Origin: Leuconostoc rapi
Lineage (GTDB): Bacteria; Bacillota; Bacilli; Lactobacillales; Lactobacillaceae
Reading direction: 5' to 3'
Assembly: GCF_016908715.1 (NCBI RefSeq)
Contig: NZ_JAFBEK010000005.1
Coordinates: 1 to 64,000, forward strand
Length of the DNA stretch: 64,000 nucleotides
The notes below the pieces were generated by a model. It saw only the letters and a list, made by a program, of their open reading frames with translations, was not told the DNA's origin and made no database searches. Made by a program: the position numbers and the translations under genes. How positions within the stretch are numbered: position 1 is the first letter of the stretch; every line of letters begins with the position of its first letter. This document shows positions 1 to 64,000 of this stretch, in pieces.

Positions 1-294
1 TATATTATCTTACCACGCTCAGTTCCCTTTGTCAACTACTTCTTTTCAATCTCTTCTCAGATCTTCTTGAATTAATTGCCTCTTTCGCCTCGCGTCCTTC
101 GTAAGAACATATACTAATATACCAACTTCCCGCCCTCCCGTCAACTACTTTCTTCACCCCCTTTTTCCTCGTCCTTTTTTCACCCCTCTTTCGCCTCGCT
201 TCTTTTCCTTTCGTTCGCTTTTTATCCCCCTTTTTTTCTTCCCCCTTTTCTCTTATTCGCTTTCCTGGTTTTTCCTTTACCTTTCCTTAAGGTT
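1..294 (-). promoter_or_regulatory. Tandem rRNA-type promoters P1 and P2 with purine-rich upstream tract
   Basis: Two minus-strand promoters read leftward off the window. P1 has TTGACG (139-144), a 17-bp spacer and TATATT (116-121). P2 has TTGACA (30-35), a 17-bp spacer and TAAGAT (7-12). Both sit in a duplicated module: AAGTAGTTGAC recurs 109 bp apart and GCGAGGCGAAAGAG (80-93 and 186-199) recurs 106 bp apart, about 40 bp upstream of each -35. Positions 150-290 are almost entirely pyrimidine on the plus strand, that is, purine on the transcribed-sense strand. Strong tandem promoters with no gene behind them inside the window suggest an rRNA operon just beyond the left edge. That last step is inference. 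Confidence 0.7.
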
Positions 295-1377
295 TTATTG
301 TAACGTTAGCTTCAAGTCATCAGGTTTAATCAGCTTAAACCTTGTCATAAATAACCATTTTAAGAAAAACGCCAATATAACAGGTAAGACAACAAACGTT
401 GTTAAGATACTAAATATAGCACTAACCGACCCATCTGATAAAGTAAATGCGGTTAAGGGACCAATCAGACCCGAAAAACCAAACCCTGCCGAAGCTGGTG
501 TGCCCTTAACACCGAAAAGAGTTGCCACGACGCCCATAATCATTGCCCCAATTGTTGTGGGAATAAATAGTTTTGGTTTTGTTAACATGTTAGCCATTTG
601 TATTTTGGGCGAGCCAATAAAGTGTGCCAAAGTCCCACCAAGAGGATTAACTTGCGCACCCATTGCAGCTAGAGTAAAGCTCGCAACGACAATACCTGCA
701 TTAGCAGCACCCGACCCGATACCAGTTAAATTAATAGCCATCGCAATACCAACTGATGACAACGGTGACACAATTAAAAAGGCAAAAACACCGCCCAGTA
801 CTGCACCAAGAACTATCGGCGTAAGATCTGTTGCATACGCGACCGTCATACCAATAACCATTTGAACTTGGCGCAATGGGTCTAACGTTGCTAATCCAAT
901 GCCCCCGGCAATCATTAGAACAACTAATGGCTGTAATAACATTTTCAAGTGTCCAAACAAGTTTTCAGTCAACTTAACAAGTGCTGTTGCAATAATTGCA
1001 ACGAGTAAAATATTTAAGATAACACCAGTACCACCAATAATCATGCCGGATTTTGTTTGTGTAACAACACCCGATGATACAAATATAGCTAATGCTATAG
1101 AACCCGAATCAATCGGGGATAACTTGAATATTTGTCCAACTGCAAAACCAGCCACGAGTGGTAAAGTACTCTGAATAAGCGTTGTCATAAAAGCAACTTT
1201 AGCCGCCACAGGATTACCTGCGAATAGTAAAAGTAACTGGCTAACTAAGGCACTGGGTATTAATGTAATAACAATACCTAAGCTCGTGCCATTTAAAACA
1301 GTCACAATAAATTCCCGAACACGATATGACCGTTTATTTTGCACAGGCTTTACCGTATTTTGTATCATTTTACTCAT
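295..1377 (-). CDS. PfoR-like / PTS EIIC_2-type integral membrane protein
   Basis: A 360-residue, very hydrophobic protein with about nine membrane segments and many Gly/Ala-rich helices. It resembles the PTS_EIIC_2 group (the 'putative toxin regulator' PfoR family), which has the EIIC membrane fold without EIIA or EIIB phosphorylation domains; substrate and role are unknown. An upstream in-frame ATG exists at 1407, but GAGG lies eight bases before the ATG at 1377, so I chose that start. It is a single gene with its own intergenic region. It could be a sugar or carboxylate permease; nothing in the sequence decides this. Confidence 0.7.
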   Translation of the reverse strand: MSKMIQNTVKPVQNKRSYRVREFIVTVLNGTSLGIVITLIPSALVSQLLLLFAGNPVAAKVAFMTTLIQSTLPLVAGFAVGQIFKLSPIDSGSIALAIFVSSGVVTQTKSGMIIGGTGVILNILLVAIIATALVKLTENLFGHLKMLLQPLVVLMIAGGIGLATLDPLRQVQMVIGMTVAYATDLTPIVLGAVLGGVFAFLIVSPLSSVGIAMAINLTGIGSGAANAGIVVASFTLAAMGAQVNPLGGTLAHFIGSPKIQMANMLTKPKLFIPTTIGAMIMGVVATLFGVKGTPASAGFGFSGLIGPLTAFTLSDGSVSAIFSILTTFVVLPVILAFFLKWLFMTRFKLIKPDDLKLTLQ

Positions 1378-1414
1378 CCATTTGTCCTCATTAATATGTA
1401 TGCGCAAAAAGCGC

Positions 1415-1567
1415 TTAGTTATACTTCATGTTCAAATTGTTGACTAATAACATCATTCTTTTTATGTGTTTAAAATCTACTGTCTTTAGTAATACTATTG
1501 ACGCTGAATATAAATCAACTGCTATCATGTTTGCTGCTCGAGCATGAATGGCAAGTTTTTCATCGTC
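1415..1567 (-). other. Short open frame between two genes, possible gene remnant
   Basis: An open frame of 50 codons runs from a TGA at 1568-1570 to a TAA at 1415-1417. The only ATG able to start a useful peptide is at 1528, giving 37 residues beginning MIAVDLYSASIVLL. No Shine-Dalgarno precedes it. The composition is protein-like, and the frame may reopen beyond the TGA, so it may be the decayed 3' end of a gene. I do not recognise the family. The rest of the 1378-1589 gap shows nothing else. Confidence 0.25.
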
Positions 1568-1589
1568 TCACACGCCCATCATTAAAATT

Positions 1590-2786
1590 TTAGGCTTGGC
1601 GGTTATCTTTAAGATAATCATTCAATCGTGACATCGCATCTTGTAAAGTAGCTAATGATGCTGCATAACTCAGACGAATATACCCTTCACCTCCCGGACC
1701 AAAAGCGCTTCCTGGCACTACTGCCAGTTTATTTTTAACCGCCAAATCACGTGCAAATTCAAAATCGTCCTGATGATACCCTGCTGGTATTTTAGCAAAA
1801 ATATAAAAAGCGCCTGCTGGTCTTGGTATTGTAAATCCTAGGTTGATCATTGTTTGATAAACAAAGTCACGACGCTCTTGATAAGCCGCCTTCATCGCCA
1901 GTGTATCTTGACGGCCAGCTTCGGTTCCCAAAGCTTCGGCTGCCGCCGCCATAGCAGTATTATTAGCTGTTGTAATTGTAAATTGGTGAATCAGACTCAA
2001 CTTGGTCACTAACTCGGCTGGTGCTGCTAAAAAACCGATACGATAGCCAGTCATTGCATGGGATTTAGATACACCATTTAAAATAATCGTTTGTTCAGGT
2101 AAGTACTGGGCCATTGAAACATGGGTTGTTTCATAGGTTAGTTCGGAATATATTTCATCTGAAATAATAACAATATTAGTGTCACGCAGAACATCAGCAA
2201 GCGCCTTAATCTCTTGTGCACTATACGTGACACCGGTTGGATTTGAAGGAAAGTTTAATACAATGGCTTTAATACTATCTCCATGCGTTTTGATCGTTTG
2301 CTTTAACATTTCTGGACTCAAAACAAAATCGTTGCTAGACGTATCAATAAATACAGGCTCACCACCGCCAACCAATGTAATAGGTATGTATAGCGGGAAT
2401 ATTGGTGTTGGTAAGATGACCTTATCCCCCTCATTTAGTAACGAGGTGAGTACAGTGTAGATTGCTTCTGTTGCGCCAACTGTTACAATGATTTCACTTG
2501 CAGCATCGTACGTGACATCATAACGATCCTTTAAGAAATGCGTTGCTGCTTTACGAACCGCCATCGTACCATTTGAAGCAGCATAGTGTGAATCATTTTC
2601 TAAAATAGACCTGACAGCGGCCTGTTTGATATGCTCGGGGACATTAAAGTCTGGTTCACCAAGTGTTAACTTTAAAATACTAGGAATTGTGCTGACTTCA
2701 TTATCAAAAGCACGGATGGCACTTGGCTGAACACGTTCCAGATTATGATTTAGTCCTGTTAATAGTGTTTGTTTTACTACGGGCAT
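1590..2786 (-). CDS. Class I/II PLP aminotransferase, probably aromatic
   Basis: A 398-residue fold-type I aminotransferase. The PLP-binding Lys is K241 in NGVSKSHAMTGYRIG; the NPTG motif (residues 182-185) and D210-x-x-Y213 also match the family. It is closest in style to the PatA/AraT subgroup, which includes aromatic aminotransferases and N-acetyl-LL-diaminopimelate aminotransferase. The start at 2786 follows AGGAGA; a longer frame reaching 2948 has no ribosome site and would run through the regulatory leader. The leader encodes a peptide packed with Phe, Tyr and Trp (see 2933-2989), which argues for aromatic substrates. In lactic acid bacteria AraT makes or degrades Phe, Tyr and Trp through their 2-oxoacids. 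Substrate assignment is inference. Confidence 0.8.
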   Translation of the reverse strand: MPVVKQTLLTGLNHNLERVQPSAIRAFDNEVSTIPSILKLTLGEPDFNVPEHIKQAAVRSILENDSHYAASNGTMAVRKAATHFLKDRYDVTYDAASEIIVTVGATEAIYTVLTSLLNEGDKVILPTPIFPLYIPITLVGGGEPVFIDTSSNDFVLSPEMLKQTIKTHGDSIKAIVLNFPSNPTGVTYSAQEIKALADVLRDTNIVIISDEIYSELTYETTHVSMAQYLPEQTIILNGVSKSHAMTGYRIGFLAAPAELVTKLSLIHQFTITTANNTAMAAAAEALGTEAGRQDTLAMKAAYQERRDFVYQTMINLGFTIPRPAGAFYIFAKIPAGYHQDDFEFARDLAVKNKLAVVPGSAFGPGGEGYIRLSYAASLATLQDAMSRLNDYLKDNRQA

Positions 2787-2812
2787 ATTTTTTCTCCTAA
2801 TTTCTAATCTAA

Positions 2813-2848
2813 CAAAAAACGCACATACGGACCATTCCGAATGTGCGT
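2813..2848 (-). terminator. Attenuator terminator of the aminotransferase leader
   Basis: An 8-bp stem ACGCACAT/ATGTGCGT continues after one T-T mismatch into CGGA/TCCG with loop ATGG. Six U residues follow, and then the aminotransferase ribosome site. It lies between the promoter and the gene, so it must act as an attenuator. Confidence 0.85.
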
Positions 2849-2932
2849 TAGTTCTATAGTTGAACTCACTGCGGCATTCGATGGTTGTTGCCATCTGAAT
2901 ACCATTGCAAAATGCTCTTGGTAACCAGACGA
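2849..2932 (-). promoter_or_regulatory. Alternative-pairing segment of the attenuator leader
   Basis: GGTATTC (2897-2903) pairs with GAATGCC (2873-2879), closing a hairpin with inner GATGG/CCATC. The same strand segment TCGAATG (2875-2881) can instead pair with CATTCGG (2837-2843), which is inside the 5' arm of the terminator, and so act as an antiterminator. A further small hairpin AGTTC/GAACT lies between them. The control-codon region (TGGTATTTC) resembles the GGTATTC arm and can compete for its partner. These pairings are seen in the sequence; the switching scheme is inferred. Confidence 0.6.
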
Positions 2933-2989
2933 CTATCCGAAATACCAAAAGTAAAATTTATTTGAGTTTTTTTTACGCATGTTTGTCAT
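2933..2989 (-). CDS. Aromatic amino-acid leader peptide
   Basis: An 18-codon ORF encodes MTNMRKKNSNKFYFWYFG and stops with TAG. Six consecutive codons near its end specify Phe, Tyr, Phe, Trp, Tyr, Phe. GAAGG (3000-3004) lies ten bases before the ATG. It is the first ORF on a transcript whose promoter, competing hairpins and intrinsic terminator are all visible, ahead of an aminotransferase. By analogy with pheL and trpL, ribosome stalling at these codons when charged aromatic tRNAs are scarce should prevent termination. Bacillota usually use T-box or TRAP for this task, so a leader peptide here is unusual. It is too short for standard gene callers. Confidence 0.75.
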   Translation of the reverse strand: MTNMRKKNSNKFYFWYFG

Positions 2990-3021
2990 TTGTTAAAAAC
3001 CTTCAACATTTTTATGAGATA

Positions 3022-3050
3022 ATTATAATATTTTTTAATATGATTGTCAA
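3022..3050 (-). promoter_or_regulatory. Promoter of the leader-aminotransferase transcript
   Basis: Consensus TTGACA (3045-3050), a 17-bp spacer and TATAAT (3022-3027). Transcription should begin near 3015, giving a leader of about 230 nt. Confidence 0.85.
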
Positions 3051-3080
3051 ATAAAAATCGTAATGTGCTAGTTATATCTG

Positions 3081-3120
3081 AAAAAACTAATTCATCATGT
3101 TGATAACTAATATGAATTAG
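3081..3120 (-). terminator. Terminator of the guanylate-kinase-like gene
   Basis: Stem CTAATTCAT/ATGAATTAG (3112-3120 with 3087-3095) followed on the minus strand by six T residues. Confidence 0.75.
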
Positions 3121-3125
3121 CTCAT

Positions 3126-3716
3126 TTAAAGTGATCCTTTTTGAGGAATACTACGGCCATTCATAATATCATTGACAAGTAAATCAAGCCGGACCTTTGT
3201 GCGTGACCAATCATCATTCTCTAGTTCATAGGCAATATGTTGCAATGCAGTTGGTAATGTGACATCACGCAAAAATTCAGGAGACGCGACCCTTTTTTTA
3301 ACAGAAGTAGGATCATCCCCACGAACTTGAACCCGTTCCACTAAAACATCAGGGCTAGTAACAGTCACAAAAATAATTACAGCTTGTTCTCTTAACTCTT
3401 TGGCGTAGGTGATTGCACCAGCAGTGTCTAATACGATGGTAATGTATGGATTTTTTTGCCATGCCAACTCAAGGCCTTCATATGAAGAACCGTATTGTGA
3501 ACCCGCATATTTCACACGCTCCAGAAAATGTTTCTTTTCAAAGGAGACCTTATCTTCGAAATAGTAGGACACGCCATCTATTTCTCTATCACGAGGTGCA
3601 CGCGTTGTATGGGTAATAACCCGTGGCATACGATAATTATCTTGTAAATATCGTGCAATTGTTGTCTTACCGACACCGGTTGCGCCTGTAATTACAAAGA
3701 CTTTATTATTTTTCAT
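3126..3716 (-). CDS. Guanylate-kinase-family P-loop protein
   Basis: A 196-residue protein with a Walker A loop GATGVGKT (residues 11-18) and the GMP-kinase signature THTTRAPRDREIDGVSYYF (about 36-54), where Arg and Tyr residues bind GMP in the family. The expected reaction is ATP + GMP to ADP + GDP. The C-terminal half diverges from typical Gmk, and a housekeeping gmk is normally found elsewhere, next to rpoZ, so this may be a paralogue. The start at 3716 follows GAGGG. It stands alone, divergent from the permease at 3837, with its own terminator. Confidence 0.7.
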   Translation of the reverse strand: MKNNKVFVITGATGVGKTTIARYLQDNYRMPRVITHTTRAPRDREIDGVSYYFEDKVSFEKKHFLERVKYAGSQYGSSYEGLELAWQKNPYITIVLDTAGAITYAKELREQAVIIFVTVTSPDVLVERVQVRGDDPTSVKKRVASPEFLRDVTLPTALQHIAYELENDDWSRTKVRLDLLVNDIMNGRSIPQKGSL

Positions 3717-3836
3717 TTACCCTCATTCCTTACTTTTTCTATTGTAACGTATCTTACCATTCAAAGTTAGACATTCAGTGCTTAAATTGTTAAAATAATA
3801 GTTATGATTAAATTAAAATAATATGGGAGAAACTTT

Positions 3837-5237
3837 ATGTCCATCTTTTCGAGAGCATTTAAACGAGAATCTGTTGATAGTTATATCCGTGCAGATTCTC
3901 ATATGGCACGTGTTTTAACCACAAGAGATTTGATTGGCTTGGGCGTTGGTACAGTCATCGGTACCGGTATATTTATTTTGCCCGGTCATGAAGCTGCACA
4001 AAATGCAGGTCCGGCCGTATCTGTCGCCTTCTTAATTGCAGCTATATTTTCAGGGCTATCAGGTATGGCATTTGCTGAGTTTTCATCCGCTATGCCAGTT
4101 GCTGGTTCTGCTTATTCTTATGGCACAGTTGTTTACGGTGAAATTATTGGTTGGTTATTAGGTTGGTCTCTAATTTTAGAATATTTTCTAGCTGTTTCCG
4201 CTATTGCGACTGGTTTTTCTGCTTACCTAGGTAATTTATTAATCACATTTGGCATTCATATGCCAAAGTCTCTTCTAGCCGGCCCAATGGAAGGTGGTGT
4301 TATTAATTTATTCGCCGTCTTAATTATCTTGCTAGTTACTGTTATCTTATCACGTGGTTTAAATGCTTCCAAAAAAATTGAAAATGGTGCCGTTATCTTA
4401 AAAGTTGTCATTCTTGCACTATTTATTATCGGTGGCTCATTTTTCATCAAACATACAAATTATGTACCCTTTTATCCCAAAGAATTCCATTCTGGTTTTG
4501 GTGGGTTAAACGGCATATGGGCAGCCACTGCAAGTATCATCTTCGCTTTTCTTGGTTTTGATACAATTGCAGCACATGCTGCCGAAGTGAAAAACCCACA
4601 AAAAACAATGGCTCGTGGGATTATCGGTACAGTTATTATTTCAGCCTTACTTTACGTCCTGTTCTCAATCGTTCTAACAGGTATCGTGAACTACAAAAAA
4701 CTTGGCGTTGATGACCCTGCTGCGTTTGCTTTACAAGCTATTCACCAAACACAATTCTCTGTTGTTATTACCGTAGGCGCTCTTGTCGGTATGTTCACCG
4801 CTATTCTAGCGCTGGTTTATGCGTCATCGCGACTCACCTACTCATTTGGTCGTGATGGCTTACTACCACGCAGTTTAGGTAAAATATCAGCAGGCTCACG
4901 GTTACCAGTCAATGCATTAATTCTTGCCGTGATTGTTGAATCGATTTTTGCCGGTCTAATCCCATTGAACACATTAGCTAGCCTAATTAATGCTGGCACA
5001 TTATTGGCCTTCATGTTCATTAATTTTGGTATTCTAATATTACGTAGGCGCAAGGACCTGTCACATGACGGCTTTAAAGTACCCGGTTATCCTTTAGTAC
5101 CATTTATTGCAGGCGTGATCAGTTTACTACTGATTACAAAATTACCCGTCGAAACACTAGAGCTGTTTAGTATCTGGTTGGTTCTAGGTATTATTTGGTA
5201 CTTTGCCTATGGTATCCGTCATTCAAAGCTATCATAA
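3837..5237 (+). CDS. APC-family amino-acid permease (YfnA/cationic type)
   Basis: A 466-residue integral membrane protein with about twelve helices and the APC signature GLGVGTVIGTGIFILPG near residues 36-52 in the first helix. The family moves amino acids by proton symport or exchange; the closest style is the YfnA/CAT-like group. GGGAGA precedes the ATG. It is monocistronic: a divergent promoter region lies before it and a bidirectional terminator after it. The substrate cannot be read from the sequence. Confidence 0.8.
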   Translation: MSIFSRAFKRESVDSYIRADSHMARVLTTRDLIGLGVGTVIGTGIFILPGHEAAQNAGPAVSVAFLIAAIFSGLSGMAFAEFSSAMPVAGSAYSYGTVVYGEIIGWLLGWSLILEYFLAVSAIATGFSAYLGNLLITFGIHMPKSLLAGPMEGGVINLFAVLIILLVTVILSRGLNASKKIENGAVILKVVILALFIIGGSFFIKHTNYVPFYPKEFHSGFGGLNGIWAATASIIFAFLGFDTIAAHAAEVKNPQKTMARGIIGTVIISALLYVLFSIVLTGIVNYKKLGVDDPAAFALQAIHQTQFSVVITVGALVGMFTAILALVYASSRLTYSFGRDGLLPRSLGKISAGSRLPVNALILAVIVESIFAGLIPLNTLASLINAGTLLAFMFINFGILILRRRKDLSHDGFKVPGYPLVPFIAGVISLLLITKLPVETLELFSIWLVLGIIWYFAYGIRHSKLS

Positions 5238-5241
5238 AATA

Positions 5242-5275
5242 AAAAAAGTAGCCGGAATATTCCGGCTACTTTTTT
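5242..5275. terminator. Bidirectional terminator
   Basis: A perfect inverted repeat with stem AGTAGCCGGAAT, flanked by A-run and T-run, between convergent genes. It serves the permease on plus and overlaps the end of the GNAT gene on minus. Confidence 0.9.
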
Positions 5276-5807
5276 ATTTTTGATTATTATATAATTCATG
5301 TGTCATTGACCAAATTAAATGTCCTTGATTATCTGTCGTTTCTCGTTGTTTAAAACCCAAACGTTCAGCCACATGGCGACTTTGAATATTATCAATGTCA
5401 TGACTTAACCAAATGAGATTTAAACCCAATTCATCAAAACCAATTGTTAGTAATTCACATATGGCTTCATGCATAAAACCCTGTCCCCGCTGTGCTGGCG
5501 TTAAAACGTAACCTATTTCAGCAGTCTGGTTATCTTCTTTTTGGCGGAAATCAACACTGCCAATAAGTTCATTGGTATTGCGTAAAGCAATGCCATATTT
5601 TTTAGTCCCTACAACGTCTTGCCAAAAATAACCTTTAATCGCCAGGTTTTCAACATCTTTGATGCTATGACTCAACTGACCAGATAGCCATTTAACAGTG
5701 GTTTCATCACTTAACCAATGATACATTTGTGGTGCGTCAGTTAACAAAACATTTCTGAGTAGTAGACGTTCTGTTGTGATTGTTTGATAGTTTTCGATTG
5801 TCTTCAT
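5274..5807 (-). CDS. GNAT N-acetyltransferase (RimJ/RimL-like)
   Basis: A 177-residue Acetyltransf_3-type GNAT protein. It begins with the family pattern TERLLLRN (residues 11-18) and carries the acetyl-CoA loop QRGQGFMHEA at about 124-133. The family transfers acetyl groups from acetyl-CoA to protein N-termini or small amines. It is convergent with the permease and separated from ezrA by that gene's terminator. The substrate is unknown. Confidence 0.8.
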   Translation of the reverse strand: MKTIENYQTITTERLLLRNVLLTDAPQMYHWLSDETTVKWLSGQLSHSIKDVENLAIKGYFWQDVVGTKKYGIALRNTNELIGSVDFRQKEDNQTAEIGYVLTPAQRGQGFMHEAICELLTIGFDELGLNLIWLSHDIDNIQSRHVAERLGFKQRETTDNQGHLIWSMTHELYNNQK

Positions 5808-5822
5808 TTTCCCTTATGACCA

Positions 5823-5852
5823 GAAAACCCCGAAAATAATTTTCGGGGTTAA
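5823..5852 (-). terminator. Terminator of ezrA
   Basis: Stem AACCCCGAAAAT/ATTTTCGGGGTT directly after the ezrA stop codon, followed by a T-rich stretch on the minus strand. Confidence 0.85.
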
Positions 5853-5856
5853 TTTA

Positions 5857-7569
5857 TTATAGCAACGGTGTCTTACGACGTAAATATGATTCAACCAATT
5901 TTTCATAAATTCCAGGTTCAACACTATCCAGTGCCGGCCCCAAAACGTCCATCGCTTTATCAAAATTATAATCACGCTCATAGAACATGCGTGCTTGTGC
6001 ACTAGCCGCGGCCACACGATCACTTGTCGTCCGGTAACGATTAGCATATTGTAACAACTGCTCCGTCAATGCCGCTTGATCAACTAATGTATTTGTCTTT
6101 TCTTTTAGTGTATCAATATCTGCCGAAACAATATTAAGTTGTCGCTGCACCTCGTCCATATCGATTAGGTGTGCCTGTAAAGATTTTGCCAGTCTTTCTA
6201 ATTCATTAGATACAGCAAAGAAATATTCTAAATAACTAGCAGGTAATCCTGGTAAATTCATACGCTCAACAGCCTGTTTGATATCTTCAATTTGATGTTG
6301 ATATTCGCCGCCAAGCTGTCGTGCAGAATGTTGGGCTTTTTCAAGTCCTGATATTTTTTCCCAAATTTCAACTTGTTGCGCCTCGATTTCAGAAAAGTGT
6401 TGCAATTGACCATCTTGTTTAGCTCTTAATTCACTAGATGACATTTCAGAAGCTTCAAGTAAATCGTCATTGTGATTAACTTGTTCTTCTAAAGCATTAA
6501 TTTGTTCTAATAATGATCGTCTGGTCTCTAGTTCCTTATGATTAAATTGAAAACTTTGCCCTAACTGATCCAATTCTAACGCTAATTGACTATTTTGTTC
6601 ACGTAATCGCAATAGGGTTGAAGATAACTGTTCGGCATTCTTAACCACTTGCTTCCGTGCACTAATTTCTGTTTCCATCATATCGTATAATGTTTCGATA
6701 CGCCGTTGAATGTAACCATTTTGTTCTGAAACTTCTTTTAACTTTAATTCACCTAGTAATTGCAATACTTGTTGTCTCTGCTCATCAATCGCATGTAATT
6801 CTTGTTCAAGTGTGTCATTTGGAAAAACATACCCTTTTTCAACTAAGTCAGCATGCCCTTGAACTAATTCATTCAATTGGTCAACATACACCGTATCTAA
6901 TTTTTCAAACAACGCCGGAATATCAGCCATCATATTTTCCATTTGAGTTGTTTCCATGGCAAGTTGTTCATATATATCTGAAGCTGTGGCGTGATCGCCT
7001 TCTTCTGTCAAACGCGTAAATTCATCATAATCAGCTTCAAGCTGTTTTAAAAATTTATCTAGTTCTTGGTTTGCTGGACCAAACTTGAAATTTTCAGCCA
7101 ACAATCGTTTGCGTAAATCATCGTACTTCTTTTTCAAATCATTAATGGCTTCACGATGCGCTTCGTTAATTTTCTTTAATTCTGTTAAACCACTACGCAC
7201 TGAATTAATTGTATTTTCCGTGTCATCCACCATAGATTCCAGGCGAATTAATTCATGCCGTGTTTTAATAAAATTAATCCCACGCGCCTCAAAAAGTACA
7301 AGGTTGACCTGTTGATCAATTTTTAAAAACTTATTGTTCTTAACATCATTAAAAGCACTTTCTAAACTCTGATATTCTTTCAAAGATTGTCCAGTTAACG
7401 CTAATTTACGGCCTTCAACCAATTCCTCGCGAACTTTCAAAGACTCTAATTGCTCTTTTTTAGTTTTAAATGTGTTAACTTTGCTTATCGTTGTACGCTG
7501 CATGACAAAAATCGCCAAATATGCAATGACAACAATACCTAAAACAACTGCTAATATCGTTAAATTCAT
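5857..7569 (-). CDS. ezrA: Septation ring formation regulator EzrA
   Basis: A 570-residue protein with one N-terminal membrane helix (residues 3-22) followed by about 540 residues of nearly continuous coiled coil rich in Glu, Gln and Leu. This matches EzrA in length and topology. EzrA is a spectrin-like protein of the Bacillota division ring; it binds FtsZ, limits ring formation to mid-cell and helps recruit cell-wall synthases. The N-out topology is known for the family. It is divergent from rpsD, as in several lactic acid bacteria. Confidence 0.9.
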   Translation of the reverse strand: MNLTILAVVLGIVVIAYLAIFVMQRTTISKVNTFKTKKEQLESLKVREELVEGRKLALTGQSLKEYQSLESAFNDVKNNKFLKIDQQVNLVLFEARGINFIKTRHELIRLESMVDDTENTINSVRSGLTELKKINEAHREAINDLKKKYDDLRKRLLAENFKFGPANQELDKFLKQLEADYDEFTRLTEEGDHATASDIYEQLAMETTQMENMMADIPALFEKLDTVYVDQLNELVQGHADLVEKGYVFPNDTLEQELHAIDEQRQQVLQLLGELKLKEVSEQNGYIQRRIETLYDMMETEISARKQVVKNAEQLSSTLLRLREQNSQLALELDQLGQSFQFNHKELETRRSLLEQINALEEQVNHNDDLLEASEMSSSELRAKQDGQLQHFSEIEAQQVEIWEKISGLEKAQHSARQLGGEYQHQIEDIKQAVERMNLPGLPASYLEYFFAVSNELERLAKSLQAHLIDMDEVQRQLNIVSADIDTLKEKTNTLVDQAALTEQLLQYANRYRTTSDRVAAASAQARMFYERDYNFDKAMDVLGPALDSVEPGIYEKLVESYLRRKTPLL

Positions 7570-7682
7570 GTGTTTTTATCCCAGTTTTATTGATAACTCT
7601 ATTCTATCACGCCACCTTAGGTAATGCCGAATATGTGTATTTTTTTGACAAATCTAAAATGCTTTACACCTTTCTTAATAAC

Positions 7683-7711
7683 TTGCTTATTAGCGCACTT
7701 TCTGTTATTAT
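7683..7711 (+). promoter_or_regulatory. Candidate rpsD promoter
   Basis: TTGCTT (7683-7688), a 17-bp spacer and TATTAT (7706-7711). A better -35 TTGACA at 7645-7650 has no matching -10 at proper spacing. Confidence 0.5.
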
Positions 7712-7714
7712 TGA

Positions 7715-7880
7715 AAGAAGTTGTTAATTGAGTAGCAGTAAGCAAAGAAGCGCGTCAACAACGCCCCAAATCGTTAGTAAGGCCATAGCTACTGGTTCTG
7801 AGAAACGTCAAGTTCGGCGCTGCACGCATCTGGTGCTTACCCCTCAAAGTGCGACAAATTACATTTTGGAGGACATATAC
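7715..7880 (+). promoter_or_regulatory. Structured 5' leader of rpsD, probable S4 autoregulatory leader
   Basis: About 165 nt lie between the likely promoter and the rpsD start. Distant segments pair: GTAAGCA (7738-7744) with TGCTTAC (7834-7840), and nested inside, AGCGC (7749-7753) with GCGCT (7817-7821). An alternative open frame from 7728 would run through this leader but has no ribosome site. In Bacillota, S4 represses its own mRNA by binding such a leader. The pairing is seen; the S4 link is inferred. Confidence 0.5.
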
Positions 7881-8492
7881 ATGTCACGTTATACAGGTCC
7901 AAAGTGGCGTATCTCACGTCGCTTAGGCGTTTCATTGTCTGGTACTGGAAAAGAATTATCACGTCGTGCCTACGCACCTGGTGATCACGGTGCTGGTCGC
8001 CGTGCTAAGGTTTCTGAATATGGTACACAATTGCGTGAAAAGCAAAAGTTGCGTTTCACTTATGGTTTGACTGAACGTCAATTCCATTCTTTGTTTAACA
8101 AAGCTGGTAAGATTCGTAAGGGTACACACGGTACTAACTTCATGATCTTGTTGGAACAACGTTTAGACTCACTTGTTTACCGTTTAGGTTTGGCTACAAC
8201 GCGCCAACAAGCACGTCAATTAGTAAACCATGGTCATATTTTAGTTGATGGTAAGCGCGTTGATATTCCTTCATTCAGTGTAACACCTGGTCAAATTATC
8301 TCAGTTCGTGATAAGTCAAAAACTATTGTTCCTATCCAAGTAGCTGTTGAATCAGTTGTGGCACATCCACAATTCGTTTCATTTGATTCTGAAAAGCTTG
8401 AAGGTTCATTAGTTCGTTTGCCAGAACGTGAAGAATTAGATGCTGACATCAATGAAGCATTGATCGTCGAATACTATAACCGTTTGGGTTAA
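7881..8492 (+). CDS. rpsD: 30S ribosomal protein S4
   Basis: A 203-residue protein with the characteristic start [16 protein letters not shown] and an S4 RNA-binding domain at about residues 93-155 ([20 protein letters not shown]). S4 binds 16S rRNA early in 30S assembly. I chose the ATG at 7881, preceded by GGAGG, over a frame starting at 7728. This form has no zinc-knuckle cysteines in its N-terminal part. The gene is monocistronic, as is usual in Bacillota, with its own leader and terminator. It is transcribed opposite to most genes of the window. Confidence 0.97.
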
Positions 8493-8512
8493 TATCTTAA
8501 TTCATTTGGTTG

Positions 8513-8538
8513 AAACGTCACCCTCCGGTGGCGTTTTT
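8513..8538 (+). terminator. Terminator of rpsD
   Basis: Stem AAACGTCACC/GGTGGCGTTT with a short loop and five T residues. Confidence 0.85.
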
Positions 8539-8605
8539 CTTTTGTTTGTATTGCCATTTGAATATAACGTATAATAGACTTATCAAAACGCAATGGAGAA
8601 AATCT

Positions 8606-8977
8606 ATGGATATCAACGAACGCATACAACAAGACCAGCGTGGCGGTCACTCACAAATTAATCCAGATGAACAACGGCACTATCTTGGCACCTTTCGCGA
8701 ACGCGTAATTGTGGCAGTAAAGGCATCACAACTCAATAATGCTCAAATTCAAGCAAAATTTGAAGCAGCTCTAAGATCTCACAGTATCGGTAAAGTATTA
8801 ATTAATCAGCAACTTGCCGAAGATAATTTCACAACATATGTTACCATCGCTACACGTACAAAACACCCTTTTACATTATTATCTCACGCAGATGAATCTT
8901 CGCAGGAAGATGATCCTATTGCTGTTTTATTAGCAGCTGATACGGCAATCAATATTGATCATATTTACTTAAGTTAA
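8606..8977 (+). CDS. YueI-family protein (DUF1694)
   Basis: A 123-residue soluble protein. The pattern NPDEQRHYLGTFRERV near the N-terminus, followed by a long helix and a short beta-rich C-terminal half, fits the DUF1694/YueI family of Bacillota. Function is unknown. The start at 8606 follows GGAGAAA; the frame extends upstream to 8510, into the rpsD terminator, and has no ribosome site there. It lies between rpsD and rarA. Confidence 0.75.
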   Translation: MDINERIQQDQRGGHSQINPDEQRHYLGTFRERVIVAVKASQLNNAQIQAKFEAALRSHSIGKVLINQQLAEDNFTTYVTIATRTKHPFTLLSHADESSQEDDPIAVLLAADTAINIDHIYLS

Positions 8978-9022
8978 TTCAAATTGAAACTCTTGACAGA
9001 AAGGAGTGCGTTCGCCATGCTA

Positions 9023-9049
9023 TTAGGCAAACTGTTTATAACCTAACTA
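9023..9049 (+). other. Nine-codon ORF with strong Shine-Dalgarno before rarA
   Basis: Around 8999-9010 there is AGAAAGGAG, followed by an ATG and the codons for MLLGKLFIT, then a stop. It is the only good ribosome site between yueI and rarA. The hairpin AACTGTT/AACAGTT overlaps its end. It may be an uORF or chance; positions are accurate to a few bases. Confidence 0.25.
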
Positions 9050-9084
9050 ACAGTTATCTAATAACTAGTGATCCTTTTAATATT

Positions 9085-10371
9085 ATGCAGCAACCTCTTG
9101 CATATCGTATGCGTCCTACTAAAATTGAAGACATTGTTGGTCAAACACACTTAGTCGGTGAAGGAAAAATTATCAGACGAATGGTTGATGCGATGCGGCT
9201 AAGTTCCATGATATTATATGGCCCACCCGGAACCGGAAAAACTTCAATTGCCTCAGCCATTGCAGGGTCTTCTAAATACGCTTTTCGCATGTTAAACGCT
9301 GCAACAGACAGTCAAAAAGACCTGCAAATTGTCGCCGAAGAAGCAAAAATGTCAGGCACAGTTGTGCTATTACTCGATGAAATTCACCGTTTAAATAAAG
9401 TGAAACAGGATTTTTTATTACCACATCTAGAATCTGGTAGCATCATTCTCATCGGTGCTACAACAGAAAACCCATACATTAATGTTACGCCTGCTATTAG
9501 ATCTCGAACACAAATTTTCCAAGTCAATCCACTGACTGAAGAAGACATTCAAGCCGCTATTATGCGTGCATTGGCTGACAAAAAAAACGGTCTTGGTGAG
9601 TATGATGTTGTGCTCGAGGATAACGCTATGTCACATTTATCACGTGCAACAAATGGTGATTTACGTAGTGCCTTAAACGGCTTAGAATTAGCTGTTTTAT
9701 CAACCAAACCGGCTACCGATGATAACATTATTCATATTACATTACCCATTATCGAAGAAACCGTCCAACGCAAGGCGCTTTCCGCTGATAAAGATGGTGA
9801 TGCACATTATGATGTCATCTCTGCACTACAGAAATCTATTCGTGGATCTGATGTTGACGCGGCACTACATTATGCCGCCCGCATTGTTATGTCTGGTGAC
9901 CTAGCTATTTTAGCACGAAGACTAACTGTTATCGCTTATGAAGATATTGGTTTGGCTAACCCCGCAGCTGCACAACATGCTGTCACAGCAATCCAAGCTG
10001 CTCAATCCCTCGGCTTCCCTGAAGCACGTATTCCCTTCGCTAACGCTATTATCGAACTGGCCCTCTCACCAAAATCAAACGCTGCTTATTTAGCTATTGA
10101 CACTGCAATAAGTGACATCAATACTGGTAAAACATCAGATATTCCTAACCATCTCAAAGATTCCCACTATAAAGGCGCTGCCGATTTGGGTCATGGGACA
10201 ACTTATGTTTATCCTCATGATTTTGACAATGATTGGGTGCCTCAACAATATCTACCTGATAGTATCAAGCAAGCAAATTATTTTCAGCCCAAAGGCAATT
10301 CGAAAATCGAGCGATCATTCAGCGAGATTTATCATTCGTTAAAACGACAACAACAAAAAGGATTAGAATAG
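9085..10371 (+). CDS. rarA: Replication-associated recombination protein RarA (MgsA/YrvN)
   Basis: A 428-residue AAA+ ATPase. The N-terminus QPLAYRMRPTKIEDIVGQ is diagnostic. Walker A GPPGTGKT covers residues 46-53 and Walker B LLLDEIHR about 95-102; the C-terminal tetramerisation part ends in the usual PHDF-W-QQYLPD pattern. RarA acts at stalled replication forks and is related to the clamp-loader ATPases. The ATG at 9085 fits the family N-terminus exactly, although no Shine-Dalgarno precedes it. The 6S RNA gene follows, a neighbourhood also seen near yrvN in Bacillus subtilis. Confidence 0.93.
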   Translation: MQQPLAYRMRPTKIEDIVGQTHLVGEGKIIRRMVDAMRLSSMILYGPPGTGKTSIASAIAGSSKYAFRMLNAATDSQKDLQIVAEEAKMSGTVVLLLDEIHRLNKVKQDFLLPHLESGSIILIGATTENPYINVTPAIRSRTQIFQVNPLTEEDIQAAIMRALADKKNGLGEYDVVLEDNAMSHLSRATNGDLRSALNGLELAVLSTKPATDDNIIHITLPIIEETVQRKALSADKDGDAHYDVISALQKSIRGSDVDAALHYAARIVMSGDLAILARRLTVIAYEDIGLANPAAAQHAVTAIQAAQSLGFPEARIPFANAIIELALSPKSNAAYLAIDTAISDINTGKTSDIPNHLKDSHYKGAADLGHGTTYVYPHDFDNDWVPQQYLPDSIKQANYFQPKGNSKIERSFSEIYHSLKRQQQKGLE

Positions 10372-10418
10372 TGCTTTCTTGCAAAATGTCAAGACTGGTC
10401 GTGACCCAGTTTTAGCGT

Positions 10419-10424
10419 TATAAT
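10419..10424 (+). promoter_or_regulatory. -10 element of the 6S RNA promoter
   Basis: A perfect TATAAT eight bases before the predicted RNA start. No good -35 is visible at 16-18 bp. Confidence 0.55.
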
Positions 10425-10430
10425 ATGTAT

Positions 10431-10628
10431 TGAATTACCCAGGTATACGCATTGCTACATCATCAGCTTTTTCCTTACAACCTTTATTTCACGGATGGGA
10501 ATTCCCGGCTCACAAGATCTGCCCTTTCATTTGGTAATCTGATGAACGAGATGAACCAACCACCTCGACATTTCCGAGGAAAACCTGCGTAGCGATTAAC
10601 GGTACCACGAGTATTCCGGGCATGTCCC
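10431..10628 (+). ncRNA. ssrS: 6S RNA (probable)
   Basis: A gene-less stretch of 374 bases between rarA and the stress protein holds a promoter, a structured region of about 200 nt and an intrinsic terminator. The 5' arm (GAATTACCC...GGTATACGCATTGCTAC) and the 3' arm (GTAGCGATTAACGGTACC...GAGTATTCC) pair over about 25 nt with bulges. They close a long, mostly helical RNA with an unpaired pyrimidine-rich 5' side, as in 6S RNA. The position after rarA is where Bacillota carry this gene. 6S RNA binds housekeeping RNA polymerase in stationary phase. The GGTACCACG motif recalls a T-box, but no aminoacylation-related gene follows. Confidence 0.6.
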
Positions 10629-10630
10629 GT

Positions 10631-10656
10631 GCGTCTACAATTGTAGGCGCTTTTTT
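10631..10656 (+). terminator. Terminator of the 6S RNA transcript
   Basis: Stem GCGTCTAC/GTAGGCGC, loop AATT, then six T residues. Confidence 0.85.
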
Positions 10657-10698
10657 GTATCGATAAAATTCAAATGGCAAAATACTATTATTTTTTCA

Positions 10699-10714
10699 AT
10701 GTAAGCGGTATACT
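10699..10714 (+). promoter_or_regulatory. Possible cre site over the usp -10 element
   Basis: ATGTAAGCGGTATACT matches the left half of a catabolite-responsive element (TGTAAGCG) perfectly and the right half poorly. It overlaps the -10 TATACT (10709-10714) of the stress-protein gene. CcpA binding here would repress. Confidence 0.4.
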
Positions 10715-10745
10715 TATTATATAAACAAACTAAAGGAGAATTCTC

Positions 10746-11189
10746 ATGACAGCAAACTACAACAACATTTTAGTGCCTATGGATGGTTCCAAGGAATCAG
10801 AAGCAGCACTTGTTCGTGCCATTGAATTGACCAAAGATGCTGGTGATAGTGGTATTTTGTCAATTTTGAACATCATTGATACACGTGCTTTCCAAAACGT
10901 GGCAAGCTTTGATGACACAATGGTTGAAGCCGTTTCAGACGAAACACGTAAGACACTTGATCGCTACAAGCAACAAGCACTTGATGCTGGTGTTAAAAAT
11001 GTCGATTATTTGATTGAATATGGGTCACCAAAAGCATTGATCGCAAAAGATGTGCCAAACGAAGTTAACGCTGATATTATTGTTATTGGTGCTACTGGTT
11101 TAAATGCTGTTGAACGCCTAGTTATTGGCTCTGTAACAGAATTCGTTACACGAACAGCAAAGGTCGATGTCTTAGTTGTTCGTGGATAA
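10746..11189 (+). CDS. Universal stress protein UspA family
   Basis: A 147-residue single-domain Usp. It starts with the family strand NNILVPMDGSKESEAAL, and the ATP-binding loop GATGLNAVERLVIGSVTE at residues 118-135 matches the G-2x-G-9x-G-(S/T) pattern of ATP-binding members. These cytoplasmic proteins accumulate under starvation and acid stress; biochemical targets are unclear. AAAGGAG precedes the ATG. It is monocistronic, between the 6S RNA terminator and its own strong terminator. Confidence 0.93.
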   Translation: MTANYNNILVPMDGSKESEAALVRAIELTKDAGDSGILSILNIIDTRAFQNVASFDDTMVEAVSDETRKTLDRYKQQALDAGVKNVDYLIEYGSPKALIAKDVPNEVNADIIVIGATGLNAVERLVIGSVTEFVTRTAKVDVLVVRG

Positions 11190-11238
11190 ATTATATCACT
11201 TAACTACCTTGAATTAGTGTACAAAAACATTTTGAACT

Positions 11239-11284
11239 AAAAAGCCAACTGCCATTCATCAATAAGAATGGCAGTTGGCTTTTT
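11239..11284 (+). terminator. Terminator of the universal stress gene
   Basis: A long stem AAAAAGCCAACTGCCATTC with its complement and a loop of eight bases, then a T run. Confidence 0.9.
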
Positions 11285-11304
11285 AATTTGGCTCTTAATA
11301 CAAC

Positions 11305-11342
11305 AAAAAAAGCCGAAAATTATTTTAAACTTTCAGCTTTTT
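11305..11342 (-). terminator. Terminator of the ddl-regulator operon
   Basis: An imperfect stem AAAGCTGAAA/TTTTCGGCTTT followed on minus by seven T residues, downstream of the TPR regulator. Confidence 0.65.
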
Positions 11343-11373
11343 ATCACAAATTAATTGCTCACTACAATTTTAA

Positions 11374-12239
11374 TTAAAATTGAACTGTATCTAATGCTGA
11401 TAATCGTTCCTCAGCAACTTGACGATTAGACAAGAATGCCGCAATATGTGCATAATGTAAATTACGCTGTGCAGCAAGTTCATTCCCTCTTTTTTTCTCA
11501 ATGTTTCCCAACATCTCACCCAAATCTGGTACCCAGAACAAATCAACGCGTTTACGTAGTGCCAACAGTCCCTCTTCTAGTAATTCGGCTGCCTTATCAA
11601 GCTCATTTTGTTCAACCAAAAATTCAGCATAGTATTGACGACCTTGCAATGCACCATGAAACTCTAATTCATTTGCTGTTAACAAATCCGGTTCTAATTC
11701 AAAAGCCAATTTGAATTTATCTTTGGCTTCTTGGATATTTCCTTGCAAATAATAACTCGTTGCCATCTGACGATACGCATAAAATAAGTAAAAATCACCC
11801 AAAGATGGGGTTTTCTTATCAACAGTTAAATCTGTGAAATGAATAACCTGTTCAAAATCTTTCTTGTTATAGCAAGCATCAGCTGCTTTCAAAATATAGT
11901 ATGCCTGAATTGTAGGTGGATTTTGGCTCAATGCCTTTTCAAATTCCGCAAATTCTGATAATGCATCATGTTTCATTTGCAAAATGACTTTACCAAGTAA
12001 TTCTTTAGCTTTTTGTGTCAAGAAATCTCCCGATACAAATTCTGATATATCTAAGTTCAATCGATCGAGTATGGCCAACAAAACATCGGCGTTAGGCACA
12101 CGATTTTGATTTTCAACCAACGAAATCGTAGCTTGCGTTGTAATACCATCAGCTAACTCAACTTGTGATAAGCGCATTTTCTTACGCGCTGCACGAATTG
12201 CTTTACCGTCAAAATTATCTTTTCTAGTGTTCTTTACCA

Positions 12240-12240
<1 letters not shown>
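11374..12240 (-). CDS. XRE-family regulator with TPR-like C-terminus
   Basis: A 288-residue protein. Residues 14-68 form a Cro/C1-type helix-turn-helix (IRAARKKMRLSQVELADGIT...); residues 90-280 are all-helical repeats with TPR-like periodicity. This layout is that of the Rgg/PlcR (RRNPP) group, whose TPR part often binds short peptides. Its start ATG shares one base with the ddl stop (TAATG), so translation should be coupled to ddl. No small pheromone gene is visible nearby, so peptide control is only a possibility. Confidence 0.8.
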
Positions 12241-14433
<2,193 letters not shown>

Positions 14434-14434
<1 letters not shown>

Positions 14435-15654
14435 TAAATTGAAAACCCTGTCAATTCTGTAAATGTTGCATTTTGCTGCTGATAACCTATGGTTAATATT
14501 AAGCCAACACCAATTAGGTTACCAAGTAGTGACGAGCCACCTTGTGAAATAAAAGGTAATGGAATACCGGTTAGTGGCAACAATCCAATACTCATACCAA
14601 TATTTTCAAACACATGGAAAAGTACCATCATGACGACACCAGTTGCAATATAAGCATAAAAAGCATTTTGTGCCTTAAATGTCGCGCGAATTAGTAGGTA
14701 AATCAATCCAAAATATAGTGCAATCAATAACGCGCCACCGATAAAACCAAAGCTCTCCCCAATAACTGAAAAAATCATATCAGATTCTCGAACGGGGACA
14801 TAAACTTTCAGATGACCAAAACCATTTCCAGTCAACTGACCAGAACCAATCGCTTTTAAACTTTGATAGGTCTGATAACCTGAAGCTGACGTGTCTTGAT
14901 CAGGATGCAACCAAGTTTGAATACGATCAAATTGGTATAATTTAAAGCCCAGCGCATCTAGAATGACTTTGCCTGTAGCTGAAGTAACCAAAGTTAATAG
15001 CGTCGCACCGACAACTGCTGCAGCCGCAATCACTGGTGCTAAAATTCGCCAAGTAACGCCTGATACCAGTGCAACGCCACCGAAAATAGCAATAAATACT
15101 AATAAAGTCCCTAAGTCATTTTGCAAAGCAATTAATGCAGCAATTGGCAGAAACCAAAGTGCCATTTTGCCCAACAAGAGCCAATCAGTCATTGTGACAT
15201 GTTGTTCGTATAGGCGATTATGTTCTGCTACCACACGACTAATCATTAAAATAAACGCGGGCTTAACAACCTCTGACGGTTGGAAGGAAATCGGTCCTAA
15301 TACAAACCACGATTTAGCACCAGTGGCGTCTGCCATTGGTTTATTATAAAAAATCAACACTGCCACAAGCAGGAAAACACCTAAACCATAAGCCACTGGC
15401 GCTAGTCGCCAAAGCTGTGAGGCATCAAAGCGCAGTAAGAACAATATGATTATTGTACCAATGACCCAAAAGAGTCCTTGCACAATAGTTGTTCGCACCG
15501 CCATTTGTACTGTACCGTATTGTGAATGCAGCGCTGCTTGATAAACAGAACTCAAACCAATGATCATAAATAATAAGAGTGCTAAAATAATACCCCAGTC
15601 TAATTCCGAAGCTGAGGTGCGATTACTCATTTGTCTTGATGGTATCTGTTGCAT
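14434..15654 (-). CDS. rodA: SEDS-family peptidoglycan glycosyltransferase RodA
   Basis: A 406-residue SEDS protein with about ten membrane helices. Diagnostic stretches are GAKSWFVLGPISFQPSEVVKP near residue 110-130 and the C-terminal GIPLPFISQGGSSL. SEDS proteins polymerise glycan strands from lipid II together with a class B PBP. RodA rather than FtsW is preferred because mreB lies directly upstream. The start at 15654 follows GAGG at ten bases. Downstream it overlaps the DUF2785 gene. The cell is probably ovoid, so the rod complex serves peripheral wall growth. Confidence 0.88.
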
Positions 15655-15678
15655 ATTGGTGTTACCTCGTTTATGTAC

Positions 15679-15713
15679 AAACCCTCATCATTCAGATATG
15701 ATAAGGGTTTTTG
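15679..15713. terminator. Hairpin between the DUF2969 gene and rodA
   Basis: Stem AACCCTTATCAT with its near-complement ATGATGAGGGTT. The T run is short on the minus strand, so it may be a partial terminator setting the mreB:rodA ratio. Confidence 0.5.
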
Positions 15714-15725
15714 TCATAATTAATA

Positions 15726-15935
15726 TTATTGATACAGGTTAAAACTTGCCAAAATAGCTTGAAGCGCGTCATCTTGATTCTTAGCTTGATTAATAACTGC
15801 CTGTTGACCAAAATAACCAACAAAACCACGCTCTGCCTTCTCAATATGTCCAATTGGCTTATTATCAATCAATACTTGTATTTGCTGGTTATCTTCTACA
15901 AGCTCAACCCCAAAATTTTGATTTTTTTTACGCAT
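15726..15935 (-). CDS. DUF2969 small protein
   Basis: A 69-residue protein starting MRKKNQNFGVELVEDNQQ, with a short beta-rich fold and the central IGHIEKAERGFVGYFG. It matches the lactic-acid-bacterial DUF2969 family, which is usually found next to mreB or mbl. It starts one base after the mreB stop, so it is in the same operon. Function is unknown; a link to MreB is suggested only by its fixed position. Confidence 0.75.
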   Translation of the reverse strand: MRKKNQNFGVELVEDNQQIQVLIDNKPIGHIEKAERGFVGYFGQQAVINQAKNQDDALQAILASFNLYQ

Positions 15936-15936
15936 C

Positions 15937-16929
15937 TTATAACCCTTTATGGTTTGATTTCATATGTTCAAGAAGTGCACCGGCACCTTTGGCCACATTG
16001 TCCAGCGGTGAATCAGAAACAACAACCGGCACTTCTAACGCATCAGCCAATAACTGGTCCATGCCATGAAGGAGTGCGCCGCCACCAGTTAGCATGATTC
16101 CACGGTCAATAATGTCAGCAGCTAATTCTGGCGGTAACTTAGCTAGAACAGAATGCGCAGCACGAACAATTTGTTGTAAAGTGTCATGCAGTGCTTCTTC
16201 AACCTCATTTGAATGAATTGTGATTGTTTTAGGCATGCCTTCAAAATTATCACGGCCTCGAACTTCCATTGTCAACGGTTCATCGACAGGGAGTGCTGAG
16301 CCAATTTGAATCTTGATTGTTTCAGCTGTACGTTCACCAACAATTAAATTATGCCGGCGCTTTAAATAACCAACAATGTCAAAGTTCATTTTATCACCGG
16401 CTACACGGATTGACTCGGAAACGACAATATCGCCTAAAGATAGCACCGCAATATCAGAAGTACCACCACCCATGTCAATAACCATTGACCCAATAGGTTT
16501 GAAAATATCTAGGCCTGCGCCTACAGCAGCTACCTTAGGCTCATATTCGAGATATACTTTAGCGCCACCAGCCTTCTCGGCTGCCTGAATAATTGCTTTG
16601 CGTTCAATTTCTGTAATGTTAGTTGGGGCACAAATCATAATGTTTGGCTTTGACATAAAACCTTTAACATTCAATTTATCCACAAAATAAGTCAACATTG
16701 CTTCAGTCACATCAAAATCTGAAATAACACCATCTTTTAAGGGCCTGACAGCACGAATATTCCCCGGCGTACGACCAACCATACGATAGGCTTCTGAACC
16801 AACAGCTAATACACGATCTGTTTTATCATCTACCGCGACAACAGAGGGTTCATTCAATACGATACCCTTACCTTCAACATAAATGAGCACATTGGCTGTT
16901 CCTAAGTCAATGCCTATATCTTTTGCCAT
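15937..16929 (-). CDS. mreB: Rod shape-determining actin homologue MreB/Mbl
   Basis: A 330-residue bacterial actin. The phosphate-1 loop IGIDLGTANVLIYVEG and the phosphate-2 motif VIDMGGGTSDIAVLSLG are clear, as is the adenosine motif LTGGGALLHGMD. It polymerises under the membrane and guides the elongation synthase. The ATG at 16929 follows TTGGAGA; a frame extended to 17001 lacks a ribosome site. An extended -10 (TGGTATAAT) lies about 70 bases upstream on minus. Which paralogue (MreB, Mbl or MreBH) it is cannot be fixed here. Confidence 0.92.
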   Translation of the reverse strand: MAKDIGIDLGTANVLIYVEGKGIVLNEPSVVAVDDKTDRVLAVGSEAYRMVGRTPGNIRAVRPLKDGVISDFDVTEAMLTYFVDKLNVKGFMSKPNIMICAPTNITEIERKAIIQAAEKAGGAKVYLEYEPKVAAVGAGLDIFKPIGSMVIDMGGGTSDIAVLSLGDIVVSESIRVAGDKMNFDIVGYLKRRHNLIVGERTAETIKIQIGSALPVDEPLTMEVRGRDNFEGMPKTITIHSNEVEEALHDTLQQIVRAAHSVLAKLPPELAADIIDRGIMLTGGGALLHGMDQLLADALEVPVVVSDSPLDNVAKGAGALLEHMKSNHKGL

Positions 16930-17273
16930 GTTTAATCTCCAAATTATTATTTTGATAAACGGGCACTTTGCCGTGCCAACTTGCTTATATAATCTAGTCA
17001 ATTATACCATAGTTAGGCACTATTTTTGGCTATTTTCCAAATACTCTAGCCGACTAATAATTCTTAAGTAACAGTATTTAGCCGAGAAACATGAGTTATA
17101 TAGGCTCTTGAATCATGTAGCGATCTTTAGCACTATAACCTGTGAAAAAGTGTCCCATTTATTAAAAATAATACGATTACAAAGAGCAAAACACTAATTG
17201 TATTTTGCTCTTTGTATATTGACGTGAATTATCTATTACATACGGACACTTTACTCATCTTGTCAATGTGTTC
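16930..17273. other. Intergenic region with mreB promoter and metE-like terminator
   Basis: This 344-base gap holds the mreB promoter on its left (extended -10 TGGTATAAT on minus, near 17000-17008) and a minus terminator at 17177-17213. I see no ORF or structured RNA in the remaining bases. Confidence 0.6.
17177..17213 (-). terminator. Terminator of the MetE-like gene
   Basis: Stem ACAAAGAGCAAAA with its complement TTTTGCTCTTTGT, loop of eleven bases. Confidence 0.75.
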
Positions 17274-18428
17274 TCATGCCCAAACGTCTTGAGCAATTTC
17301 CTTGATTAAATTCAATTTAGCCCATTGACTGTCACTTGATACATCATTACCTTCAACAGTTGATGCAAAACCACATTGTGGGGACAAAGCTAAATTGGCC
17401 AAGGGCACGTGCGTTGCAGCATCTGCCAAGCGTGCTTTAATCACCCCTTTGTCCTCTAAATCACTATTTTTAGTTGTTACTAGGCCAAGTACCAGCTTTT
17501 TATTTTTATCACCATGCCAAATGTCACCTAATGTTTCAAAATCACCCGAGCGTTCATCATCAAATTCCAAGAACAAGCCATCAACATGCAGCTGTCCTAA
17601 AAATGTTGCAATAGCGTCGTAGCCACCAGTAAACAACCATGTCGACCGAAAATTACCACGACAAATATGCGTCGTAAATGTATAGTCTTCTGGCAACGCA
17701 TCAGAAATTTTGTTATTCACATAAATGATTTCTTCAGCATATTGCTCAAACTTAGCACGTTTTTCAGGATCATTTGTGGTTGCTAACGTTTGTGCAATGT
17801 TTGCCCATGGGACATCATCAATTTGCAAATAACGATTGCCTAATTCATAAAAATGTAACGCTGTGTCAATATAGGCCTGTGCCACATCATCTAAGAATTC
17901 TTGACGATTAGTGTAATGTTCAGAGTAACCATTCAAGTATTCATCCGTACGGCCCGAATCGAAAATCAAGAATGATGGTGCGGGAATCGTTTGTTTTGCC
18001 TGAATTGATGGATCATTGTATGACTTCACCAAATCTTGTAAGTAAAGGTATGATTTGAAGAATGGATGGTCAGGATTGAATCCAACTTTACCACCAATTT
18101 TAAAATCTTCAGCTGTTGTATCAACACCTTCAAATCCGTAGCCCTTTGATAGATAAAAATCAACACCCGCTAACCCGACTAAGAAATCAGCATGAAACCA
18201 TTTACGTGAAAATTCACCATCAGTTATACCTTGATATCCTAATGCAACTTGTTTTGCCACAATGTCCTTGATAGCTATTTGTTGTAATTCAAAGTCTGCA
18301 TCTGCTAATTGTTGATCTAAAGGGGTATTTAAACGTGCTTCACGCAAAGCGTCAGGCCTTAAAAATGACCCAACATGATCATGAATATAAGGTGTGTTCT
18401 TGTATTGCGTTGGTGTTTCGATTGTCAT
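17274..18428 (-). CDS. MetE C-terminal-like methionine synthase (YxjG/YxjH type)
   Basis: A 384-residue protein corresponding to the C-terminal catalytic half of cobalamin-independent methionine synthase. The zinc-site pattern is present: His-x-Cys in THICRGNF, Glu in LEFDDERSGDF and Cys in SPQCGFAST. The N-terminal folate half of full MetE is missing, as in Bacillus YxjG/YxjH, so the methyl donor may be something other than triglutamyl folate. The start at 18428 follows AGGAGA. A methionine-type T-box controls it (18612-18937), which supports a role in methionine supply. Confidence 0.85.
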   Translation of the reverse strand: MTIETPTQYKNTPYIHDHVGSFLRPDALREARLNTPLDQQLADADFELQQIAIKDIVAKQVALGYQGITDGEFSRKWFHADFLVGLAGVDFYLSKGYGFEGVDTTAEDFKIGGKVGFNPDHPFFKSYLYLQDLVKSYNDPSIQAKQTIPAPSFLIFDSGRTDEYLNGYSEHYTNRQEFLDDVAQAYIDTALHFYELGNRYLQIDDVPWANIAQTLATTNDPEKRAKFEQYAEEIIYVNNKISDALPEDYTFTTHICRGNFRSTWLFTGGYDAIATFLGQLHVDGLFLEFDDERSGDFETLGDIWHGDKNKKLVLGLVTTKNSDLEDKGVIKARLADAATHVPLANLALSPQCGFASTVEGNDVSSDSQWAKLNLIKEIAQDVWA

Positions 18429-18611
18429 AGTACATTCTCCTAAATATTGTTTCCGTGCGTTAGTCATATTCTTATCAACGCTCTGCATCACATGACGATA
18501 TGATTACCATGTAAGTGTTTGCTAATTTGACACTGTGTTTTCATGTTAATTCCTTTCAAATTGATTTTTTTGATCATATAAACATTTGTGAGCACATAAA
18601 AATTTGACGAC

Positions 18612-18937
18612 AAAAAATCCCGTAGTATCAATTGATACTACGGGACGTTAAATGACGTGTTACCACCCGGTATTTGTGTAGCGCTCACGCGTATACACCT
18701 TCATACGTACGCCTTTAACTGCCTTCGAGAACATCTGTAGCAGTTATTGGTTATACGTTGTTTGCTAACGGAAACACCCGGTTTCAACTTACACGTAACA
18801 CATATGAGTGTCCGTTTGCTCGTATCAGTAAAAAACTCCAAGACCATTTTCCAATCCGCCGTCTTACTCGCTTTCACCTACCACGAGCTCTCTAACTAAG
18901 ACGCTATAAAGTACTTATCTTTTCAACGTTTATATTG
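18612..18937 (-). promoter_or_regulatory. T-box riboswitch, methionine specifier
   Basis: A leader of about 325 nt upstream of the MetE-like gene. It has the stem I start AGAGAGCTCGTGG, a candidate specifier codon ATG (18845-18847), the T-box sequence GGGTGGTAACACG near 18655-18667 and a terminator with stem TCCCGTAGTATCA (18612-18645). UGGU in the T-box pairs with ACCA of a tRNA with discriminator A. Uncharged tRNA-Met should stabilise the antiterminator and switch the gene on. T-box identity is certain from the motifs; the exact specifier is likely. Confidence 0.9.
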
Positions 18938-18943
18938 TTATTA

Positions 18944-18972
18944 ACTATAAACTATCAAGATATTGTTGTCAA
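18944..18972 (-). promoter_or_regulatory. Promoter of the T-box transcript
   Basis: TTGACA (18967-18972), a 17-bp spacer and TATAGT (18944-18949). Confidence 0.85.
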
Positions 18973-19054
18973 TCATGGCGCATATTTTTTTAAGTAAATA
19001 ACAATACTCAAAAGATAGCTATATAGTTAAAATTAATCTCACTCCTAAAATCAT

Positions 19055-19279
19055 TTAAAATAGTTCATTGACCATATTTGGCATATCTAAGACCCAATTG
19101 GTCATTGACATAAAAAAGCCAGCCAATAAGTACCCACCAATAATCGCTATAACAATTTTTAAAAACATAGCTTGTGTTGGCGTATACGGCATAAATTTAG
19201 CAAAATTAATTGGTCGAATCAGCCAAAATACAAAATAAACAGCTAGTAAACTAATGCTTATCATAACGATTGGATTCAT
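19055..19279 (-). CDS. DUF1146-family small membrane protein (YwzB-like)
   Basis: A 74-residue protein with two membrane helices (about residues 4-22 and 40-60). The linker RPINFAKFMPYTPTQA and the second helix GGYLLAGFFMSM match DUF1146. Function is unknown; in Bacillus the ywzB gene lies near the ATP synthase and murA genes. Here it lies 26 bases after topA, with GAGGG before its ATG, so it is probably the second gene of the topA operon. Confidence 0.7.
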   Translation of the reverse strand: MNPIVMISISLLAVYFVFWLIRPINFAKFMPYTPTQAMFLKIVIAIIGGYLLAGFFMSMTNWVLDMPNMVNELF

Positions 19280-19305
19280 ACTGTTCCCTCTTCATTGTCC
19301 ATCTG

Positions 19306-21405
19306 TTAATTACTGTCCTGTTCCTTATCAGACGTTGCATCATCCTTAGGCGTTGTGCCATCTGGCAATGTTTTGTCTGTTGGCTTTTCCCATGATACAA
19401 AATCACAGTCTGGATAACGCGAGCAACCGTAAAATGTACGCTGGCGTTTAGTTTTACGTTCAATGATTTGCCCCTTACCACACTTTGGACAGATTAATCC
19501 GATTTCTTTAACGATTGTTTGTGTATTACGACAATCTGGGAAACGTGAACACGCATAGAATTTACCATAACGACCCATTTTAACAAGCATTGGCGCACCA
19601 CAAATTTCACAATCCATCCCCGCCAATTCATCATGCATAATCACTTTTTCAAGAGTGGCTTCGGCAATTTCAAGTTCTTTTGAAAAAGGCTTAAAAAACG
19701 AATCAATCACAGGCACCCATTGTTTATCGCCAGTTTCAATTTCGTCCAACTCATGTTCAACACGTGCCGTAAATTTCATATTTGTTACATCTGGAAAACT
19801 ATTTTCGACAATTGTTTGAACAATTTCACCAAGTTCTGTAGGGACGAATTTGCGGGCATCGATTCGAACATAATTACGTCGTTGAATCGTATCGAGTGTT
19901 GGCGCATAAGTCGAAGGTCGTCCCACACCATTTTCTTCCAATGCTTTTATTAAGGCTGCTTCAGAATAGCGGGCAGGAGGTAACGTAAAATGTTGCTCTG
20001 GGCTAATATTTGCTAATTTAACCTGATCCCCTTCTGCCAAATCTGGTAAAGCATTATCTTTTTCTTTAGCGGCAGGATAAGCTTTTGTAAATCCTTGGAA
20101 TTTTGTTTTAGAACCGTTTGCTCGGAAAATAACACCGTTTTGTTCAATTGTCACAGCCATTGTATCTAAAATTTCTGGAGTCATTTGACTAGCAACAAAG
20201 CGTGACCAAATTAATGAATAGAGTTTAAATTGATCTGGCGTTAACTTATCCTTGATACTGTTAGGTGTGATCGTTACATCCGAAGGTCGTATTGCTTCAT
20301 GGGCATCTTGTGCGCCTTCAGGTAGTTTACCTTGTACCAATTTATGCTGTGAATAAGCTTCGCCCCATGTATCATGAATATAGACAGCGGCAGCATGGCG
20401 AGCAACTGACGAAATTCGTGTTGAATCCGTACGCATATAAGTAATCAAACCAACCTGTCCAATACCACGACCTAAGTTGATTCCTTCATATAATTGTTGT
20501 GCTGCCATCATAGTCTTACGTGTGCGGAAATTCAATTGTGTATTGGCTGTTTGTTGCATCGTTGCTGTCGTAAATGGTGGTTGCGGATTACGCTTACGTT
20601 CTTTGGCGTTCACCTTTATGACATCAAAATCAGCTGATTTGTCAATACTTTTTAATACGCTCTGAACACTATCATTATCTGGTAACGCTTGTTTTTTACT
20701 ATCAAATCCATAAAATGTTGCTTTAAATTTTTGACGTGATTTTTTAAATTCAGAGTCTAATGACCAGTATTCTTCTGGCTCAAATGCCTGAATCTCACGC
20801 TCACGTGCAATTATTAATCCTAGGGCAACAGACTGTACACGTCCTGCGGATAGACCACGTTTTACCGTCTTCCAAAGAATCGGTGAAATCGAATAACCAA
20901 CCAATCGATCCAAAATCCGCCGTGCTTGTTGCGCATCAACAAGATCTTGATTAATTTTTCGAGGTGTTTTAAAAGCGTTTTTCACTGTATCTTTTGTGAT
21001 TTCATTGAAAACAACACGATTAGGCTGCTCAGGATCTAGGCCTAAAATGTGTTGCAAATGCCAAGAAATAGCTTCTCCTTCGCGATCTGGATCGCTTGCT
21101 AGATAAACGATCTTAGCGGCTTTTGCCTCTTTTCGCAAACCTTTAATTAGGTCACCTTTACCACGTATATTAATGTATTTAGGATCATAATCATTATCCA
21201 CATCAACACCCAGTGTTGATTTTGGCAAATCGCGAATATGCCCTAAACTAGCAACAACTTTATACGTACTACCAAGATATTTCTCAATTGTTTTCGCCTT
21301 TGCCGGACTTTCGACAACAACAAGCTTTTTTTGATTTTTTGATTTTTTTCTTTTGGTTGTCTTTTTAGCCACTGGTTTTTTAGCAACTTTATTTGTTTCT
21401 ACCAT
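19306..21405 (-). CDS. topA: DNA topoisomerase I
   Basis: A 699-residue type IA topoisomerase. Residues 1-25 are a Lys/Arg-rich extension. The TOPRIM domain starts at [19 protein letters not shown], with acidic metal ligands in [10 protein letters not shown]. The catalytic Tyr is in [14 protein letters not shown]. Two C4 zinc fingers close the protein (CEICGAP...CSRFPDC and CPKCGKG...CSRYPDC). It relaxes negative supercoils behind RNA polymerase. GAGG precedes the ATG at 21405. The usual dprA neighbour is not seen here. Confidence 0.97.
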
Positions 21406-21548
21406 GTTGTCAACCTCACAATTTACTTAACTACTAAATACAGCATATCAGATTCTACCAAATAATTGCTATTTTAATCTATAATCACCCATTTTTATCA
21501 ATTATTGATTGATAACTGATCCAAAAAAAAATTTCATCCCGTAATAGC

Positions 21549-21582
21549 AAAAAAGTATATTAGCTTTAACAAGCTAATATAC
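21549..21582 (-). terminator. Terminator of lysP
   Basis: Stem GTATATTAGC/GCTAATATAC, loop of eight bases, followed on minus by six T residues. Confidence 0.8.
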
Positions 21583-21595
21583 CAACTGATAATTT

Positions 21596-23035
21596 TTAAC
21601 GATTTTGTGTCAAATCAACATCTTCTAACTTTATTTTTTTTGTCTTATAGCGAAGCTTATATCCCACAAACAAAATCACAAATAGGGGTACAGATAAATA
21701 AGTCACACCAATTTTTTCCCAATTTAATTTTGTAAAACTTGCTGGATCTTGACCGACAATCACACCAATTGAAATAATTAATGCAAAAATTGGTCCAAAG
21801 GGGAACCACTTGGCTTTATATTTAAGATCACTCAACTGCTTCCCTTGAGCCAAGTAGGCCCGTCGAAAACGGTAATGTGATATGGCAATACCCACCCATG
21901 CTATAAATCCAGTCAACCCAGAAGCGTTGACCAACCATGTATAGGCCACAGCGCCACCTTTGGTATTTGCAATAAATGCCAGCAAACCAATAGCTGTGGT
22001 TAGGATTAGTGCAGCGACCGGCACACCACGTTTTGATACCTTAGCAAATAACTTGGGTGCTTCGCCTTTACGTGCCATCGCATACAACATACGCGTAGAA
22101 GCATACGATCCAGAATTAGCCGAAGAAACAATGGACGTTAAAATAACTGCGTTCATCAAACTTGCTGCAAACGCGATACCAGCGTTTTTAAAGACAATTG
22201 TAAATGGTGAGACAGCAACGTTTTCTGTTGATGAGCTTAATAAACGTGGATCTTGGTAGTACACTAAGGCTGAAATGACAAAGATTGCTAAGATATAAAA
22301 CAATAAAATACGCCAGAATACTTGATTAATAGCCTTTGGCACTGATTTATCAGGATCTTGTGCCTCACCTGCAGTAATACCAATTAATTCTGTGCCTTGG
22401 AATGAAAAGCCAGCAACAACAAAGACTGACAAAATAGCTTGCGGTCCACCGACAAAACCATGGTTACCAACAGATAGATTCTTAACGACATCAACATCCG
22501 AATGAATGACACCAAATATTGTGGCTAATCCGACTACTAAGAAAGCAATAATTGTAACGACTTTGATCATTGAAAGCCAAAATTCAGCTTCCCCAAATGC
22601 ACCGACAGAAAATAAGTTAATTAAAAAGATAAAGATCAAAGCGACAGCCGAGAAAATCCACCCTGGTGTGTCTGGAAACCAAAATTCTGCAACAAGACCG
22701 ACAGCAACAATATCAACTGCTAATGTGATTGCCCAATTAAACCAATAGTTCCACCCCATAGCAAATCCCAGAGCTGGATCAACATATTTCCCGGCATAGT
22801 CAGAAAACGAACCTGAAGTTGGTGAATAAGTTGCCATCTCACCCAGACTCGTCATTAAAAAATACACCATGACACCAATGGCTAAATAAGCTACAATGGC
22901 GCCAAATGGTCCTGCCTGCGCAACAGTTGCCCCTGATGCGACAAACAATCCAGTACCAATTGAGCCACCAAGGGCGATCATTGATACATGACGCGTTTTT
23001 AGATTGCGTTGCATGCCACTATTTTGTTCACTCAT
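21596..23035 (-). CDS. lysP: Lysine-specific APC permease LysP
   Basis: A 479-residue permease with twelve helices. The N-terminal motif HVSMIALGGSIGTGLFVASG and the stretch FSFQGTELIGITAGEA place it in the AAT group of APC permeases, which includes LysP. Specificity for lysine is supported by the lysine riboswitch in its leader (23064-23280). The protein imports lysine with protons. It is monocistronic, with its own terminator. Confidence 0.9.
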   Translation of the reverse strand: MSEQNSGMQRNLKTRHVSMIALGGSIGTGLFVASGATVAQAGPFGAIVAYLAIGVMVYFLMTSLGEMATYSPTSGSFSDYAGKYVDPALGFAMGWNYWFNWAITLAVDIVAVGLVAEFWFPDTPGWIFSAVALIFIFLINLFSVGAFGEAEFWLSMIKVVTIIAFLVVGLATIFGVIHSDVDVVKNLSVGNHGFVGGPQAILSVFVVAGFSFQGTELIGITAGEAQDPDKSVPKAINQVFWRILLFYILAIFVISALVYYQDPRLLSSSTENVAVSPFTIVFKNAGIAFAASLMNAVILTSIVSSANSGSYASTRMLYAMARKGEAPKLFAKVSKRGVPVAALILTTAIGLLAFIANTKGGAVAYTWLVNASGLTGFIAWVGIAISHYRFRRAYLAQGKQLSDLKYKAKWFPFGPIFALIISIGVIVGQDPASFTKLNWEKIGVTYLSVPLFVILFVGYKLRYKTKKIKLEDVDLTQNR

Positions 23036-23063
23036 AAAAAATTCTCCCTAATTGGGGCAAATA

Positions 23064-23280
23064 AAAAGCCCCTCTCTAATACATAGAAAGAGGTTTAAAA
23101 AGTCATTATATCATCAACTTTTCAAAGCACACCACGCTGCCGTGACAGTCTAACAACTATTAATTATTAGCCCAATAACATTCTGCCAAGAATGTTATTT
23201 CGGCAACCGCCCCTTTAACGTAACGTCAACACCCATGGCAGGCTCATTTACGCGATTTATGTTGGTTGCAACCTCTTTGA
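23064..23280 (-). promoter_or_regulatory. Lysine riboswitch (L-box) with terminator
   Basis: The aptamer covers about 23122-23280. Conserved lysine-aptamer pieces are visible in order on minus: AGAGGTTGCAACC, GCGTAAATGAGCC, AAAGGGGCGGTTGCCGAA, TTGGGCT and GACTGTCA. A terminator (stem CCTCTTTC/GAGAGAGG, 23064-23094) precedes the lysP start. Lysine binding should favour termination. Confidence 0.93.
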
Positions 23281-23290
23281 TAACTTGAAT

Positions 23291-23319
23291 ATCATATCAT
23301 TTTTAAATTAGCGTGTCAA
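23291..23319 (-). promoter_or_regulatory. Promoter of the lysP riboswitch
   Basis: TTGACA (23314-23319), a 17-bp spacer and TATGAT (23291-23296). The -35 lies inside the last codons of the upstream membrane-protein gene. Confidence 0.85.
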
Positions 23320-23959
23320 TTGCTAGCACACGTCGCCAATGTTTGGCACGTTTTCGATATTGTTCCTCACTGAATTGCCACCAAAAATAACCAAAAAACA
23401 ATGACCCTAAACCACTTGACAAGGGCATATCGTTTTTTTGTACACAAGCGACTAACATCAGTAGCCACAATGTAATAGCTATTGCGGTCATCAAAAAACG
23501 CACGCGCCGATTGGTAATAAGACGAGGTATAATAATAACCTCGCATATCGCTAGAATTTGTAACCACCAGAGCAGTAATAAATTTGGTATTGTAGGTCCA
23601 AATTTAAGACCATCTACCCAGTGGATTTTTAACACGAAAGATATGATCAATGTGAGTATCATACCCAACACTTGTGTGATAACCAGCCACCACATGGCAA
23701 TTTTATAATTCATTAAATAAAGTAAACTCGCTAAAACACCCATAATCGGCAAAGCAATCCAATAGTGAGCAAATGAACCACCAAAATTAATCCACCGCTG
23801 TAAGGACTGCGGTATTAAATTTTGTATAACTAACGTAGCGCCGTTGTCAATGACATGTATGAATAGCATATCAAATCTAACTTGAATCGCTAACGCTAGA
23901 AATAGTAGGCTAAATATTAATATCAGTATTTTTCTTAATTTATCAGGCTGGATTAACAT
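23303..23959 (-). CDS. Integral membrane protein, PAP2-like topology without catalytic motif
   Basis: A 218-residue protein with about six membrane helices and a basic C-terminal tail. The overall layout, including the N-terminal loop FIHVIDNGATLVIQNLIPQS, recalls PAP2/PgpB phosphatases. However, the K-x6-RP, PSGH and SR-x5-H signatures are all absent, so it should not be a working PAP2 phosphatase. It may be a degenerate paralogue or an unrelated protein. An inverted repeat TGTACC-ATTA-GGTACA (23994-24009) lies just before the gene, near its likely -10. I assign no function. Confidence 0.5.
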   Translation of the reverse strand: MLIQPDKLRKILILIFSLLFLALAIQVRFDMLFIHVIDNGATLVIQNLIPQSLQRWINFGGSFAHYWIALPIMGVLASLLYLMNYKIAMWWLVITQVLGMILTLIISFVLKIHWVDGLKFGPTIPNLLLLWWLQILAICEVIIIPRLITNRRVRFLMTAIAITLWLLMLVACVQKNDMPLSSGLGSLFFGYFWWQFSEEQYRKRAKHWRRVLAIDTLI

Positions 23960-24172
23960 TTTCTTAACTCTCTTGTTTATTAGTCACAATAATTGTACCA
24001 TTAGGTACATTAGTTTCTTTTAAATCTATTATTATTTGTCGTAATTTAATGTTGTCTTTATCTCTATCAGGTATATTATAAATAATTGATTTTTATTTGA
24101 CAAATACACGCTAATTTTGAGTTTTGTCTGCTTGTCATCGCAACACAACTAAACATCAGGAGAGCTGCCCTA

Positions 24173-25375
24173 ATGGCTTCTAAACCAGATTCACGTTCAA
24201 AACGTTATCAGAATCCCAATCATAAATTACGTAACACCATCCTGCTTTTAATTGCCACGATCTTAATTATCGTTAGCTTTTTTGTTTGGCGTACTATCCA
24301 TAATACTAAAGGTGTCATTGATAGATCCTATGCAGGTGCTGGTCTAACAAAGTCACGTAATGTGTCTAATATTATTAAAAGCGGTCGTCCAATTTCTGTT
24401 TTATTATACGGTACAGATACCGGCGAGTTAGGACGGACATATCGTGGACGGACAGATTCGATGATGTTGCTCCTAATTAACCCGAAAACCGAGAAAACAA
24501 CCATGATTTCGCTACCACGTGACGCCATGGTCTCAATTGTTGGGTATGAAGATACTTTCCCTCAAAAACTCAATGCAGCATATGCTTATGGTTCAACAGC
24601 TACTTCTATCAAGACAGTTGAAGCTTTCCTAAACATTCCCGTTGACTATTACGCTTTAGTCAATATGGGCGGTTTAGCGAATATGGTAGATCAAGTTGGT
24701 GGTATTTCAGTTGATTCACCAATTGATTTCACCTATAGCCAAGAAACAGCACATGATTATGGGCCTAACCTCTACCGATTCCACAAGAATAGTAATAAAT
24801 ATGAACATTCTGATGATAACGGTGAAACATGGTCTGCGTCTAAAACACGAATGAACGGCGATGCAGCTTTAGCCTTTTCACGCATGCGTTATGATGATCC
24901 TGATGGCGATTACGGTCGTCAAAAACGACAACGCGTCGTGCTAGAAGGACTGATTAAAAAATCAGCAAGTGTTTCTACCTTATTAAATGAAAAGTTCATG
25001 TCTACAATTTCAAAGAATGTTCGCACAGATCTGACCTTTGGTGATATGACAACGATGGCCAGCAAATATATTAATGCCAAAAATGACATTGTTACAGAAC
25101 ATTTGCAAGGTGTTGGTACAAGCTATCCCGATGCTGAAGGTAATAATGTGTCTTACGAAGTTATTCCACAAAAAGAGAAACAACGCACAACAAATTTGGC
25201 ACGAAAGGCTTTGGGATTAAAACCTGGCAAAACTGGGTTACCTTATGGTGGTAAGATTCCAACTGCACTTTCAACGGTAGCAACGTCACTGCGTCCTGTT
25301 GGTGATAATGGTACCAGCACAACAACAGATGATACTGATGATGGCACAACGATCGATCCAACAACCGGTGATTAA
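24173..25375 (+). CDS. LCP-family cell-wall polymer ligase (LytR-CpsA-Psr)
   Basis: A 400-residue type II membrane protein. It has a basic cytoplasmic start, one membrane helix (about 21-41) and an extracellular LCP domain beginning at PISVLLYGTDTG. It keeps the conserved Asp/Arg residues of RGRTDSMMLL and MISLPRDAMV, the later catalytic-site Arg residues in AFSRMRYDD and DYGRQKRQ. The Thr/Asp-rich tail (about 375-400) is low complexity. LCP enzymes attach teichoic acids or capsule to peptidoglycan. CAGGAGAG precedes the ATG. It is convergent with trpS. Confidence 0.92.
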   Translation: MASKPDSRSKRYQNPNHKLRNTILLLIATILIIVSFFVWRTIHNTKGVIDRSYAGAGLTKSRNVSNIIKSGRPISVLLYGTDTGELGRTYRGRTDSMMLLLINPKTEKTTMISLPRDAMVSIVGYEDTFPQKLNAAYAYGSTATSIKTVEAFLNIPVDYYALVNMGGLANMVDQVGGISVDSPIDFTYSQETAHDYGPNLYRFHKNSNKYEHSDDNGETWSASKTRMNGDAALAFSRMRYDDPDGDYGRQKRQRVVLEGLIKKSASVSTLLNEKFMSTISKNVRTDLTFGDMTTMASKYINAKNDIVTEHLQGVGTSYPDAEGNNVSYEVIPQKEKQRTTNLARKALGLKPGKTGLPYGGKIPTALSTVATSLRPVGDNGTSTTTDDTDDGTTIDPTTGD

Positions 25376-25376
25376 C

Positions 25377-25417
25377 ACAAAAATAGGTAGACACATCTCT
25401 GTGTCTACCTATTTTTA
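25377..25417. terminator. Bidirectional terminator
   Basis: A perfect stem AAAAATAGGTAGACACA with complement, loop TCTC, between the convergent LCP gene and trpS. Confidence 0.9.
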
Positions 25418-25425
25418 ATAAGTAT

Positions 25426-26454
<1,029 letters not shown>

Positions 26455-26538
26455 TTATTCACAACGTTTAAACGACACTATGGTTATTATTATACGGTAA
26501 ATTAATGCGGGTGCCTAGTTAAAAAAATTAGATTACGG

Positions 26539-26567
26539 TTGACATAAAATGTGAATTAGATTAGAAT
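26539..26567 (+). promoter_or_regulatory. Promoter of the PanE-family gene
   Basis: TTGACA (26539-26544), a 17-bp spacer and TAGAAT (26562-26567). Confidence 0.85.
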
Positions 26568-26600
26568 AATAACATTAATAATCAAAAGGAGAATACACAT

Positions 26601-27596
26601 ATGAAGTATGCAATAGTTGGCGCAGGAGCGATGGGGTTGCGGTATGGTATTTTACTCCAAGAAAATGCTGGTGTCGTTGTTGATTTTATTGAACCAACAC
26701 AAGCCAGCCTAGATAAAATTATTTCTCAAGGCAATAAAGTTTGGAAATCACGTGATCACAAGGAGCGACACCAAATAAAAATTAATATTTTCTCACCAGA
26801 ATCATATGATGGTTCTCCAGATGTCTGGGTTTTCTTCATGAAACAAATGCAATTACAGGATACACTTGACCGCTTAGCGCCTAAGTTCAAAAATGGACAG
26901 ACGGCTTTAGGCGCTATGAATGGTATGGGACACATCGAAAAGCTGCAAAAATATTTTGATGATGACCATATTATTGGTGGCACAGCAATGATTGCTACTG
27001 TTTTAAATGATTTTGGTGATGTTGATTTTATGGGTGACGAGGGCGCTGGTTCCTCTGTCTATGCGAATCTAACTGAAAAGCCTTCTGCAACTATGGATGC
27101 CTTACAAGCTGATTTTAAAGCAGCACACTTAAACCCCAGCTATACTGAAAACTTTATGGGTACTTTACTAACAAAAGTCTTTTTCAATGCAGTAGAAAAT
27201 TCAATTGCAACCATGTTCCAATCACGAATGGGACAATTAATGGCTTATGATGGCTTTTTAGAAGGTATCGCTCGTCCACTGATTAACGAAGCATTTGATG
27301 CAGCTGAGGCAGCTGGTATCACGTTAATTGAATCACGCGATGATATGGTTGCCCAAGTAGACTATGTTTCAAACGTTGCTAACCCATTACATTTTCCTTC
27401 TATGTATCAGGACTTTGTTAAAGGACGCCCAACAGAAGTAGATTATATCAATGGCTGGATCGCGAATTTGGCAGATACGCATGGTACAAAGGCACCAAAC
27501 CATCATTTGGTTACAAACTTTGTTCATCTCGCTGAATCAATGCGTAAATTCACACCACCGGTTAATAAATTAGCACCAGACTATACCGGTGCATGA
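26601..27596 (+). CDS. Ketopantoate reductase family (PanE/ApbA) oxidoreductase
   Basis: A 331-residue protein with an N-terminal Rossmann motif GAGAMG (residues 7-12) and the ketopantoate-reductase C-terminal helical domain, including LLTKVFFNAVENSIATMF. The family reduces 2-oxoacids with NAD(P)H: ketopantoate in coenzyme A synthesis, or branched-chain 2-oxoacids in Lactococcus, where PanE acts as D-2-hydroxyacid dehydrogenase. No pan genes are adjacent, so a D-2-hydroxyacid role is equally possible. AAAGGAG precedes the ATG. Confidence 0.8.
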   Translation: MKYAIVGAGAMGLRYGILLQENAGVVVDFIEPTQASLDKIISQGNKVWKSRDHKERHQIKINIFSPESYDGSPDVWVFFMKQMQLQDTLDRLAPKFKNGQTALGAMNGMGHIEKLQKYFDDDHIIGGTAMIATVLNDFGDVDFMGDEGAGSSVYANLTEKPSATMDALQADFKAAHLNPSYTENFMGTLLTKVFFNAVENSIATMFQSRMGQLMAYDGFLEGIARPLINEAFDAAEAAGITLIESRDDMVAQVDYVSNVANPLHFPSMYQDFVKGRPTEVDYINGWIANLADTHGTKAPNHHLVTNFVHLAESMRKFTPPVNKLAPDYTGA

Positions 27597-27605
27597 CCTA
27601 TTCTT

Positions 27606-27650
27606 AAAAAGACGCAAAGCCTTTATTAACCAAAGCTTTGCGTCTTTTAT
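27606..27650. terminator. Bidirectional terminator
   Basis: Stem AAGACGCAAAGC/GCTTTGCGTCTT with loop of fourteen bases, between convergent genes. It overlaps the end of the NUDIX-DUF1810 gene. Confidence 0.85.
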
Positions 27651-28579
27651 TGTAGTAATTGAAGTGTCTCAACATGCTGCTGTCCATTAAAATATTTGTC
27701 CAGTGCATTTTGATACAATTTTGTATTGGTAACCTGTCCAAACAAGGTCAAACTTGCTTGAAATTTCACAGCATCAATGTCACCAAATAAGGCAATTGGG
27801 TCATCTCCCGGTAAAGACAATGTTGTTGCCACGATTTCCTCTAAACGAGCCCTTAAGATGTCATCATCTAAATATTCATGTGCTTCATGTAGTCCTTTAA
27901 TGCCATAATAAATTGCACGCTCACTACGTCCTAAAGCACGTAATTGTGGGAACACAAACCACATCCAGTGTGTCAACTTTTTACCATTTGACAGTTCTTT
28001 TAAAGCATCTTGATAATTATTAACACCAATGATTTCTCCATTTTGTGCATCCAAGAAACGTTGAATTTCACGATCAATCGTCAAAACTTGTGCGTCCCCA
28101 GTTTTTTTGTACGCACAATATAACCGATAGGTTGCTTGCCCTGAAAAAGTGAGATGCATATGGTCAATTGTTTTTGGTGAAACCCATTTTTTTGCATCAA
28201 TTTCCGTTACGTCGATTTTGCTGGTTTCGTCATCCCACTGGTCTAGTAAAAAGATATTACTGTACAGCTTAGCCATGTCACCATTAGGATACTGGGCTTT
28301 ATAATTTTTACCAGAAATCGTACCAATGAGTTTCAAATCATCAGCATCAGCATGCACACCTGCTTCTTCTAACACTTCACGTGCTGCATTTTCTTGCCAT
28401 GACATTTCCGGTTCCACATAACCGCCAGGAAAGGCCCAACCTTGAAAATCGCGATTAAAAATCATCAATAATTCGCCTTTTTCATTTTCAATCAAAACAT
28501 CTGTTGTTGGCATCACTAACTCAAAGTCATGCCCAACTAATTCACGAATTTTAGCAACATAGGAATCTTTGTATGGCAT
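27647..28579 (-). CDS. NUDIX hydrolase - DUF1810 fusion protein
   Basis: A 310-residue two-domain protein. The NUDIX domain (about 10-150) carries a box beginning GGYVEPEMSWQENAAREVLE, with the catalytic REVLEEAG intact; the first box Glu is Met. After a short linker, residues about 165-300 form a DUF1810 domain, with the signatures GKKLTHWMWFVFPQLRALG and KFQASLTLFG. NUDIX enzymes cleave nucleoside diphosphates linked to another group; DUF1810 has no known function. The fusion suggests both act on one nucleotide-like substrate. The start at 28579 has only a weak ribosome site. It follows the nucleoid-protein gene by 120 bases. Confidence 0.8.
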   Translation of the reverse strand: MPYKDSYVAKIRELVGHDFELVMPTTDVLIENEKGELLMIFNRDFQGWAFPGGYVEPEMSWQENAAREVLEEAGVHADADDLKLIGTISGKNYKAQYPNGDMAKLYSNIFLLDQWDDETSKIDVTEIDAKKWVSPKTIDHMHLTFSGQATYRLYCAYKKTGDAQVLTIDREIQRFLDAQNGEIIGVNNYQDALKELSNGKKLTHWMWFVFPQLRALGRSERAIYYGIKGLHEAHEYLDDDILRARLEEIVATTLSLPGDDPIALFGDIDAVKFQASLTLFGQVTNTKLYQNALDKYFNGQQHVETLQLLQ

Positions 28580-28698
28580 ATTTTCATCATGATCAACATT
28601 TAAAAGCAGTAAACATTGATACTGTCCTTTCGTATTTATTTCATTATACCAATAAATAACACATTTCAGTTCTAGATCACACCACCAATTCAAAAAAA

Positions 28699-29694
28699 TC
28701 AACTCGTGAACTTATTTAAAATCGTTTCAATGTCTTTAATCACTAGCGACGTTGTCCCATTGGCATTGTTAACAAATTCAACCTTCGTACGATCTTGATA
28801 TATGGCCATTGGAATAGAAATTTCAATACCTGAATCGAGTTTAAATTTTTGAACGCGGTACTTTTTTTCGTATTTCGCAACATTTTCAACTGCTATTGCT
28901 TTATGCCCCAATTTATCAGCAATTTTTTCCTGGTATAGCACCTTGGCTGAGGTATTGTCTGAAAAGACTTTTTCAGCAATCACATCAGCATCAATACTAC
29001 CGGCCTCTAATGCATCATAGATGGCTGACTGAGTTAAAGCCAGTGTCTCATGTTCTGGCATACTATCGTATTTTTCAGTGACGCTTTTAACCGTACGTTT
29101 AATCACTTGAATATTTTCCTTCAAAGAAACTTCCGGTATAATGTTTAAAAACTTTTCTGAAAAATAAGCTACACGCTGACCATCAATGAGATGTTTTTTC
29201 TCCAATAGATGATAGCGATTCGTCTCTGTATTCACTAAAATCGCTTCATCAACATTTTGCGTTGCAGCAGGTAGTACTGTTTGATTCAAAACCAAATTAT
29301 TCACCATTTGATCGGCAACATATGCCACAGTATGTGCGTATCGTGGTGAATAATTTAATTTGATCAAACCAAAAATTGGGCCATCATCTGTTATGGCTCT
29401 GAAACTTAATAAATCACCTGACTGAATTGCATCACTACCCGCAATAATATCAAATAACTTGGTAGCTAGTTGTGTGGTCATCTCTGGGAAATTTTGATTT
29501 GAAATCATCCTTTGTAAATATGTTTCAGAAGCTAATGTACCAGTTTTAACATCACCATGATATATTTTGTTTACTAATTTTTCAATATAATCATGAACGC
29601 CGACATTTTCAACTGACATTTCACCCTGAGAAGCAATTAAGTTACCTGTATTTGTATCAAGAATGTGTAAGATAGCTTGTTGAATAATCATCAT
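28699..29694 (-). CDS. Nucleoid-associated protein NdpA/YejK family
   Basis: A 331-residue protein with the 37-kDa nucleoid-protein pattern: an N-terminal AILHILDTNTGNLIAS, the middle GLIKLNYSPRYAH and the late KYRVQKFKLDSGIEISIPM. In E. coli YejK binds DNA and topoisomerase IV. Two ATGs are adjacent at the start, with AAGGGA ahead. It stands between the response-regulator gene and the NUDIX fusion, all on minus. Confidence 0.8.
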   Translation of the reverse strand: MMIIQQAILHILDTNTGNLIASQGEMSVENVGVHDYIEKLVNKIYHGDVKTGTLASETYLQRMISNQNFPEMTTQLATKLFDIIAGSDAIQSGDLLSFRAITDDGPIFGLIKLNYSPRYAHTVAYVADQMVNNLVLNQTVLPAATQNVDEAILVNTETNRYHLLEKKHLIDGQRVAYFSEKFLNIIPEVSLKENIQVIKRTVKSVTEKYDSMPEHETLALTQSAIYDALEAGSIDADVIAEKVFSDNTSAKVLYQEKIADKLGHKAIAVENVAKYEKKYRVQKFKLDSGIEISIPMAIYQDRTKVEFVNNANGTTSLVIKDIETILNKFTS

Positions 29695-29740
29695 AGATCC
29701 CTTTAAATTTAATGATTTTATTATATCATGGTCTGTCCGT

Positions 29741-30460
29741 TCAAATTGTTAAACGCCGTAATGCCTCATATTTTAAAGGGTTGATTTTATAACATGATAA
29801 AGGTCGTCCAACATCCAGATACGTTACTTTAACAGTTAAAAACGCATTTTCTACTAAATAATCTAGATATTTTTTAGTTGTCACACGTGATAACTTGACC
29901 TGCTGAGAAAGTGTTTGATTCGAAAAAGTCTTTGAAAAAGAAAATATTGTTGCGATAATCAACTTCAAAGTTAATTCGGAAATGCCCTTTGGTAAGTCCA
30001 TAGCTAACGGTTCAATTTTTGCTTCACCTTGAAAATATTGATTAACGTCTCGCTGAGATAGCTTTTCTTTGCGTAAGGCAATTTCTTCTAAAACTAAAAA
30101 TTTTTGTATGGCTTGATTGAAGCGCTGCATTTGGAATGGTTTAATCAAATAATCGATCACACCATTTGTCATTGCTTGCCTGAAAGTTTCACGATCATCT
30201 GCAGCTGTAATCATAATTGTCGCAACTGAAATATGCTTGTTTCGTAGTTCAGTCAAAAACGTTGTGCCTTTACCATCAGGTAAATAGACATCTATCAATA
30301 ATAAGTCTATCGTTGACAAATCAACACGCTCTTGCACCTCTTCTAGACGTCCAACTATTGTAACAGGGGCAAATAGTGCATGTGCTGTCTGATTTAAAAA
30401 TTGGCTGATAATCTCTGCAACCATTGGGTCGTCTTCAATTATTAAAACGCTGTAAGTCAT
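29741..30460 (-). CDS. Response regulator, CitB/DcuR family
   Basis: A 239-residue regulator with an N-terminal receiver. The phospho-acceptor Asp is in LLLIDVYLPDGKG, the Lys is in YLIKPF. The C-terminal part (about 160-235) is a winged-helix-like DNA-binding domain of the CitB/DcuR type. It starts 13 bases after the kinase stop with GAGGAG ahead, so it is co-expressed with the kinase. Partners of this family respond to citrate, malate or other carboxylates. Confidence 0.88.
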   Translation of the reverse strand: MTYSVLIIEDDPMVAEIISQFLNQTAHALFAPVTIVGRLEEVQERVDLSTIDLLLIDVYLPDGKGTTFLTELRNKHISVATIMITAADDRETFRQAMTNGVIDYLIKPFQMQRFNQAIQKFLVLEEIALRKEKLSQRDVNQYFQGEAKIEPLAMDLPKGISELTLKLIIATIFSFSKTFSNQTLSQQVKLSRVTTKKYLDYLVENAFLTVKVTYLDVGRPLSCYKINPLKYEALRRLTI

Positions 30461-30473
30461 TTCACTAGGCTCC

Positions 30474-32057
30474 TCATATCTCTAATGGGTATTCTATATA
30501 AATTTTTGTACCTTTATTTGGCGCCGAGTTAATATCAATAAATCCTTGGTGCGCCATTATAATATCATTGATTGTAGCCAAACCATAGCCACGATGTGCC
30601 CCTTTTGTTGAAAAACCAGCGCTCAAAATGAGATTGTACTGTTCAACTGGCACCCCTAACCCACTATCTATAATTTCTATAAGCAATGCCCGGCCAGCTT
30701 CATCGTATTGTATGAATAAATCAATTGCCTTTGTGTTTTGACGTGCAACAGCATCAACAGCGTTGTCAATAAGATTGCCGAAAATTTTAATAATATTTGT
30801 TATCTCTCTGCCTGAAATAGCTAACTCAGGCATACTAGATGTTTCCCGCAAGATTAAACTAACCTCATGTTCTTTGGCATAATTAATCTTACCAATTAGA
30901 AAACCAGCAATCACTGGTATTTTAATATGCGACGTCACATAGCCAACGTTTTGATGATAATCATTGGTTAATTGTGGGATAAGTTCGGTCACTTCATGGT
31001 ATTTTTTTAATTCTATTAAACCAGAAATAGCTTGTAATTTATTCATGAACTCATGCGTCTGTGCCCTCAGCGCTTGAGCATACTGTTTAGTACCATCCAA
31101 TTCTTCAACAATTTCTTTCAAATCAGTAATATCGCGAAACAAAACCAGTGCACCGATTTCAGGATATGTCAGTTTGGCAGCAGAACACAGATATTCTCGT
31201 GCATTAAACACGACTCTATTCGTATTATTGTCACTTGAGATGACCGTAAAAAATGTTTGATAAATTTCTGCCACTAATTTATCGCCAACATGCCCTACAT
31301 TTGGAAGTAATTTATTAGCCATGCTGTTTTTAGCAATTATTGTATGATCATCATCAATGACTAATAACCCTTCCATCATACTATCTTCAATGGTGCTTTT
31401 TTCAACTAGTTTTTTGGCGATAACATGAGGTTCCATATTTAATAGTACCTTTTTCAATCGCTTAGCTAATAGTATTGATCCGACTATACCAATTAATAGT
31501 CCGATAATAAGTCCCATTAAAATTGGACGTCGTGCTGTTTTGATTGACTGAGCTATCGTATTCTCGGTCAATCCTACACTGACTAAACCTATAATATCGT
31601 GTGTATTACTATATACTGGCACAAAATAACGGTAACCTAACCCTAGTATGCCGACTTTTTTTGAAAAATGGGCCTGACCTAATAATGTCGGTGCAGCATC
31701 TCGAGGTGAACTAAATTTTTTTCCAATTTCCTTTGCATTAGGATGAGATAATCGAACAAGTTTTCTATCTAATACCACAACGAAATCAATGTTTTCCGTC
31801 TGTGTCAGACGCTGCGCATAGTTTTGAACAGCAAGTCTATCCGCTTTATTTGCATCTGAAGACAAGCTGTTGACAACCGTCGAATCGTTAGCAGCCATTT
31901 GTGCAATATTTTTTAACCGTAAATTAATAATCTGCCGCTCATTACGTTCAATCACTTGTTGTAACAATATACCCGTTGTACCTAACGAAATAACAGTAGC
32001 TAAAAGAACAATAGCAATAATAATAACCTGTAATGGTACATTTTTAATTCTATGCAT
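30474..32057 (-). CDS. Sensor histidine kinase, CitA/DcuS/MaeK type
   Basis: A 527-residue kinase. It has a first membrane helix (about 9-31), an extracellular single-Cache domain of about 130 residues, a second helix (about 177-197), a PAS domain, the SpoOB-type phospho-acceptor region with His in RAQTHEFMNKLQAISGL, and a HATPase domain with DNAVDA and GLGVP / GYGL motifs. This is the CitA/DcuS architecture for sensing di- and tricarboxylates. GAAAGG precedes the ATG. The neighbouring transporter and dehydrogenase suggest a hydroxyacid such as malate as signal (inference). Confidence 0.88.
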   Translation of the reverse strand: MHRIKNVPLQVIIIAIVLLATVISLGTTGILLQQVIERNERQIINLRLKNIAQMAANDSTVVNSLSSDANKADRLAVQNYAQRLTQTENIDFVVVLDRKLVRLSHPNAKEIGKKFSSPRDAAPTLLGQAHFSKKVGILGLGYRYFVPVYSNTHDIIGLVSVGLTENTIAQSIKTARRPILMGLIIGLLIGIVGSILLAKRLKKVLLNMEPHVIAKKLVEKSTIEDSMMEGLLVIDDDHTIIAKNSMANKLLPNVGHVGDKLVAEIYQTFFTVISSDNNTNRVVFNAREYLCSAAKLTYPEIGALVLFRDITDLKEIVEELDGTKQYAQALRAQTHEFMNKLQAISGLIELKKYHEVTELIPQLTNDYHQNVGYVTSHIKIPVIAGFLIGKINYAKEHEVSLILRETSSMPELAISGREITNIIKIFGNLIDNAVDAVARQNTKAIDLFIQYDEAGRALLIEIIDSGLGVPVEQYNLILSAGFSTKGAHRGYGLATINDIIMAHQGFIDINSAPNKGTKIYIEYPLEI

Positions 32058-32100
32058 ACTAAACCTTTCAACATCTATCCTATACCGTTGAATATAGCAT

Positions 32101-32127
32101 AAAAAAGATCCAGGTGCCCTGAATCCT
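32101..32127 (-). terminator. Terminator of the AEC-dehydrogenase transcript
   Basis: Stem GATTCAGG/CCTGGATC, loop GCA, six T residues on minus. It separates the transporter-dehydrogenase pair from the kinase-regulator pair. Confidence 0.75.
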
Positions 32128-32137
32128 TGAGTAATGT

Positions 32138-33148
32138 CTACGACTGTGTCAGTGCCACTTCATTAAGTGTCGTGCCTTTGATAAGCATGTCATTGAAATT
32201 TTGATAACTAATATTAATCATATCTGTTAGCGCTTCTTCCGTGTATGAGCCAATATGTGGTGTTAATAGTACCTTAGGATATAGGTCAAGTAATTCAGTC
32301 ACTTCTTTATCCTTTAAAATATGATTCTTATCAAACCGATGGCCAAATATTTCTTTTTCACGTAAGACAACATCAGCCCCAAATCCACCTAACTGCTCAT
32401 TCTTGATAGCTTGAATAATTGCTGATTGATCTGTTATTTCTGCTCGGGACGTGTTAATTAAAATTGCCCCTTTCTTCATTTTATTAATTAATTTTTCATC
32501 AAAGAAATGGTCATTTTTGTTTGGAAAATGAGGAACATGTAAACTAACAATATCAGATATTTCTAGGAGTTCATCTTGTGATACAAACGTCAACACTTCT
32601 TTTGCAGCATCGGACTGGAAAATATCATATCCGACAATTTTAGCCCCAAGACCCTGATATAATTTTGCTTCTGCTAATCCTATTTTTCCTGTGCCAATAA
32701 TGCCAATTGTTAAATCATGAATTTCTCTACTAAATAAATCAGTCTCGATTTTAAAGTCAGCCAACGCTGCACGTGATGTTGCAATTGCCGTGCGGCGTAC
32801 TAAAGTAATCCCCAAATTCATTGCTAAATCAGCGACAGCATAGGGTGAATATGAGGGTACGCGTGCCACTGTAATTCCTAGTTCTGATGCTGCCTCCAGA
32901 TCAATATGATCATATCCAACAGTTCGTGTGAATACGTATTTAATCCCCCATTTTTTTAATTGGCGTAATACTGGCTCCGAGCCATCATTATTAGCACGCA
33001 ATAAAATGCCGTCAGAACCCTTTGCAGTCTCAATATTTGATTGTGTCAAGTTTTCAGGAATCAAGTTTAAATCATAATCGAAAATATTGAGTTTGTGAAA
33101 GTAATTAACTTCGTTTTCTCGAACACCATAGGCTGTTATTTTAAACAT
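32138..33148 (-). CDS. D-2-hydroxyacid dehydrogenase (D-lactate dehydrogenase/VanH-like)
   Basis: A 336-residue NAD-dependent enzyme. The Rossmann motif is GIIGTGKIG; the catalytic Arg lies in INTSRAEITD, and the catalytic His in LTPHIGSYTEEA. The family reduces pyruvate or other 2-oxoacids to D-hydroxyacids. The ATG at 33148 follows TTGGAGG; the longer frame to 33187 overlaps the transporter. The transporter gene ends 13 bases upstream, so both form an operon. It could be a D-LDH paralogue, with the main ldhD elsewhere, or an enzyme for the acid moved by the transporter. Confidence 0.85.
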   Translation of the reverse strand: MFKITAYGVRENEVNYFHKLNIFDYDLNLIPENLTQSNIETAKGSDGILLRANNDGSEPVLRQLKKWGIKYVFTRTVGYDHIDLEAASELGITVARVPSYSPYAVADLAMNLGITLVRRTAIATSRAALADFKIETDLFSREIHDLTIGIIGTGKIGLAEAKLYQGLGAKIVGYDIFQSDAAKEVLTFVSQDELLEISDIVSLHVPHFPNKNDHFFDEKLINKMKKGAILINTSRAEITDQSAIIQAIKNEQLGGFGADVVLREKEIFGHRFDKNHILKDKEVTELLDLYPKVLLTPHIGSYTEEALTDMINISYQNFNDMLIKGTTLNEVALTQS

Positions 33149-33161
33149 GTTATCCTCCAAA

Positions 33162-34226
33162 TTATTTAAATAAACCAGTATGTGCAATAATCGTTAGTAC
33201 AACAATCCAAACAGGTGTCATGACTACCGCAGCTAACGTTGCAAGTAATGATGTGTTTGATGCCAATAGCGCCTCACGATCAAAACTAATAGCATACGAC
33301 ACCGCAACGGTCGCTGGTGGCGTGGCCATCATAATCACAATAACTGCTAGAGCCGTCTGATCGACTGGCAAAATATGTGTTATCGACAATAAGGTTAGCA
33401 AAATAATATTAATAACTGGTACAACAATAATTTTAATAAAAGTATAGTACCATGATGTTTTATCGGAAAATGCCTTACCAAATGATATTGATCCCAAAGT
33501 TGATCCAATTGCTAACCAAGCTAAAGGCGAGGCTAGACCTGATAAATAAGTTAATGGTTTCATTAACCATAATGCTGTCAAATCAATACGATAAAAAGCA
33601 ACATTTTGCGTTTTCCCAGCTAAATCTATCACACTAACTGTCGGTACGACCCCTTGAATAAGCCATAATAGTAAACCAAAAAATGTGGCAATAACGATTG
33701 GATTGAGAAACATTTTCTTAATGTTCGCAAGTTCCATTTTCAACCCAGACATTTTGATATAAGCATATGAATAAAGAAATATCCGATAACCTATGTTAAA
33801 AATCGAACCATACAGAATACCCTTAGCGCCCCATACTGCACCAACAATAGGTAATCCAAAAAATGTTGTTGATCCAAAGATAGACAAGACTTTCAAAGTC
33901 ATCTGCCTGTCGCCTTGTGTTTTATACATAGCAAAGAAAGGATTCATGATAAAAATTAAAACCACATACATCACAATGCCCCAAATTAAAACATTCGTAC
34001 TTTGACCTAGTGTTTGAGCATCAATTGGTTGCATAAACGACGTAAATGCTAATGCTGGTAATGCCACACTTAACACAACTTTGGTCAATGTTTTAGCAAA
34101 GGCATCTGTGAAAACACCTCTTTTTCGCATACCATACCCAATTAAAATAATAAATACTGTTGATGTGATCGCACTCACAATATTTACATTTGTAAATGTC
34201 TTCTCCAACGCATTCCAAAAGTCCAT
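33162..34226 (-). CDS. AEC-family transporter (malate permease type)
   Basis: A 354-residue membrane protein with ten helices in two halves and the auxin-efflux-carrier repeats (VVLSVALPALAFTSF, MMATPPATVAVSYAISFDRE). In lactic acid bacteria this family includes MleP, the malate/lactate carrier of malolactic fermentation. No malolactic enzyme gene is adjacent, so the substrate is open. GGAGG precedes the ATG. It heads an operon with the D-2-hydroxyacid dehydrogenase. Confidence 0.82.
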   Translation of the reverse strand: MDFWNALEKTFTNVNIVSAITSTVFIILIGYGMRKRGVFTDAFAKTLTKVVLSVALPALAFTSFMQPIDAQTLGQSTNVLIWGIVMYVVLIFIMNPFFAMYKTQGDRQMTLKVLSIFGSTTFFGLPIVGAVWGAKGILYGSIFNIGYRIFLYSYAYIKMSGLKMELANIKKMFLNPIVIATFFGLLLWLIQGVVPTVSVIDLAGKTQNVAFYRIDLTALWLMKPLTYLSGLASPLAWLAIGSTLGSISFGKAFSDKTSWYYTFIKIIVVPVINIILLTLLSITHILPVDQTALAVIVIMMATPPATVAVSYAISFDREALLASNTSLLATLAAVVMTPVWIVVLTIIAHTGLFK

Positions 34227-34347
34227 TTCAAAGCCTCCAATAAATTTCTTATACTTTTCAATGACTATGATAGCTTAATTTTGTGAACTAATTAACAAAA
34301 AGAAACTAAAGTAATTTATGTAACTTATGTAAACCGTTAAATAAATT

Positions 34348-34359
34348 CTTAACGTTAAG
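34348..34359. promoter_or_regulatory. Palindrome CTTAACGTTAAG, possible operator
   Basis: A perfect 12-bp palindrome in the 272-base gap upstream of the AEC transporter, with a related half-site CGTTAA about 13 bp away. It is a candidate site for the CitB-like regulator. No firm promoter was identified in this gap. Confidence 0.35.
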
Positions 34360-34436
34360 TTAACTGATATGATAACACTCCGTAACTACTGATATATCAA
34401 GCTATTTTAATGATCATCAATTTTTTTAAACGAAAA

Positions 34437-34472
34437 CAGCACGAGACGTTTTGATTAAAACGTCTCGTGCTG
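34437..34472 (-). terminator. Terminator of the trehalose operon
   Basis: A perfect 16-bp stem CAGCACGAGACGTTTT with complement, loop GATT, followed by a short T run on minus, downstream of pgmB. Confidence 0.88.
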
Positions 34473-34498
34473 TGCTTGTTTTTAATGATAATTATTGA

Positions 34499-35176
34499 TC
34501 AATCACTACCTAATGTCGTAGCTATCATCTTAAGAGAAATATCTGCTGTGTCGTGCACCCATAATTGTGGATTAGCTGATTGCGTCGCTGCGCCAACGCC
34601 AAGTGCTGTTTGTCCAGCTGCTTTAATAGCTTGGACGCCGGCACTTGCGTCTTCAATACCAATAATTTGTTTGGGTTGTAGGTTCAAAAGTTCTCCAGCT
34701 TTAACAAATATTGCAGGATCTGGTTTACCCCGTGATACTGTTGATGGATCAACAATACCAACAAAATAATTTGTAATCCCTAGCTTTTTAAGTATCTGAG
34801 GGGCATTTTTCGAAGCACTTGCAATACTTGCAAGATAACCACCAGCTTTAATTTCCTCTAAAAATGCAGTCATACCTGGTAAAATGTCATCTGGTGTAAT
34901 GCTTTGTATGAGTGCAACATAGTGCGTGTTTTTTTTCGTAGCAAACGCAACTTTTTCATCATCACTGAACTGATCTTGCTTGCCACCTGCAGTTAGAATC
35001 ATATTTAAAGAATCCATCCGCCCAATACCTTTTAGTTGACTGCCTAACGTATCAGACCATTCAACCCCTAGTTCCGTTGCTAAATCATGCCACGCTTGTT
35101 CATGAAATTTTGCTGTATCAGTAATAACACCATCCAAATCAAAAGTAAATCCTTTAATATCTGAAAATTTAACCAT
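34499..35176 (-). CDS. pgmB: Beta-phosphoglucomutase
   Basis: A 225-residue HAD enzyme. The nucleophile and acid/base Asp pair is in FDLDGVITDTA; the cap lysine/arginine region, SIASASKNAP and GIEDASAGVQAI complete the active site. It converts beta-glucose 1-phosphate to glucose 6-phosphate, exactly the product of the upstream phosphorylase. The ATG at 35176, eight bases inside the end of the phosphorylase gene, follows AGAAAGG. Last gene of the trehalose operon. Confidence 0.93.
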   Translation of the reverse strand: MVKFSDIKGFTFDLDGVITDTAKFHEQAWHDLATELGVEWSDTLGSQLKGIGRMDSLNMILTAGGKQDQFSDDEKVAFATKKNTHYVALIQSITPDDILPGMTAFLEEIKAGGYLASIASASKNAPQILKKLGITNYFVGIVDPSTVSRGKPDPAIFVKAGELLNLQPKQIIGIEDASAGVQAIKAAGQTALGVGAATQSANPQLWVHDTADISLKMIATTLGSD

Positions 35177-37541
35177 GATAAACAACCTTTCTAGTTTCAT
35201 TCGCCTTGACAGCAACTACTTCACCATAAATATTGATCTCAATAGGTTGATCACTCGTAATCGAGATTATTTGGGGTGTGATGTTAATCTTCAAATGCAC
35301 GCCGCGATAAAGTTGTGAAAATCGTAATGCTGACCATTGCTTTGGCAAACGAGGATTTAATTGGAATCGATCATGTCGCATATCTACACCGGCGTAATCA
35401 TTTTGAATAACTGATAATGTTTCACCCATCACGCCCATATGCACACCTTCCGCTGTTGTGCCACCTTGTATGTCATCATAGTCGGATCGAATAGCATCTG
35501 TTAAAAACTTATAAGCATCATCTTCAAATACCGTTTCGCCCAATCGCGCAAGTTCGAGATAAATACCAGCAAATACTGGTCGGGAAGTTGTTGAACCATG
35601 AGTCGTTCGTTTCAAATAATAAGCTGTGTTTCTGGCTAACCATTGATCAGGTAACACATAGCCCAACTGTTCAACTAATTGACGTGTATGTGTCGCACCC
35701 AAATTGTAGATTAACATCAAAAAGTCAGCCTGTTTGATAACTTGATAATCATCCGGTGACTTCCCTTCAGATTTCAATAAACGATCAATACGGTGAATAT
35801 CACCATACTTTGCCTCATAAACTGAGAAGTCAAGTTGTGATAACTTAAAGAATCCTTCATATTGCTCAACAACACCATCCTTATTGATAGATAATTTTAA
35901 GTGGTGTCGTAATTGAACTGCTTTTTCTTGCTCTTTACTCGTAAAACCAGCTGTTTGTGCGACTTTTTCAAAATCAATGTCTGACTGATGTGATAGTTCA
36001 TCAATATAATTTAACAACCAAACAACCATCAAATTTGTATAGGCATTATTTTTCAAACCACCGACATGCGCACCAGGCGCTGCCTCATGGAACTCATTTG
36101 GTCCCATCACACCGGCAATTGTATAGCGTCCATCTATTAATTCTGCCTTATTTATCCAGAAACGGGCAATTTGGATTAACATCTCTAATCCGTGATGATC
36201 GAGATGGTCTAATTGACCTGATATTCTTTGATATACCCACATATTATACGCAATTGCCAAAGAAACATGGCGCTGTAGTCGTGAATTATCGGGAATCCAC
36301 GTGTTGTCAACAGTATTCAGGTGGATTAATTGGCTTTGTTCATCCCCATACATCCCCGACTGCCAGGGGTACATTGCACCTATCTCATTTTCAGAAACAG
36401 CATTACGTTTAGCTGCTAACAAACGATTTGTACGATACTTTAGGATTGCGCGCGCAACACGAGGTTCATTCGCCGAATAATAAGGCATGGCAAATATTTC
36501 ATCCCAGAAAATATGACCACGATATCCCTCACCCGTTAGCCCACGAGATCCCACTGACACGTCTAAAAGAGGATTAGCATGAGGATTGGCCAGCTGATTT
36601 AGATGGAAGATATTCATACGAATGAGTTGTTGCATAGCATCATCACCAGTAATCTCAATATCTTTTGTTAACCACAATTGATGCCAATAGTCTTGACTAT
36701 TTTTTTGAACATCTTCGAAAGTTGTTTGGTTAATTTCGTTTTTAACAAACGCGACAAGATCTGTTTTAGTTTCAAGTGTACTTGCAACAGCCATGACCCG
36801 ATGAATTGTTATCGTATGATTCGCTCGCCCAGATGCGTTATAATAATCTGCAACCGTTGTTTCTGTGGACAACACATGTTTGTCAATCACGTTATCCCCA
36901 CTTGATTGAGAAGCTAAAGCAACTGTTACACCAGTCGTTCGCGTTTGAACTGTCATCACATGATCAGTTACGGCTTTAACTATAAATTCTTTCGAATCAA
37001 AATCACGATAACGAGCAACATTTTTGTTTTCAATTTGACCATCAACTTCTGCTGCAATCGTTAAATTAACATCATAGCTCGGTGTTACTTTAAATTCTAA
37101 TGCTAAACGATGCCAAGCAATTGGATCCACTACTTTAGTTGTTTCGATATCAATGTAGTGTGATGGCTCATTATCTACAACAACGCGATACCGGTCTACC
37201 AATTCACCACTATTGAAATTAAGATATCGATTCAAAGATATTATTGTCTCGTTATTAATTATTAATGGTTTGCCATCAACTTTAATACGCATCAATTGCA
37301 CATTTGGCAAGTTAACTAAATCTTCATTAATAACCGAACGACCAGCAACTGGTGTCGACGTTTGGTTGAAAACACCCGCTGCATACAATCCTGGATAATC
37401 GTCATCTCCGTATGTGCTTGTCACTAATGAGCCTCGCCATCCCAGATAACCATTTCCTAAACTCAATAAGCTTTCACGACCATAATTTTTCACACCATTG
37501 ACGATGTCATGATAAGATAATAACCAATTTTGTTCTGTCAT
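35169..37541 (-). CDS. GH65 phosphorylase, probably trehalose-6-phosphate phosphorylase
   Basis: A 790-residue GH65 enzyme with the N-terminal beta domain, an (alpha/alpha)6 catalytic barrel and a small C-terminal sheet. The general-acid Glu is in the motif GVMGPNEFHE. Maltose, trehalose and kojibiose phosphorylases share this fold. Here the gene lies between a full PTS and pgmB. A PTS delivers a 6-phosphorylated disaccharide, so the enzyme should cleave trehalose 6-phosphate with phosphate to beta-glucose 1-phosphate and glucose 6-phosphate, as in Lactococcus. GGAGG precedes the ATG. Maltose phosphorylase is the main alternative. Confidence 0.85.
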   Translation of the reverse strand: MTEQNWLLSYHDIVNGVKNYGRESLLSLGNGYLGWRGSLVTSTYGDDDYPGLYAAGVFNQTSTPVAGRSVINEDLVNLPNVQLMRIKVDGKPLIINNETIISLNRYLNFNSGELVDRYRVVVDNEPSHYIDIETTKVVDPIAWHRLALEFKVTPSYDVNLTIAAEVDGQIENKNVARYRDFDSKEFIVKAVTDHVMTVQTRTTGVTVALASQSSGDNVIDKHVLSTETTVADYYNASGRANHTITIHRVMAVASTLETKTDLVAFVKNEINQTTFEDVQKNSQDYWHQLWLTKDIEITGDDAMQQLIRMNIFHLNQLANPHANPLLDVSVGSRGLTGEGYRGHIFWDEIFAMPYYSANEPRVARAILKYRTNRLLAAKRNAVSENEIGAMYPWQSGMYGDEQSQLIHLNTVDNTWIPDNSRLQRHVSLAIAYNMWVYQRISGQLDHLDHHGLEMLIQIARFWINKAELIDGRYTIAGVMGPNEFHEAAPGAHVGGLKNNAYTNLMVVWLLNYIDELSHQSDIDFEKVAQTAGFTSKEQEKAVQLRHHLKLSINKDGVVEQYEGFFKLSQLDFSVYEAKYGDIHRIDRLLKSEGKSPDDYQVIKQADFLMLIYNLGATHTRQLVEQLGYVLPDQWLARNTAYYLKRTTHGSTTSRPVFAGIYLELARLGETVFEDDAYKFLTDAIRSDYDDIQGGTTAEGVHMGVMGETLSVIQNDYAGVDMRHDRFQLNPRLPKQWSALRFSQLYRGVHLKINITPQIISITSDQPIEINIYGEVVAVKANETRKVVYHG

Positions 37542-37567
37542 GTTTCCTCCTTAAAACGTTAGTCGTT

Positions 37568-39622
37568 TTATTTACCTACCGCGTCTTTAAAGGCATTCTT
37601 CTTCTCAACTGACTTAATTTCGTTTGTATCTGAATCTTTAAAGCCGAAGAAGTAGACCATTGCAAATGAAACAACAATTGTTGCTGCTGAAGCAAGCCAG
37701 AATATCAACATATTATTTGCAATACCTTCTTGACCTTTTGGCACAGCAAATGACGGGAAACCAATCAATGAACCGGTGAAACCGTACATATTCAAATTAA
37801 ACAAACCGGCAATTAAACCACCAACCGCGCCACCAATATTCGCCATCCAGAACACACGACCATATTTTAAATTAATACCATACATAGCAGGTTCAGTAAT
37901 ACCTGCCATTGCCGAAAGGAATCCTGCACCAGCAAGACCTTTAAGTGATGGAATTTTAGTTTTAGCCCAAACAGCCAATGCACCAGCACCTTGCGCGATC
38001 ATTGTAAAGTTAACAATAGCATTCAATGTCGAATGACCAGTTTGCGCGATTTCGTTGGCAATCAGTGGGACAACCATCCAATGCAATCCAAAGATAACTA
38101 AGGCTTGATACAAACCACCAATGATCAAGCCGGACAAAGGATAGTTCAGATGCAGCAACCAATTCACAATAGTAGAGATACCTTGAGAGGTCAACGTAAT
38201 GGCTGGGCCTACAATAATCAAAACGACCGACCCAACGATAAACAAGGTCAACAAAGGTTGAAAAATTGAACGTAGTACCAAAGGTATCTTCTTTTTAAGC
38301 CAATTACCTACTGGGCGTGCTAACCACGCTGCAAAGATAATTGGAAAAATTGAATAGGCATAACTTGGGATATTGATTGGTAATCCGAAGAAACTGGCAT
38401 TTAAACTAACACCAAATAGTGAACCTAAAGTTTTCACAGGTTGCACAATCTGATTATCAACAACATGCGGATTTGTTAAATTAATAAATTCGGGTTTAAT
38501 CAAAAACGCACCAATTGCCGCAACAACGAACGGATCACTTTTAAGCTGCTGCGCCGCCGAGAAGCCAACTAAAATCGGCAAGAAATAAAACGGTGCCATA
38601 GCCATTGATTGTAAAATCGTAAACGTACTTGAGGCTGGATCAATAAAATAAATAGCAGAAAACGATGCCTTGTTAGACACTAAACTCAAGAACCCATTTA
38701 ACATACCACCGGCAGCCAACAAACCGATAATTGGCATCATCGCACCAGTAATCGTACCAATAATTGCTTGGAACGCATGCACGAATGGATTTTTAGAGCT
38801 ATTGTTGGCTGCCGCTGTTTCAGCAATGGCCTCATGAGTTGCTTCATTATCAACGACACTGTCGCCTAACTGCGCAACCACTTCATCATAAACATCAGCC
38901 ACAGCGGGGCCAATAACCACTTGATATTGCCCTAAAGATTCAGCATAATTAACTCCTGCTACCCCAGTTAACTTTTCGAGAGCTGACTTATCGGCAGCTG
39001 TATGATCTTTTAAATAAAAACGTAATCTTGTGATGCAATGGATCACCTTATCCACATTTTGTCCGCCACCAACACCTGCAATAATATCAGTTGCTAGATT
39101 CGCATATTGATTAGCTGACCCCTTGGTAGACTTTTTATCGGTGCTCCCTGTAATTTTTGGGGATGCTTTAACTGTCGCAACAGCAACGGTTTCACCCGTG
39201 GTGACGATTCGATAGTTGTTAATTTCTAGTTTTGCTAATTTTTCAGCTGTATTCGTAATTACAACAATAGTTGTTGTCGACAAGTTGGCCGCGCTAATTT
39301 GTTTTAAATCAACCGTACCTACCTGATTGCCAGCCGTTACATGATCACCTAGTTTAATTGTCCAAGAAAACGGCTTACCCGCAAGGCTTACAGTCTCAAG
39401 ACCAACATGTGTTAAGACCTCTAGACCATCTGATGTCCGCAAACCAAATGCATGTCCCTGTAAGGCAATTACTTCACCTGTCACTGGTGCCAAAATACGG
39501 TGCCCAGTAGGCTTTATTCCAAAACCCTCACCCATTGTTTTTTTACTAAAAATCGGATCCTTAACCTCTGTTAGCGGTATAAGTTGACCAGCAAGAGGCG
39601 CCAAAATTTTTATATTTGTCAT
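37568..39622 (-). CDS. PTS EIIABC permease, probably trehalose-specific
   Basis: A 684-residue single-chain PTS permease with domain order EIIA-EIIB-EIIC. EIIA (about 1-150) has the phospho-His in LEVLTHVGLETV. EIIB (about 175-255) has the phospho-Cys in VIHCITRLRF. EIIC (about 285-660) has ten or so helices of the glucose/beta-glucoside superfamily. The order differs from the common BglF order B-C-A. It imports and phosphorylates a glucoside; the neighbours make trehalose the best guess. AGGAGAA precedes the ATG, and the phosphorylase gene follows at 26 bases. Confidence 0.88.
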   Translation of the reverse strand: MTNIKILAPLAGQLIPLTEVKDPIFSKKTMGEGFGIKPTGHRILAPVTGEVIALQGHAFGLRTSDGLEVLTHVGLETVSLAGKPFSWTIKLGDHVTAGNQVGTVDLKQISAANLSTTTIVVITNTAEKLAKLEINNYRIVTTGETVAVATVKASPKITGSTDKKSTKGSANQYANLATDIIAGVGGGQNVDKVIHCITRLRFYLKDHTAADKSALEKLTGVAGVNYAESLGQYQVVIGPAVADVYDEVVAQLGDSVVDNEATHEAIAETAAANNSSKNPFVHAFQAIIGTITGAMMPIIGLLAAGGMLNGFLSLVSNKASFSAIYFIDPASSTFTILQSMAMAPFYFLPILVGFSAAQQLKSDPFVVAAIGAFLIKPEFINLTNPHVVDNQIVQPVKTLGSLFGVSLNASFFGLPINIPSYAYSIFPIIFAAWLARPVGNWLKKKIPLVLRSIFQPLLTLFIVGSVVLIIVGPAITLTSQGISTIVNWLLHLNYPLSGLIIGGLYQALVIFGLHWMVVPLIANEIAQTGHSTLNAIVNFTMIAQGAGALAVWAKTKIPSLKGLAGAGFLSAMAGITEPAMYGINLKYGRVFWMANIGGAVGGLIAGLFNLNMYGFTGSLIGFPSFAVPKGQEGIANNMLIFWLASAATIVVSFAMVYFFGFKDSDTNEIKSVEKKNAFKDAVGK

Positions 39623-39688
39623 TTCTCTTCTCCTATGAACGCCTAACGTAATATCTGCGTGATAGCATTAACTTGAATCGCATTCAAA

Positions 39689-40390
39689 TCAATGCCTTCT
39701 AGAAAATTCAACACTTTTAAAACGGTCGGCACGGTGCCTTGACTCTGTAAATGAAATGATTCTGCCATCATTTAAAAATGTTTCTGAACGAATAACCACA
39801 ACTGCCATGGGTTCCTTCACTAGCATGAGCTGTTTATCAATAGCATTAGCAGCTTCAATTGTGATCGTTTTTTTGGCATAACTAATCACTAGACCTAGCT
39901 GTTGCTCAAATAATTCAAATAAAGACAATGAAGTTGATAAGCTTTTAATTTCTGGCACAACTGCTTTTAACACATAATCACGATCAACAATAACAGGCTC
40001 GTTATCAACATTACGCACACGAATAATTTCTGTTGCTGGTAGTTCTGTATCTTCGCCATAATCAAAATATGTCGGTACATTTTTGTCTGAAATTGAAATT
40101 AATTGCGTCCGTTCATCCAATTTTAACCGTGCTGCTAACTCACGATAACTTTCAACATGAGATATCGGAAAAGAATAACGGTTTTGATTAATAACAAACG
40201 TCCCACGTCCCTTGATACGTATGACGTAGCCCTCATCCACTAACATTGCCACGGCTTTTCGCGACGTCTCGCGAGCAACGTGGTAACGATTCATCAGTGC
40301 AAAATCGCTGGGTAATTTGGCATTATCAGGATACTTCCCATCATTAATGTCCTTGAGTAGTTCATCATGAATTGTCTGATATTTGTTCAT
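39689..40390 (-). CDS. treR: GntR/HutC-family regulator, TreR-like
   Basis: A 233-residue regulator with an N-terminal winged helix (about 1-70; KLPSDFALMNRYHVARETSRKA) and a C-terminal UTRA sensor domain. In Bacillus, TreR of this type binds trehalose 6-phosphate. GGAGG lies seven bases before the ATG at 40390. It heads the trehalose operon, just downstream of its own presumed operators and a cre site. The assignment to trehalose rests on the operon. Confidence 0.8.
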   Translation of the reverse strand: MNKYQTIHDELLKDINDGKYPDNAKLPSDFALMNRYHVARETSRKAVAMLVDEGYVIRIKGRGTFVINQNRYSFPISHVESYRELAARLKLDERTQLISISDKNVPTYFDYGEDTELPATEIIRVRNVDNEPVIVDRDYVLKAVVPEIKSLSTSLSLFELFEQQLGLVISYAKKTITIEAANAIDKQLMLVKEPMAVVVIRSETFLNDGRIISFTESRHRADRFKSVEFSRRH

Positions 40391-40410
40391 CACTGGGCCT
40401 CCTTTACCGA

Positions 40411-40534
40411 TGTCTACAAGTTAAATATAACATCATTTGTAAGCGCTTACAATAATGCGAACAGCTATTTTAAGGGTTATGTATAGACAAGCTTGAATAC
40501 AAGCAATGATGGTAAGCTTTGTCGTCTAGACAAG
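40411..40534 (-). promoter_or_regulatory. treR operon control region: promoter, cre and three operator-like repeats
   Basis: On minus, -35 TTGTAA (40447-40452), a 16-bp spacer and -10 TTATAT (40425-40430). A perfect palindromic cre TTGTAAGCGCTTACAA (40437-40452) covers the -35. Two near-identical elements CTTGTCTATACA (40480-40491) and CTTGTCTAGACG (40523-40534), exactly 43 bp apart, lie upstream. A related CTTGTAGACA (40411-40420) lies just after the -10. These fit a CcpA- and TreR-repressed promoter. Confidence 0.75.
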
Positions 40535-40575
40535 ATTTTTTGACTTTTAACTGTTTCTCCCGATTAAAGCACATA

Positions 40576-40613
40576 AAAACCCAGTTAACCTTGATACGGC
40601 TAACTGGGTTTCT
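40576..40613 (-). terminator. Terminator of clpL
   Basis: Stem AAACCCAGTTA/TAACTGGGTTT followed on minus by five T residues. Confidence 0.85.
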
Positions 40614-40619
40614 TCAATA

Positions 40620-42746
40620 TTATTGCTGCACAATAGCTGAGATAACAACCTTGCCATCAATTAAATCTGCACTAAGTTGTTTTTCGCCTGGATTATCTAG
40701 ATAAAAATCAGTCACTTGATCACGAATTTGCTGTTCAATCACACGACGTAATGGTCGTGCACCGAGTGCTTCATCATAACCAGACTCAATGAGATGATTT
40801 TTAACAGCATCAGAAACCTGCAACGTCAATGATTTCTTAGCTAATGTTTGGTTGACATCTGCTAACATCAAATCCACAATTTGCTTCAAATCATCTTTAC
40901 TCAAGGCGGAGAATTCAATCACACCATTGAACCGGTTTAAGAATTCAGGACGGAAATAAGGAGCCAAACGGTCCATCAACTCTCCGTCACTCTTATCTGA
41001 GAACCCGGCATTTGATGTCGCAATAATCACAGTATTTTTGAAGTTAACCACGTTTCCTTGACCATCAGTCAATCGTCCATCATCCATGACCTGCAAGAGC
41101 AACGTCAAAACCTGTGGGTTAGCTTTTTCAATCTCATCCAATAACACAATTGAATAGGGATTTCGGCGTACTTTTTCTGTCAGTGTATTGCTGTTGTCAT
41201 CATAGCCGACATATCCAGCTGTCGTTCCTATTAACTTTGAAACTGCCGTTAAATCCGCATATTCTGACATATCTAACCGTACAATATTTTCTTTACTACC
41301 AAACATATCTAATGCTAACTGCTTAGCAAGTTCTGTCTTACCCACACCTGTTGGTCCGACAAATAAGAAACTACCAATTGGCCGATTCCCTTCGTCAAAA
41401 CCAGCACGGTTACGACGAATCGCACGGGCGACCATATTAACTGCCTCGTCTTGACCGATTACCTTGCCAGCTAACCGCGCCCCAATCGTCTTCAAACGTT
41501 CAATATCTGAAGCACCCATTTGTGACACGGGGATGCCCGTCAATCGCTCCACAGACTCAGCGACATCATTGGCAGTTGCCACAACTTTAGTCGCCTCATC
41601 TGCCCCTGAAATTTTCTGTTCTAGTTCGGCAATTGCATTCTTATACTTTAGTGCTGCTTCAAAATCTTCCTCAGCAACAGCCTTTTCTTGCTTTGCTTTT
41701 GTATCACTGAGTTGCTTCTCTAAGCTAACCTTGTCAGTGACTGGATTTTTAGCACTTAAATGTGCTGCTGTCATATCTAACAAGTCAATTGCTTTATCTG
41801 GTAATGAGCGCTGCGGAATGTACTGAACAGCATAATCAACCGCGGCTTTTAAAACATTTTCAGGTAATGAAACATGATGATGCTTTTCATATAGGGCAGC
41901 TATACCCTTTAAAATTTGTAAAGTATCTTGTGGTGATGGTGCATTGACGGTAACTTCGTTAAAACGACGTGCCAGCGCTGCGTTCTTCATAATCGTATTA
42001 CGGTATTCATCTTGCGTCGTTGCACCAATGACTGAAATTTCACCTCGACTCAAAGCTGGCTTAATTATATCAGCCAACCCTTTACCACCATCTTCGCCAC
42101 CGGTTGATCCAGCACCTAAAATTTGATGAATTTCATCAAAGAATAAGATCACATTACCAGCTGTCTTCACTTCTTTCATCAAATTTTGAATATTTTCTTC
42201 AAAAGCACCACGGAACTGTGTTCCTGCTTCCAAGCTAGAAATATCAATCGAATAAATCTCTTTATCTTTAATAGCAGCTGGTACATCCCCATTGACAATA
42301 GCTTGTGCAAGTCCCTCAACTACGGCTGTTTTACCAACACCAGCATCACCAACTAACACCGGATTATTCTTCGTACGACGTCCCAAAATTTCTGCCGTTT
42401 CCTGAATTTCCTTATTACGGCCAATGACTGGATCAAGAAGCCCGTCACGTGCTTCTTGTGTTAAATTACGACCTAATTTAGCAAGCATCCCTTCCTGCTT
42501 AACTTGACCTGGTTGTTGTGGTGCTACCATACGCCCGTTCCCGGCTGTTGGGGCCTGTTGTTGTTGACCGTTTGGTAACTGTCCACCTTGTCGATATTGC
42601 GCGAACTGTTCTGGTGTCACTTCTTGTCCATTAATTAAATAACGCCGGTTTTCAGAATTGTAACCATTCATATTACCCATCATATTGTTAAAAATATCAT
42701 TCATATTTGATCCAAATGGATCATTAAAAAAATTATCGTTAGCCAT
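40620..42746 (-). CDS. clpL: Clp ATPase ClpL
   Basis: A 708-residue Hsp100 ATPase. The N-terminus is a short Asn/Met-rich region with the ClpL hallmark [21 protein letters not shown]. Two AAA+ modules follow: Walker A GDAGVGKT (first) and GPTGVGKT (second), with a short coiled-coil middle (about 340-385). No ClpP-binding loop of the ClpC kind is evident; ClpL works as a chaperone in heat and stress survival. GGGAGA precedes the ATG. No CtsR box or CIRCE element was found upstream, although ClpL genes often have one. Confidence 0.92.
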
Positions 42747-42782
42747 TTAAAATTCTCCCTTTTATTTAATTGTCCTTAAAAA

Positions 42783-43016
42783 TTAATCCTCATCAGAGTT
42801 AAAATATAACTTCTCAAGGTCGCGTAACACTTCCCACATCGCTTGATGTTGTGCTTTAGCCAGTGCATCAAGGTCTCGCATGTTTAAACTGGTTGCGTCT
42901 GATTGCGTCTTATTAAATGATTTATGGATTGTTGTATAACCATATCCAGAATCTTTCGCTACACGGTAAATTGTCAGCGAATTATCATCCAAATACGCCT
43001 TAATATCAAATCTCAT
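42783..43016 (-). CDS. Small helix-turn-helix protein upstream of clpL
   Basis: A 77-residue protein with the pattern FDIKAYLDDNSLTIYRVAKDSGYGYTTIHKSFNK, a Cro/XRE-type helix-turn-helix, followed by a short helix. Three in-frame starts lie together (GTG 43025, ATG 43019, ATG 43016); GGAG at eight bases favours 43016. It ends 36 bases before clpL and should be co-transcribed with it, so it may control the clpL operon. This would explain the missing CtsR box, but is inference. Confidence 0.65.
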   Translation of the reverse strand: MRFDIKAYLDDNSLTIYRVAKDSGYGYTTIHKSFNKTQSDATSLNMRDLDALAKAQHQAMWEVLRDLEKLYFNSDED

Positions 43017-43092
43017 CATTATCACTCCAGTTTAAAGTTTGTCCGCGCACACGATCGTGATTACGGTTAATAAAGTTGCTGCTTCTGATCAT
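43006..43092 (-). CDS. 28-codon ORF overlapping the HTH gene start
   Basis: An ORF with an ideal ribosome site (AAAGGAG, then ten bases, then ATG) encodes a peptide beginning MIRSSNFINRNHDRV and ends with TGA at 43006-43008. It overlaps the start of the helix-turn-helix gene in another frame. It may serve to couple translation of that gene, or be a real small protein. No relatives are recognised. Confidence 0.45.
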   Translation of the reverse strand: MIRSSNFINRNHDRVRGQTLNWSDNDEI

Positions 43093-43115
43093 TTTTCCAC
43101 ATCTCCTTTACATCT

Positions 43116-43155
43116 ATAATTATATCACATACGTGCTATAACACAAGTGTGAAAC
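43116..43155 (-). promoter_or_regulatory. Promoter of the HTH-clpL operon with inverted repeats
   Basis: A -10 TATAAT preceded by TTGTGT at 16 bp. The spacer contains the imperfect repeat ATAGCAC/GTGATAT, and CACACTTGTG overlaps the -35. These may be operator sequences for the small helix-turn-helix protein. Confidence 0.45.
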
Positions 43156-43234
43156 ATTCATATATGTAAACTATTTTATATTTTTGGAGCTGTTATACTT
43201 AATAAGTAACAACGTCACCGCGGCATTGCAATGC

Positions 43235-43285
43235 AGAAAGGAATTGTATTTACTGTACTTCATAGGCTGTAAATACACTAAAATA
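43235..43285 (+). promoter_or_regulatory. Hairpin between Shine-Dalgarno and start of rlmCD
   Basis: AGAAAGGA (43235-43242) lies 43 bases before the ATG, too far to act in a linear mRNA. Between them a 9-bp stem TGTATTTAC/GTAAATACA (43245-43253 with 43269-43277) can fold. Folding leaves only two plus eight unpaired bases between the Shine-Dalgarno and ATG, a normal spacing. Confidence 0.55.
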
Positions 43286-44785
43286 ATGACAGAAAATTTC
43301 AGCAAAAAACGCCTGTATCCACAAAAGGATCGTGCAACAACTGGTAAAAAAACCTACTATGGCAAACAATTTGACCCACGTAAACAAGGAAACAAACAAA
43401 AGAACAGCGAAGGTGTTGATGTTCGTGTTGGTCAAAACTTCCCTTTGACAATTAAACGTCTAGGCATTAACGGCGAAGGTATTGGCTACTTTAAACGTAA
43501 AATTGTCTTTGTCCCCGGTGCTTTGCCAGACGAAGTCGCCGTTGTTAAAGTAACTGAGGTGCAACCAAAATACATTGCTGCTAAAGTATTAAAAATTCGT
43601 GAAAAATCACCTAATCGTGTTAAACCATTAGATGAGTTTGCTGATGAAGTTGGTGGTTTTGAACTTGAACATATGACTTATGCTGCGCAATTAGCTTTTA
43701 AAAAAGATGTCCTTGTCCAATCATTGGAAAAGTTTCAACCAAAAGGTTGGTCTACTTATGATTTACGCAACACAATTGGTATGGAAAACCCTTACGAATA
43801 TCGTAACAAAGCACAATTTCCTGTTCGAAAAATTGGTGACCAACTGCGGGTGGGTATGTATAAACGCAGCAGCCATGACCTGGTAGATTTACCTGTCGTT
43901 CATACACAAAATCCCGCAACTATGAAAGTACTTCGCACAATTCGTGAATTACTCGATAAACTATCCGTTTCTATCTATAATGAAGACAAGAATCGTGGCA
44001 CAGTCAAAACAATTGTTGCACGTGTTTCACACACTACTGGTGACGTACAACTCACCTTTGTCACCAACACAGATGGTTTTCCAGGAGACACCGCACTGAT
44101 TGCAGCCATTAATCAAGCTTTACCAGAAGTGACAGGTATTTTCCAAAACTTTAATCCTGGTCGTACTAGCCTAGTTTGGGGCGATGAAACAATTAAATTG
44201 TGGGGTAAAGATTACATCGAAGAAACCGTTATGGGTAAAACTTTCCAGTTGTCCCCACGTGCCTTCATGCAGTTAAACCACACGCAGATGTCTGTAGTCT
44301 ACAAAGAGGCACTAAGTGCGCTTAATTTGACCCATGCTGATAAATTAGTCGATGCCTACGCTGGTGTTGGTACAATTGGGTTAAGTTTAGCTGATAAAGT
44401 TGGCGAAGTCCGCGGTATGGAGATTATTCCCGAAGCAGTTGATGATGCTAATATTAATGCTAAAATCAATCATATTGAAAATGCACATTACGAAATAGGC
44501 ACAGCAGAAGAACTATTTCCAAAATGGCAATCAGAAGGTTGGTTAGCTGATGCACTGGTCGTTGATCCACCACGAACTGGATTAGATACTGCGTTACGTC
44601 GTGAAATTCTGCGTACGCAACCAGAAAAATTTGTTTATATTTCATGCAATGCTTCAACATTGGCCCGTGATTTAGTTGACTTAACGAAAGCATACAAAGT
44701 TGAGTATATTCAAAGTATTGATATGTTCCCACAAACAGCGCGCTGGGAAGGCGTTGTGAAGTTGACAAAACGTGATCATTCATAA
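43286..44785 (+). CDS. rlmCD: 23S rRNA uracil-C5 methyltransferase RlmCD (TrmA/RumA family)
   Basis: A 499-residue methyltransferase with a Lys/Gln-rich N-terminus (1-45), a TRAM domain (about 47-105) and a SAM-binding methylase domain (DAYAGVGTIGLSLA, VVDPPRTGLD). The catalytic Cys is in FVYISCNAST. In family members a [4Fe-4S] cluster is held by Cys residues in a C-x5-C-G-G-C region; here that region reads LDEFADEVGGFELEH (115-129) without any Cys. The enzyme makes m5U in 23S rRNA. The ATG at 43286 fits the protein start although the Shine-Dalgarno is distant (see 43235). Confidence 0.9.
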   Translation: MTENFSKKRLYPQKDRATTGKKTYYGKQFDPRKQGNKQKNSEGVDVRVGQNFPLTIKRLGINGEGIGYFKRKIVFVPGALPDEVAVVKVTEVQPKYIAAKVLKIREKSPNRVKPLDEFADEVGGFELEHMTYAAQLAFKKDVLVQSLEKFQPKGWSTYDLRNTIGMENPYEYRNKAQFPVRKIGDQLRVGMYKRSSHDLVDLPVVHTQNPATMKVLRTIRELLDKLSVSIYNEDKNRGTVKTIVARVSHTTGDVQLTFVTNTDGFPGDTALIAAINQALPEVTGIFQNFNPGRTSLVWGDETIKLWGKDYIEETVMGKTFQLSPRAFMQLNHTQMSVVYKEALSALNLTHADKLVDAYAGVGTIGLSLADKVGEVRGMEIIPEAVDDANINAKINHIENAHYEIGTAEELFPKWQSEGWLADALVVDPPRTGLDTALRREILRTQPEKFVYISCNASTLARDLVDLTKAYKVEYIQSIDMFPQTARWEGVVKLTKRDHS

Positions 44786-44829
44786 AAAAAGCAGGCGCTA
44801 CGTTTAAAAACGTAGCACCTGCTTTTTTT
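44784..44829. terminator. Bidirectional terminator
   Basis: A stem AAAAAGCAGG-GCTACGT with complement and one mismatch, flanked by A and T runs, between convergent genes. Confidence 0.9.
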
Positions 44830-45676
44830 AATAACTTTGATCCTGCTTTTTAATTTTTTTCAGTGCTATAAAACTTAATAGGTAAAATAATAATAACAAC
44901 ACCATTATTATGCCAGCTATCAAGTATCGGCCATTTGTCGTATGCAGCAATAAATCATTTAATTCAGGCAGTCGTGTCACGATTCCCATAATGCCTGCAC
45001 CGACTAAAAAGATGGCAAAGGGCCAAAGTAATGTTTTATCCTTTGCACGGAGGATAAAATATAGTCCACTTGTTAACGCTAATAAAATAACAGCGATGCC
45101 CAATCCACCATCCAACCGTAAACGCAATGGTGTTTTCAGAAATATATTCACCAAGTAAATTGGTGCAATAGCAACACTGGCTACTATCCAAATCACAAAA
45201 TATCGTAAATATTTATTTTTTAATGTCGTATTGACTTGATATATTGCTCGTCCTGAATATTTAAAACCAATCAAAATGTCAATGTATAACAAAACTCCTG
45301 AAATTCCTAACATGCCCACATCCAGTGGCCTCTCTGCTATCATCAAGGATGGTAATAAGCAAATACAAATATACGTTAACAACATATATAGACCTACTCT
45401 AATAACTTCCCAGATACGACGTGGCATCTCAGATAATATTTCATCAGCAACTATTTTTGGGTTCTTACCCAAATAACTAGCTGCTGAAACACCTTCGTTT
45501 TGTGCCTCCAAAATATCCTGTAATATGCTTAATAGTTGTGTCTCTATTTTGTGTTCATCGCGTGCAAAACCTTCGATTCTGATATACAACAATAAGTTTT
45601 CATAAAACACTTTATTTTCTTTATTCAAATTTTCACGTAACAAGTTGTTCGCTTCAATTATTTCCTTGGTTTTCAT
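44828..45676 (-). CDS. Multi-pass membrane protein with DUF1129/HAAS-like N-terminus
   Basis: A 282-residue protein. The first 95 residues are soluble and helical, ending LEAQNEGVSAASYLGKNP, which resembles the DUF1129/HAAS domain that often pairs with PadR regulators. About eight membrane helices follow. The ATG at 45676 follows AAAGGA and lies inside the end of the PadR gene (overlap 23 bases), so the two are coupled. Such pairs are thought to respond to membrane stress; function here is unknown. Confidence 0.65.
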   Translation of the reverse strand: MKTKEIIEANNLLRENLNKENKVFYENLLLYIRIEGFARDEHKIETQLLSILQDILEAQNEGVSAASYLGKNPKIVADEILSEMPRRIWEVIRVGLYMLLTYICICLLPSLMIAERPLDVGMLGISGVLLYIDILIGFKYSGRAIYQVNTTLKNKYLRYFVIWIVASVAIAPIYLVNIFLKTPLRLRLDGGLGIAVILLALTSGLYFILRAKDKTLLWPFAIFLVGAGIMGIVTRLPELNDLLLHTTNGRYLIAGIIMVLLLLFYLLSFIALKKIKKQDQSY

Positions 45677-46010
45677 TATGATTCCTTTCGTCAATCAAAC
45701 GATTCACTGCATGTTCTAAAAATTGCCATTCATTAACAAATTCTCTTTTTGCCTGTATACCTTTATTTGTAATGAAATAGTATTTTCGATCCGGACCCTC
45801 TAATGACGACTTCATTTTCCCTTCAATTAAGCCACGTCTCTCCATCGTTGTCAGTAAAGGATAAATTGTCCCCTTTGGTATATCAGATAAATCATATTGA
45901 TTGATTTGTTTACTAATACCATAACCATAGTCTGGTTTTTTTTCTAAAATAATTAACATTACACCTTGTAAAATTCCTTTAAGCATTTGACTAGAAGTAT
46001 TTGATTTCAT
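45654..46010 (-). CDS. PadR-family transcriptional regulator
   Basis: A 118-residue winged-helix regulator. The conserved PadR core MLKGILQGVMLIILEKKPDYGYGISKQI and the wing GTIYPLLTTMERRGLIEG are clear. It probably represses its own operon with the membrane protein downstream. AGGTGAAAAA lies before the ATG. The intergenic region upstream (46011-46095) has the T-rich features of a promoter, but no clear operator repeat was fixed. Confidence 0.9.
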   Translation of the reverse strand: MKSNTSSQMLKGILQGVMLIILEKKPDYGYGISKQINQYDLSDIPKGTIYPLLTTMERRGLIEGKMKSSLEGPDRKYYFITNKGIQAKREFVNEWQFLEHAVNRLIDERNHNENQGNN

Positions 46011-46095
46011 TTTTTCACCTTTTAGCTAGTGTGCTTAGCATATTAGCAGTATATAATAAACCCACTAGTTTGTAAAGCATAATAGATTAGTAAAT

Positions 46096-46127
46096 AAAAA
46101 GTAGTGATACAGTGTATCACTACTTTT
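46096..46127 (-). terminator. Terminator of the tRNA-Leu/tRNA-Thr transcript
   Basis: Stem AAAAAGTAGTGATAC with complement, loop AGT, immediately after tRNA-Thr on minus. Confidence 0.85.
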
Positions 46128-46134
46128 TACATCA

Positions 46135-46207
46135 TGCCGACTAGCGGAATCGAACCGTTGACCCCCTCATTACTAGTGAGATGCTCTACCAACTGAGCTA
46201 AGTCGGC
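46135..46207 (-). tRNA. tRNA-Thr (anticodon AGT)
   Basis: A 73-nt cloverleaf: acceptor GCCGACT/AGTCGGC with discriminator A, D arm GCTC...GAGC, anticodon stem TCTCA/TGAGG with loop CTAGTAA, and T arm with GTTCGAATC. The anticodon AGT would be deaminated to IGU to read ACU, ACC and ACA. CCA is not encoded. It follows tRNA-Leu by 63 bases. Confidence 0.93.
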
Positions 46208-46270
46208 AACGCCAAGTACTCAGGTATGCCTAAATCATACCAGATACCCCAGAGAACAATCATCCTCTTA

Positions 46271-46352
46271 TACGGGTGACAGGAATCGAACCTGCACGCC
46301 TTGCGGCACTGGAACCTAAATCCAGCGCGTCTGCCAGTTCCGCCACACCCGC
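46271..46352 (-). tRNA. tRNA-Leu (anticodon TAG)
   Basis: An 82-nt class II tRNA with acceptor GCGGGTG/CACCCGT, a long variable arm (TGCCGCAAGGCGT), anticodon loop TTTAGGT and T loop GTTCGATTC. It reads CUN Leu codons. CCA is not encoded. It probably shares a transcript with tRNA-Thr. Confidence 0.95.
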
Positions 46353-46396
46353 ATCTTTGTTGATTACGCAACTATATTAGTTTACTTGAAAAAAGT

Positions 46397-46789
46397 TCAT
46401 ACGTCAATAGCTAATTGAATATTTGTTTTAAGTTGATACTGACGTACTAATAAGTCAAGCATAATACCATTATAAACGAGTACCTGCCACATACCTGGTG
46501 TATACTTTTCACCACGAATAACTGCAGACATTAAAGCGCGCACAAGATCATAGTTATCTGATTCTTTGGCAATCTCTGCTACCTTTTCTTCTGGTATACC
46601 TTCACGGAAACCATATTGACGCAGTGTTCGATCAAAATAACGATCATATGCATCTGATTTAAAATAACTTTGGGCGAAAACTATAATATCAGTTGAATAG
46701 GCCGGGTAATGGCTACCATACCATCCGATCTCCTTGCCTTTGGCATCTTGTAAAATAGCAATATTTTTTTCAAAATCAAACGTCTTCAT
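46397..46789 (-). CDS. Hypothetical protein, DUF6508-like
   Basis: A 130-residue soluble protein. The C-terminal half, DNYDLVRALMSAVIRGEKYTPG then MWQVLVYNGIMLDLLVRQ, resembles DUF6508; the N-terminal half with WYGSHYPAYSTD is not recognised. Function is unknown. GAGG precedes the ATG by nine bases. It lies between tRNA-Leu and the AI-2E-family gene, all on minus. Confidence 0.5.
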   Translation of the reverse strand: MKTFDFEKNIAILQDAKGKEIGWYGSHYPAYSTDIIVFAQSYFKSDAYDRYFDRTLRQYGFREGIPEEKVAEIAKESDNYDLVRALMSAVIRGEKYTPGMWQVLVYNGIMLDLLVRQYQLKTNIQLAIDV

Positions 46790-46830
46790 AATTTATAACC
46801 TCACTTAATAACTAGCATGTCATAAGGTCA

Positions 46831-47943
46831 TTATAACACATCTTTACTTTTTGTTAGTGAAATCAATTCAAAGACAAACTTAATAATCACTCGGAATACA
46901 GCATAGACTGGGACAACTAAAATCATACCAACAATGCCCCACAAGTTTCCCGCTACCATTAACAAGATCATAATTGTTAATGGATGAATTGCTAATGATT
47001 TACCAATGACATTAGGGTAAATAAAGTTACCATCAAGTTGTTGAACTACAGTCATCACAATGAAAACAAATAAACATTGTTCCCATGATTGTGTACTAGC
47101 AACAAGTAAAGCCGGTATAACACCAATCCAAGGACCGATATAAGGCACAATATTCGTAATACCTGCCACAACCGCAAGCAACCAAGCATATGGTTGTCCA
47201 ATAATAAAATACCCGATGGCCATTGTTACACCCACAAATAACATTTCAATGGCTTGCCCAGAAATATACCGCTCTATTGTGTTGTCCATTTTAGTTGTTA
47301 ATTCAGTTATTTTATCCGCATGACGTTCTGGGAACATCTTTTTGATGGCTGGCACCAAACGTTCGCCATCACTTAGCATATAGAATAGAACAACAGGAAT
47401 AGTCACTAAATTGATTGTCACCGAAGTCACTGTAGATACAATTGATCCTAAAGTGCCAGCTGTAATTGTCAAAAATGATGCTGCATATTTGCCAACAGCA
47501 TCTCGTACTTGATCAACATTAATTGACAAGTTCAAATTGCCAAACCACTTACTATTAATCGTTTCTGTCGTAAATCGCTGCATATCTTGTGCAAACCCTG
47601 GCAGTGCAGTAATCAAATTTGTAATTTCGTGTACCAATGTTGGCACTAAACCAACTATGACACCAGCAATTACTGATAAAAAGAATAAAAAAGTAATAAT
47701 AACTGCTGCTTGACGAGGAATTTGCCAACCATAAATTTTTATTTTTTGAACAAGCTTTAAAACAGGTTTTAAAACATAATAAAGAAATCCCGCTACCAAT
47801 AGTGGCACAAATACTGTCGAGATAAATACTGAAATTGGTCGCATTAAAAAATCAAATCCGGATACAATCAAAATTAATAACGATAATGCAAGCAATTCAA
47901 TTGTCCAAAAAAATAATTTTTTTAACTTCTGATTTAAAAACAT
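46831..47943 (-). CDS. AI-2E family transporter (PerM/TqsA/YueF type)
   Basis: A 370-residue membrane protein with about eight helices and the family block GITNIVPYIGPWIGVIPALL followed by DGNFIYPNVIGKSLAIHPL. Members export AI-2, drive Na+/H+ exchange or have unknown roles; AI-2 activity cannot be assumed. The ATG shares one base with the mutY stop (TAATG), with GGGAG ahead, so it is translationally coupled to mutY. Confidence 0.85.
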   Translation of the reverse strand: MFLNQKLKKLFFWTIELLALSLLILIVSGFDFLMRPISVFISTVFVPLLVAGFLYYVLKPVLKLVQKIKIYGWQIPRQAAVIITFLFFLSVIAGVIVGLVPTLVHEITNLITALPGFAQDMQRFTTETINSKWFGNLNLSINVDQVRDAVGKYAASFLTITAGTLGSIVSTVTSVTINLVTIPVVLFYMLSDGERLVPAIKKMFPERHADKITELTTKMDNTIERYISGQAIEMLFVGVTMAIGYFIIGQPYAWLLAVVAGITNIVPYIGPWIGVIPALLVASTQSWEQCLFVFIVMTVVQQLDGNFIYPNVIGKSLAIHPLTIMILLMVAGNLWGIVGMILVVPVYAVFRVIIKFVFELISLTKSKDVL

Positions 47944-48965
47944 TAATTTAACTCCCTTAGTGCTTTAAGCAACTTATGTTGAATTGTTGGCAACGACAAC
48001 TTTTGCCAATCATCTAATGATAAATACGCTTGATTTTCTCTTGGTGTCAGTTCTTGTCGCACGAGCCAAATTTCCCAACGTCGATGTGTGAACACGTGAG
48101 TAATTGGTTTAATGTTAAGCTGCTGCCCATTAATCTCCTCAATACTATTGATTTCTACTAATGGGAAGGTCCAAAATCCTGCCAACAGCCCCTTGTCAGG
48201 CCGATGTTCAAATAATAATTCACCTTGTTTTTCAGAAACGATAGCCATATACTGTTGTTTCACAGGCTTTTTCTTTTTCGTTTTAACTGGATAAGACAAT
48301 TCCACACCATCACGAAAAGCAGCGTTGAATGCCCGTACAGGCGAACCCTGACTATCAGGATTTTTCGCTGTCATATAACTTGATCCCAAGTCCATGATTG
48401 CTTGGTTAAAGTCACCAGGGCGTAGTGGGTCAACAATTGGTAAAATAGCATCATAAAAAACCTTGCGCGCTTTTGTATTAGCGATATCATCATCAATCTT
48501 AAGTAAGCGACTAAACACACGATAGGCATTACCATCAACTGCTGGGACAACCTCGCCAAAACTAATCGAAGCAATTGCAGCTGATGTATAAGGTCCAACC
48601 CCCGGTAACATCTGTAAATCGTCAGCGCTTTCTGGCCAATGGCCATGTAAATCATTAACGATATACTGAGCCGCCTTTTGTAAATTACGCGCACGTGAAT
48701 AGTAGCCCAAGCCTTCCCAAAGTTTCAGAACTTGTTCCTCAGGTGCCTGCGCTAAATCTTTTACAGTTGGCAAAGCTGTCATGAAACGTTCATAATAAGG
48801 TAAAACCGTATCTACTTGTGTTTGTTGTAGCATAATCTCAGAAACGAGTACACGATAGGGCGCATGATTTAATCGCCAAGGTAAATTAGCGCGCCCTTCG
48901 TTATCATACCAATCAAGTAACGTTCGTTGAAAATCTTTAATTGTTTGTTCAGACCATATTTCCAT
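47943..48965 (-). CDS. mutY: A/G-specific adenine glycosylase MutY, without Fe-S cluster
   Basis: A 340-residue protein with the HhH-GPD glycosylase domain (catalytic Glu43 in SEIMLQQTQV, LPGVGPYTSAAIAS, Asp144 in PAVDGNAYR) and a NUDIX-like C-terminal domain that recognises 8-oxoG. It removes A opposite 8-oxoG. The C-x6-C-x2-C-x5-C cluster site is replaced by Met198, Ser205, Ser208 and Asn214, and no other Cys is present in the protein, so it cannot hold a [4Fe-4S] cluster. Clusterless MutYs are known in Lactobacillales and Entamoeba. The start has no Shine-Dalgarno, and TACAAT lies close upstream. Confidence 0.93.
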   Translation of the reverse strand: MEIWSEQTIKDFQRTLLDWYDNEGRANLPWRLNHAPYRVLVSEIMLQQTQVDTVLPYYERFMTALPTVKDLAQAPEEQVLKLWEGLGYYSRARNLQKAAQYIVNDLHGHWPESADDLQMLPGVGPYTSAAIASISFGEVVPAVDGNAYRVFSRLLKIDDDIANTKARKVFYDAILPIVDPLRPGDFNQAIMDLGSSYMTAKNPDSQGSPVRAFNAAFRDGVELSYPVKTKKKKPVKQQYMAIVSEKQGELLFEHRPDKGLLAGFWTFPLVEINSIEEINGQQLNIKPITHVFTHRRWEIWLVRQELTPRENQAYLSLDDWQKLSLPTIQHKLLKALRELN

Positions 48966-49021
48966 ATATCTATTGTACCCTAGTTTTCACGATTTTTAGA
49001 AACTCTTATGAAGTTTAAACC

Positions 49022-49050
49022 TTGATTTTTTGAGGTATATAACGTATAAT
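49022..49050 (+). promoter_or_regulatory. Promoter of the small basic protein gene
   Basis: TTGATT (49022-49027), a 17-bp spacer and TATAAT (49045-49050). Confidence 0.8.
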
Positions 49051-49091
49051 AATATCTTGTATGTAAAACATTTGAAAAAGGAGTACCCATC

Positions 49092-49235
49092 ATGGCATTA
49101 AAGAAGCCGCTTAATTCATTCGCCCGTGCTCGCAAGGTCGGACACAACTCAGCCAAGAAGCAACGTCAAACTGCTATCGCAAAGTTGCAACAATGGGCAA
49201 AAGGTAAAACAGAAGAATTACCTGTAACAAAGTAG
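49092..49235 (+). CDS. Small basic protein of 47 residues, unknown function
   Basis: An ORF with its own consensus promoter, a strong AAAAAGGAG and a tight terminator encodes 47 residues starting MALKKPLNSFARARKVGHNS. It is rich in Lys and Arg, with a predicted amphipathic helix, and lacks Cys. The complete expression unit makes it a real gene despite its size. The charge suggests binding to RNA, DNA or the ribosome (inference). I recognise no family. Confidence 0.8.
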   Translation: MALKKPLNSFARARKVGHNSAKKQRQTAIAKLQQWAKGKTEELPVTK

Positions 49236-49251
49236 TTTAATTTCTTTGGGC

Positions 49252-49279
49252 AAAAAACCAGTAAATATACTGGTTTTTT
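49252..49279 (+). terminator. Terminator of the small basic protein gene
   Basis: Stem AAAAAACCAGTA/TACTGGTTTTTT, directly after the ORF. Confidence 0.88.
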
Positions 49280-49352
49280 GTTTACATCTTTATTCCGATA
49301 TTACTGCTAATATTTTGTTATACTTTATTTAACAAGAAAGGGTGGATACCAT

Positions 49353-50756
49353 TTGAATATATCACAAAAACAAAAATCAATTTTGACGATATTAGTAATC
49401 GGCGCATTTCTCGGATTTCTAAACCAAACGCTGATGAACGTTGCTTTGCCTAATATCATGAGCGAATTTCATATTGATACTGGTCTTGGTCAGTGGATTA
49501 CAAACGGTTATATGCTTGTCAACGGCATCATGGTCCCCCTGACCGCCTTCTTAATCCAACGACTAACAACACGCCGATTATACCTGTCAGCTGTGGGATT
49601 ATTTGCTATCGGCACGTTAATAGCAGGGTTTGCGCCTAACTTTACAGTCCTTATCACAGGACGTATGATTCAAGCAATGGGTGCTGGTGTCTTTGGGCCT
49701 CTCATGAACGTCGTTGTCATGAATCTATTTACCCCTGACAAACGTGGTGGCGCCATGGGCCTTATTGGTTTGGCCCTCAACTTTGCCCCTACACTAGGGC
49801 CAACGCTATCTGGTTTTATTGTCACTAATCTTTCCTGGCGTTTCTTATTTTTTATTGTTGCCCCTTTGATTATTGCTAACTTTATACTCGCTTACTTTTT
49901 ATTACAAAATATCGGCGAACCAAAAATGCTTAAATTTGACTTTTTGAGCGTCGTTTTATCCAGTATCGGTCTTGGTTCCTTACTTTACGGTTTTTCTAAC
50001 GCTGGTGCAACCCCTTGGTCAGATTTTACTGTTTGGGGATTTATCATTATTGGTATTCTTGTGACAACATTATTTGTTTGGCGCCAATTTTTAACCGAGA
50101 CACCATTACTTAATATGGCTGTTTTCACACATCGCGAATTTGTGCTGGCTATGCTAATTAACATCGTTTTGATGATTTCAATGTATGGTGGTGCGCTAAT
50201 GCTACCACTGTACATGCAGACTGTTCGCGGTTCTTCTGCATTGGTATCAGGCCTTGTTTTGTTCCCTGGAGCCTTAGTTACCGCATTCTTATCACCTTGG
50301 AGCGGTCGTTTGTATGATCGCTATGGTGTTAAATATCTCACTTTAGCAGGTATCTTAATTACTGCGTTGGGTACATTTATTTTATCCGCCCTAACCCTAG
50401 CAACACCATTTTGGATTATTGTCAGTGGTCAATTTATTCGACAGCTCGGTTTGGTCCTTGTCCTCATGCCAATTCAAACAGAAGCCTTCAACGCCTTACC
50501 ATTAGCACTTATGCCTGATGGTTCAGCAATGTTTACAACAATTCGACAACTTGCTGCATCATTTGGGACGGCCGCATTAGTAACAATTATGACTAAATCT
50601 GCCATGAATTACGGTACTACGCACAGAAGCATGTTAGACACACTCATTCAACTACATGGTATTAAAACAACATTCTTCATAGCTGCCTTATTAATGCTCG
50701 TTGCTGCAGCATTAACGCTCTTATTTAGTAACAAAGCACCTATCGATCGCGTTTGA
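49353..50756 (+). CDS. MFS drug exporter, DHA2 family
   Basis: A 467-residue transporter, shorter than 14-helix EmrB proteins but of the DHA2 style: LNQTLMNVALPNIMSEF in helix 1, GYMLVNGIMVPLTAFL, motif A-like RLTTRRLYL, and motif C-like GPTLSGFI in helix 5. It exports drugs or other compounds by proton antiport. The start is TTG at 49353, eight bases after AAAGGGTGG. A very long bidirectional terminator follows. Confidence 0.85.
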   Translation: MNISQKQKSILTILVIGAFLGFLNQTLMNVALPNIMSEFHIDTGLGQWITNGYMLVNGIMVPLTAFLIQRLTTRRLYLSAVGLFAIGTLIAGFAPNFTVLITGRMIQAMGAGVFGPLMNVVVMNLFTPDKRGGAMGLIGLALNFAPTLGPTLSGFIVTNLSWRFLFFIVAPLIIANFILAYFLLQNIGEPKMLKFDFLSVVLSSIGLGSLLYGFSNAGATPWSDFTVWGFIIIGILVTTLFVWRQFLTETPLLNMAVFTHREFVLAMLINIVLMISMYGGALMLPLYMQTVRGSSALVSGLVLFPGALVTAFLSPWSGRLYDRYGVKYLTLAGILITALGTFILSALTLATPFWIIVSGQFIRQLGLVLVLMPIQTEAFNALPLALMPDGSAMFTTIRQLAASFGTAALVTIMTKSAMNYGTTHRSMLDTLIQLHGIKTTFFIAALLMLVAAALTLLFSNKAPIDRV

Positions 50757-50772
50757 TCAAAGCACCACGACC

Positions 50773-50839
50773 ATGACATAAAACATCAAAAAAGACGCAT
50801 ATCAGTGATGTGCGTCTTTTTTGATGTTTTTTATGTCAT
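50773..50839. terminator. Very long bidirectional terminator
   Basis: A nearly perfect inverted repeat with a stem of almost 29 bp, including CATCAAAAAAGACGCA, and a nine-base loop, between convergent genes. The stem is unusually long because the T and A runs are themselves paired. Confidence 0.88.
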
Positions 50840-51646
50840 TTATATATCTGCCGCTGCCCAATGATTAATAGGACCAAACTGATGGCCAACTGCAATTTCA
50901 TTTTCAATGGCTGCTGTCGTGACATCGTGACCAATGCGGATAGCTTGTTCGACAGTCTGCCCCTTAGCCAATTCAGCTGCAATTGTGGCGCTTAGTGTAT
51001 CACCTGTGCCATTAATATGCGTCGTGTCAAAATACCGATGACGTAACCAAAAATCATGCCCATCAGCTAGCAAAACATAATCAGCCACCTCAGATTGATC
51101 TATTTGATTATGCCACCCTTTAACAACAACATTGTTCACACCCAACTTTTGAATTGCTTTAGCTGCTTCACGTTGGGTCGCTTCTGAATTAATTGTAAGA
51201 CCTGTTAACAATTGGGCTTCAAAAAAATTTGGTGTTGCTACTTCGGCCAGAGGTAACAATAACTCTTTTAGCGCTTGAAATGCGCTTTCAGCCAAAAGCT
51301 GCGCCCCATGTTTCGTTGTAATTACAGGATCAACTACTAGTGGCCCAAACTCATACTTCTGATATGCCCGAACAACAGTTTTAATTAAAGGTGCATCAGA
51401 AAGCATGCCTGTTTTACTGGCACGAATCTTAAAATCATCAGCTAGTACTTCAAACTGTTTCTCAATAAATGCTAATGGTAGCGTTTCAGATGCATGAATA
51501 CCATATGAATTTCCAGCCACAGCAGCCACAAGTACGCTCATACCATATGTTTTTCGAATAAAAAATGTATGTAAATCAGCTTGTAAACCTGCTGAACCAT
51601 CTGAATCCGATCCAGCAATTGTTAAAGCCTGTGGAAATTCATTCAT
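50840..51646 (-). CDS. thiD: Hydroxymethylpyrimidine/phosphomethylpyrimidine kinase (ThiD-like)
   Basis: A 268-residue ribokinase-fold enzyme. The N-terminal ALTIAGSDSDGSAGLQADL is the ThiD signature, and the anion hole HINGTGDTLSATIAAEL holds the catalytic Asp. It phosphorylates HMP and HMP-P for thiamine, or pyridoxal in some members. GAGG lies ten bases before the ATG at 51646; an ATG at 51652 is also possible. No other thi gene is adjacent, so a salvage or pyridoxine-kinase role is possible. Confidence 0.85.
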   Translation of the reverse strand: MNEFPQALTIAGSDSDGSAGLQADLHTFFIRKTYGMSVLVAAVAGNSYGIHASETLPLAFIEKQFEVLADDFKIRASKTGMLSDAPLIKTVVRAYQKYEFGPLVVDPVITTKHGAQLLAESAFQALKELLLPLAEVATPNFFEAQLLTGLTINSEATQREAAKAIQKLGVNNVVVKGWHNQIDQSEVADYVLLADGHDFWLRHRYFDTTHINGTGDTLSATIAAELAKGQTVEQAIRIGHDVTTAAIENEIAVGHQFGPINHWAAADI

Positions 51647-51725
51647 AATCATCTAACCTCTTTTTAATAAATTATAGTTTACTATATTATAGGACAACTC
51701 GGATAGATTAGCTAACTAATTATAG

Positions 51726-52205
51726 TCACTTATGGTAGGGTGAACCTTGTTGAATCATAAAAGCACGATAAATTTGTTCAACGAGCACAAGTCGCATGAG
51801 TTGATGAGGCAATGTCAATAACCCAAAGCTTATTTTTAAATTAGCACGTTGTTTAATCATTGGGTCAAGTCCCAGTGAACCACCAATAATAAACGTTATA
51901 TCTGAATAACCAGCTACTGTAATATCAACCATTTTTTGGGCAAATTCCTCTGATGCCAATTGTTTTCCTTCAATAGCCAAGACAATGACAAAGTCTCGAG
52001 GGCCAATTTTTTCCTGAATACGTTGGCCTTCTTTAGACATAATTTGTTTATTCTGCGCAATACTAGCTTTCTCAGGCGTTTTTTCATCAGGTAATTCGAT
52101 CAACGTTGTTTTAGCAAAACGCGATAATCGTTTAATATACTCCGCTATCCCCTCCTTGAGATAGGTTTCTTTCAATTTACCAACTGTAATTAATTTGATG
52201 TTCAT
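51726..52205 (-). CDS. rlmH: 23S rRNA pseudouridine-1915 N3-methyltransferase RlmH
   Basis: A 159-residue SPOUT methyltransferase. The typical start [13 protein letters not shown], the SAM knot region [11 protein letters not shown] and the C-terminus [18 protein letters not shown]...GSPYHK are intact. It methylates m3-Psi1915 in helix 69. In staphylococci the 3' end of this gene (orfX) is the integration site of SCC elements; here no insertion is present. It lies beside a DnaA-box cluster. Confidence 0.96.
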
Positions 52206-52846
52206 TTTTCTTCAACTTTAAACTTTCTTAATAATATTATCCCTAGCGCAAACATTTGTGTTGTTTTACTTATCCACAATTATCCACACGAACAACTTGT
52301 TTGTAAAATCTATGTAAAGCTATTATACCAGTTATTTACATGTTCGCATTATTATTTATCCACATTTTTTTCAATTTTTGAACAAAATTGTGTATAACTT
52401 TTAAAAGGCTCTTTAAGGCTATTTGGACAAATTATGTCCTATCAATTAATACTTATCCACAGTTTTCCACTTTTTTATCCACAACTGTGGATAAGCACAT
52501 TTGTTCCCTTGACGATACAAATACTTCTAAAACGGAACGTTAGCATTTAGATCGTTTAATTGCCCATTCAACACTTCAAAAGACAAAAAATTAATTAAAA
52601 CACGTACATTTAACAAATACATCGTATTTCAACGTAAAAATACGCCTCCTAAGAGGTGCTTATGACTCTTTTTAAGCTTTCTTTATCTTTTTCATCAGTT
52701 TTCCACATAGTTTTTATTAGTTATCAACAAATTATTCACGTTTACAATCGATTATCAACATTTTGCAATAGTTTTCAACATTATCAGAAAACGCCTATTT
52801 TCATCGTTTTGTCAACAAAAGGTAAAGAAAAAACTAACGGAATCCG
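52206..52846. other. DnaA-box cluster, possible replication-origin element
   Basis: A 641-base AT-rich gap without genes. Seven perfect DnaA boxes (TTATNCACA) lie within 225 bp: plus strand at 52270, 52280, 52356, 52453 and 52475; minus strand at 52389-52397 and 52486-52494. Degenerate boxes follow near 52699-52760 (TTTTCCACA, TTATCAACA twice, TTATTCACG). Two of the boxes form an inverted pair separated by two bases. An AT-rich stretch lies at 52585-52625. dnaA and dnaN are not adjacent, and the genes on both sides run leftward, so oriC proper is not proven. Confidence 0.7.
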
Positions 52847-52855
52847 TTAGTTTGC
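52827..52855 (-). terminator. Terminator of the walRK-htrA operon
   Basis: Stem AAACTAACGG/CCGTTAGTTT with loop ATT and a T run on minus; its 5' arm overlaps the last codons of htrA. Confidence 0.8.
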
Positions 52856-53986
52856 TAGTTTCTGAGTTAATTTAACTTTCACTGTCTTTTTAGTATCATG
52901 GTGATAATAGGTAATGGTGGCTGTGTCGTTCAGGTCGTGCTTATATAAGGCTTCTCGTAACTCTGCCTGGCCCATAACCTTTTTACCGTCAATTTCAGTA
53001 ATGACATCATACTTTGTTAAGCCAGCCTTGTCTGCTGGGCCATCCTTCGTCGTGCTCATTACAACAACGCCACCAGTAATATTTGCTGGAATTTTAAGTA
53101 ATGATTTTTGATCGTCAACAGTGACAGCAGAAAGTTCAACCAATCCAATACCAATTGCCGGTCGCGTTACCTTGCCGTCCTTAACCAATTTATTAACAAT
53201 ATCAACGACTTGGTCTGATGGAATAGCGAACCCCATCCCCTCAACACTTGTACCAGAAGATGATGATGATAACTTCATAGAATTAATACCAACAACTTGA
53301 CCAGCAAAGTTGACAAGCGGACCACCAGAATTTCCAGGGTTAATGGCAGCATCCGTTTGAATGACGGTTGAACCACCATAGTTTTGACCATTCTCTGAAG
53401 TTGTCGCTACCAGACGCTTTTTGGCAGAGATAATACCCTCAGTTACTGAAGAAGCATACTCCGATCCTAAAGGTGAGCCAATTGCGAGTACTTTTTGTCC
53501 AACTTGTATGTTATTAGAATCGCCAAAGTCTGCTGTCGCTTTGACATTTTCTGAGCTAATTTTTAGAACTGCTAAATCCGTCATTGCATCTTTACCTACA
53601 AGGGTTGCAATGACTTTTTTACCATCATGTAACATCACCTGCAGTTGTGCAGCCCCATCAATAACATGATTATTTGTCACAATATAGGCATCACTGCCTG
53701 CTTTTTTGTAAATCACACCCGATCCTTCAGATGCTTCTTGATAAGTGTTACTACCATCCTTAGAAAAATTCAGTACAGAAACGACAGCATCAGAAATTTT
53801 ATTATAAGCTGTCGTTGCCGTGGCATTATTAGCTATTTTTACTGTTTTGTCAGCTTTTGTATTCACTTTTTGAGTTGATGTTTGTAAATTTTCAAGACTA
53901 TTTTGTCCATATAAAACAACCCCGCCACCGATAATACCGGCGATTGCGCCAGTTATTACGACCGTTGTTAATGATTTTTGTGCCAT
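52847..53986 (-). CDS. htrA: Serine protease HtrA/DegP
   Basis: A 379-residue membrane-anchored protease. One N-terminal helix (about 7-27) is followed by a trypsin-like domain with the triad His in TNNHVID, Asp in AMTDLAVL and Ser in INPGNSGGPL, then one PDZ domain (about 275-375). It degrades misfolded surface proteins. The ATG at 53986, after GGTGG, was preferred to the GTG nine bases upstream. It is the last gene of the walRK operon. Confidence 0.94.
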   Translation of the reverse strand: MAQKSLTTVVITGAIAGIIGGGVVLYGQNSLENLQTSTQKVNTKADKTVKIANNATATTAYNKISDAVVSVLNFSKDGSNTYQEASEGSGVIYKKAGSDAYIVTNNHVIDGAAQLQVMLHDGKKVIATLVGKDAMTDLAVLKISSENVKATADFGDSNNIQVGQKVLAIGSPLGSEYASSVTEGIISAKKRLVATTSENGQNYGGSTVIQTDAAINPGNSGGPLVNFAGQVVGINSMKLSSSSSGTSVEGMGFAIPSDQVVDIVNKLVKDGKVTRPAIGIGLVELSAVTVDDQKSLLKIPANITGGVVVMSTTKDGPADKAGLTKYDVITEIDGKKVMGQAELREALYKHDLNDTATITYYHHDTKKTVKVKLTQKLAN

Positions 53987-54048
53987 TTTAATCACCCACC
54001 AATTGAATTATTCTTATTATAACGCATAAAAATTAATATTAAATTAAA

Positions 54049-54825
54049 TTACTCCGATAAATTATCACCAGTGAAAGCATTAATTTTCAAAATATATTTT
54101 TCATTACCACTATGCGCCTCAAATGCCCAAACTGGCAAGTAAATATCATACCCATTAACAGTAAGACTTTTATCATATGATAAATAGCCTGAAGATAAAC
54201 GATCACCACTATCTAACTCATTATACCGATACAATGCGACAATGGCCTCTTCTTCAGTAATTGTAGCACGATCATCGCGGAGTCGTTGCACGTTAACGAT
54301 CTGCCTCTGAACAAATCCAGTAATTTTACCTTCTTTATTATATTGAAAAGTCATTGTCCCATTATCAGAAATTACTGGTAATCCTCTAATACGTTGGGAG
54401 TAAACACTGTCCGAATTCGTTTTATCTGCCGTTAACACAGGATTATAACGATATCCTCCGCGGTTTGCAATTGTTAGCGGGTTATGACTATTAGCAGAAA
54501 TAACCGTTTCTTTCTTTGGTAATTCTGGCGTTTTAAGTTTAACAGTTACTGTGTCTGATTGACTATTGGTGGTCACATTTAACCCAGAAGGTAAAGTCAT
54601 GGTACCTTTATCACCACGCTGTGCAGCAATATAGCCACTATATTGAACCGTAGTGCTAAACTTTGGTAAATGAATTTTCTGTTTTTTCATTTCGGTAATG
54701 ATGTTAGCATTAGCATCCGTTATCTGTTCATTAGGCACTTGGCCTGCACGCCACCAGTTAAGCAGAAAAATATCTAACAAAAAAAACAAAACGAGCATTA
54801 AGACTTTAAGTCGTTTAAATTGCAT
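54049..54825 (-). CDS. yycI: Two-component system regulatory protein YycI
   Basis: A 258-residue protein with one N-terminal membrane helix (about 6-24) and an extracellular domain ending in VWAFEAHSGNEKYILKINAFTG, typical of the YycI fold. YycI and YycH bind WalK through their helices and modulate its activity. Fourth gene of the walRK operon, 33 bases after yycH. Confidence 0.88.
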   Translation of the reverse strand: MQFKRLKVLMLVLFFLLDIFLLNWWRAGQVPNEQITDANANIITEMKKQKIHLPKFSTTVQYSGYIAAQRGDKGTMTLPSGLNVTTNSQSDTVTVKLKTPELPKKETVISANSHNPLTIANRGGYRYNPVLTADKTNSDSVYSQRIRGLPVISDNGTMTFQYNKEGKITGFVQRQIVNVQRLRDDRATITEEEAIVALYRYNELDSGDRLSSGYLSYDKSLTVNGYDIYLPVWAFEAHSGNEKYILKINAFTGDNLSE

Positions 54826-54858
54826 ATTTTCCTCCTGATGTTTTTATTTCAACTCAGC

Positions 54859-56157
54859 TTACCGGTTTCGCAAATATGATGTCACACTCTGCCAACCACT
54901 ATGCGTTTCAATCATCCATGTAGGCTCCATGTTAACTGCTGCCTGACTATCTTCGTTAATTAACCATTCGTACCCTGGCGTAATAAAATTATAATCACTT
55001 GCCTTTACACCAGCATCCGTTAACTGTTTAATCACTGTCTCAGTTGCTGGCAGTTCAACATCTGATTGTCGATTAGGGACAGGCACACCAAGTTCATTAA
55101 GAGAATAAGTACTTGTTAAGTTACCATACTTATCCATGACCATATGAATAGCACCACTTTGCGACTGGAAATAAACTGGGAAGCCTTCAACATAGGTTCT
55201 AAATGTAATTTTCTTCCCATTATCTTGGCTTTCATAAAAACGTGTATCCGTTAGATCGAGCTGTAATAAGTTGATTTGTGAGAAATTAGAATTTAATCGG
55301 TCGAGATATGTTTTAGGTAACTTATTTTTTGGATTATGATCTTCAAATTTAACCGTTTCCCAAGATGGGTCATAAGTTATTTGCTGGTTATTTAATTTAT
55401 TCGTATACACCGTTTTAGTGTCATCTTGGGTAATCTTCAATTGATTCATCGTGCCTAAAAGTGAAGAAACATACGTTTTAGGATCCCGATGATTCACCAG
55501 ATAAGAATAAACCGGTAACTTGAATTTTTCTGGATAATTAAGGACAACCCGACCATTATAGGCTTTAAAATCAACTGTCAAATTGGTTGGTAATTTATTA
55601 ACCTGTTCCCATGTCTGACCGCTATTCAACTTACTCACTTTAACTGTTGTGACTTGATTCGTTTTGGTATTCACAAAATAACCATATTCTGTACGATCAA
55701 GAGACAAGACAAAATAGTTAAAATTAAAAGGCTTTTGCGCTGAAATATGCTGCTCATAACGCGTATTAAAATAAGAAATAGGAATCACATCAGGATAACG
55801 AAAAATTTGTGATTTCTTTGTTGATAAAATTTTTTTAATTTGACCTGTTGTGACTGTTTTGGTTTGTGCCTCATCAAATGTCGACTGTGTGACTGCACGT
55901 CGAATACCTTTAATTTTTTCATCAGTACCGTTCACAACGAGCTGTTGATGGCCATTAGATTGAGTCACAATATACTGCGTTGGTCGAAACATTTCTAACA
56001 ATCGTTGTTCCGGTTGCTGATTTTCAGATTGATCTGGCGCTTCATTTTTACCAAATGAGCTGAATACAAATCCTGTTAAAATTACCGAAAAAGTAATGGC
56101 TAAAATTAATGCCATATTCAAGAGTGTACTTTGGAAATATTTACGTCTATTCCGCAT
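54859..56157 (-). CDS. yycH: Two-component system activity regulator YycH
   Basis: A 432-residue protein with one membrane helix (about 11-33) and a large extracellular part. Its final segment VNMEPTWMIETHSGWQSV is YycH-like. The ATG at 56157 lies ten bases inside the 3' end of walK and is preceded by GGAGGACG; the longer frame to 56193 lacks support. It controls WalK together with YycI. Confidence 0.88.
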   Translation of the reverse strand: MRNRRKYFQSTLLNMALILAITFSVILTGFVFSSFGKNEAPDQSENQQPEQRLLEMFRPTQYIVTQSNGHQQLVVNGTDEKIKGIRRAVTQSTFDEAQTKTVTTGQIKKILSTKKSQIFRYPDVIPISYFNTRYEQHISAQKPFNFNYFVLSLDRTEYGYFVNTKTNQVTTVKVSKLNSGQTWEQVNKLPTNLTVDFKAYNGRVVLNYPEKFKLPVYSYLVNHRDPKTYVSSLLGTMNQLKITQDDTKTVYTNKLNNQQITYDPSWETVKFEDHNPKNKLPKTYLDRLNSNFSQINLLQLDLTDTRFYESQDNGKKITFRTYVEGFPVYFQSQSGAIHMVMDKYGNLTSTYSLNELGVPVPNRQSDVELPATETVIKQLTDAGVKASDYNFITPGYEWLINEDSQAAVNMEPTWMIETHSGWQSVTSYLRNR

Positions 56158-58018
56158 CCCAATCGTCCTCCTCAATGACAGCATCATCAACATAGGCTAG
56201 TGAGATGTAGAAGGTTGACCCTTCATTCTCTACGGAATCAACCCAAATACGCCCGTTAAACTTTTCGACCACTTCTTTGGAAATAGCCAATCCTAATCCC
56301 GTCCCACCTTGTGCGCGTGAACGCGACTTGTCAACGCGGAAAAAGCGATTAAAGATATTATCTAAGTCTTTACGTGGAATGCCTAAACCTTGATCCGAAA
56401 TACTCAAAATAGCCCGTGTTTTTGTTTTAATTAGTCGCGCAGTTATCGTCCCACCATCAGGTGAATACTTAACAGCATTATTCATAATATTATCTAACAC
56501 TTGGGTAAATTTATCTGGGTCAACTTCGACCCAAACATCTTCGTTTGTAAATTCACGTTGAATATTATAGCTTTTGTTCGGTGTATCTGCGTTCTTTGCA
56601 TCGTTTTCAATAATCATATCAAATCGGTTTAAAACGAAGTTAAATAAACTATTCAAGTTAATAACTTCTAGTTTAACTTCCATGGTACCCTGATCTAATC
56701 GCGATAGTGCTAATAAGTCATTAATCATACGAATCATTCGCTGTGTTTCATCTTGCACAACACCCAAAAAATTTTGGGCCATGTCAGGATCGTTAATAGC
56801 ACCCTCTGCTAAAGCATCAACGTATGATCTCACTGAAGTTAGTGGTGTTCGTAATTCGTGCGATACATTGGAAACAAACATGCGTCGCTCTGAATCAATA
56901 CGTTGTTGTTCGGTGATATTGTGCAACACAACGACTAAACCAGAAATAAACCCAGACTGTCGCTTAATCAGTGAGACATAAGCTTGTACCAATATATCTT
57001 TGCTATCATCAGATAGGTCAATTCGAAAATCTTCAAGGTTCTCTAACATATCACGTAACGTGCGTTTGCCTTTTAGCCGCAACAGATCAACAACATTTTT
57101 ACCAATGGCTGCTTCCCGATCAATACCAACAAAATTTGCTGCAGCCTGGTTAATAATTGTTATCTCACCACGCCGATTAGCAGCTAACACACCGTCCGCC
57201 ATGTGCGTCAAAACTGAATCTAAACGATTACGTTCAGCGTTGACGGTTTCTGTTGATTCTTCAACACGTGTTGATAATTCATTAACTGATTGTGCCAAAT
57301 GACCCAGCTCATCAGAACCATAAATATGATTTACCATGGAATAATCGCCGTTTGCAATTTTAGTCGTTTGCTCGTCAATTTGCGCAATGGGTCGTGTTAA
57401 CGTACGAGCAAGGAACAAGGCCAACATAATACTGACTAGCAGGGCAATTAATCCAGCAACCACAAATAATCGCATCACATTGTTAACATTCTGATAAACC
57501 GGTAATAAACTCGCTTTCACAATAATAATGCCTGTGATGTCTCGGACACGGTCCGTTGTGACGCCAAGTGTTGTCGTCACAAGTTCCTTTCGCTCACCAT
57601 TTTCATTGATTGTGCGTGATTTTAAAAAGGACTGTTCCCCTGCAATGGCTTTTTGTGCATTCAAATCCGTTGTTTTTTGACCAATCGTTTGTTGTCCAGA
57701 AACGGATAAAGTACCGCGAATTGTCCCTGTTTTATCAATAACCTGTGCTTCTTGCAAGTTCGTATTGTTTAAATCAGACAATACATCTTGAATCGCATGG
57801 TTACCAGCATTCACGTCTCGATCTTTTAGTGCCGTTGTAATTTGATCAGTCACATATTTTGGTAAAGTAATCTGCTGCTGAAATGTTGCTAAATTTTGTT
57901 GTTCTATTTGACGTACAAAAAACGCACCCAAAAGCTCGAGTGCGATAATCATCAGCAACACAAAAACAAGTGTGATGCGAAAACGTATAGATTTAAAAAA
58001 ATTCGTATTACTGTTCAT
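56147..58018 (-). CDS. walK: Cell-wall sensor histidine kinase WalK
   Basis: A 623-residue kinase: membrane helix 1 (about 14-33), an extracellular PAS-like domain, helix 2 (about 181-203), HAMP (about 204-257), cytoplasmic PAS (about 265-375), HisKA with His in FVSNVSHELRTPLTSVRSY, and HATPase with DNIMNNAVKYS and GTGLGLAIS. This is the full WalK layout of Bacillota. It senses cell-wall precursors and controls autolysins through WalR. A five-codon ORF (MRQQL) with AAGGAG overlaps its ATG by the sequence ATGA and may drive its translation. Confidence 0.95.
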   Translation of the reverse strand: MNSNTNFFKSIRFRITLVFVLLMIIALELLGAFFVRQIEQQNLATFQQQITLPKYVTDQITTALKDRDVNAGNHAIQDVLSDLNNTNLQEAQVIDKTGTIRGTLSVSGQQTIGQKTTDLNAQKAIAGEQSFLKSRTINENGERKELVTTTLGVTTDRVRDITGIIIVKASLLPVYQNVNNVMRLFVVAGLIALLVSIMLALFLARTLTRPIAQIDEQTTKIANGDYSMVNHIYGSDELGHLAQSVNELSTRVEESTETVNAERNRLDSVLTHMADGVLAANRRGEITIINQAAANFVGIDREAAIGKNVVDLLRLKGKRTLRDMLENLEDFRIDLSDDSKDILVQAYVSLIKRQSGFISGLVVVLHNITEQQRIDSERRMFVSNVSHELRTPLTSVRSYVDALAEGAINDPDMAQNFLGVVQDETQRMIRMINDLLALSRLDQGTMEVKLEVINLNSLFNFVLNRFDMIIENDAKNADTPNKSYNIQREFTNEDVWVEVDPDKFTQVLDNIMNNAVKYSPDGGTITARLIKTKTRAILSISDQGLGIPRKDLDNIFNRFFRVDKSRSRAQGGTGLGLAISKEVVEKFNGRIWVDSVENEGSTFYISLAYVDDAVIEEDDWDAE

Positions 58019-58137
58019 AATTGCTGACGCATTGCGTCTGTCTCCTTAGTGTATCAAACAGAAGAAGCCTCTTCACGACGCTGACGCTATGCGCTACCAG
58101 CTACAGAGCAAAGCAATTAATGTGATTTAGATATGGC

Positions 58138-58845
58138 TCACTCCGCATCCGGACGTAAATAATACCCAACACCACGACGTGTTGCCAACCAATTAGGGTG
58201 ACTTGGATTATCTTCAATTTTTTCACGTAAACGGCGTACTGTTACATCAACTGTTCGGACATCACCAAAATAATCATATCCCCAAACTTGTTGCAGTAAG
58301 TGTTCACGTGTCATAACTTGGCTAATGTGTTGTGCGAGGTAGTATAATAACTCAAATTCACGATGTGTCAATTCAATGTCTTGCCCCACTTTTGAAACCA
58401 TATAAGCTTGGGGATGAATTGTCAAATCACCGAGTTCTATATCTTCTGTGTTGGCCACAGTATCATCACTATGTTGTGCTACAGCTTTGCGACTACGTAA
58501 ATTAGCCTTAACTCGTGCTACCAATTCTCGGTTTGAAAATGGTTTAGTCACATAATCATCAGCGCCCATTTCTAATCCCAAAACTTTATCAATTTCAGAA
58601 TCTTTAGCTGTCACCATAATGATGGGTGTTTCTGATTTCGAACGAATTTGACGTAATACTTCAACACCATCAATTTCAGGCAACATTTGGTCAAGTAAAA
58701 CCAGATCCGGCTTCTCTTCGTTGAAAACGGTCAACGCTTCTTGACCGTCAGCTGCGGTGATCACTTCATAGCCTTCTTTTGTTAAATTAAATTTAATGAT
58801 ATCTGAGATTGGTTTCTCATCATCCACAACCAAAATTTTACTCAT
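58138..58845 (-). CDS. walR: Response regulator WalR
   Basis: A 235-residue OmpR-type regulator. The receiver has Asp in [13 protein letters not shown] and Lys in [17 protein letters not shown]. The C-terminal winged helix has the WalR pattern [38 protein letters not shown]. It is the essential regulator of peptidoglycan turnover genes. AGGAG precedes the ATG. First gene of the operon walR-walK-yycH-yycI-htrA; the gap to walK is 119 bases, unusually long. Confidence 0.96.
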
Positions 58846-58928
58846 GGACGTTCTCCTAACGTGTTTCTAATAGTTTGTCTATGTTTAAGTATATCATTTT
58901 TCTGTCATTCTGTAATATTTAACACACA

Positions 58929-58950
58929 AAAAACCGATTTACTCGGTTTC
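58929..58950 (-). terminator. Terminator of prs
   Basis: Stem AAACCGA/TCGGTTT, loop GTAAA, six T residues on minus. Confidence 0.75.
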
Positions 58951-58978
58951 AATGTCAAAATAACACGATATTGGTCGT

Positions 58979-59959
58979 TTAATGTGATCGCCGGTGGAAA
59001 CGACTTTTGAATAATGACGAAATTGCTTCATTATTGCTGATACGTCGAATCGCCTCGCCAATCAATTCACCAACGGATACAATTTCGAGTTTGTCGAATT
59101 TTTTATCTGCTGGCAAATTAATAGAATCAGTTAAAATAACTTTTGTAAAAACAGAATTCTGAAGGCGTTCCACTGCAGGTCCTGAAAATACAGCATGTGA
59201 AGCAACAACATATACTTCTTTAGCACCGTGTGCCATGACTAATTCAGCGCCTTGTGTAATGGTCCCAGCAGTGTCAATCATATCATCAATCATAATTGCT
59301 GTTTTACCTTGAACATCACCAACAATACTACCAATTTCAGCAACATTTGGTTTTGGTCGGCGCTTGTCAATAACAGCAACCGGTGACTCTAACGACAGCA
59401 TATTATTCAAATTGCGTGCGCGTGTCATACCACCATGATCTGGAGAAACAATAACTGAATTATGCTTATCCGCAATGCCCGACTCGATTAAATAGTCAGC
59501 CAACAATGGTGCAGCCTGTAGATGATCCATCGGAATATCAAAGAAACCTTGAATTTGTGCAGCATGCAAGTCTAGTGCCAAAACGCGAGTTGTTCCTGCA
59601 CGTTCCAACATATTGGCAACGAGCTTTGCCGTGATTGGTTCACGTGATCGCGCCTTACGATCTTGACGTGCATAGCCATAATATGGCAAGACAACGTTAA
59701 TTTGATTGGCAGATGCACGACGCAACGCATCAATCATAATCAACAACTCCATCAAGTTATCATTGACTGGGGCAGAAGTCGATTGGATAACGAAAACGTT
59801 ATCGCCGCGAATACTCTCTTCAATGTTAATCTGTACTTCACCATCAGCAAATCGCTTCACAGATATCTCGCTCAAAGGCACGCCAACTGATTCAGCAATT
59901 TTTTTTGCAAGTGGCTCATTTGAGCTTAAAGAAAAAAGTTTCAATTTAGGTTCTGGCAT
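58979..59959 (-). CDS. prs: Ribose-phosphate pyrophosphokinase
   Basis: A 326-residue PRPP synthetase. The motif [18 protein letters not shown] binds metal, [21 protein letters not shown] is the ATP-binding flexible loop region, and [14 protein letters not shown] is the PRPP-binding loop. It makes PRPP for nucleotide, His and Trp synthesis. The ATG at 59959 follows TTGGAG. It is separated from the usual glmU neighbour. Confidence 0.96.
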
Positions 59960-60008
59960 GTTTAGCTCCAACTATTTTATGTGAAATTCACGTCCATGTT
60001 TATTTTAA

Positions 60009-60058
60009 CAAAAAAGATTAACAAAAGCCACTCACGTTCAACGCTTTGTTAATCTTTT
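60009..60058 (-). terminator. Terminator of tpx
   Basis: A stem AAAGATTAACAAAGC with its near-complement and a loop of sixteen bases, followed by a T run on minus. Confidence 0.75.
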
Positions 60059-60107
60059 AAACATAAATTTGATAAGCATGATTGTTATGTTTGCCTAAAA
60101 AATACGG

Positions 60108-60608
60108 TTATGCAATCAAAAATGACTTCAATGCTGTCAATGCTTCATCATAATTAGGTTCTTCTGATATTTCAGGTACAATTTGTGCATAACGTACAAC
60201 ACCTTGTTCGTCAACAATGTAAACAGCACGTGCATCAAATCCTTGTGCTGGTACATAAAGCTTTGTAGCATAACCAAACGATTCTTGCTCGTCTGATAGC
60301 ATGCGCAAATTATGCACACCTTCAGCCGCACACCAGTCGCGCTGTTCTGCAACAGAATTCGTCGAAACAGTCAAAAATTGTACATCATTAAATTGATCAA
60401 CTGTTTGATTAAAATGGCGTGTTTGCAAAGAGCACGTGCCAGTGTTTAGATCTGGTACAACGGAAATCAAAGTTAGCTTACCAACTAAGTCAGCGGTCTT
60501 AACCTTATCACCATGTTCATCCTCTAGCTTGAAATGTGGTAGTGTTTCACCAACTTTTAGTGGTTCTCCAACTAATTCTGTTACTTCTCCTGATAATAAT
60601 ACATTCAT
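60108..60608 (-). CDS. tpx: Thiol peroxidase Tpx (2-Cys peroxiredoxin)
   Basis: A 166-residue peroxiredoxin. The peroxidatic Cys is in PDLNTGTCSLQTRHF and the resolving Cys in EQRDWCAAEGV, the Tpx arrangement. It reduces peroxides with thioredoxin. The ATG at 60608 follows GGAGG; a frame extended to 60653 reads through this site. It is on its own, before a hydrolase gene on the same strand. Confidence 0.95.
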   Translation of the reverse strand: MNVLLSGEVTELVGEPLKVGETLPHFKLEDEHGDKVKTADLVGKLTLISVVPDLNTGTCSLQTRHFNQTVDQFNDVQFLTVSTNSVAEQRDWCAAEGVHNLRMLSDEQESFGYATKLYVPAQGFDARAVYIVDEQGVVRYAQIVPEISEEPNYDEALTALKSFLIA

Positions 60609-60674
60609 TTTGCGACCTCCGCATATTTTTTTCTGCTTAAAACAGTTTTCCAAAATTAATTGTTTCGCATTAGG

Positions 60675-61490
60675 TTAATCCAGCACAAACGCTTTGATGG
60701 CTTGTGCCACACCTGAGTGATTATTGGTAGCTGTTTCATAATCAGCAATAGCTTTTAATTCTGGAATTGCGTTCCCCATTGCCACACCAACACCAGCTTG
60801 TTCTATCATTGAATAGTCATTTGCTTGATCACCAATAGCCATTGTTTGTATATGTTCAATGCCTAAAACATCCGCCAAGGCAAGCAACGCATTTCCCTTA
60901 GAAGCTTGACGGTCAATAAATTCTAAGTTATTAGCCGTTGATCGAATCACATTAACATGATTTAAAATTTCAGTTGGTATTGCTGCTTGCACTTTATCTA
61001 ATTCTTGACTTTCAGCATTGGCAATTGCCTTAATAAATTCGACCTTTTCCAAGTCAGTTTCTGTGTCTAAAACAAATAATGGCAAATTAACTAGACTATT
61101 TTCAAAACTAGCCCAAGGATGGATTTTATGATTTGTCGTATAGGCAGCATCGTGCGTTTCAACTTGTACGTAAGTATCTTGCGTTAGCATAAAATTGTTG
61201 ACTTCTTGAAATTCCTTAACAGCTAGTGGTTGCCGAAATAATGTTTTTTCACCGTCTGCCGTTTGGACCAAACCACCGTTATATGTGATCACGTATTGAT
61301 CGTTACCCTGAATACCCAAATCAGCTAAAATATCACGGACCCCTGGCAAAGGTCTCCCAGTTGTAATAACTATTTTAACATCGTTTGCCAAAGCTTGCTG
61401 AACACTTGCTTTCACTTCTTGTGTAATTTCTCGTTGATCATTAAGTAGTGTGCCGTCGATATCAATTGAAACAATTTTAATTTTTGACAT
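60675..61490 (-). CDS. HAD-superfamily Cof-type phosphatase
   Basis: A 271-residue HAD hydrolase of type IIB. Motif I is VSIDIDGTLLND, motif II TTGR, and motif IV TMAIGDQANDYSMI. Cof-type enzymes act on sugar phosphates, flavin mononucleotide or related compounds; the substrate cannot be told. The start at 61490 fits the family N-terminus but has no good ribosome site. An in-frame ATG at 61526 with AAGG upstream would add 12 residues. Confidence 0.85.
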   Translation of the reverse strand: MSKIKIVSIDIDGTLLNDQREITQEVKASVQQALANDVKIVITTGRPLPGVRDILADLGIQGNDQYVITYNGGLVQTADGEKTLFRQPLAVKEFQEVNNFMLTQDTYVQVETHDAAYTTNHKIHPWASFENSLVNLPLFVLDTETDLEKVEFIKAIANAESQELDKVQAAIPTEILNHVNVIRSTANNLEFIDRQASKGNALLALADVLGIEHIQTMAIGDQANDYSMIEQAGVGVAMGNAIPELKAIADYETATNNHSGVAQAIKAFVLD

Positions 61491-61499
61491 GGTATGTGT

Positions 61500-61575
61500 C
61501 GTCTTTGTAATCAGATTACGCGTCATTGTCAATGCCTTGACACTGGACGCGTGTACAGTTACTTTCTCCTTCGTT
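61500..61575 (-). promoter_or_regulatory. Structured 5' leader of the HAD gene
   Basis: A good AAGGAG lies at 61566-61571. Between it and the ATG at 61490 two hairpins can form: ACGCGT/ACGCGT (61547-61552 with 61518-61523) enclosing TGTCA/TGACA, and an alternative GTAATC/GATTAC. A minus -10 TATAAT lies about 70 bases further upstream. Confidence 0.4.
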
Positions 61576-61696
61576 AAAAATAATTGCGTTAGTACCTATC
61601 ATGAATCTTGCACTTTGTAAGTTCATAATTACATTATAGCAAAGAAAGCGATTACAGTGCATTAAAACCACAGCACTAATTAATCTATTTAAGGTA

Positions 61697-62929
61697 CTAT
61701 TCCGTCCTGTTTTCACGAAGCATCACAACAGCCAGATACGTAAACCACATGCTCACCACTGTTGCACCAAGCAACAATACTGCTGCACCGATGTGACCGA
61801 TGAACACCGAAACACTGACAATCCCTGATGATAAAATATAGCCAACCGGTCTTGTTGCTGCACTAAAGCCACTATATGCACCAATTTTATTTGGATTCAT
61901 CATCTCAGCTCGAAGCGATTGATTAGCGGGAGTCACAATCATTTCGCCCATTGTTAATACGACCGCTACAATCAATAGCGGCCAAAAATCAGTGAGTAAA
62001 AACATCAAAGCAAAACTACCACCCTGTATGGCAATACCTACAAGACTCGCTTTGAGATTTGACCAGTTTGCAAACAATTTTGTCATGGTCCCCATCAATA
62101 GTACAATCAAGAAAGTATTTACAATAGTAATGACTGACAACATACGTTGTCCAAAAATGGGAATACCCATCACAGTAATGCTATGAAACGTCTGCGCCAG
62201 ATGGGCTGCTAAATAATAATCTGGTGATGAGAAAATAACAACGGCGCCAATACCAGCTACCATAAACTTTAAATAACGCTTATCTGAAAATACTGTGCGG
62301 TAACTTTTTAATACATCCCACACCGACTGTCCCTTACTTTGGCGTTTCTCTTTTTGAAATGTTTCAGTAATCCAAAACAAAACAATCAATAGGCTTATAA
62401 TTGCACCTACTGCTGTCCCAACCAGTAATTCAAATCGTGCTGTTTTGAAGAACCAACCGCCCAATGCAGCACCAATCATAACAGAAAGGTTCACGACCCA
62501 ATACATCATTGCGTATATAAACTTACGATTTTGCAATGTTGAAACATCAATCATCATCGCTTCTTCTGCCGGTGAGGCGAAGCTCATCCCCACTGTGGCC
62601 AGTAGAAATCCAAAAAAAGTCACGTATGGATTAATATAAATTGGTGAATTCATAGCTGCTGCAATCGTATAGCCAATTGCCATTGCTCCGATACCGCTTA
62701 ACATAACCCGTTTACGGCCCCAAACGTCAGCCAGATGTCCACCGTATAGTCCTGCAATGAACCCTGCTACTTGGACAAAAACTAACAAAATCCCCGTGAT
62801 ACCGGCACCAAAATAGGCAACATAATAGATTGTCATGTTAGGACCAACAGATGATCCGATAGCAATCGTAATAAACATAATTACAATGCGTAATTGAATA
62901 TTACGATCTAGTTTAAAAAAATCTGACAT
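61697..62929 (-). CDS. MFS transporter, drug-resistance type
   Basis: A 410-residue transporter with twelve helices. The motif A GLYGGHLADVWGRKRVMLSG between helices 2 and 3 is intact. It resembles the LAB multidrug MFS group. GAGGGG precedes the ATG at 62929; the longer frame to 62965 has no ribosome site. It lies upstream of the HAD gene with a 206-base gap. Substrate unknown. Confidence 0.85.
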   Translation of the reverse strand: MSDFFKLDRNIQLRIVIMFITIAIGSSVGPNMTIYYVAYFGAGITGILLVFVQVAGFIAGLYGGHLADVWGRKRVMLSGIGAMAIGYTIAAAMNSPIYINPYVTFFGFLLATVGMSFASPAEEAMMIDVSTLQNRKFIYAMMYWVVNLSVMIGAALGGWFFKTARFELLVGTAVGAIISLLIVLFWITETFQKEKRQSKGQSVWDVLKSYRTVFSDKRYLKFMVAGIGAVVIFSSPDYYLAAHLAQTFHSITVMGIPIFGQRMLSVITIVNTFLIVLLMGTMTKLFANWSNLKASLVGIAIQGGSFALMFLLTDFWPLLIVAVVLTMGEMIVTPANQSLRAEMMNPNKIGAYSGFSAATRPVGYILSSGIVSVSVFIGHIGAAVLLLGATVVSMWFTYLAVVMLRENRTE

Positions 62930-63087
62930 GAAAATCCCCTCATTATCTAAGCTTGATTCTATCATCTCATTCCAATAAAGTATGACTATTTTCTTATTTT
63001 AAAAGCCATGCATATGAAGCTTATCATATCAAATTCCACAGTAATTTACAATATAAATACGACCTATCATTACTTCTGGTTTCATCA

Positions 63088-63612
63088 TTAAAACAGTAAG
63101 GCTTGCGCTCGAGTTAATAAGGTACTGTCGTTTACATCATTATAATTATTTATTTTTATGGCTTCCTCTAAGGACGTCCAGCGTACCGCTTCAATCTCTG
63201 AACTTTGATAAACTAAATTGGTCAATGATGCGTCAATACACACTGTAAACCAATCTTCAATCCAATCGGGATACTTGATTGAATTAACAAATTGTAAGCG
63301 ATCCGACGTAACCAATAAATTTAATTCTTCTGATAATTCACGCATTAAAGCTTGTCTGCTGCTCTCGCCAGTCAGGGCAGACCCACCTGTAGCCGATGTC
63401 CATACACCTGGGTAGCTCATTTTATTGAATGATCGTTGTTGCATTAATATTTGACCATCAACATTAAAAATCAAAGCATTGACTACCAGGTGATAGTCCC
63501 CATTACCTAGTTTACGTCCTCTTAAATGTTTACGCCCTGTTAAATGTCTATTTGCATCATAAATATCCCAGATTTCACCTAATTTATCTGCACGCTCATC
63601 TTTTTTATACAA
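63088..63612 (-). CDS. NUDIX hydrolase (YfcD/IDI-like)
   Basis: A 174-residue single-domain NUDIX protein. The box starts GGSALTGESSRQALMRELSE and keeps the catalytic RELSEEL, with Asn in place of the usual late Gly. The N-terminal EIWDIYDANRHLTGRKHLRG and the QQRSFNKMSYPGVWTSATGG pattern resemble YfcD and isopentenyl-diphosphate isomerase type 1. The start is TTG at 63612, eight bases after AGGA. Substrate unknown. Confidence 0.8.
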   Translation of the reverse strand: MYKKDERADKLGEIWDIYDANRHLTGRKHLRGRKLGNGDYHLVVNALIFNVDGQILMQQRSFNKMSYPGVWTSATGGSALTGESSRQALMRELSEELNLLVTSDRLQFVNSIKYPDWIEDWFTVCIDASLTNLVYQSSEIEAVRWTSLEEAIKINNYNDVNDSTLLTRAQALLF

Positions 63613-63660
63613 ATCCGTGTCCTTTTCCTAATTCAATTAACAGTCTAATTACCAAGACAT

Positions 63661-63700
63661 AAAAAAGTGAACCAAGCGTGTGCTTGGTTCACTTTATTTA
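63661..63700 (-). terminator. Terminator of the phosphoketolase gene
   Basis: Stem AAAGTGAACCAAGC/GCTTGGTTCACTTT with loop of four bases and a T run on minus. Confidence 0.9.
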
Positions 63701-63747
63701 CTAGCGAATTAAATCATACAATGATTCAGGCTGGCCTTTAAATTAAA

Positions 63748-64000
63748 TTACTTCAAAGGTGACCAGTTCCAATCAGTGAATTCTTCAATATCACGTCCTT
63801 CGTTACGAGTAACTTCGAAATGCTTTGCAAGCGTTGCATCCATCTTTTCAATAAATGTATCCGCAGCAGCTTGGTCAATTGTACCATTAGCTGACAAAAC
63901 TTCGGCTGCTTCTTTAGCTTGATGGAAACGATCCAAGTGTGAATAAACACGCATATCGTAAGTTGTTGTGATATCACCATCTTCACGATAACCGTGAACA
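63748..64000 (-). CDS. xpkA: Xylulose-5-P/fructose-6-P phosphoketolase, C-terminal fragment
   Basis: Only the last 83 residues are in the window; the gene continues beyond the right edge. The stretch VHGYREDGDITTTYDMRVYS and the following HLDRFHQAKEAAEVL, and the terminal EGRDIEEFTDWNWSPLK, are diagnostic of the phosphoketolase C-terminus. This thiamine-diphosphate enzyme splits xylulose 5-phosphate into acetyl phosphate and glyceraldehyde 3-phosphate. It is the key step of heterolactic fermentation, which helps identify the organism. A shorter frame starting at 63954 is not a separate gene. Confidence 0.93.
   Translation of the reverse strand, partial: VHGYREDGDITTTYDMRVYSHLDRFHQAKEAAEVLSANGTIDQAAADTFIEKMDATLAKHFEVTRNEGRDIEEFTDWNWSPLK

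Follow-up and report, generated by a model that had tools for sequence, protein, structure and literature searches.

Results

The leader region of a Leuconostoc rapi aminotransferase gene

Our analysis concerns a 64-kb window, meaning the whole stretch of DNA studied, from Leuconostoc rapi. On the minus strand, positions 1590 to 2786 encode an AraT-like class I/II aminotransferase of 398 amino acids (PF00155). The DNA from position 3050 to the start of this gene, at 2786, reads in the same orientation and carries a putative attenuator. A sigma-70-type promoter (3022 to 3050; TTGACA and TATAAT, with a spacing of 17) matches the consensus at 12 of 12 positions. The Shine-Dalgarno sequence, GAAGG (3000 to 3004), lies 10 nt 5' of the ATG (2989 to 2987) of an 18-codon leader ORF. 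Defined by ORF reading and alignment, the ORF occupies 2933 to 2989, encodes the peptide MTNMRKKNSNKFYFWYFG, and ends with a TAG stop codon (2935 to 2933). Codons 12 to 17 (2939 to 2956) are TTT TAC TTT TGG TAT TTC, encoding Phe-Tyr-Phe-Trp-Tyr-Phe, and are the candidate control codons, as judged from the codon table and 18 aligned leaders. Another ORF, of 7 codons (MLKVFNK, start at 3009), is found just 5' of the leader ORF.

Folding and alignment together reveal six segments able to pair in different ways. Segment 1 (2951 to 2936) overlaps the control codons and can form a hairpin with segment 2 (2929 to 2915), so that hairpin 1:2 spans 2915 to 2951. Alternatively, segment 2 can form hairpin 2:3 (2894 to 2929). 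Hairpin 3:4 (2873 to 2903) is followed by an antiterminator, 4:5, with an inner hairpin (2837 to 2881), and by an intrinsic terminator, 5:6, with its U run (2814 to 2848). Segment 5 is also the 5' arm of the terminator, and the antiterminator and terminator are mutually exclusive. Folding of the leader beats 200 of 200 shuffles (z of -5.4), and 1:2, 2:3, 3:4, 4:5 and 5:6 are each stable in isolation (-11.6 to -16.7 kcal/mol). Note that a simple terminator scan of the window did not list the 5:6 terminator, probably because the stem carries a mismatch; folding and alignment do reveal it. The promoter, Shine-Dalgarno sequence, 18-codon ORF, hairpins, terminator and aminotransferase described in the initial annotation, which gave no strand, are all present on the minus strand, and the six aromatic codons lie where that annotation placed them.

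Across all frames, a run of at least six consecutive aromatic codons occurs once in the window. By chance, 100 first-order Markov simulations give a mean of 0.12 such runs in each window, or 0.03 if only short ORFs beginning with ATG are counted. We regard conservation across the genus, described below, as a stronger test of the leader than the rarity of such runs.

T-boxes, which the initial annotation took to be the usual solution in this lineage, are indeed abundant in the genome, with 29 matches at E <= 0.001, of which 9 exceed the gathering score. None of the 29 falls at 2814 to 2989, so the leader does not match the T-box model (RF00230). No other Rfam family matches the window copy at gathering score; the best hit, to the trpB motif, has 22.8 bits (gathering score 59). 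Elsewhere on the minus strand of the window are a T-box-like leader just below the gathering score (18638 to 18935; 92.4 of 93 bits) and a lysine riboswitch (23117 to 23285; RF00168, 99.8 bits).

Genes adjoining the leader

Compared with solved protein chains, the aminotransferase matches 4my5 first and 1dju, an 'aromatic aminotransferase', third. It scores 560.5 bits against NCBIfam PRK07309, under the cut-off of 576. An aromatic substrate would fit these similarities. A PF13303 (PTS_EIIC_2) membrane protein is encoded 182 bases after araT (295 to 1407, minus strand). The two genes possibly form one operon, and a scan lists no terminator-like site on the minus strand between them. In genera g18 and g37 the PF13303 gene has an aromatic leader of its own, and its product may transport amino, keto or hydroxy acids of the aromatic type. 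In one species (L010:5235-6440 and L043:2735-3940) the PF13303 gene consists of two same-frame open stretches split by one stop codon, and may be broken.

Among the 18 genomes of the genus where the region is visible, 11 have a D-2-hydroxyacid dehydrogenase gene (PF02826/PF00389) directly 3' of araT, followed by the PF13303 gene (for example, L012:5190-6176). Many of the other loci retrieved carry the dehydrogenase too; tblastn matches (E <= 1e-15) occur at 64 loci in all, duplicates included. Within the window, a search of only the gap at 1408 to 1589 detected a possible remnant of 29 residues on the minus strand (1439 to 1525; 38% identity, tblastn E of 7e-4). Location of the dehydrogenase 3' of the aminotransferase suggests aromatic keto-acid reduction; the pair would convert Phe to phenyllactate. 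Such a catabolic role fits control by starvation less simply. Alternatively, the two enzymes could run in reverse; given an importer, aromatic hydroxy acids could then be salvaged to yield Phe.

A BcaP-like APC permease gene (3837 to 5237, plus strand) also adjoins the locus. Relatives in other genera carry aromatic leaders; our search with model R1, described below, found none upstream of the window copy.

The leader ORF is conserved in the genus

All 19 genomes examined for the genus, in which several leaders are identical to those of named Leuconostoc records, contain the aminotransferase gene. The initial annotation had suggested looking upstream of orthologous genes for a short ORF with conserved aromatic codons and variable flanks, and 18 of the 19 Leuconostoc genomes contain just this. 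In each, the ORF has exactly 18 codons and ends with [FY]YF[WK][YC]F, one more residue and a stop. Codons 2 to 11 vary freely among 18 aligned leaders. Conversely, codons 12 to 17 show only synonymous or Phe-Tyr changes, bar three types of exception: TGG to AAG (6 of the 18 leaders), TAC to AAC (one) and TAT to TGT (one). Promoters resembling that in the window are visible upstream of the other Leuconostoc leaders inspected, and relatives' leaders have purine-rich counterparts of the Shine-Dalgarno sequence. The sole exception among the 19 genomes, G001, has lost the leader start codon, and its hairpins have apparently decayed.

We also examined 31 named aminotransferase loci. A leader precedes the gene at 13, including four Lacticaseibacillus loci with leaders of 17 to 18 codons ending FFS[RW]YFG or KAFSWYFG. 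No leader was found within 450 nt upstream, the distance scanned, at the other 18 (L016, L021-L036 and L038), which include Periweissella and Secundilactobacillus; seven of these were also inspected by eye. Hence, the leader is not universal. The pattern TWYTTYTGGTWYTTY, which would miss leaders lacking Trp, occurs 7 times in the genome. In the open frames inspected around these, araT alone has an ATG ahead of the pattern in a short leader.

Two rival sets of pairings are conserved

We aligned 18 distinct leaders, 17 from Leuconostoc and one from a metagenome bin, and scored two sets of pairings, each drawn from the same sequences that were then scored. In the OFF state (1:2, 3:4 and 5:6), 94.6% of cells in the alignment are paired and 12 pairs are double-changed, a count reached by 0 of 500 shuffles. 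For the ON state (2:3 and 4:5 plus its inner hairpin) the equivalent values are 89.1% and 8, and 2 of 500 shuffles reach that count. Note that these shuffle counts are not probabilities, since the aligned sequences are kin. Sliding the structures along the alignment left 31-47% (OFF) or 23-44% (ON) of cells paired. A measure of further pair types was weak, being reached by 18 (OFF) and 43 (ON) of 500 shuffles.

Considered singly, the terminator has 98.6% of cells paired and 5 double-changed pairs, the antiterminator 97.6% and 2, its inner hairpin 95.8% and 3, and hairpin 3:4 94.4% and 2. The outer helix of hairpin 1:2 is paired in 100% of cells, with 3 double-changed pairs; the inner helix is weaker (70.8% and 2). 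Hairpin 2:3 has 83.3% of cells paired and 2 double-changed pairs, and its middle pairs are unpaired in 7-9 of the 18 leaders. In our alignment, the best evidence for rival pairings is coordinated change at three positions. Where codon 15 changes from TGG to AAG, columns 43, 71 and 86 change together and both 1:2 and 2:3 are preserved. Similarly, leaders with U in column 112 have A in column 162 and U in column 177, preserving both 4:5 and 5:6.

A conserved, structured RNA with alternative folds would also be expected of a riboswitch whose direct ligand is an aromatic amino acid or a precursor, the ORF being incidental. Short and long transcripts, as reported for Lactobacillales elements (PMC4448216), would suit this too. 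However, the first codons differ freely between leaders that all retain the start codon, Shine-Dalgarno sequence, frame and stop, and segment 1 is free to change if its partner segments follow. We judge direct ligand binding to be very unlikely.

Ribosome position and the proposed switch

We then modelled folding of the 18 leaders with RNA polymerase just past segment 5 and the 3' edge of the ribosome 12 nt past the start of the A-site codon. In this truncated fold, the probability of 4:5 averages 0.07 when no ribosome is present and 0.05 when the A site holds the stop codon. With codons 12 to 17 in the A site the values are 0.67, 0.69, 0.76, 0.74, 0.72 and 0.63, respectively, and the probability of 3:4 runs opposite. 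Hairpin 2:3 is favoured at these codons in 12-14 of the 18 leaders; four (L041-L044) never favour it there, even in the truncated fold. Placing the ribosome edge at 10 or 14 nt gives a similar picture, shifted by about one codon, and at 14 nt codon 17 falls to 0.36. In the full-length leader, including the 3' arm of the terminator, 5:6 wins at every ribosome position (0.99-1.00). Hence, the switch must be kinetic and made during transcription.

The best explanation, to which we assign a probability of about 85%, is ribosome-mediated transcription attenuation upstream of the aminotransferase gene, by a six-segment relay like that of the his operon. Here, when amino acids are ample, the ribosome would reach the stop codon and mask segment 2; hairpin 3:4 would form, followed by the terminator (OFF). 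A ribosome stalled at codons 12 to 17 would instead mask segment 1 and leave segment 2 free to form 2:3. Segment 4, so released, would capture segment 5 and thereby prevent terminator formation (ON). In the case of no translation, 1:2, 3:4 and 5:6 would form (OFF). The attenuator would thereby raise expression of the aminotransferase, and perhaps of the PF13303 membrane protein, when charged tRNA-Phe, and usually tRNA-Tyr, is scarce. Translation of the leader, stalling, readthrough and the amino acids sensed are what we infer from the sequences. The core of the initial annotation, an aromatic leader peptide with competing hairpins that attenuates the aminotransferase gene, finds good support in the conserved ORF, codons and both structures; its statements on sensing of all aromatic amino acids and on the lack of any earlier description, discussed below, need changing.

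Related leaders precede other aromatic amino acid genes

A covariance model, R1, matched 94 of 397 Lactobacillaceae genomes, in 17 of 40 genera, at E <= 0.01. Beyond the 18 araT leaders of the genus there were 87 matches, a count that excludes four weak opposite-strand matches overlapping the genus leaders. We examined 86 of the 87 (G379 was left out) and named the genes 3' of them by comparison with proteins of the window and loci. An aromatic leader is present at 82; the four matches without one are L142, L150, L151 and L153. The genes that follow encode an aminotransferase (54), an APC permease (15), a PF13303 protein (8), a TrpX-like binding protein (2), a transketolase (1, in G001) and a transposase (1), and one match lies at a contig end. 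The transketolase gene has its own aromatic leader, MNNAILKNNNYYYFWFM (L134:409-626), in the same genome as the araT leader that lacks a start codon. The transposase ORF (PF01527; L137:775-1023) is 3' of an aromatic leader where relatives carry the APC permease.

Across the order, R1 matched 39 of 395 genomes. There were 24 matches outside the family and 14 were read; 12 have leaders (L256 and L263 do not), 11 of them in the form FS[YF]FR. A second model, R2, was built from those 11 leaders and two from the Lactobacillaceae genus g10 (97.3% of cells paired, 4 double-changed pairs, 10 of 500 shuffles). Model R2 matched 253 of 395 Lactobacillales genomes, in 63 of 80 genera, at E <= 0.001, and none of the 6 Leuconostoc in this sample. 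All 30 R2 loci retrieved (L266-L295) have a leader of this related form (QLNNYYFSYFR); eight of the loci had themselves contributed to the model. The genes 3' of them encode TrpX-like proteins (23), AroE (5), an AroB-like protein (1) and DAHP synthase (1). Family search named four of these, and the rest were named from their first residues. Note that the TrpX-like proteins fall below the NCBIfam TrpX cut-off (324.6 to 384.2 versus 390 bits, for four proteins). At E <= 1e-4, a class-wide search matched 34 of 398 genomes, and five of these lie outside the order. Seven of the eight matches outside the order were read and all seven have leaders, upstream of genes for DAHP synthase (2), prephenate dehydratase (2), a TrpX-like protein, a transketolase and an aminotransferase (1 each).

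Leaders found with R1 and R2 share a terminal aromatic run in a short ORF, a first hairpin over that run and a AAAGCATTTTG core, and are likely to be of common descent. Their targets, in biosynthesis, uptake and the shikimate pathway, are coherent with ribosome-mediated attenuation by aromatic shortage. Conservation of the ORF and its codons, both sets of pairings and this coherent set of targets are established by computation.

Phenylalanine appears to be the common signal

We next counted aromatic codons in distinct leader peptides, excluding the first four residues. Phe codons are found in 16 of 16 Leuconostoc peptides, 68 of 68 further R1 peptides and 27 of 27 R2 peptides. For Tyr the equivalent counts are 16, 65 and 27, and for Trp 11, 48 and 0. 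Since Phe codons are constant, Tyr usual and Trp optional, Phe seems to be the shared signal, with the remaining codons apparently adjusted to the gene controlled. Outside the genus, Trp codons occur in 41 of 44 distinct leaders of aminotransferase genes, 4 of 6 for PF13303, 1 of 13 for APC permeases and 0 of 2 for TrpX-like proteins. Two prephenate dehydratase leaders have the run FFFSDF, with Phe and neither Tyr nor Trp, and one Tyr codon earlier in each. Given the frequency of Trp in aminotransferase leaders, and its presence in the window copy, the latter may also respond to Trp. On this pattern across the family, joint sensing of all aromatic amino acids, as first proposed, is not established.

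One feature argues against simple codon attenuation. In one subtype, the FSYFR-type leaders, QLN lies 5' of the aromatic run (26 of 27 distinct peptides from the 30 R2 loci, including the eight model-building places) and is unneeded for codon sensing. The Leu is encoded by several synonymous codons. Note that invariance of Leu in our QLN codon table is by construction, because leaders were selected for QLN, and the figure of 26 of 27 is less biased. The window subtype is without QLN. Retention of these residues is unexplained by codon sensing alone. For Streptomyces coelicolor ilvB, candidate control codons are reported to have been altered without effect (PMC1262725).

An arrest peptide of the TnaC type would reverse the logic. 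Here, the nascent aromatic peptide and free amino acid in the tunnel would stall the ribosome at high amino acid levels, inducing a catabolic aminotransferase and dehydrogenase. AraT can be catabolic, a dehydrogenase gene follows araT in many relatives, and conserved QLN, an ORF length invariant at 18 codons within the genus and strong conservation of the last residues are all properties that an arrest peptide might show. Yet the aromatic residues interchange or give way to K, S, G, T, R, N or C, and targets in biosynthesis and uptake fit starvation, not excess. We consider an arrest peptide improbable, and attenuation by aromatic shortage remains our preferred reading.

Discussion

Relation to described systems

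The his operon attenuator of enterobacteria has six segments, A to F. By description rather than sequence comparison, the Leuconostoc leader resembles it in having a run of control codons and a relay of alternating hairpins before the terminator, and differs in having aromatic codons and occurring in Bacilli. Enterobacterial pheA, pheST and trp leaders have a leader peptide with codons for Phe or Trp, and a ribosome-controlled terminator. Each uses one amino acid, whereas leaders of the Leuconostoc type mix Phe with Tyr and, in some cases, with Trp. Panina et al. (2003) reportedly addressed aromatic regulation in low-GC Gram-positive bacteria.

Within Bacillota, ribosome-mediated attenuation has been tested experimentally for the Listeria Rli60 ilv attenuator (PMC5864092); the mechanism is that proposed here, with branched-chain amino acids. 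His leader peptides of Firmicutes are also in print (PMC9413887, PMC2965389), again with the same type of attenuation but for histidine. A Phe-containing uORF before a terminator, uORFC-13-1, has been proposed for Acholeplasma aroF from 24 sequences of Acholeplasma and environmental samples (PMC8632094). It likewise precedes an aromatic gene, a likeness by description. Hence the mechanism is already known; the lineage, mixed codons, regulon and reinterpretation of published elements are new.

The gbs2033 and gbs1262 elements of Streptococcus agalactiae, located 5' of ABC-transporter operons and conserved in Lactobacillales, were called 'new riboswitches' in 2015, and RNA-seq detected premature termination (PMC4448216). 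The gbs2033 element also occurs 5' of the Enterococcus faecium aroFBC-tyrA operon (PMC4448216). No word beginning 'peptide' was found in the main text of that paper. By our analysis the gbs2033 element is probably an FSYFR-type (R2) leader, and we would read as a leader-peptide attenuator what was there interpreted as a riboswitch.

The Rfam family RF02863 (Enterococcus sRNA 2410, sRNA_2410) scores above gathering at 5 of 20 leader loci scanned, four outside Lactobacillaceae (L247, L252, L255 and L257) and one within (L133). The window leader does not match at gathering score. Could these loci encode a trans-acting small RNA? The E. faecium RNA is 195 nt long and gives two transcripts on Northern blots (PMC5593968), an appearance that a terminated leader would share. 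Moreover, the matches sit in leaders of aromatic amino acid genes and begin inside the leader ORF, so a small RNA acting in trans is extremely improbable. A term search of PMC5593968 gave neither 'leader' nor 'attenuat'.

Among the matches listed, no open-licence paper describes an aromatic leader-peptide attenuator in Lactobacillales in its title or the start of its abstract. A term search of PMC7724050 found nothing, and one of PMC2494555 turned up neither araT nor Leuconostoc. The initial annotation had stated that no description was known in Leuconostocaceae. For Leuconostoc this holds among the open-licence papers listed; for relatives in other Lactobacillales, Rfam already has an sRNA entry and a riboswitch has probably been published.

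Implications

The broadest version of our reading is one ancestral, Bacilli-wide family of aromatic attenuators. It would govern an entire regulon (DAHP synthase, transketolase, aroB/aroE, pheA, aminotransferase and permeases) with codons tuned by branch and co-sensing by the QLNxYYFSYFR nascent peptide, the known 'riboswitch' and 'sRNA' being terminated leaders. In this full form the proposal is unlikely. If attenuation of this kind is confirmed, a textbook mechanism of the enterobacterial style would be widespread in Bacilli, alongside the T-boxes that normally receive the credit. A published riboswitch element and an Rfam sRNA would share a single, testable explanation. Transketolase would be under aromatic control in two distant lineages. 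Finally, handling of Phe and Tyr, or of the corresponding keto or hydroxy acids, would be predicted for three products: the PF13303 protein, the BcaP-like APC permease and the TrpX-like transporter whose leader lacks Trp.
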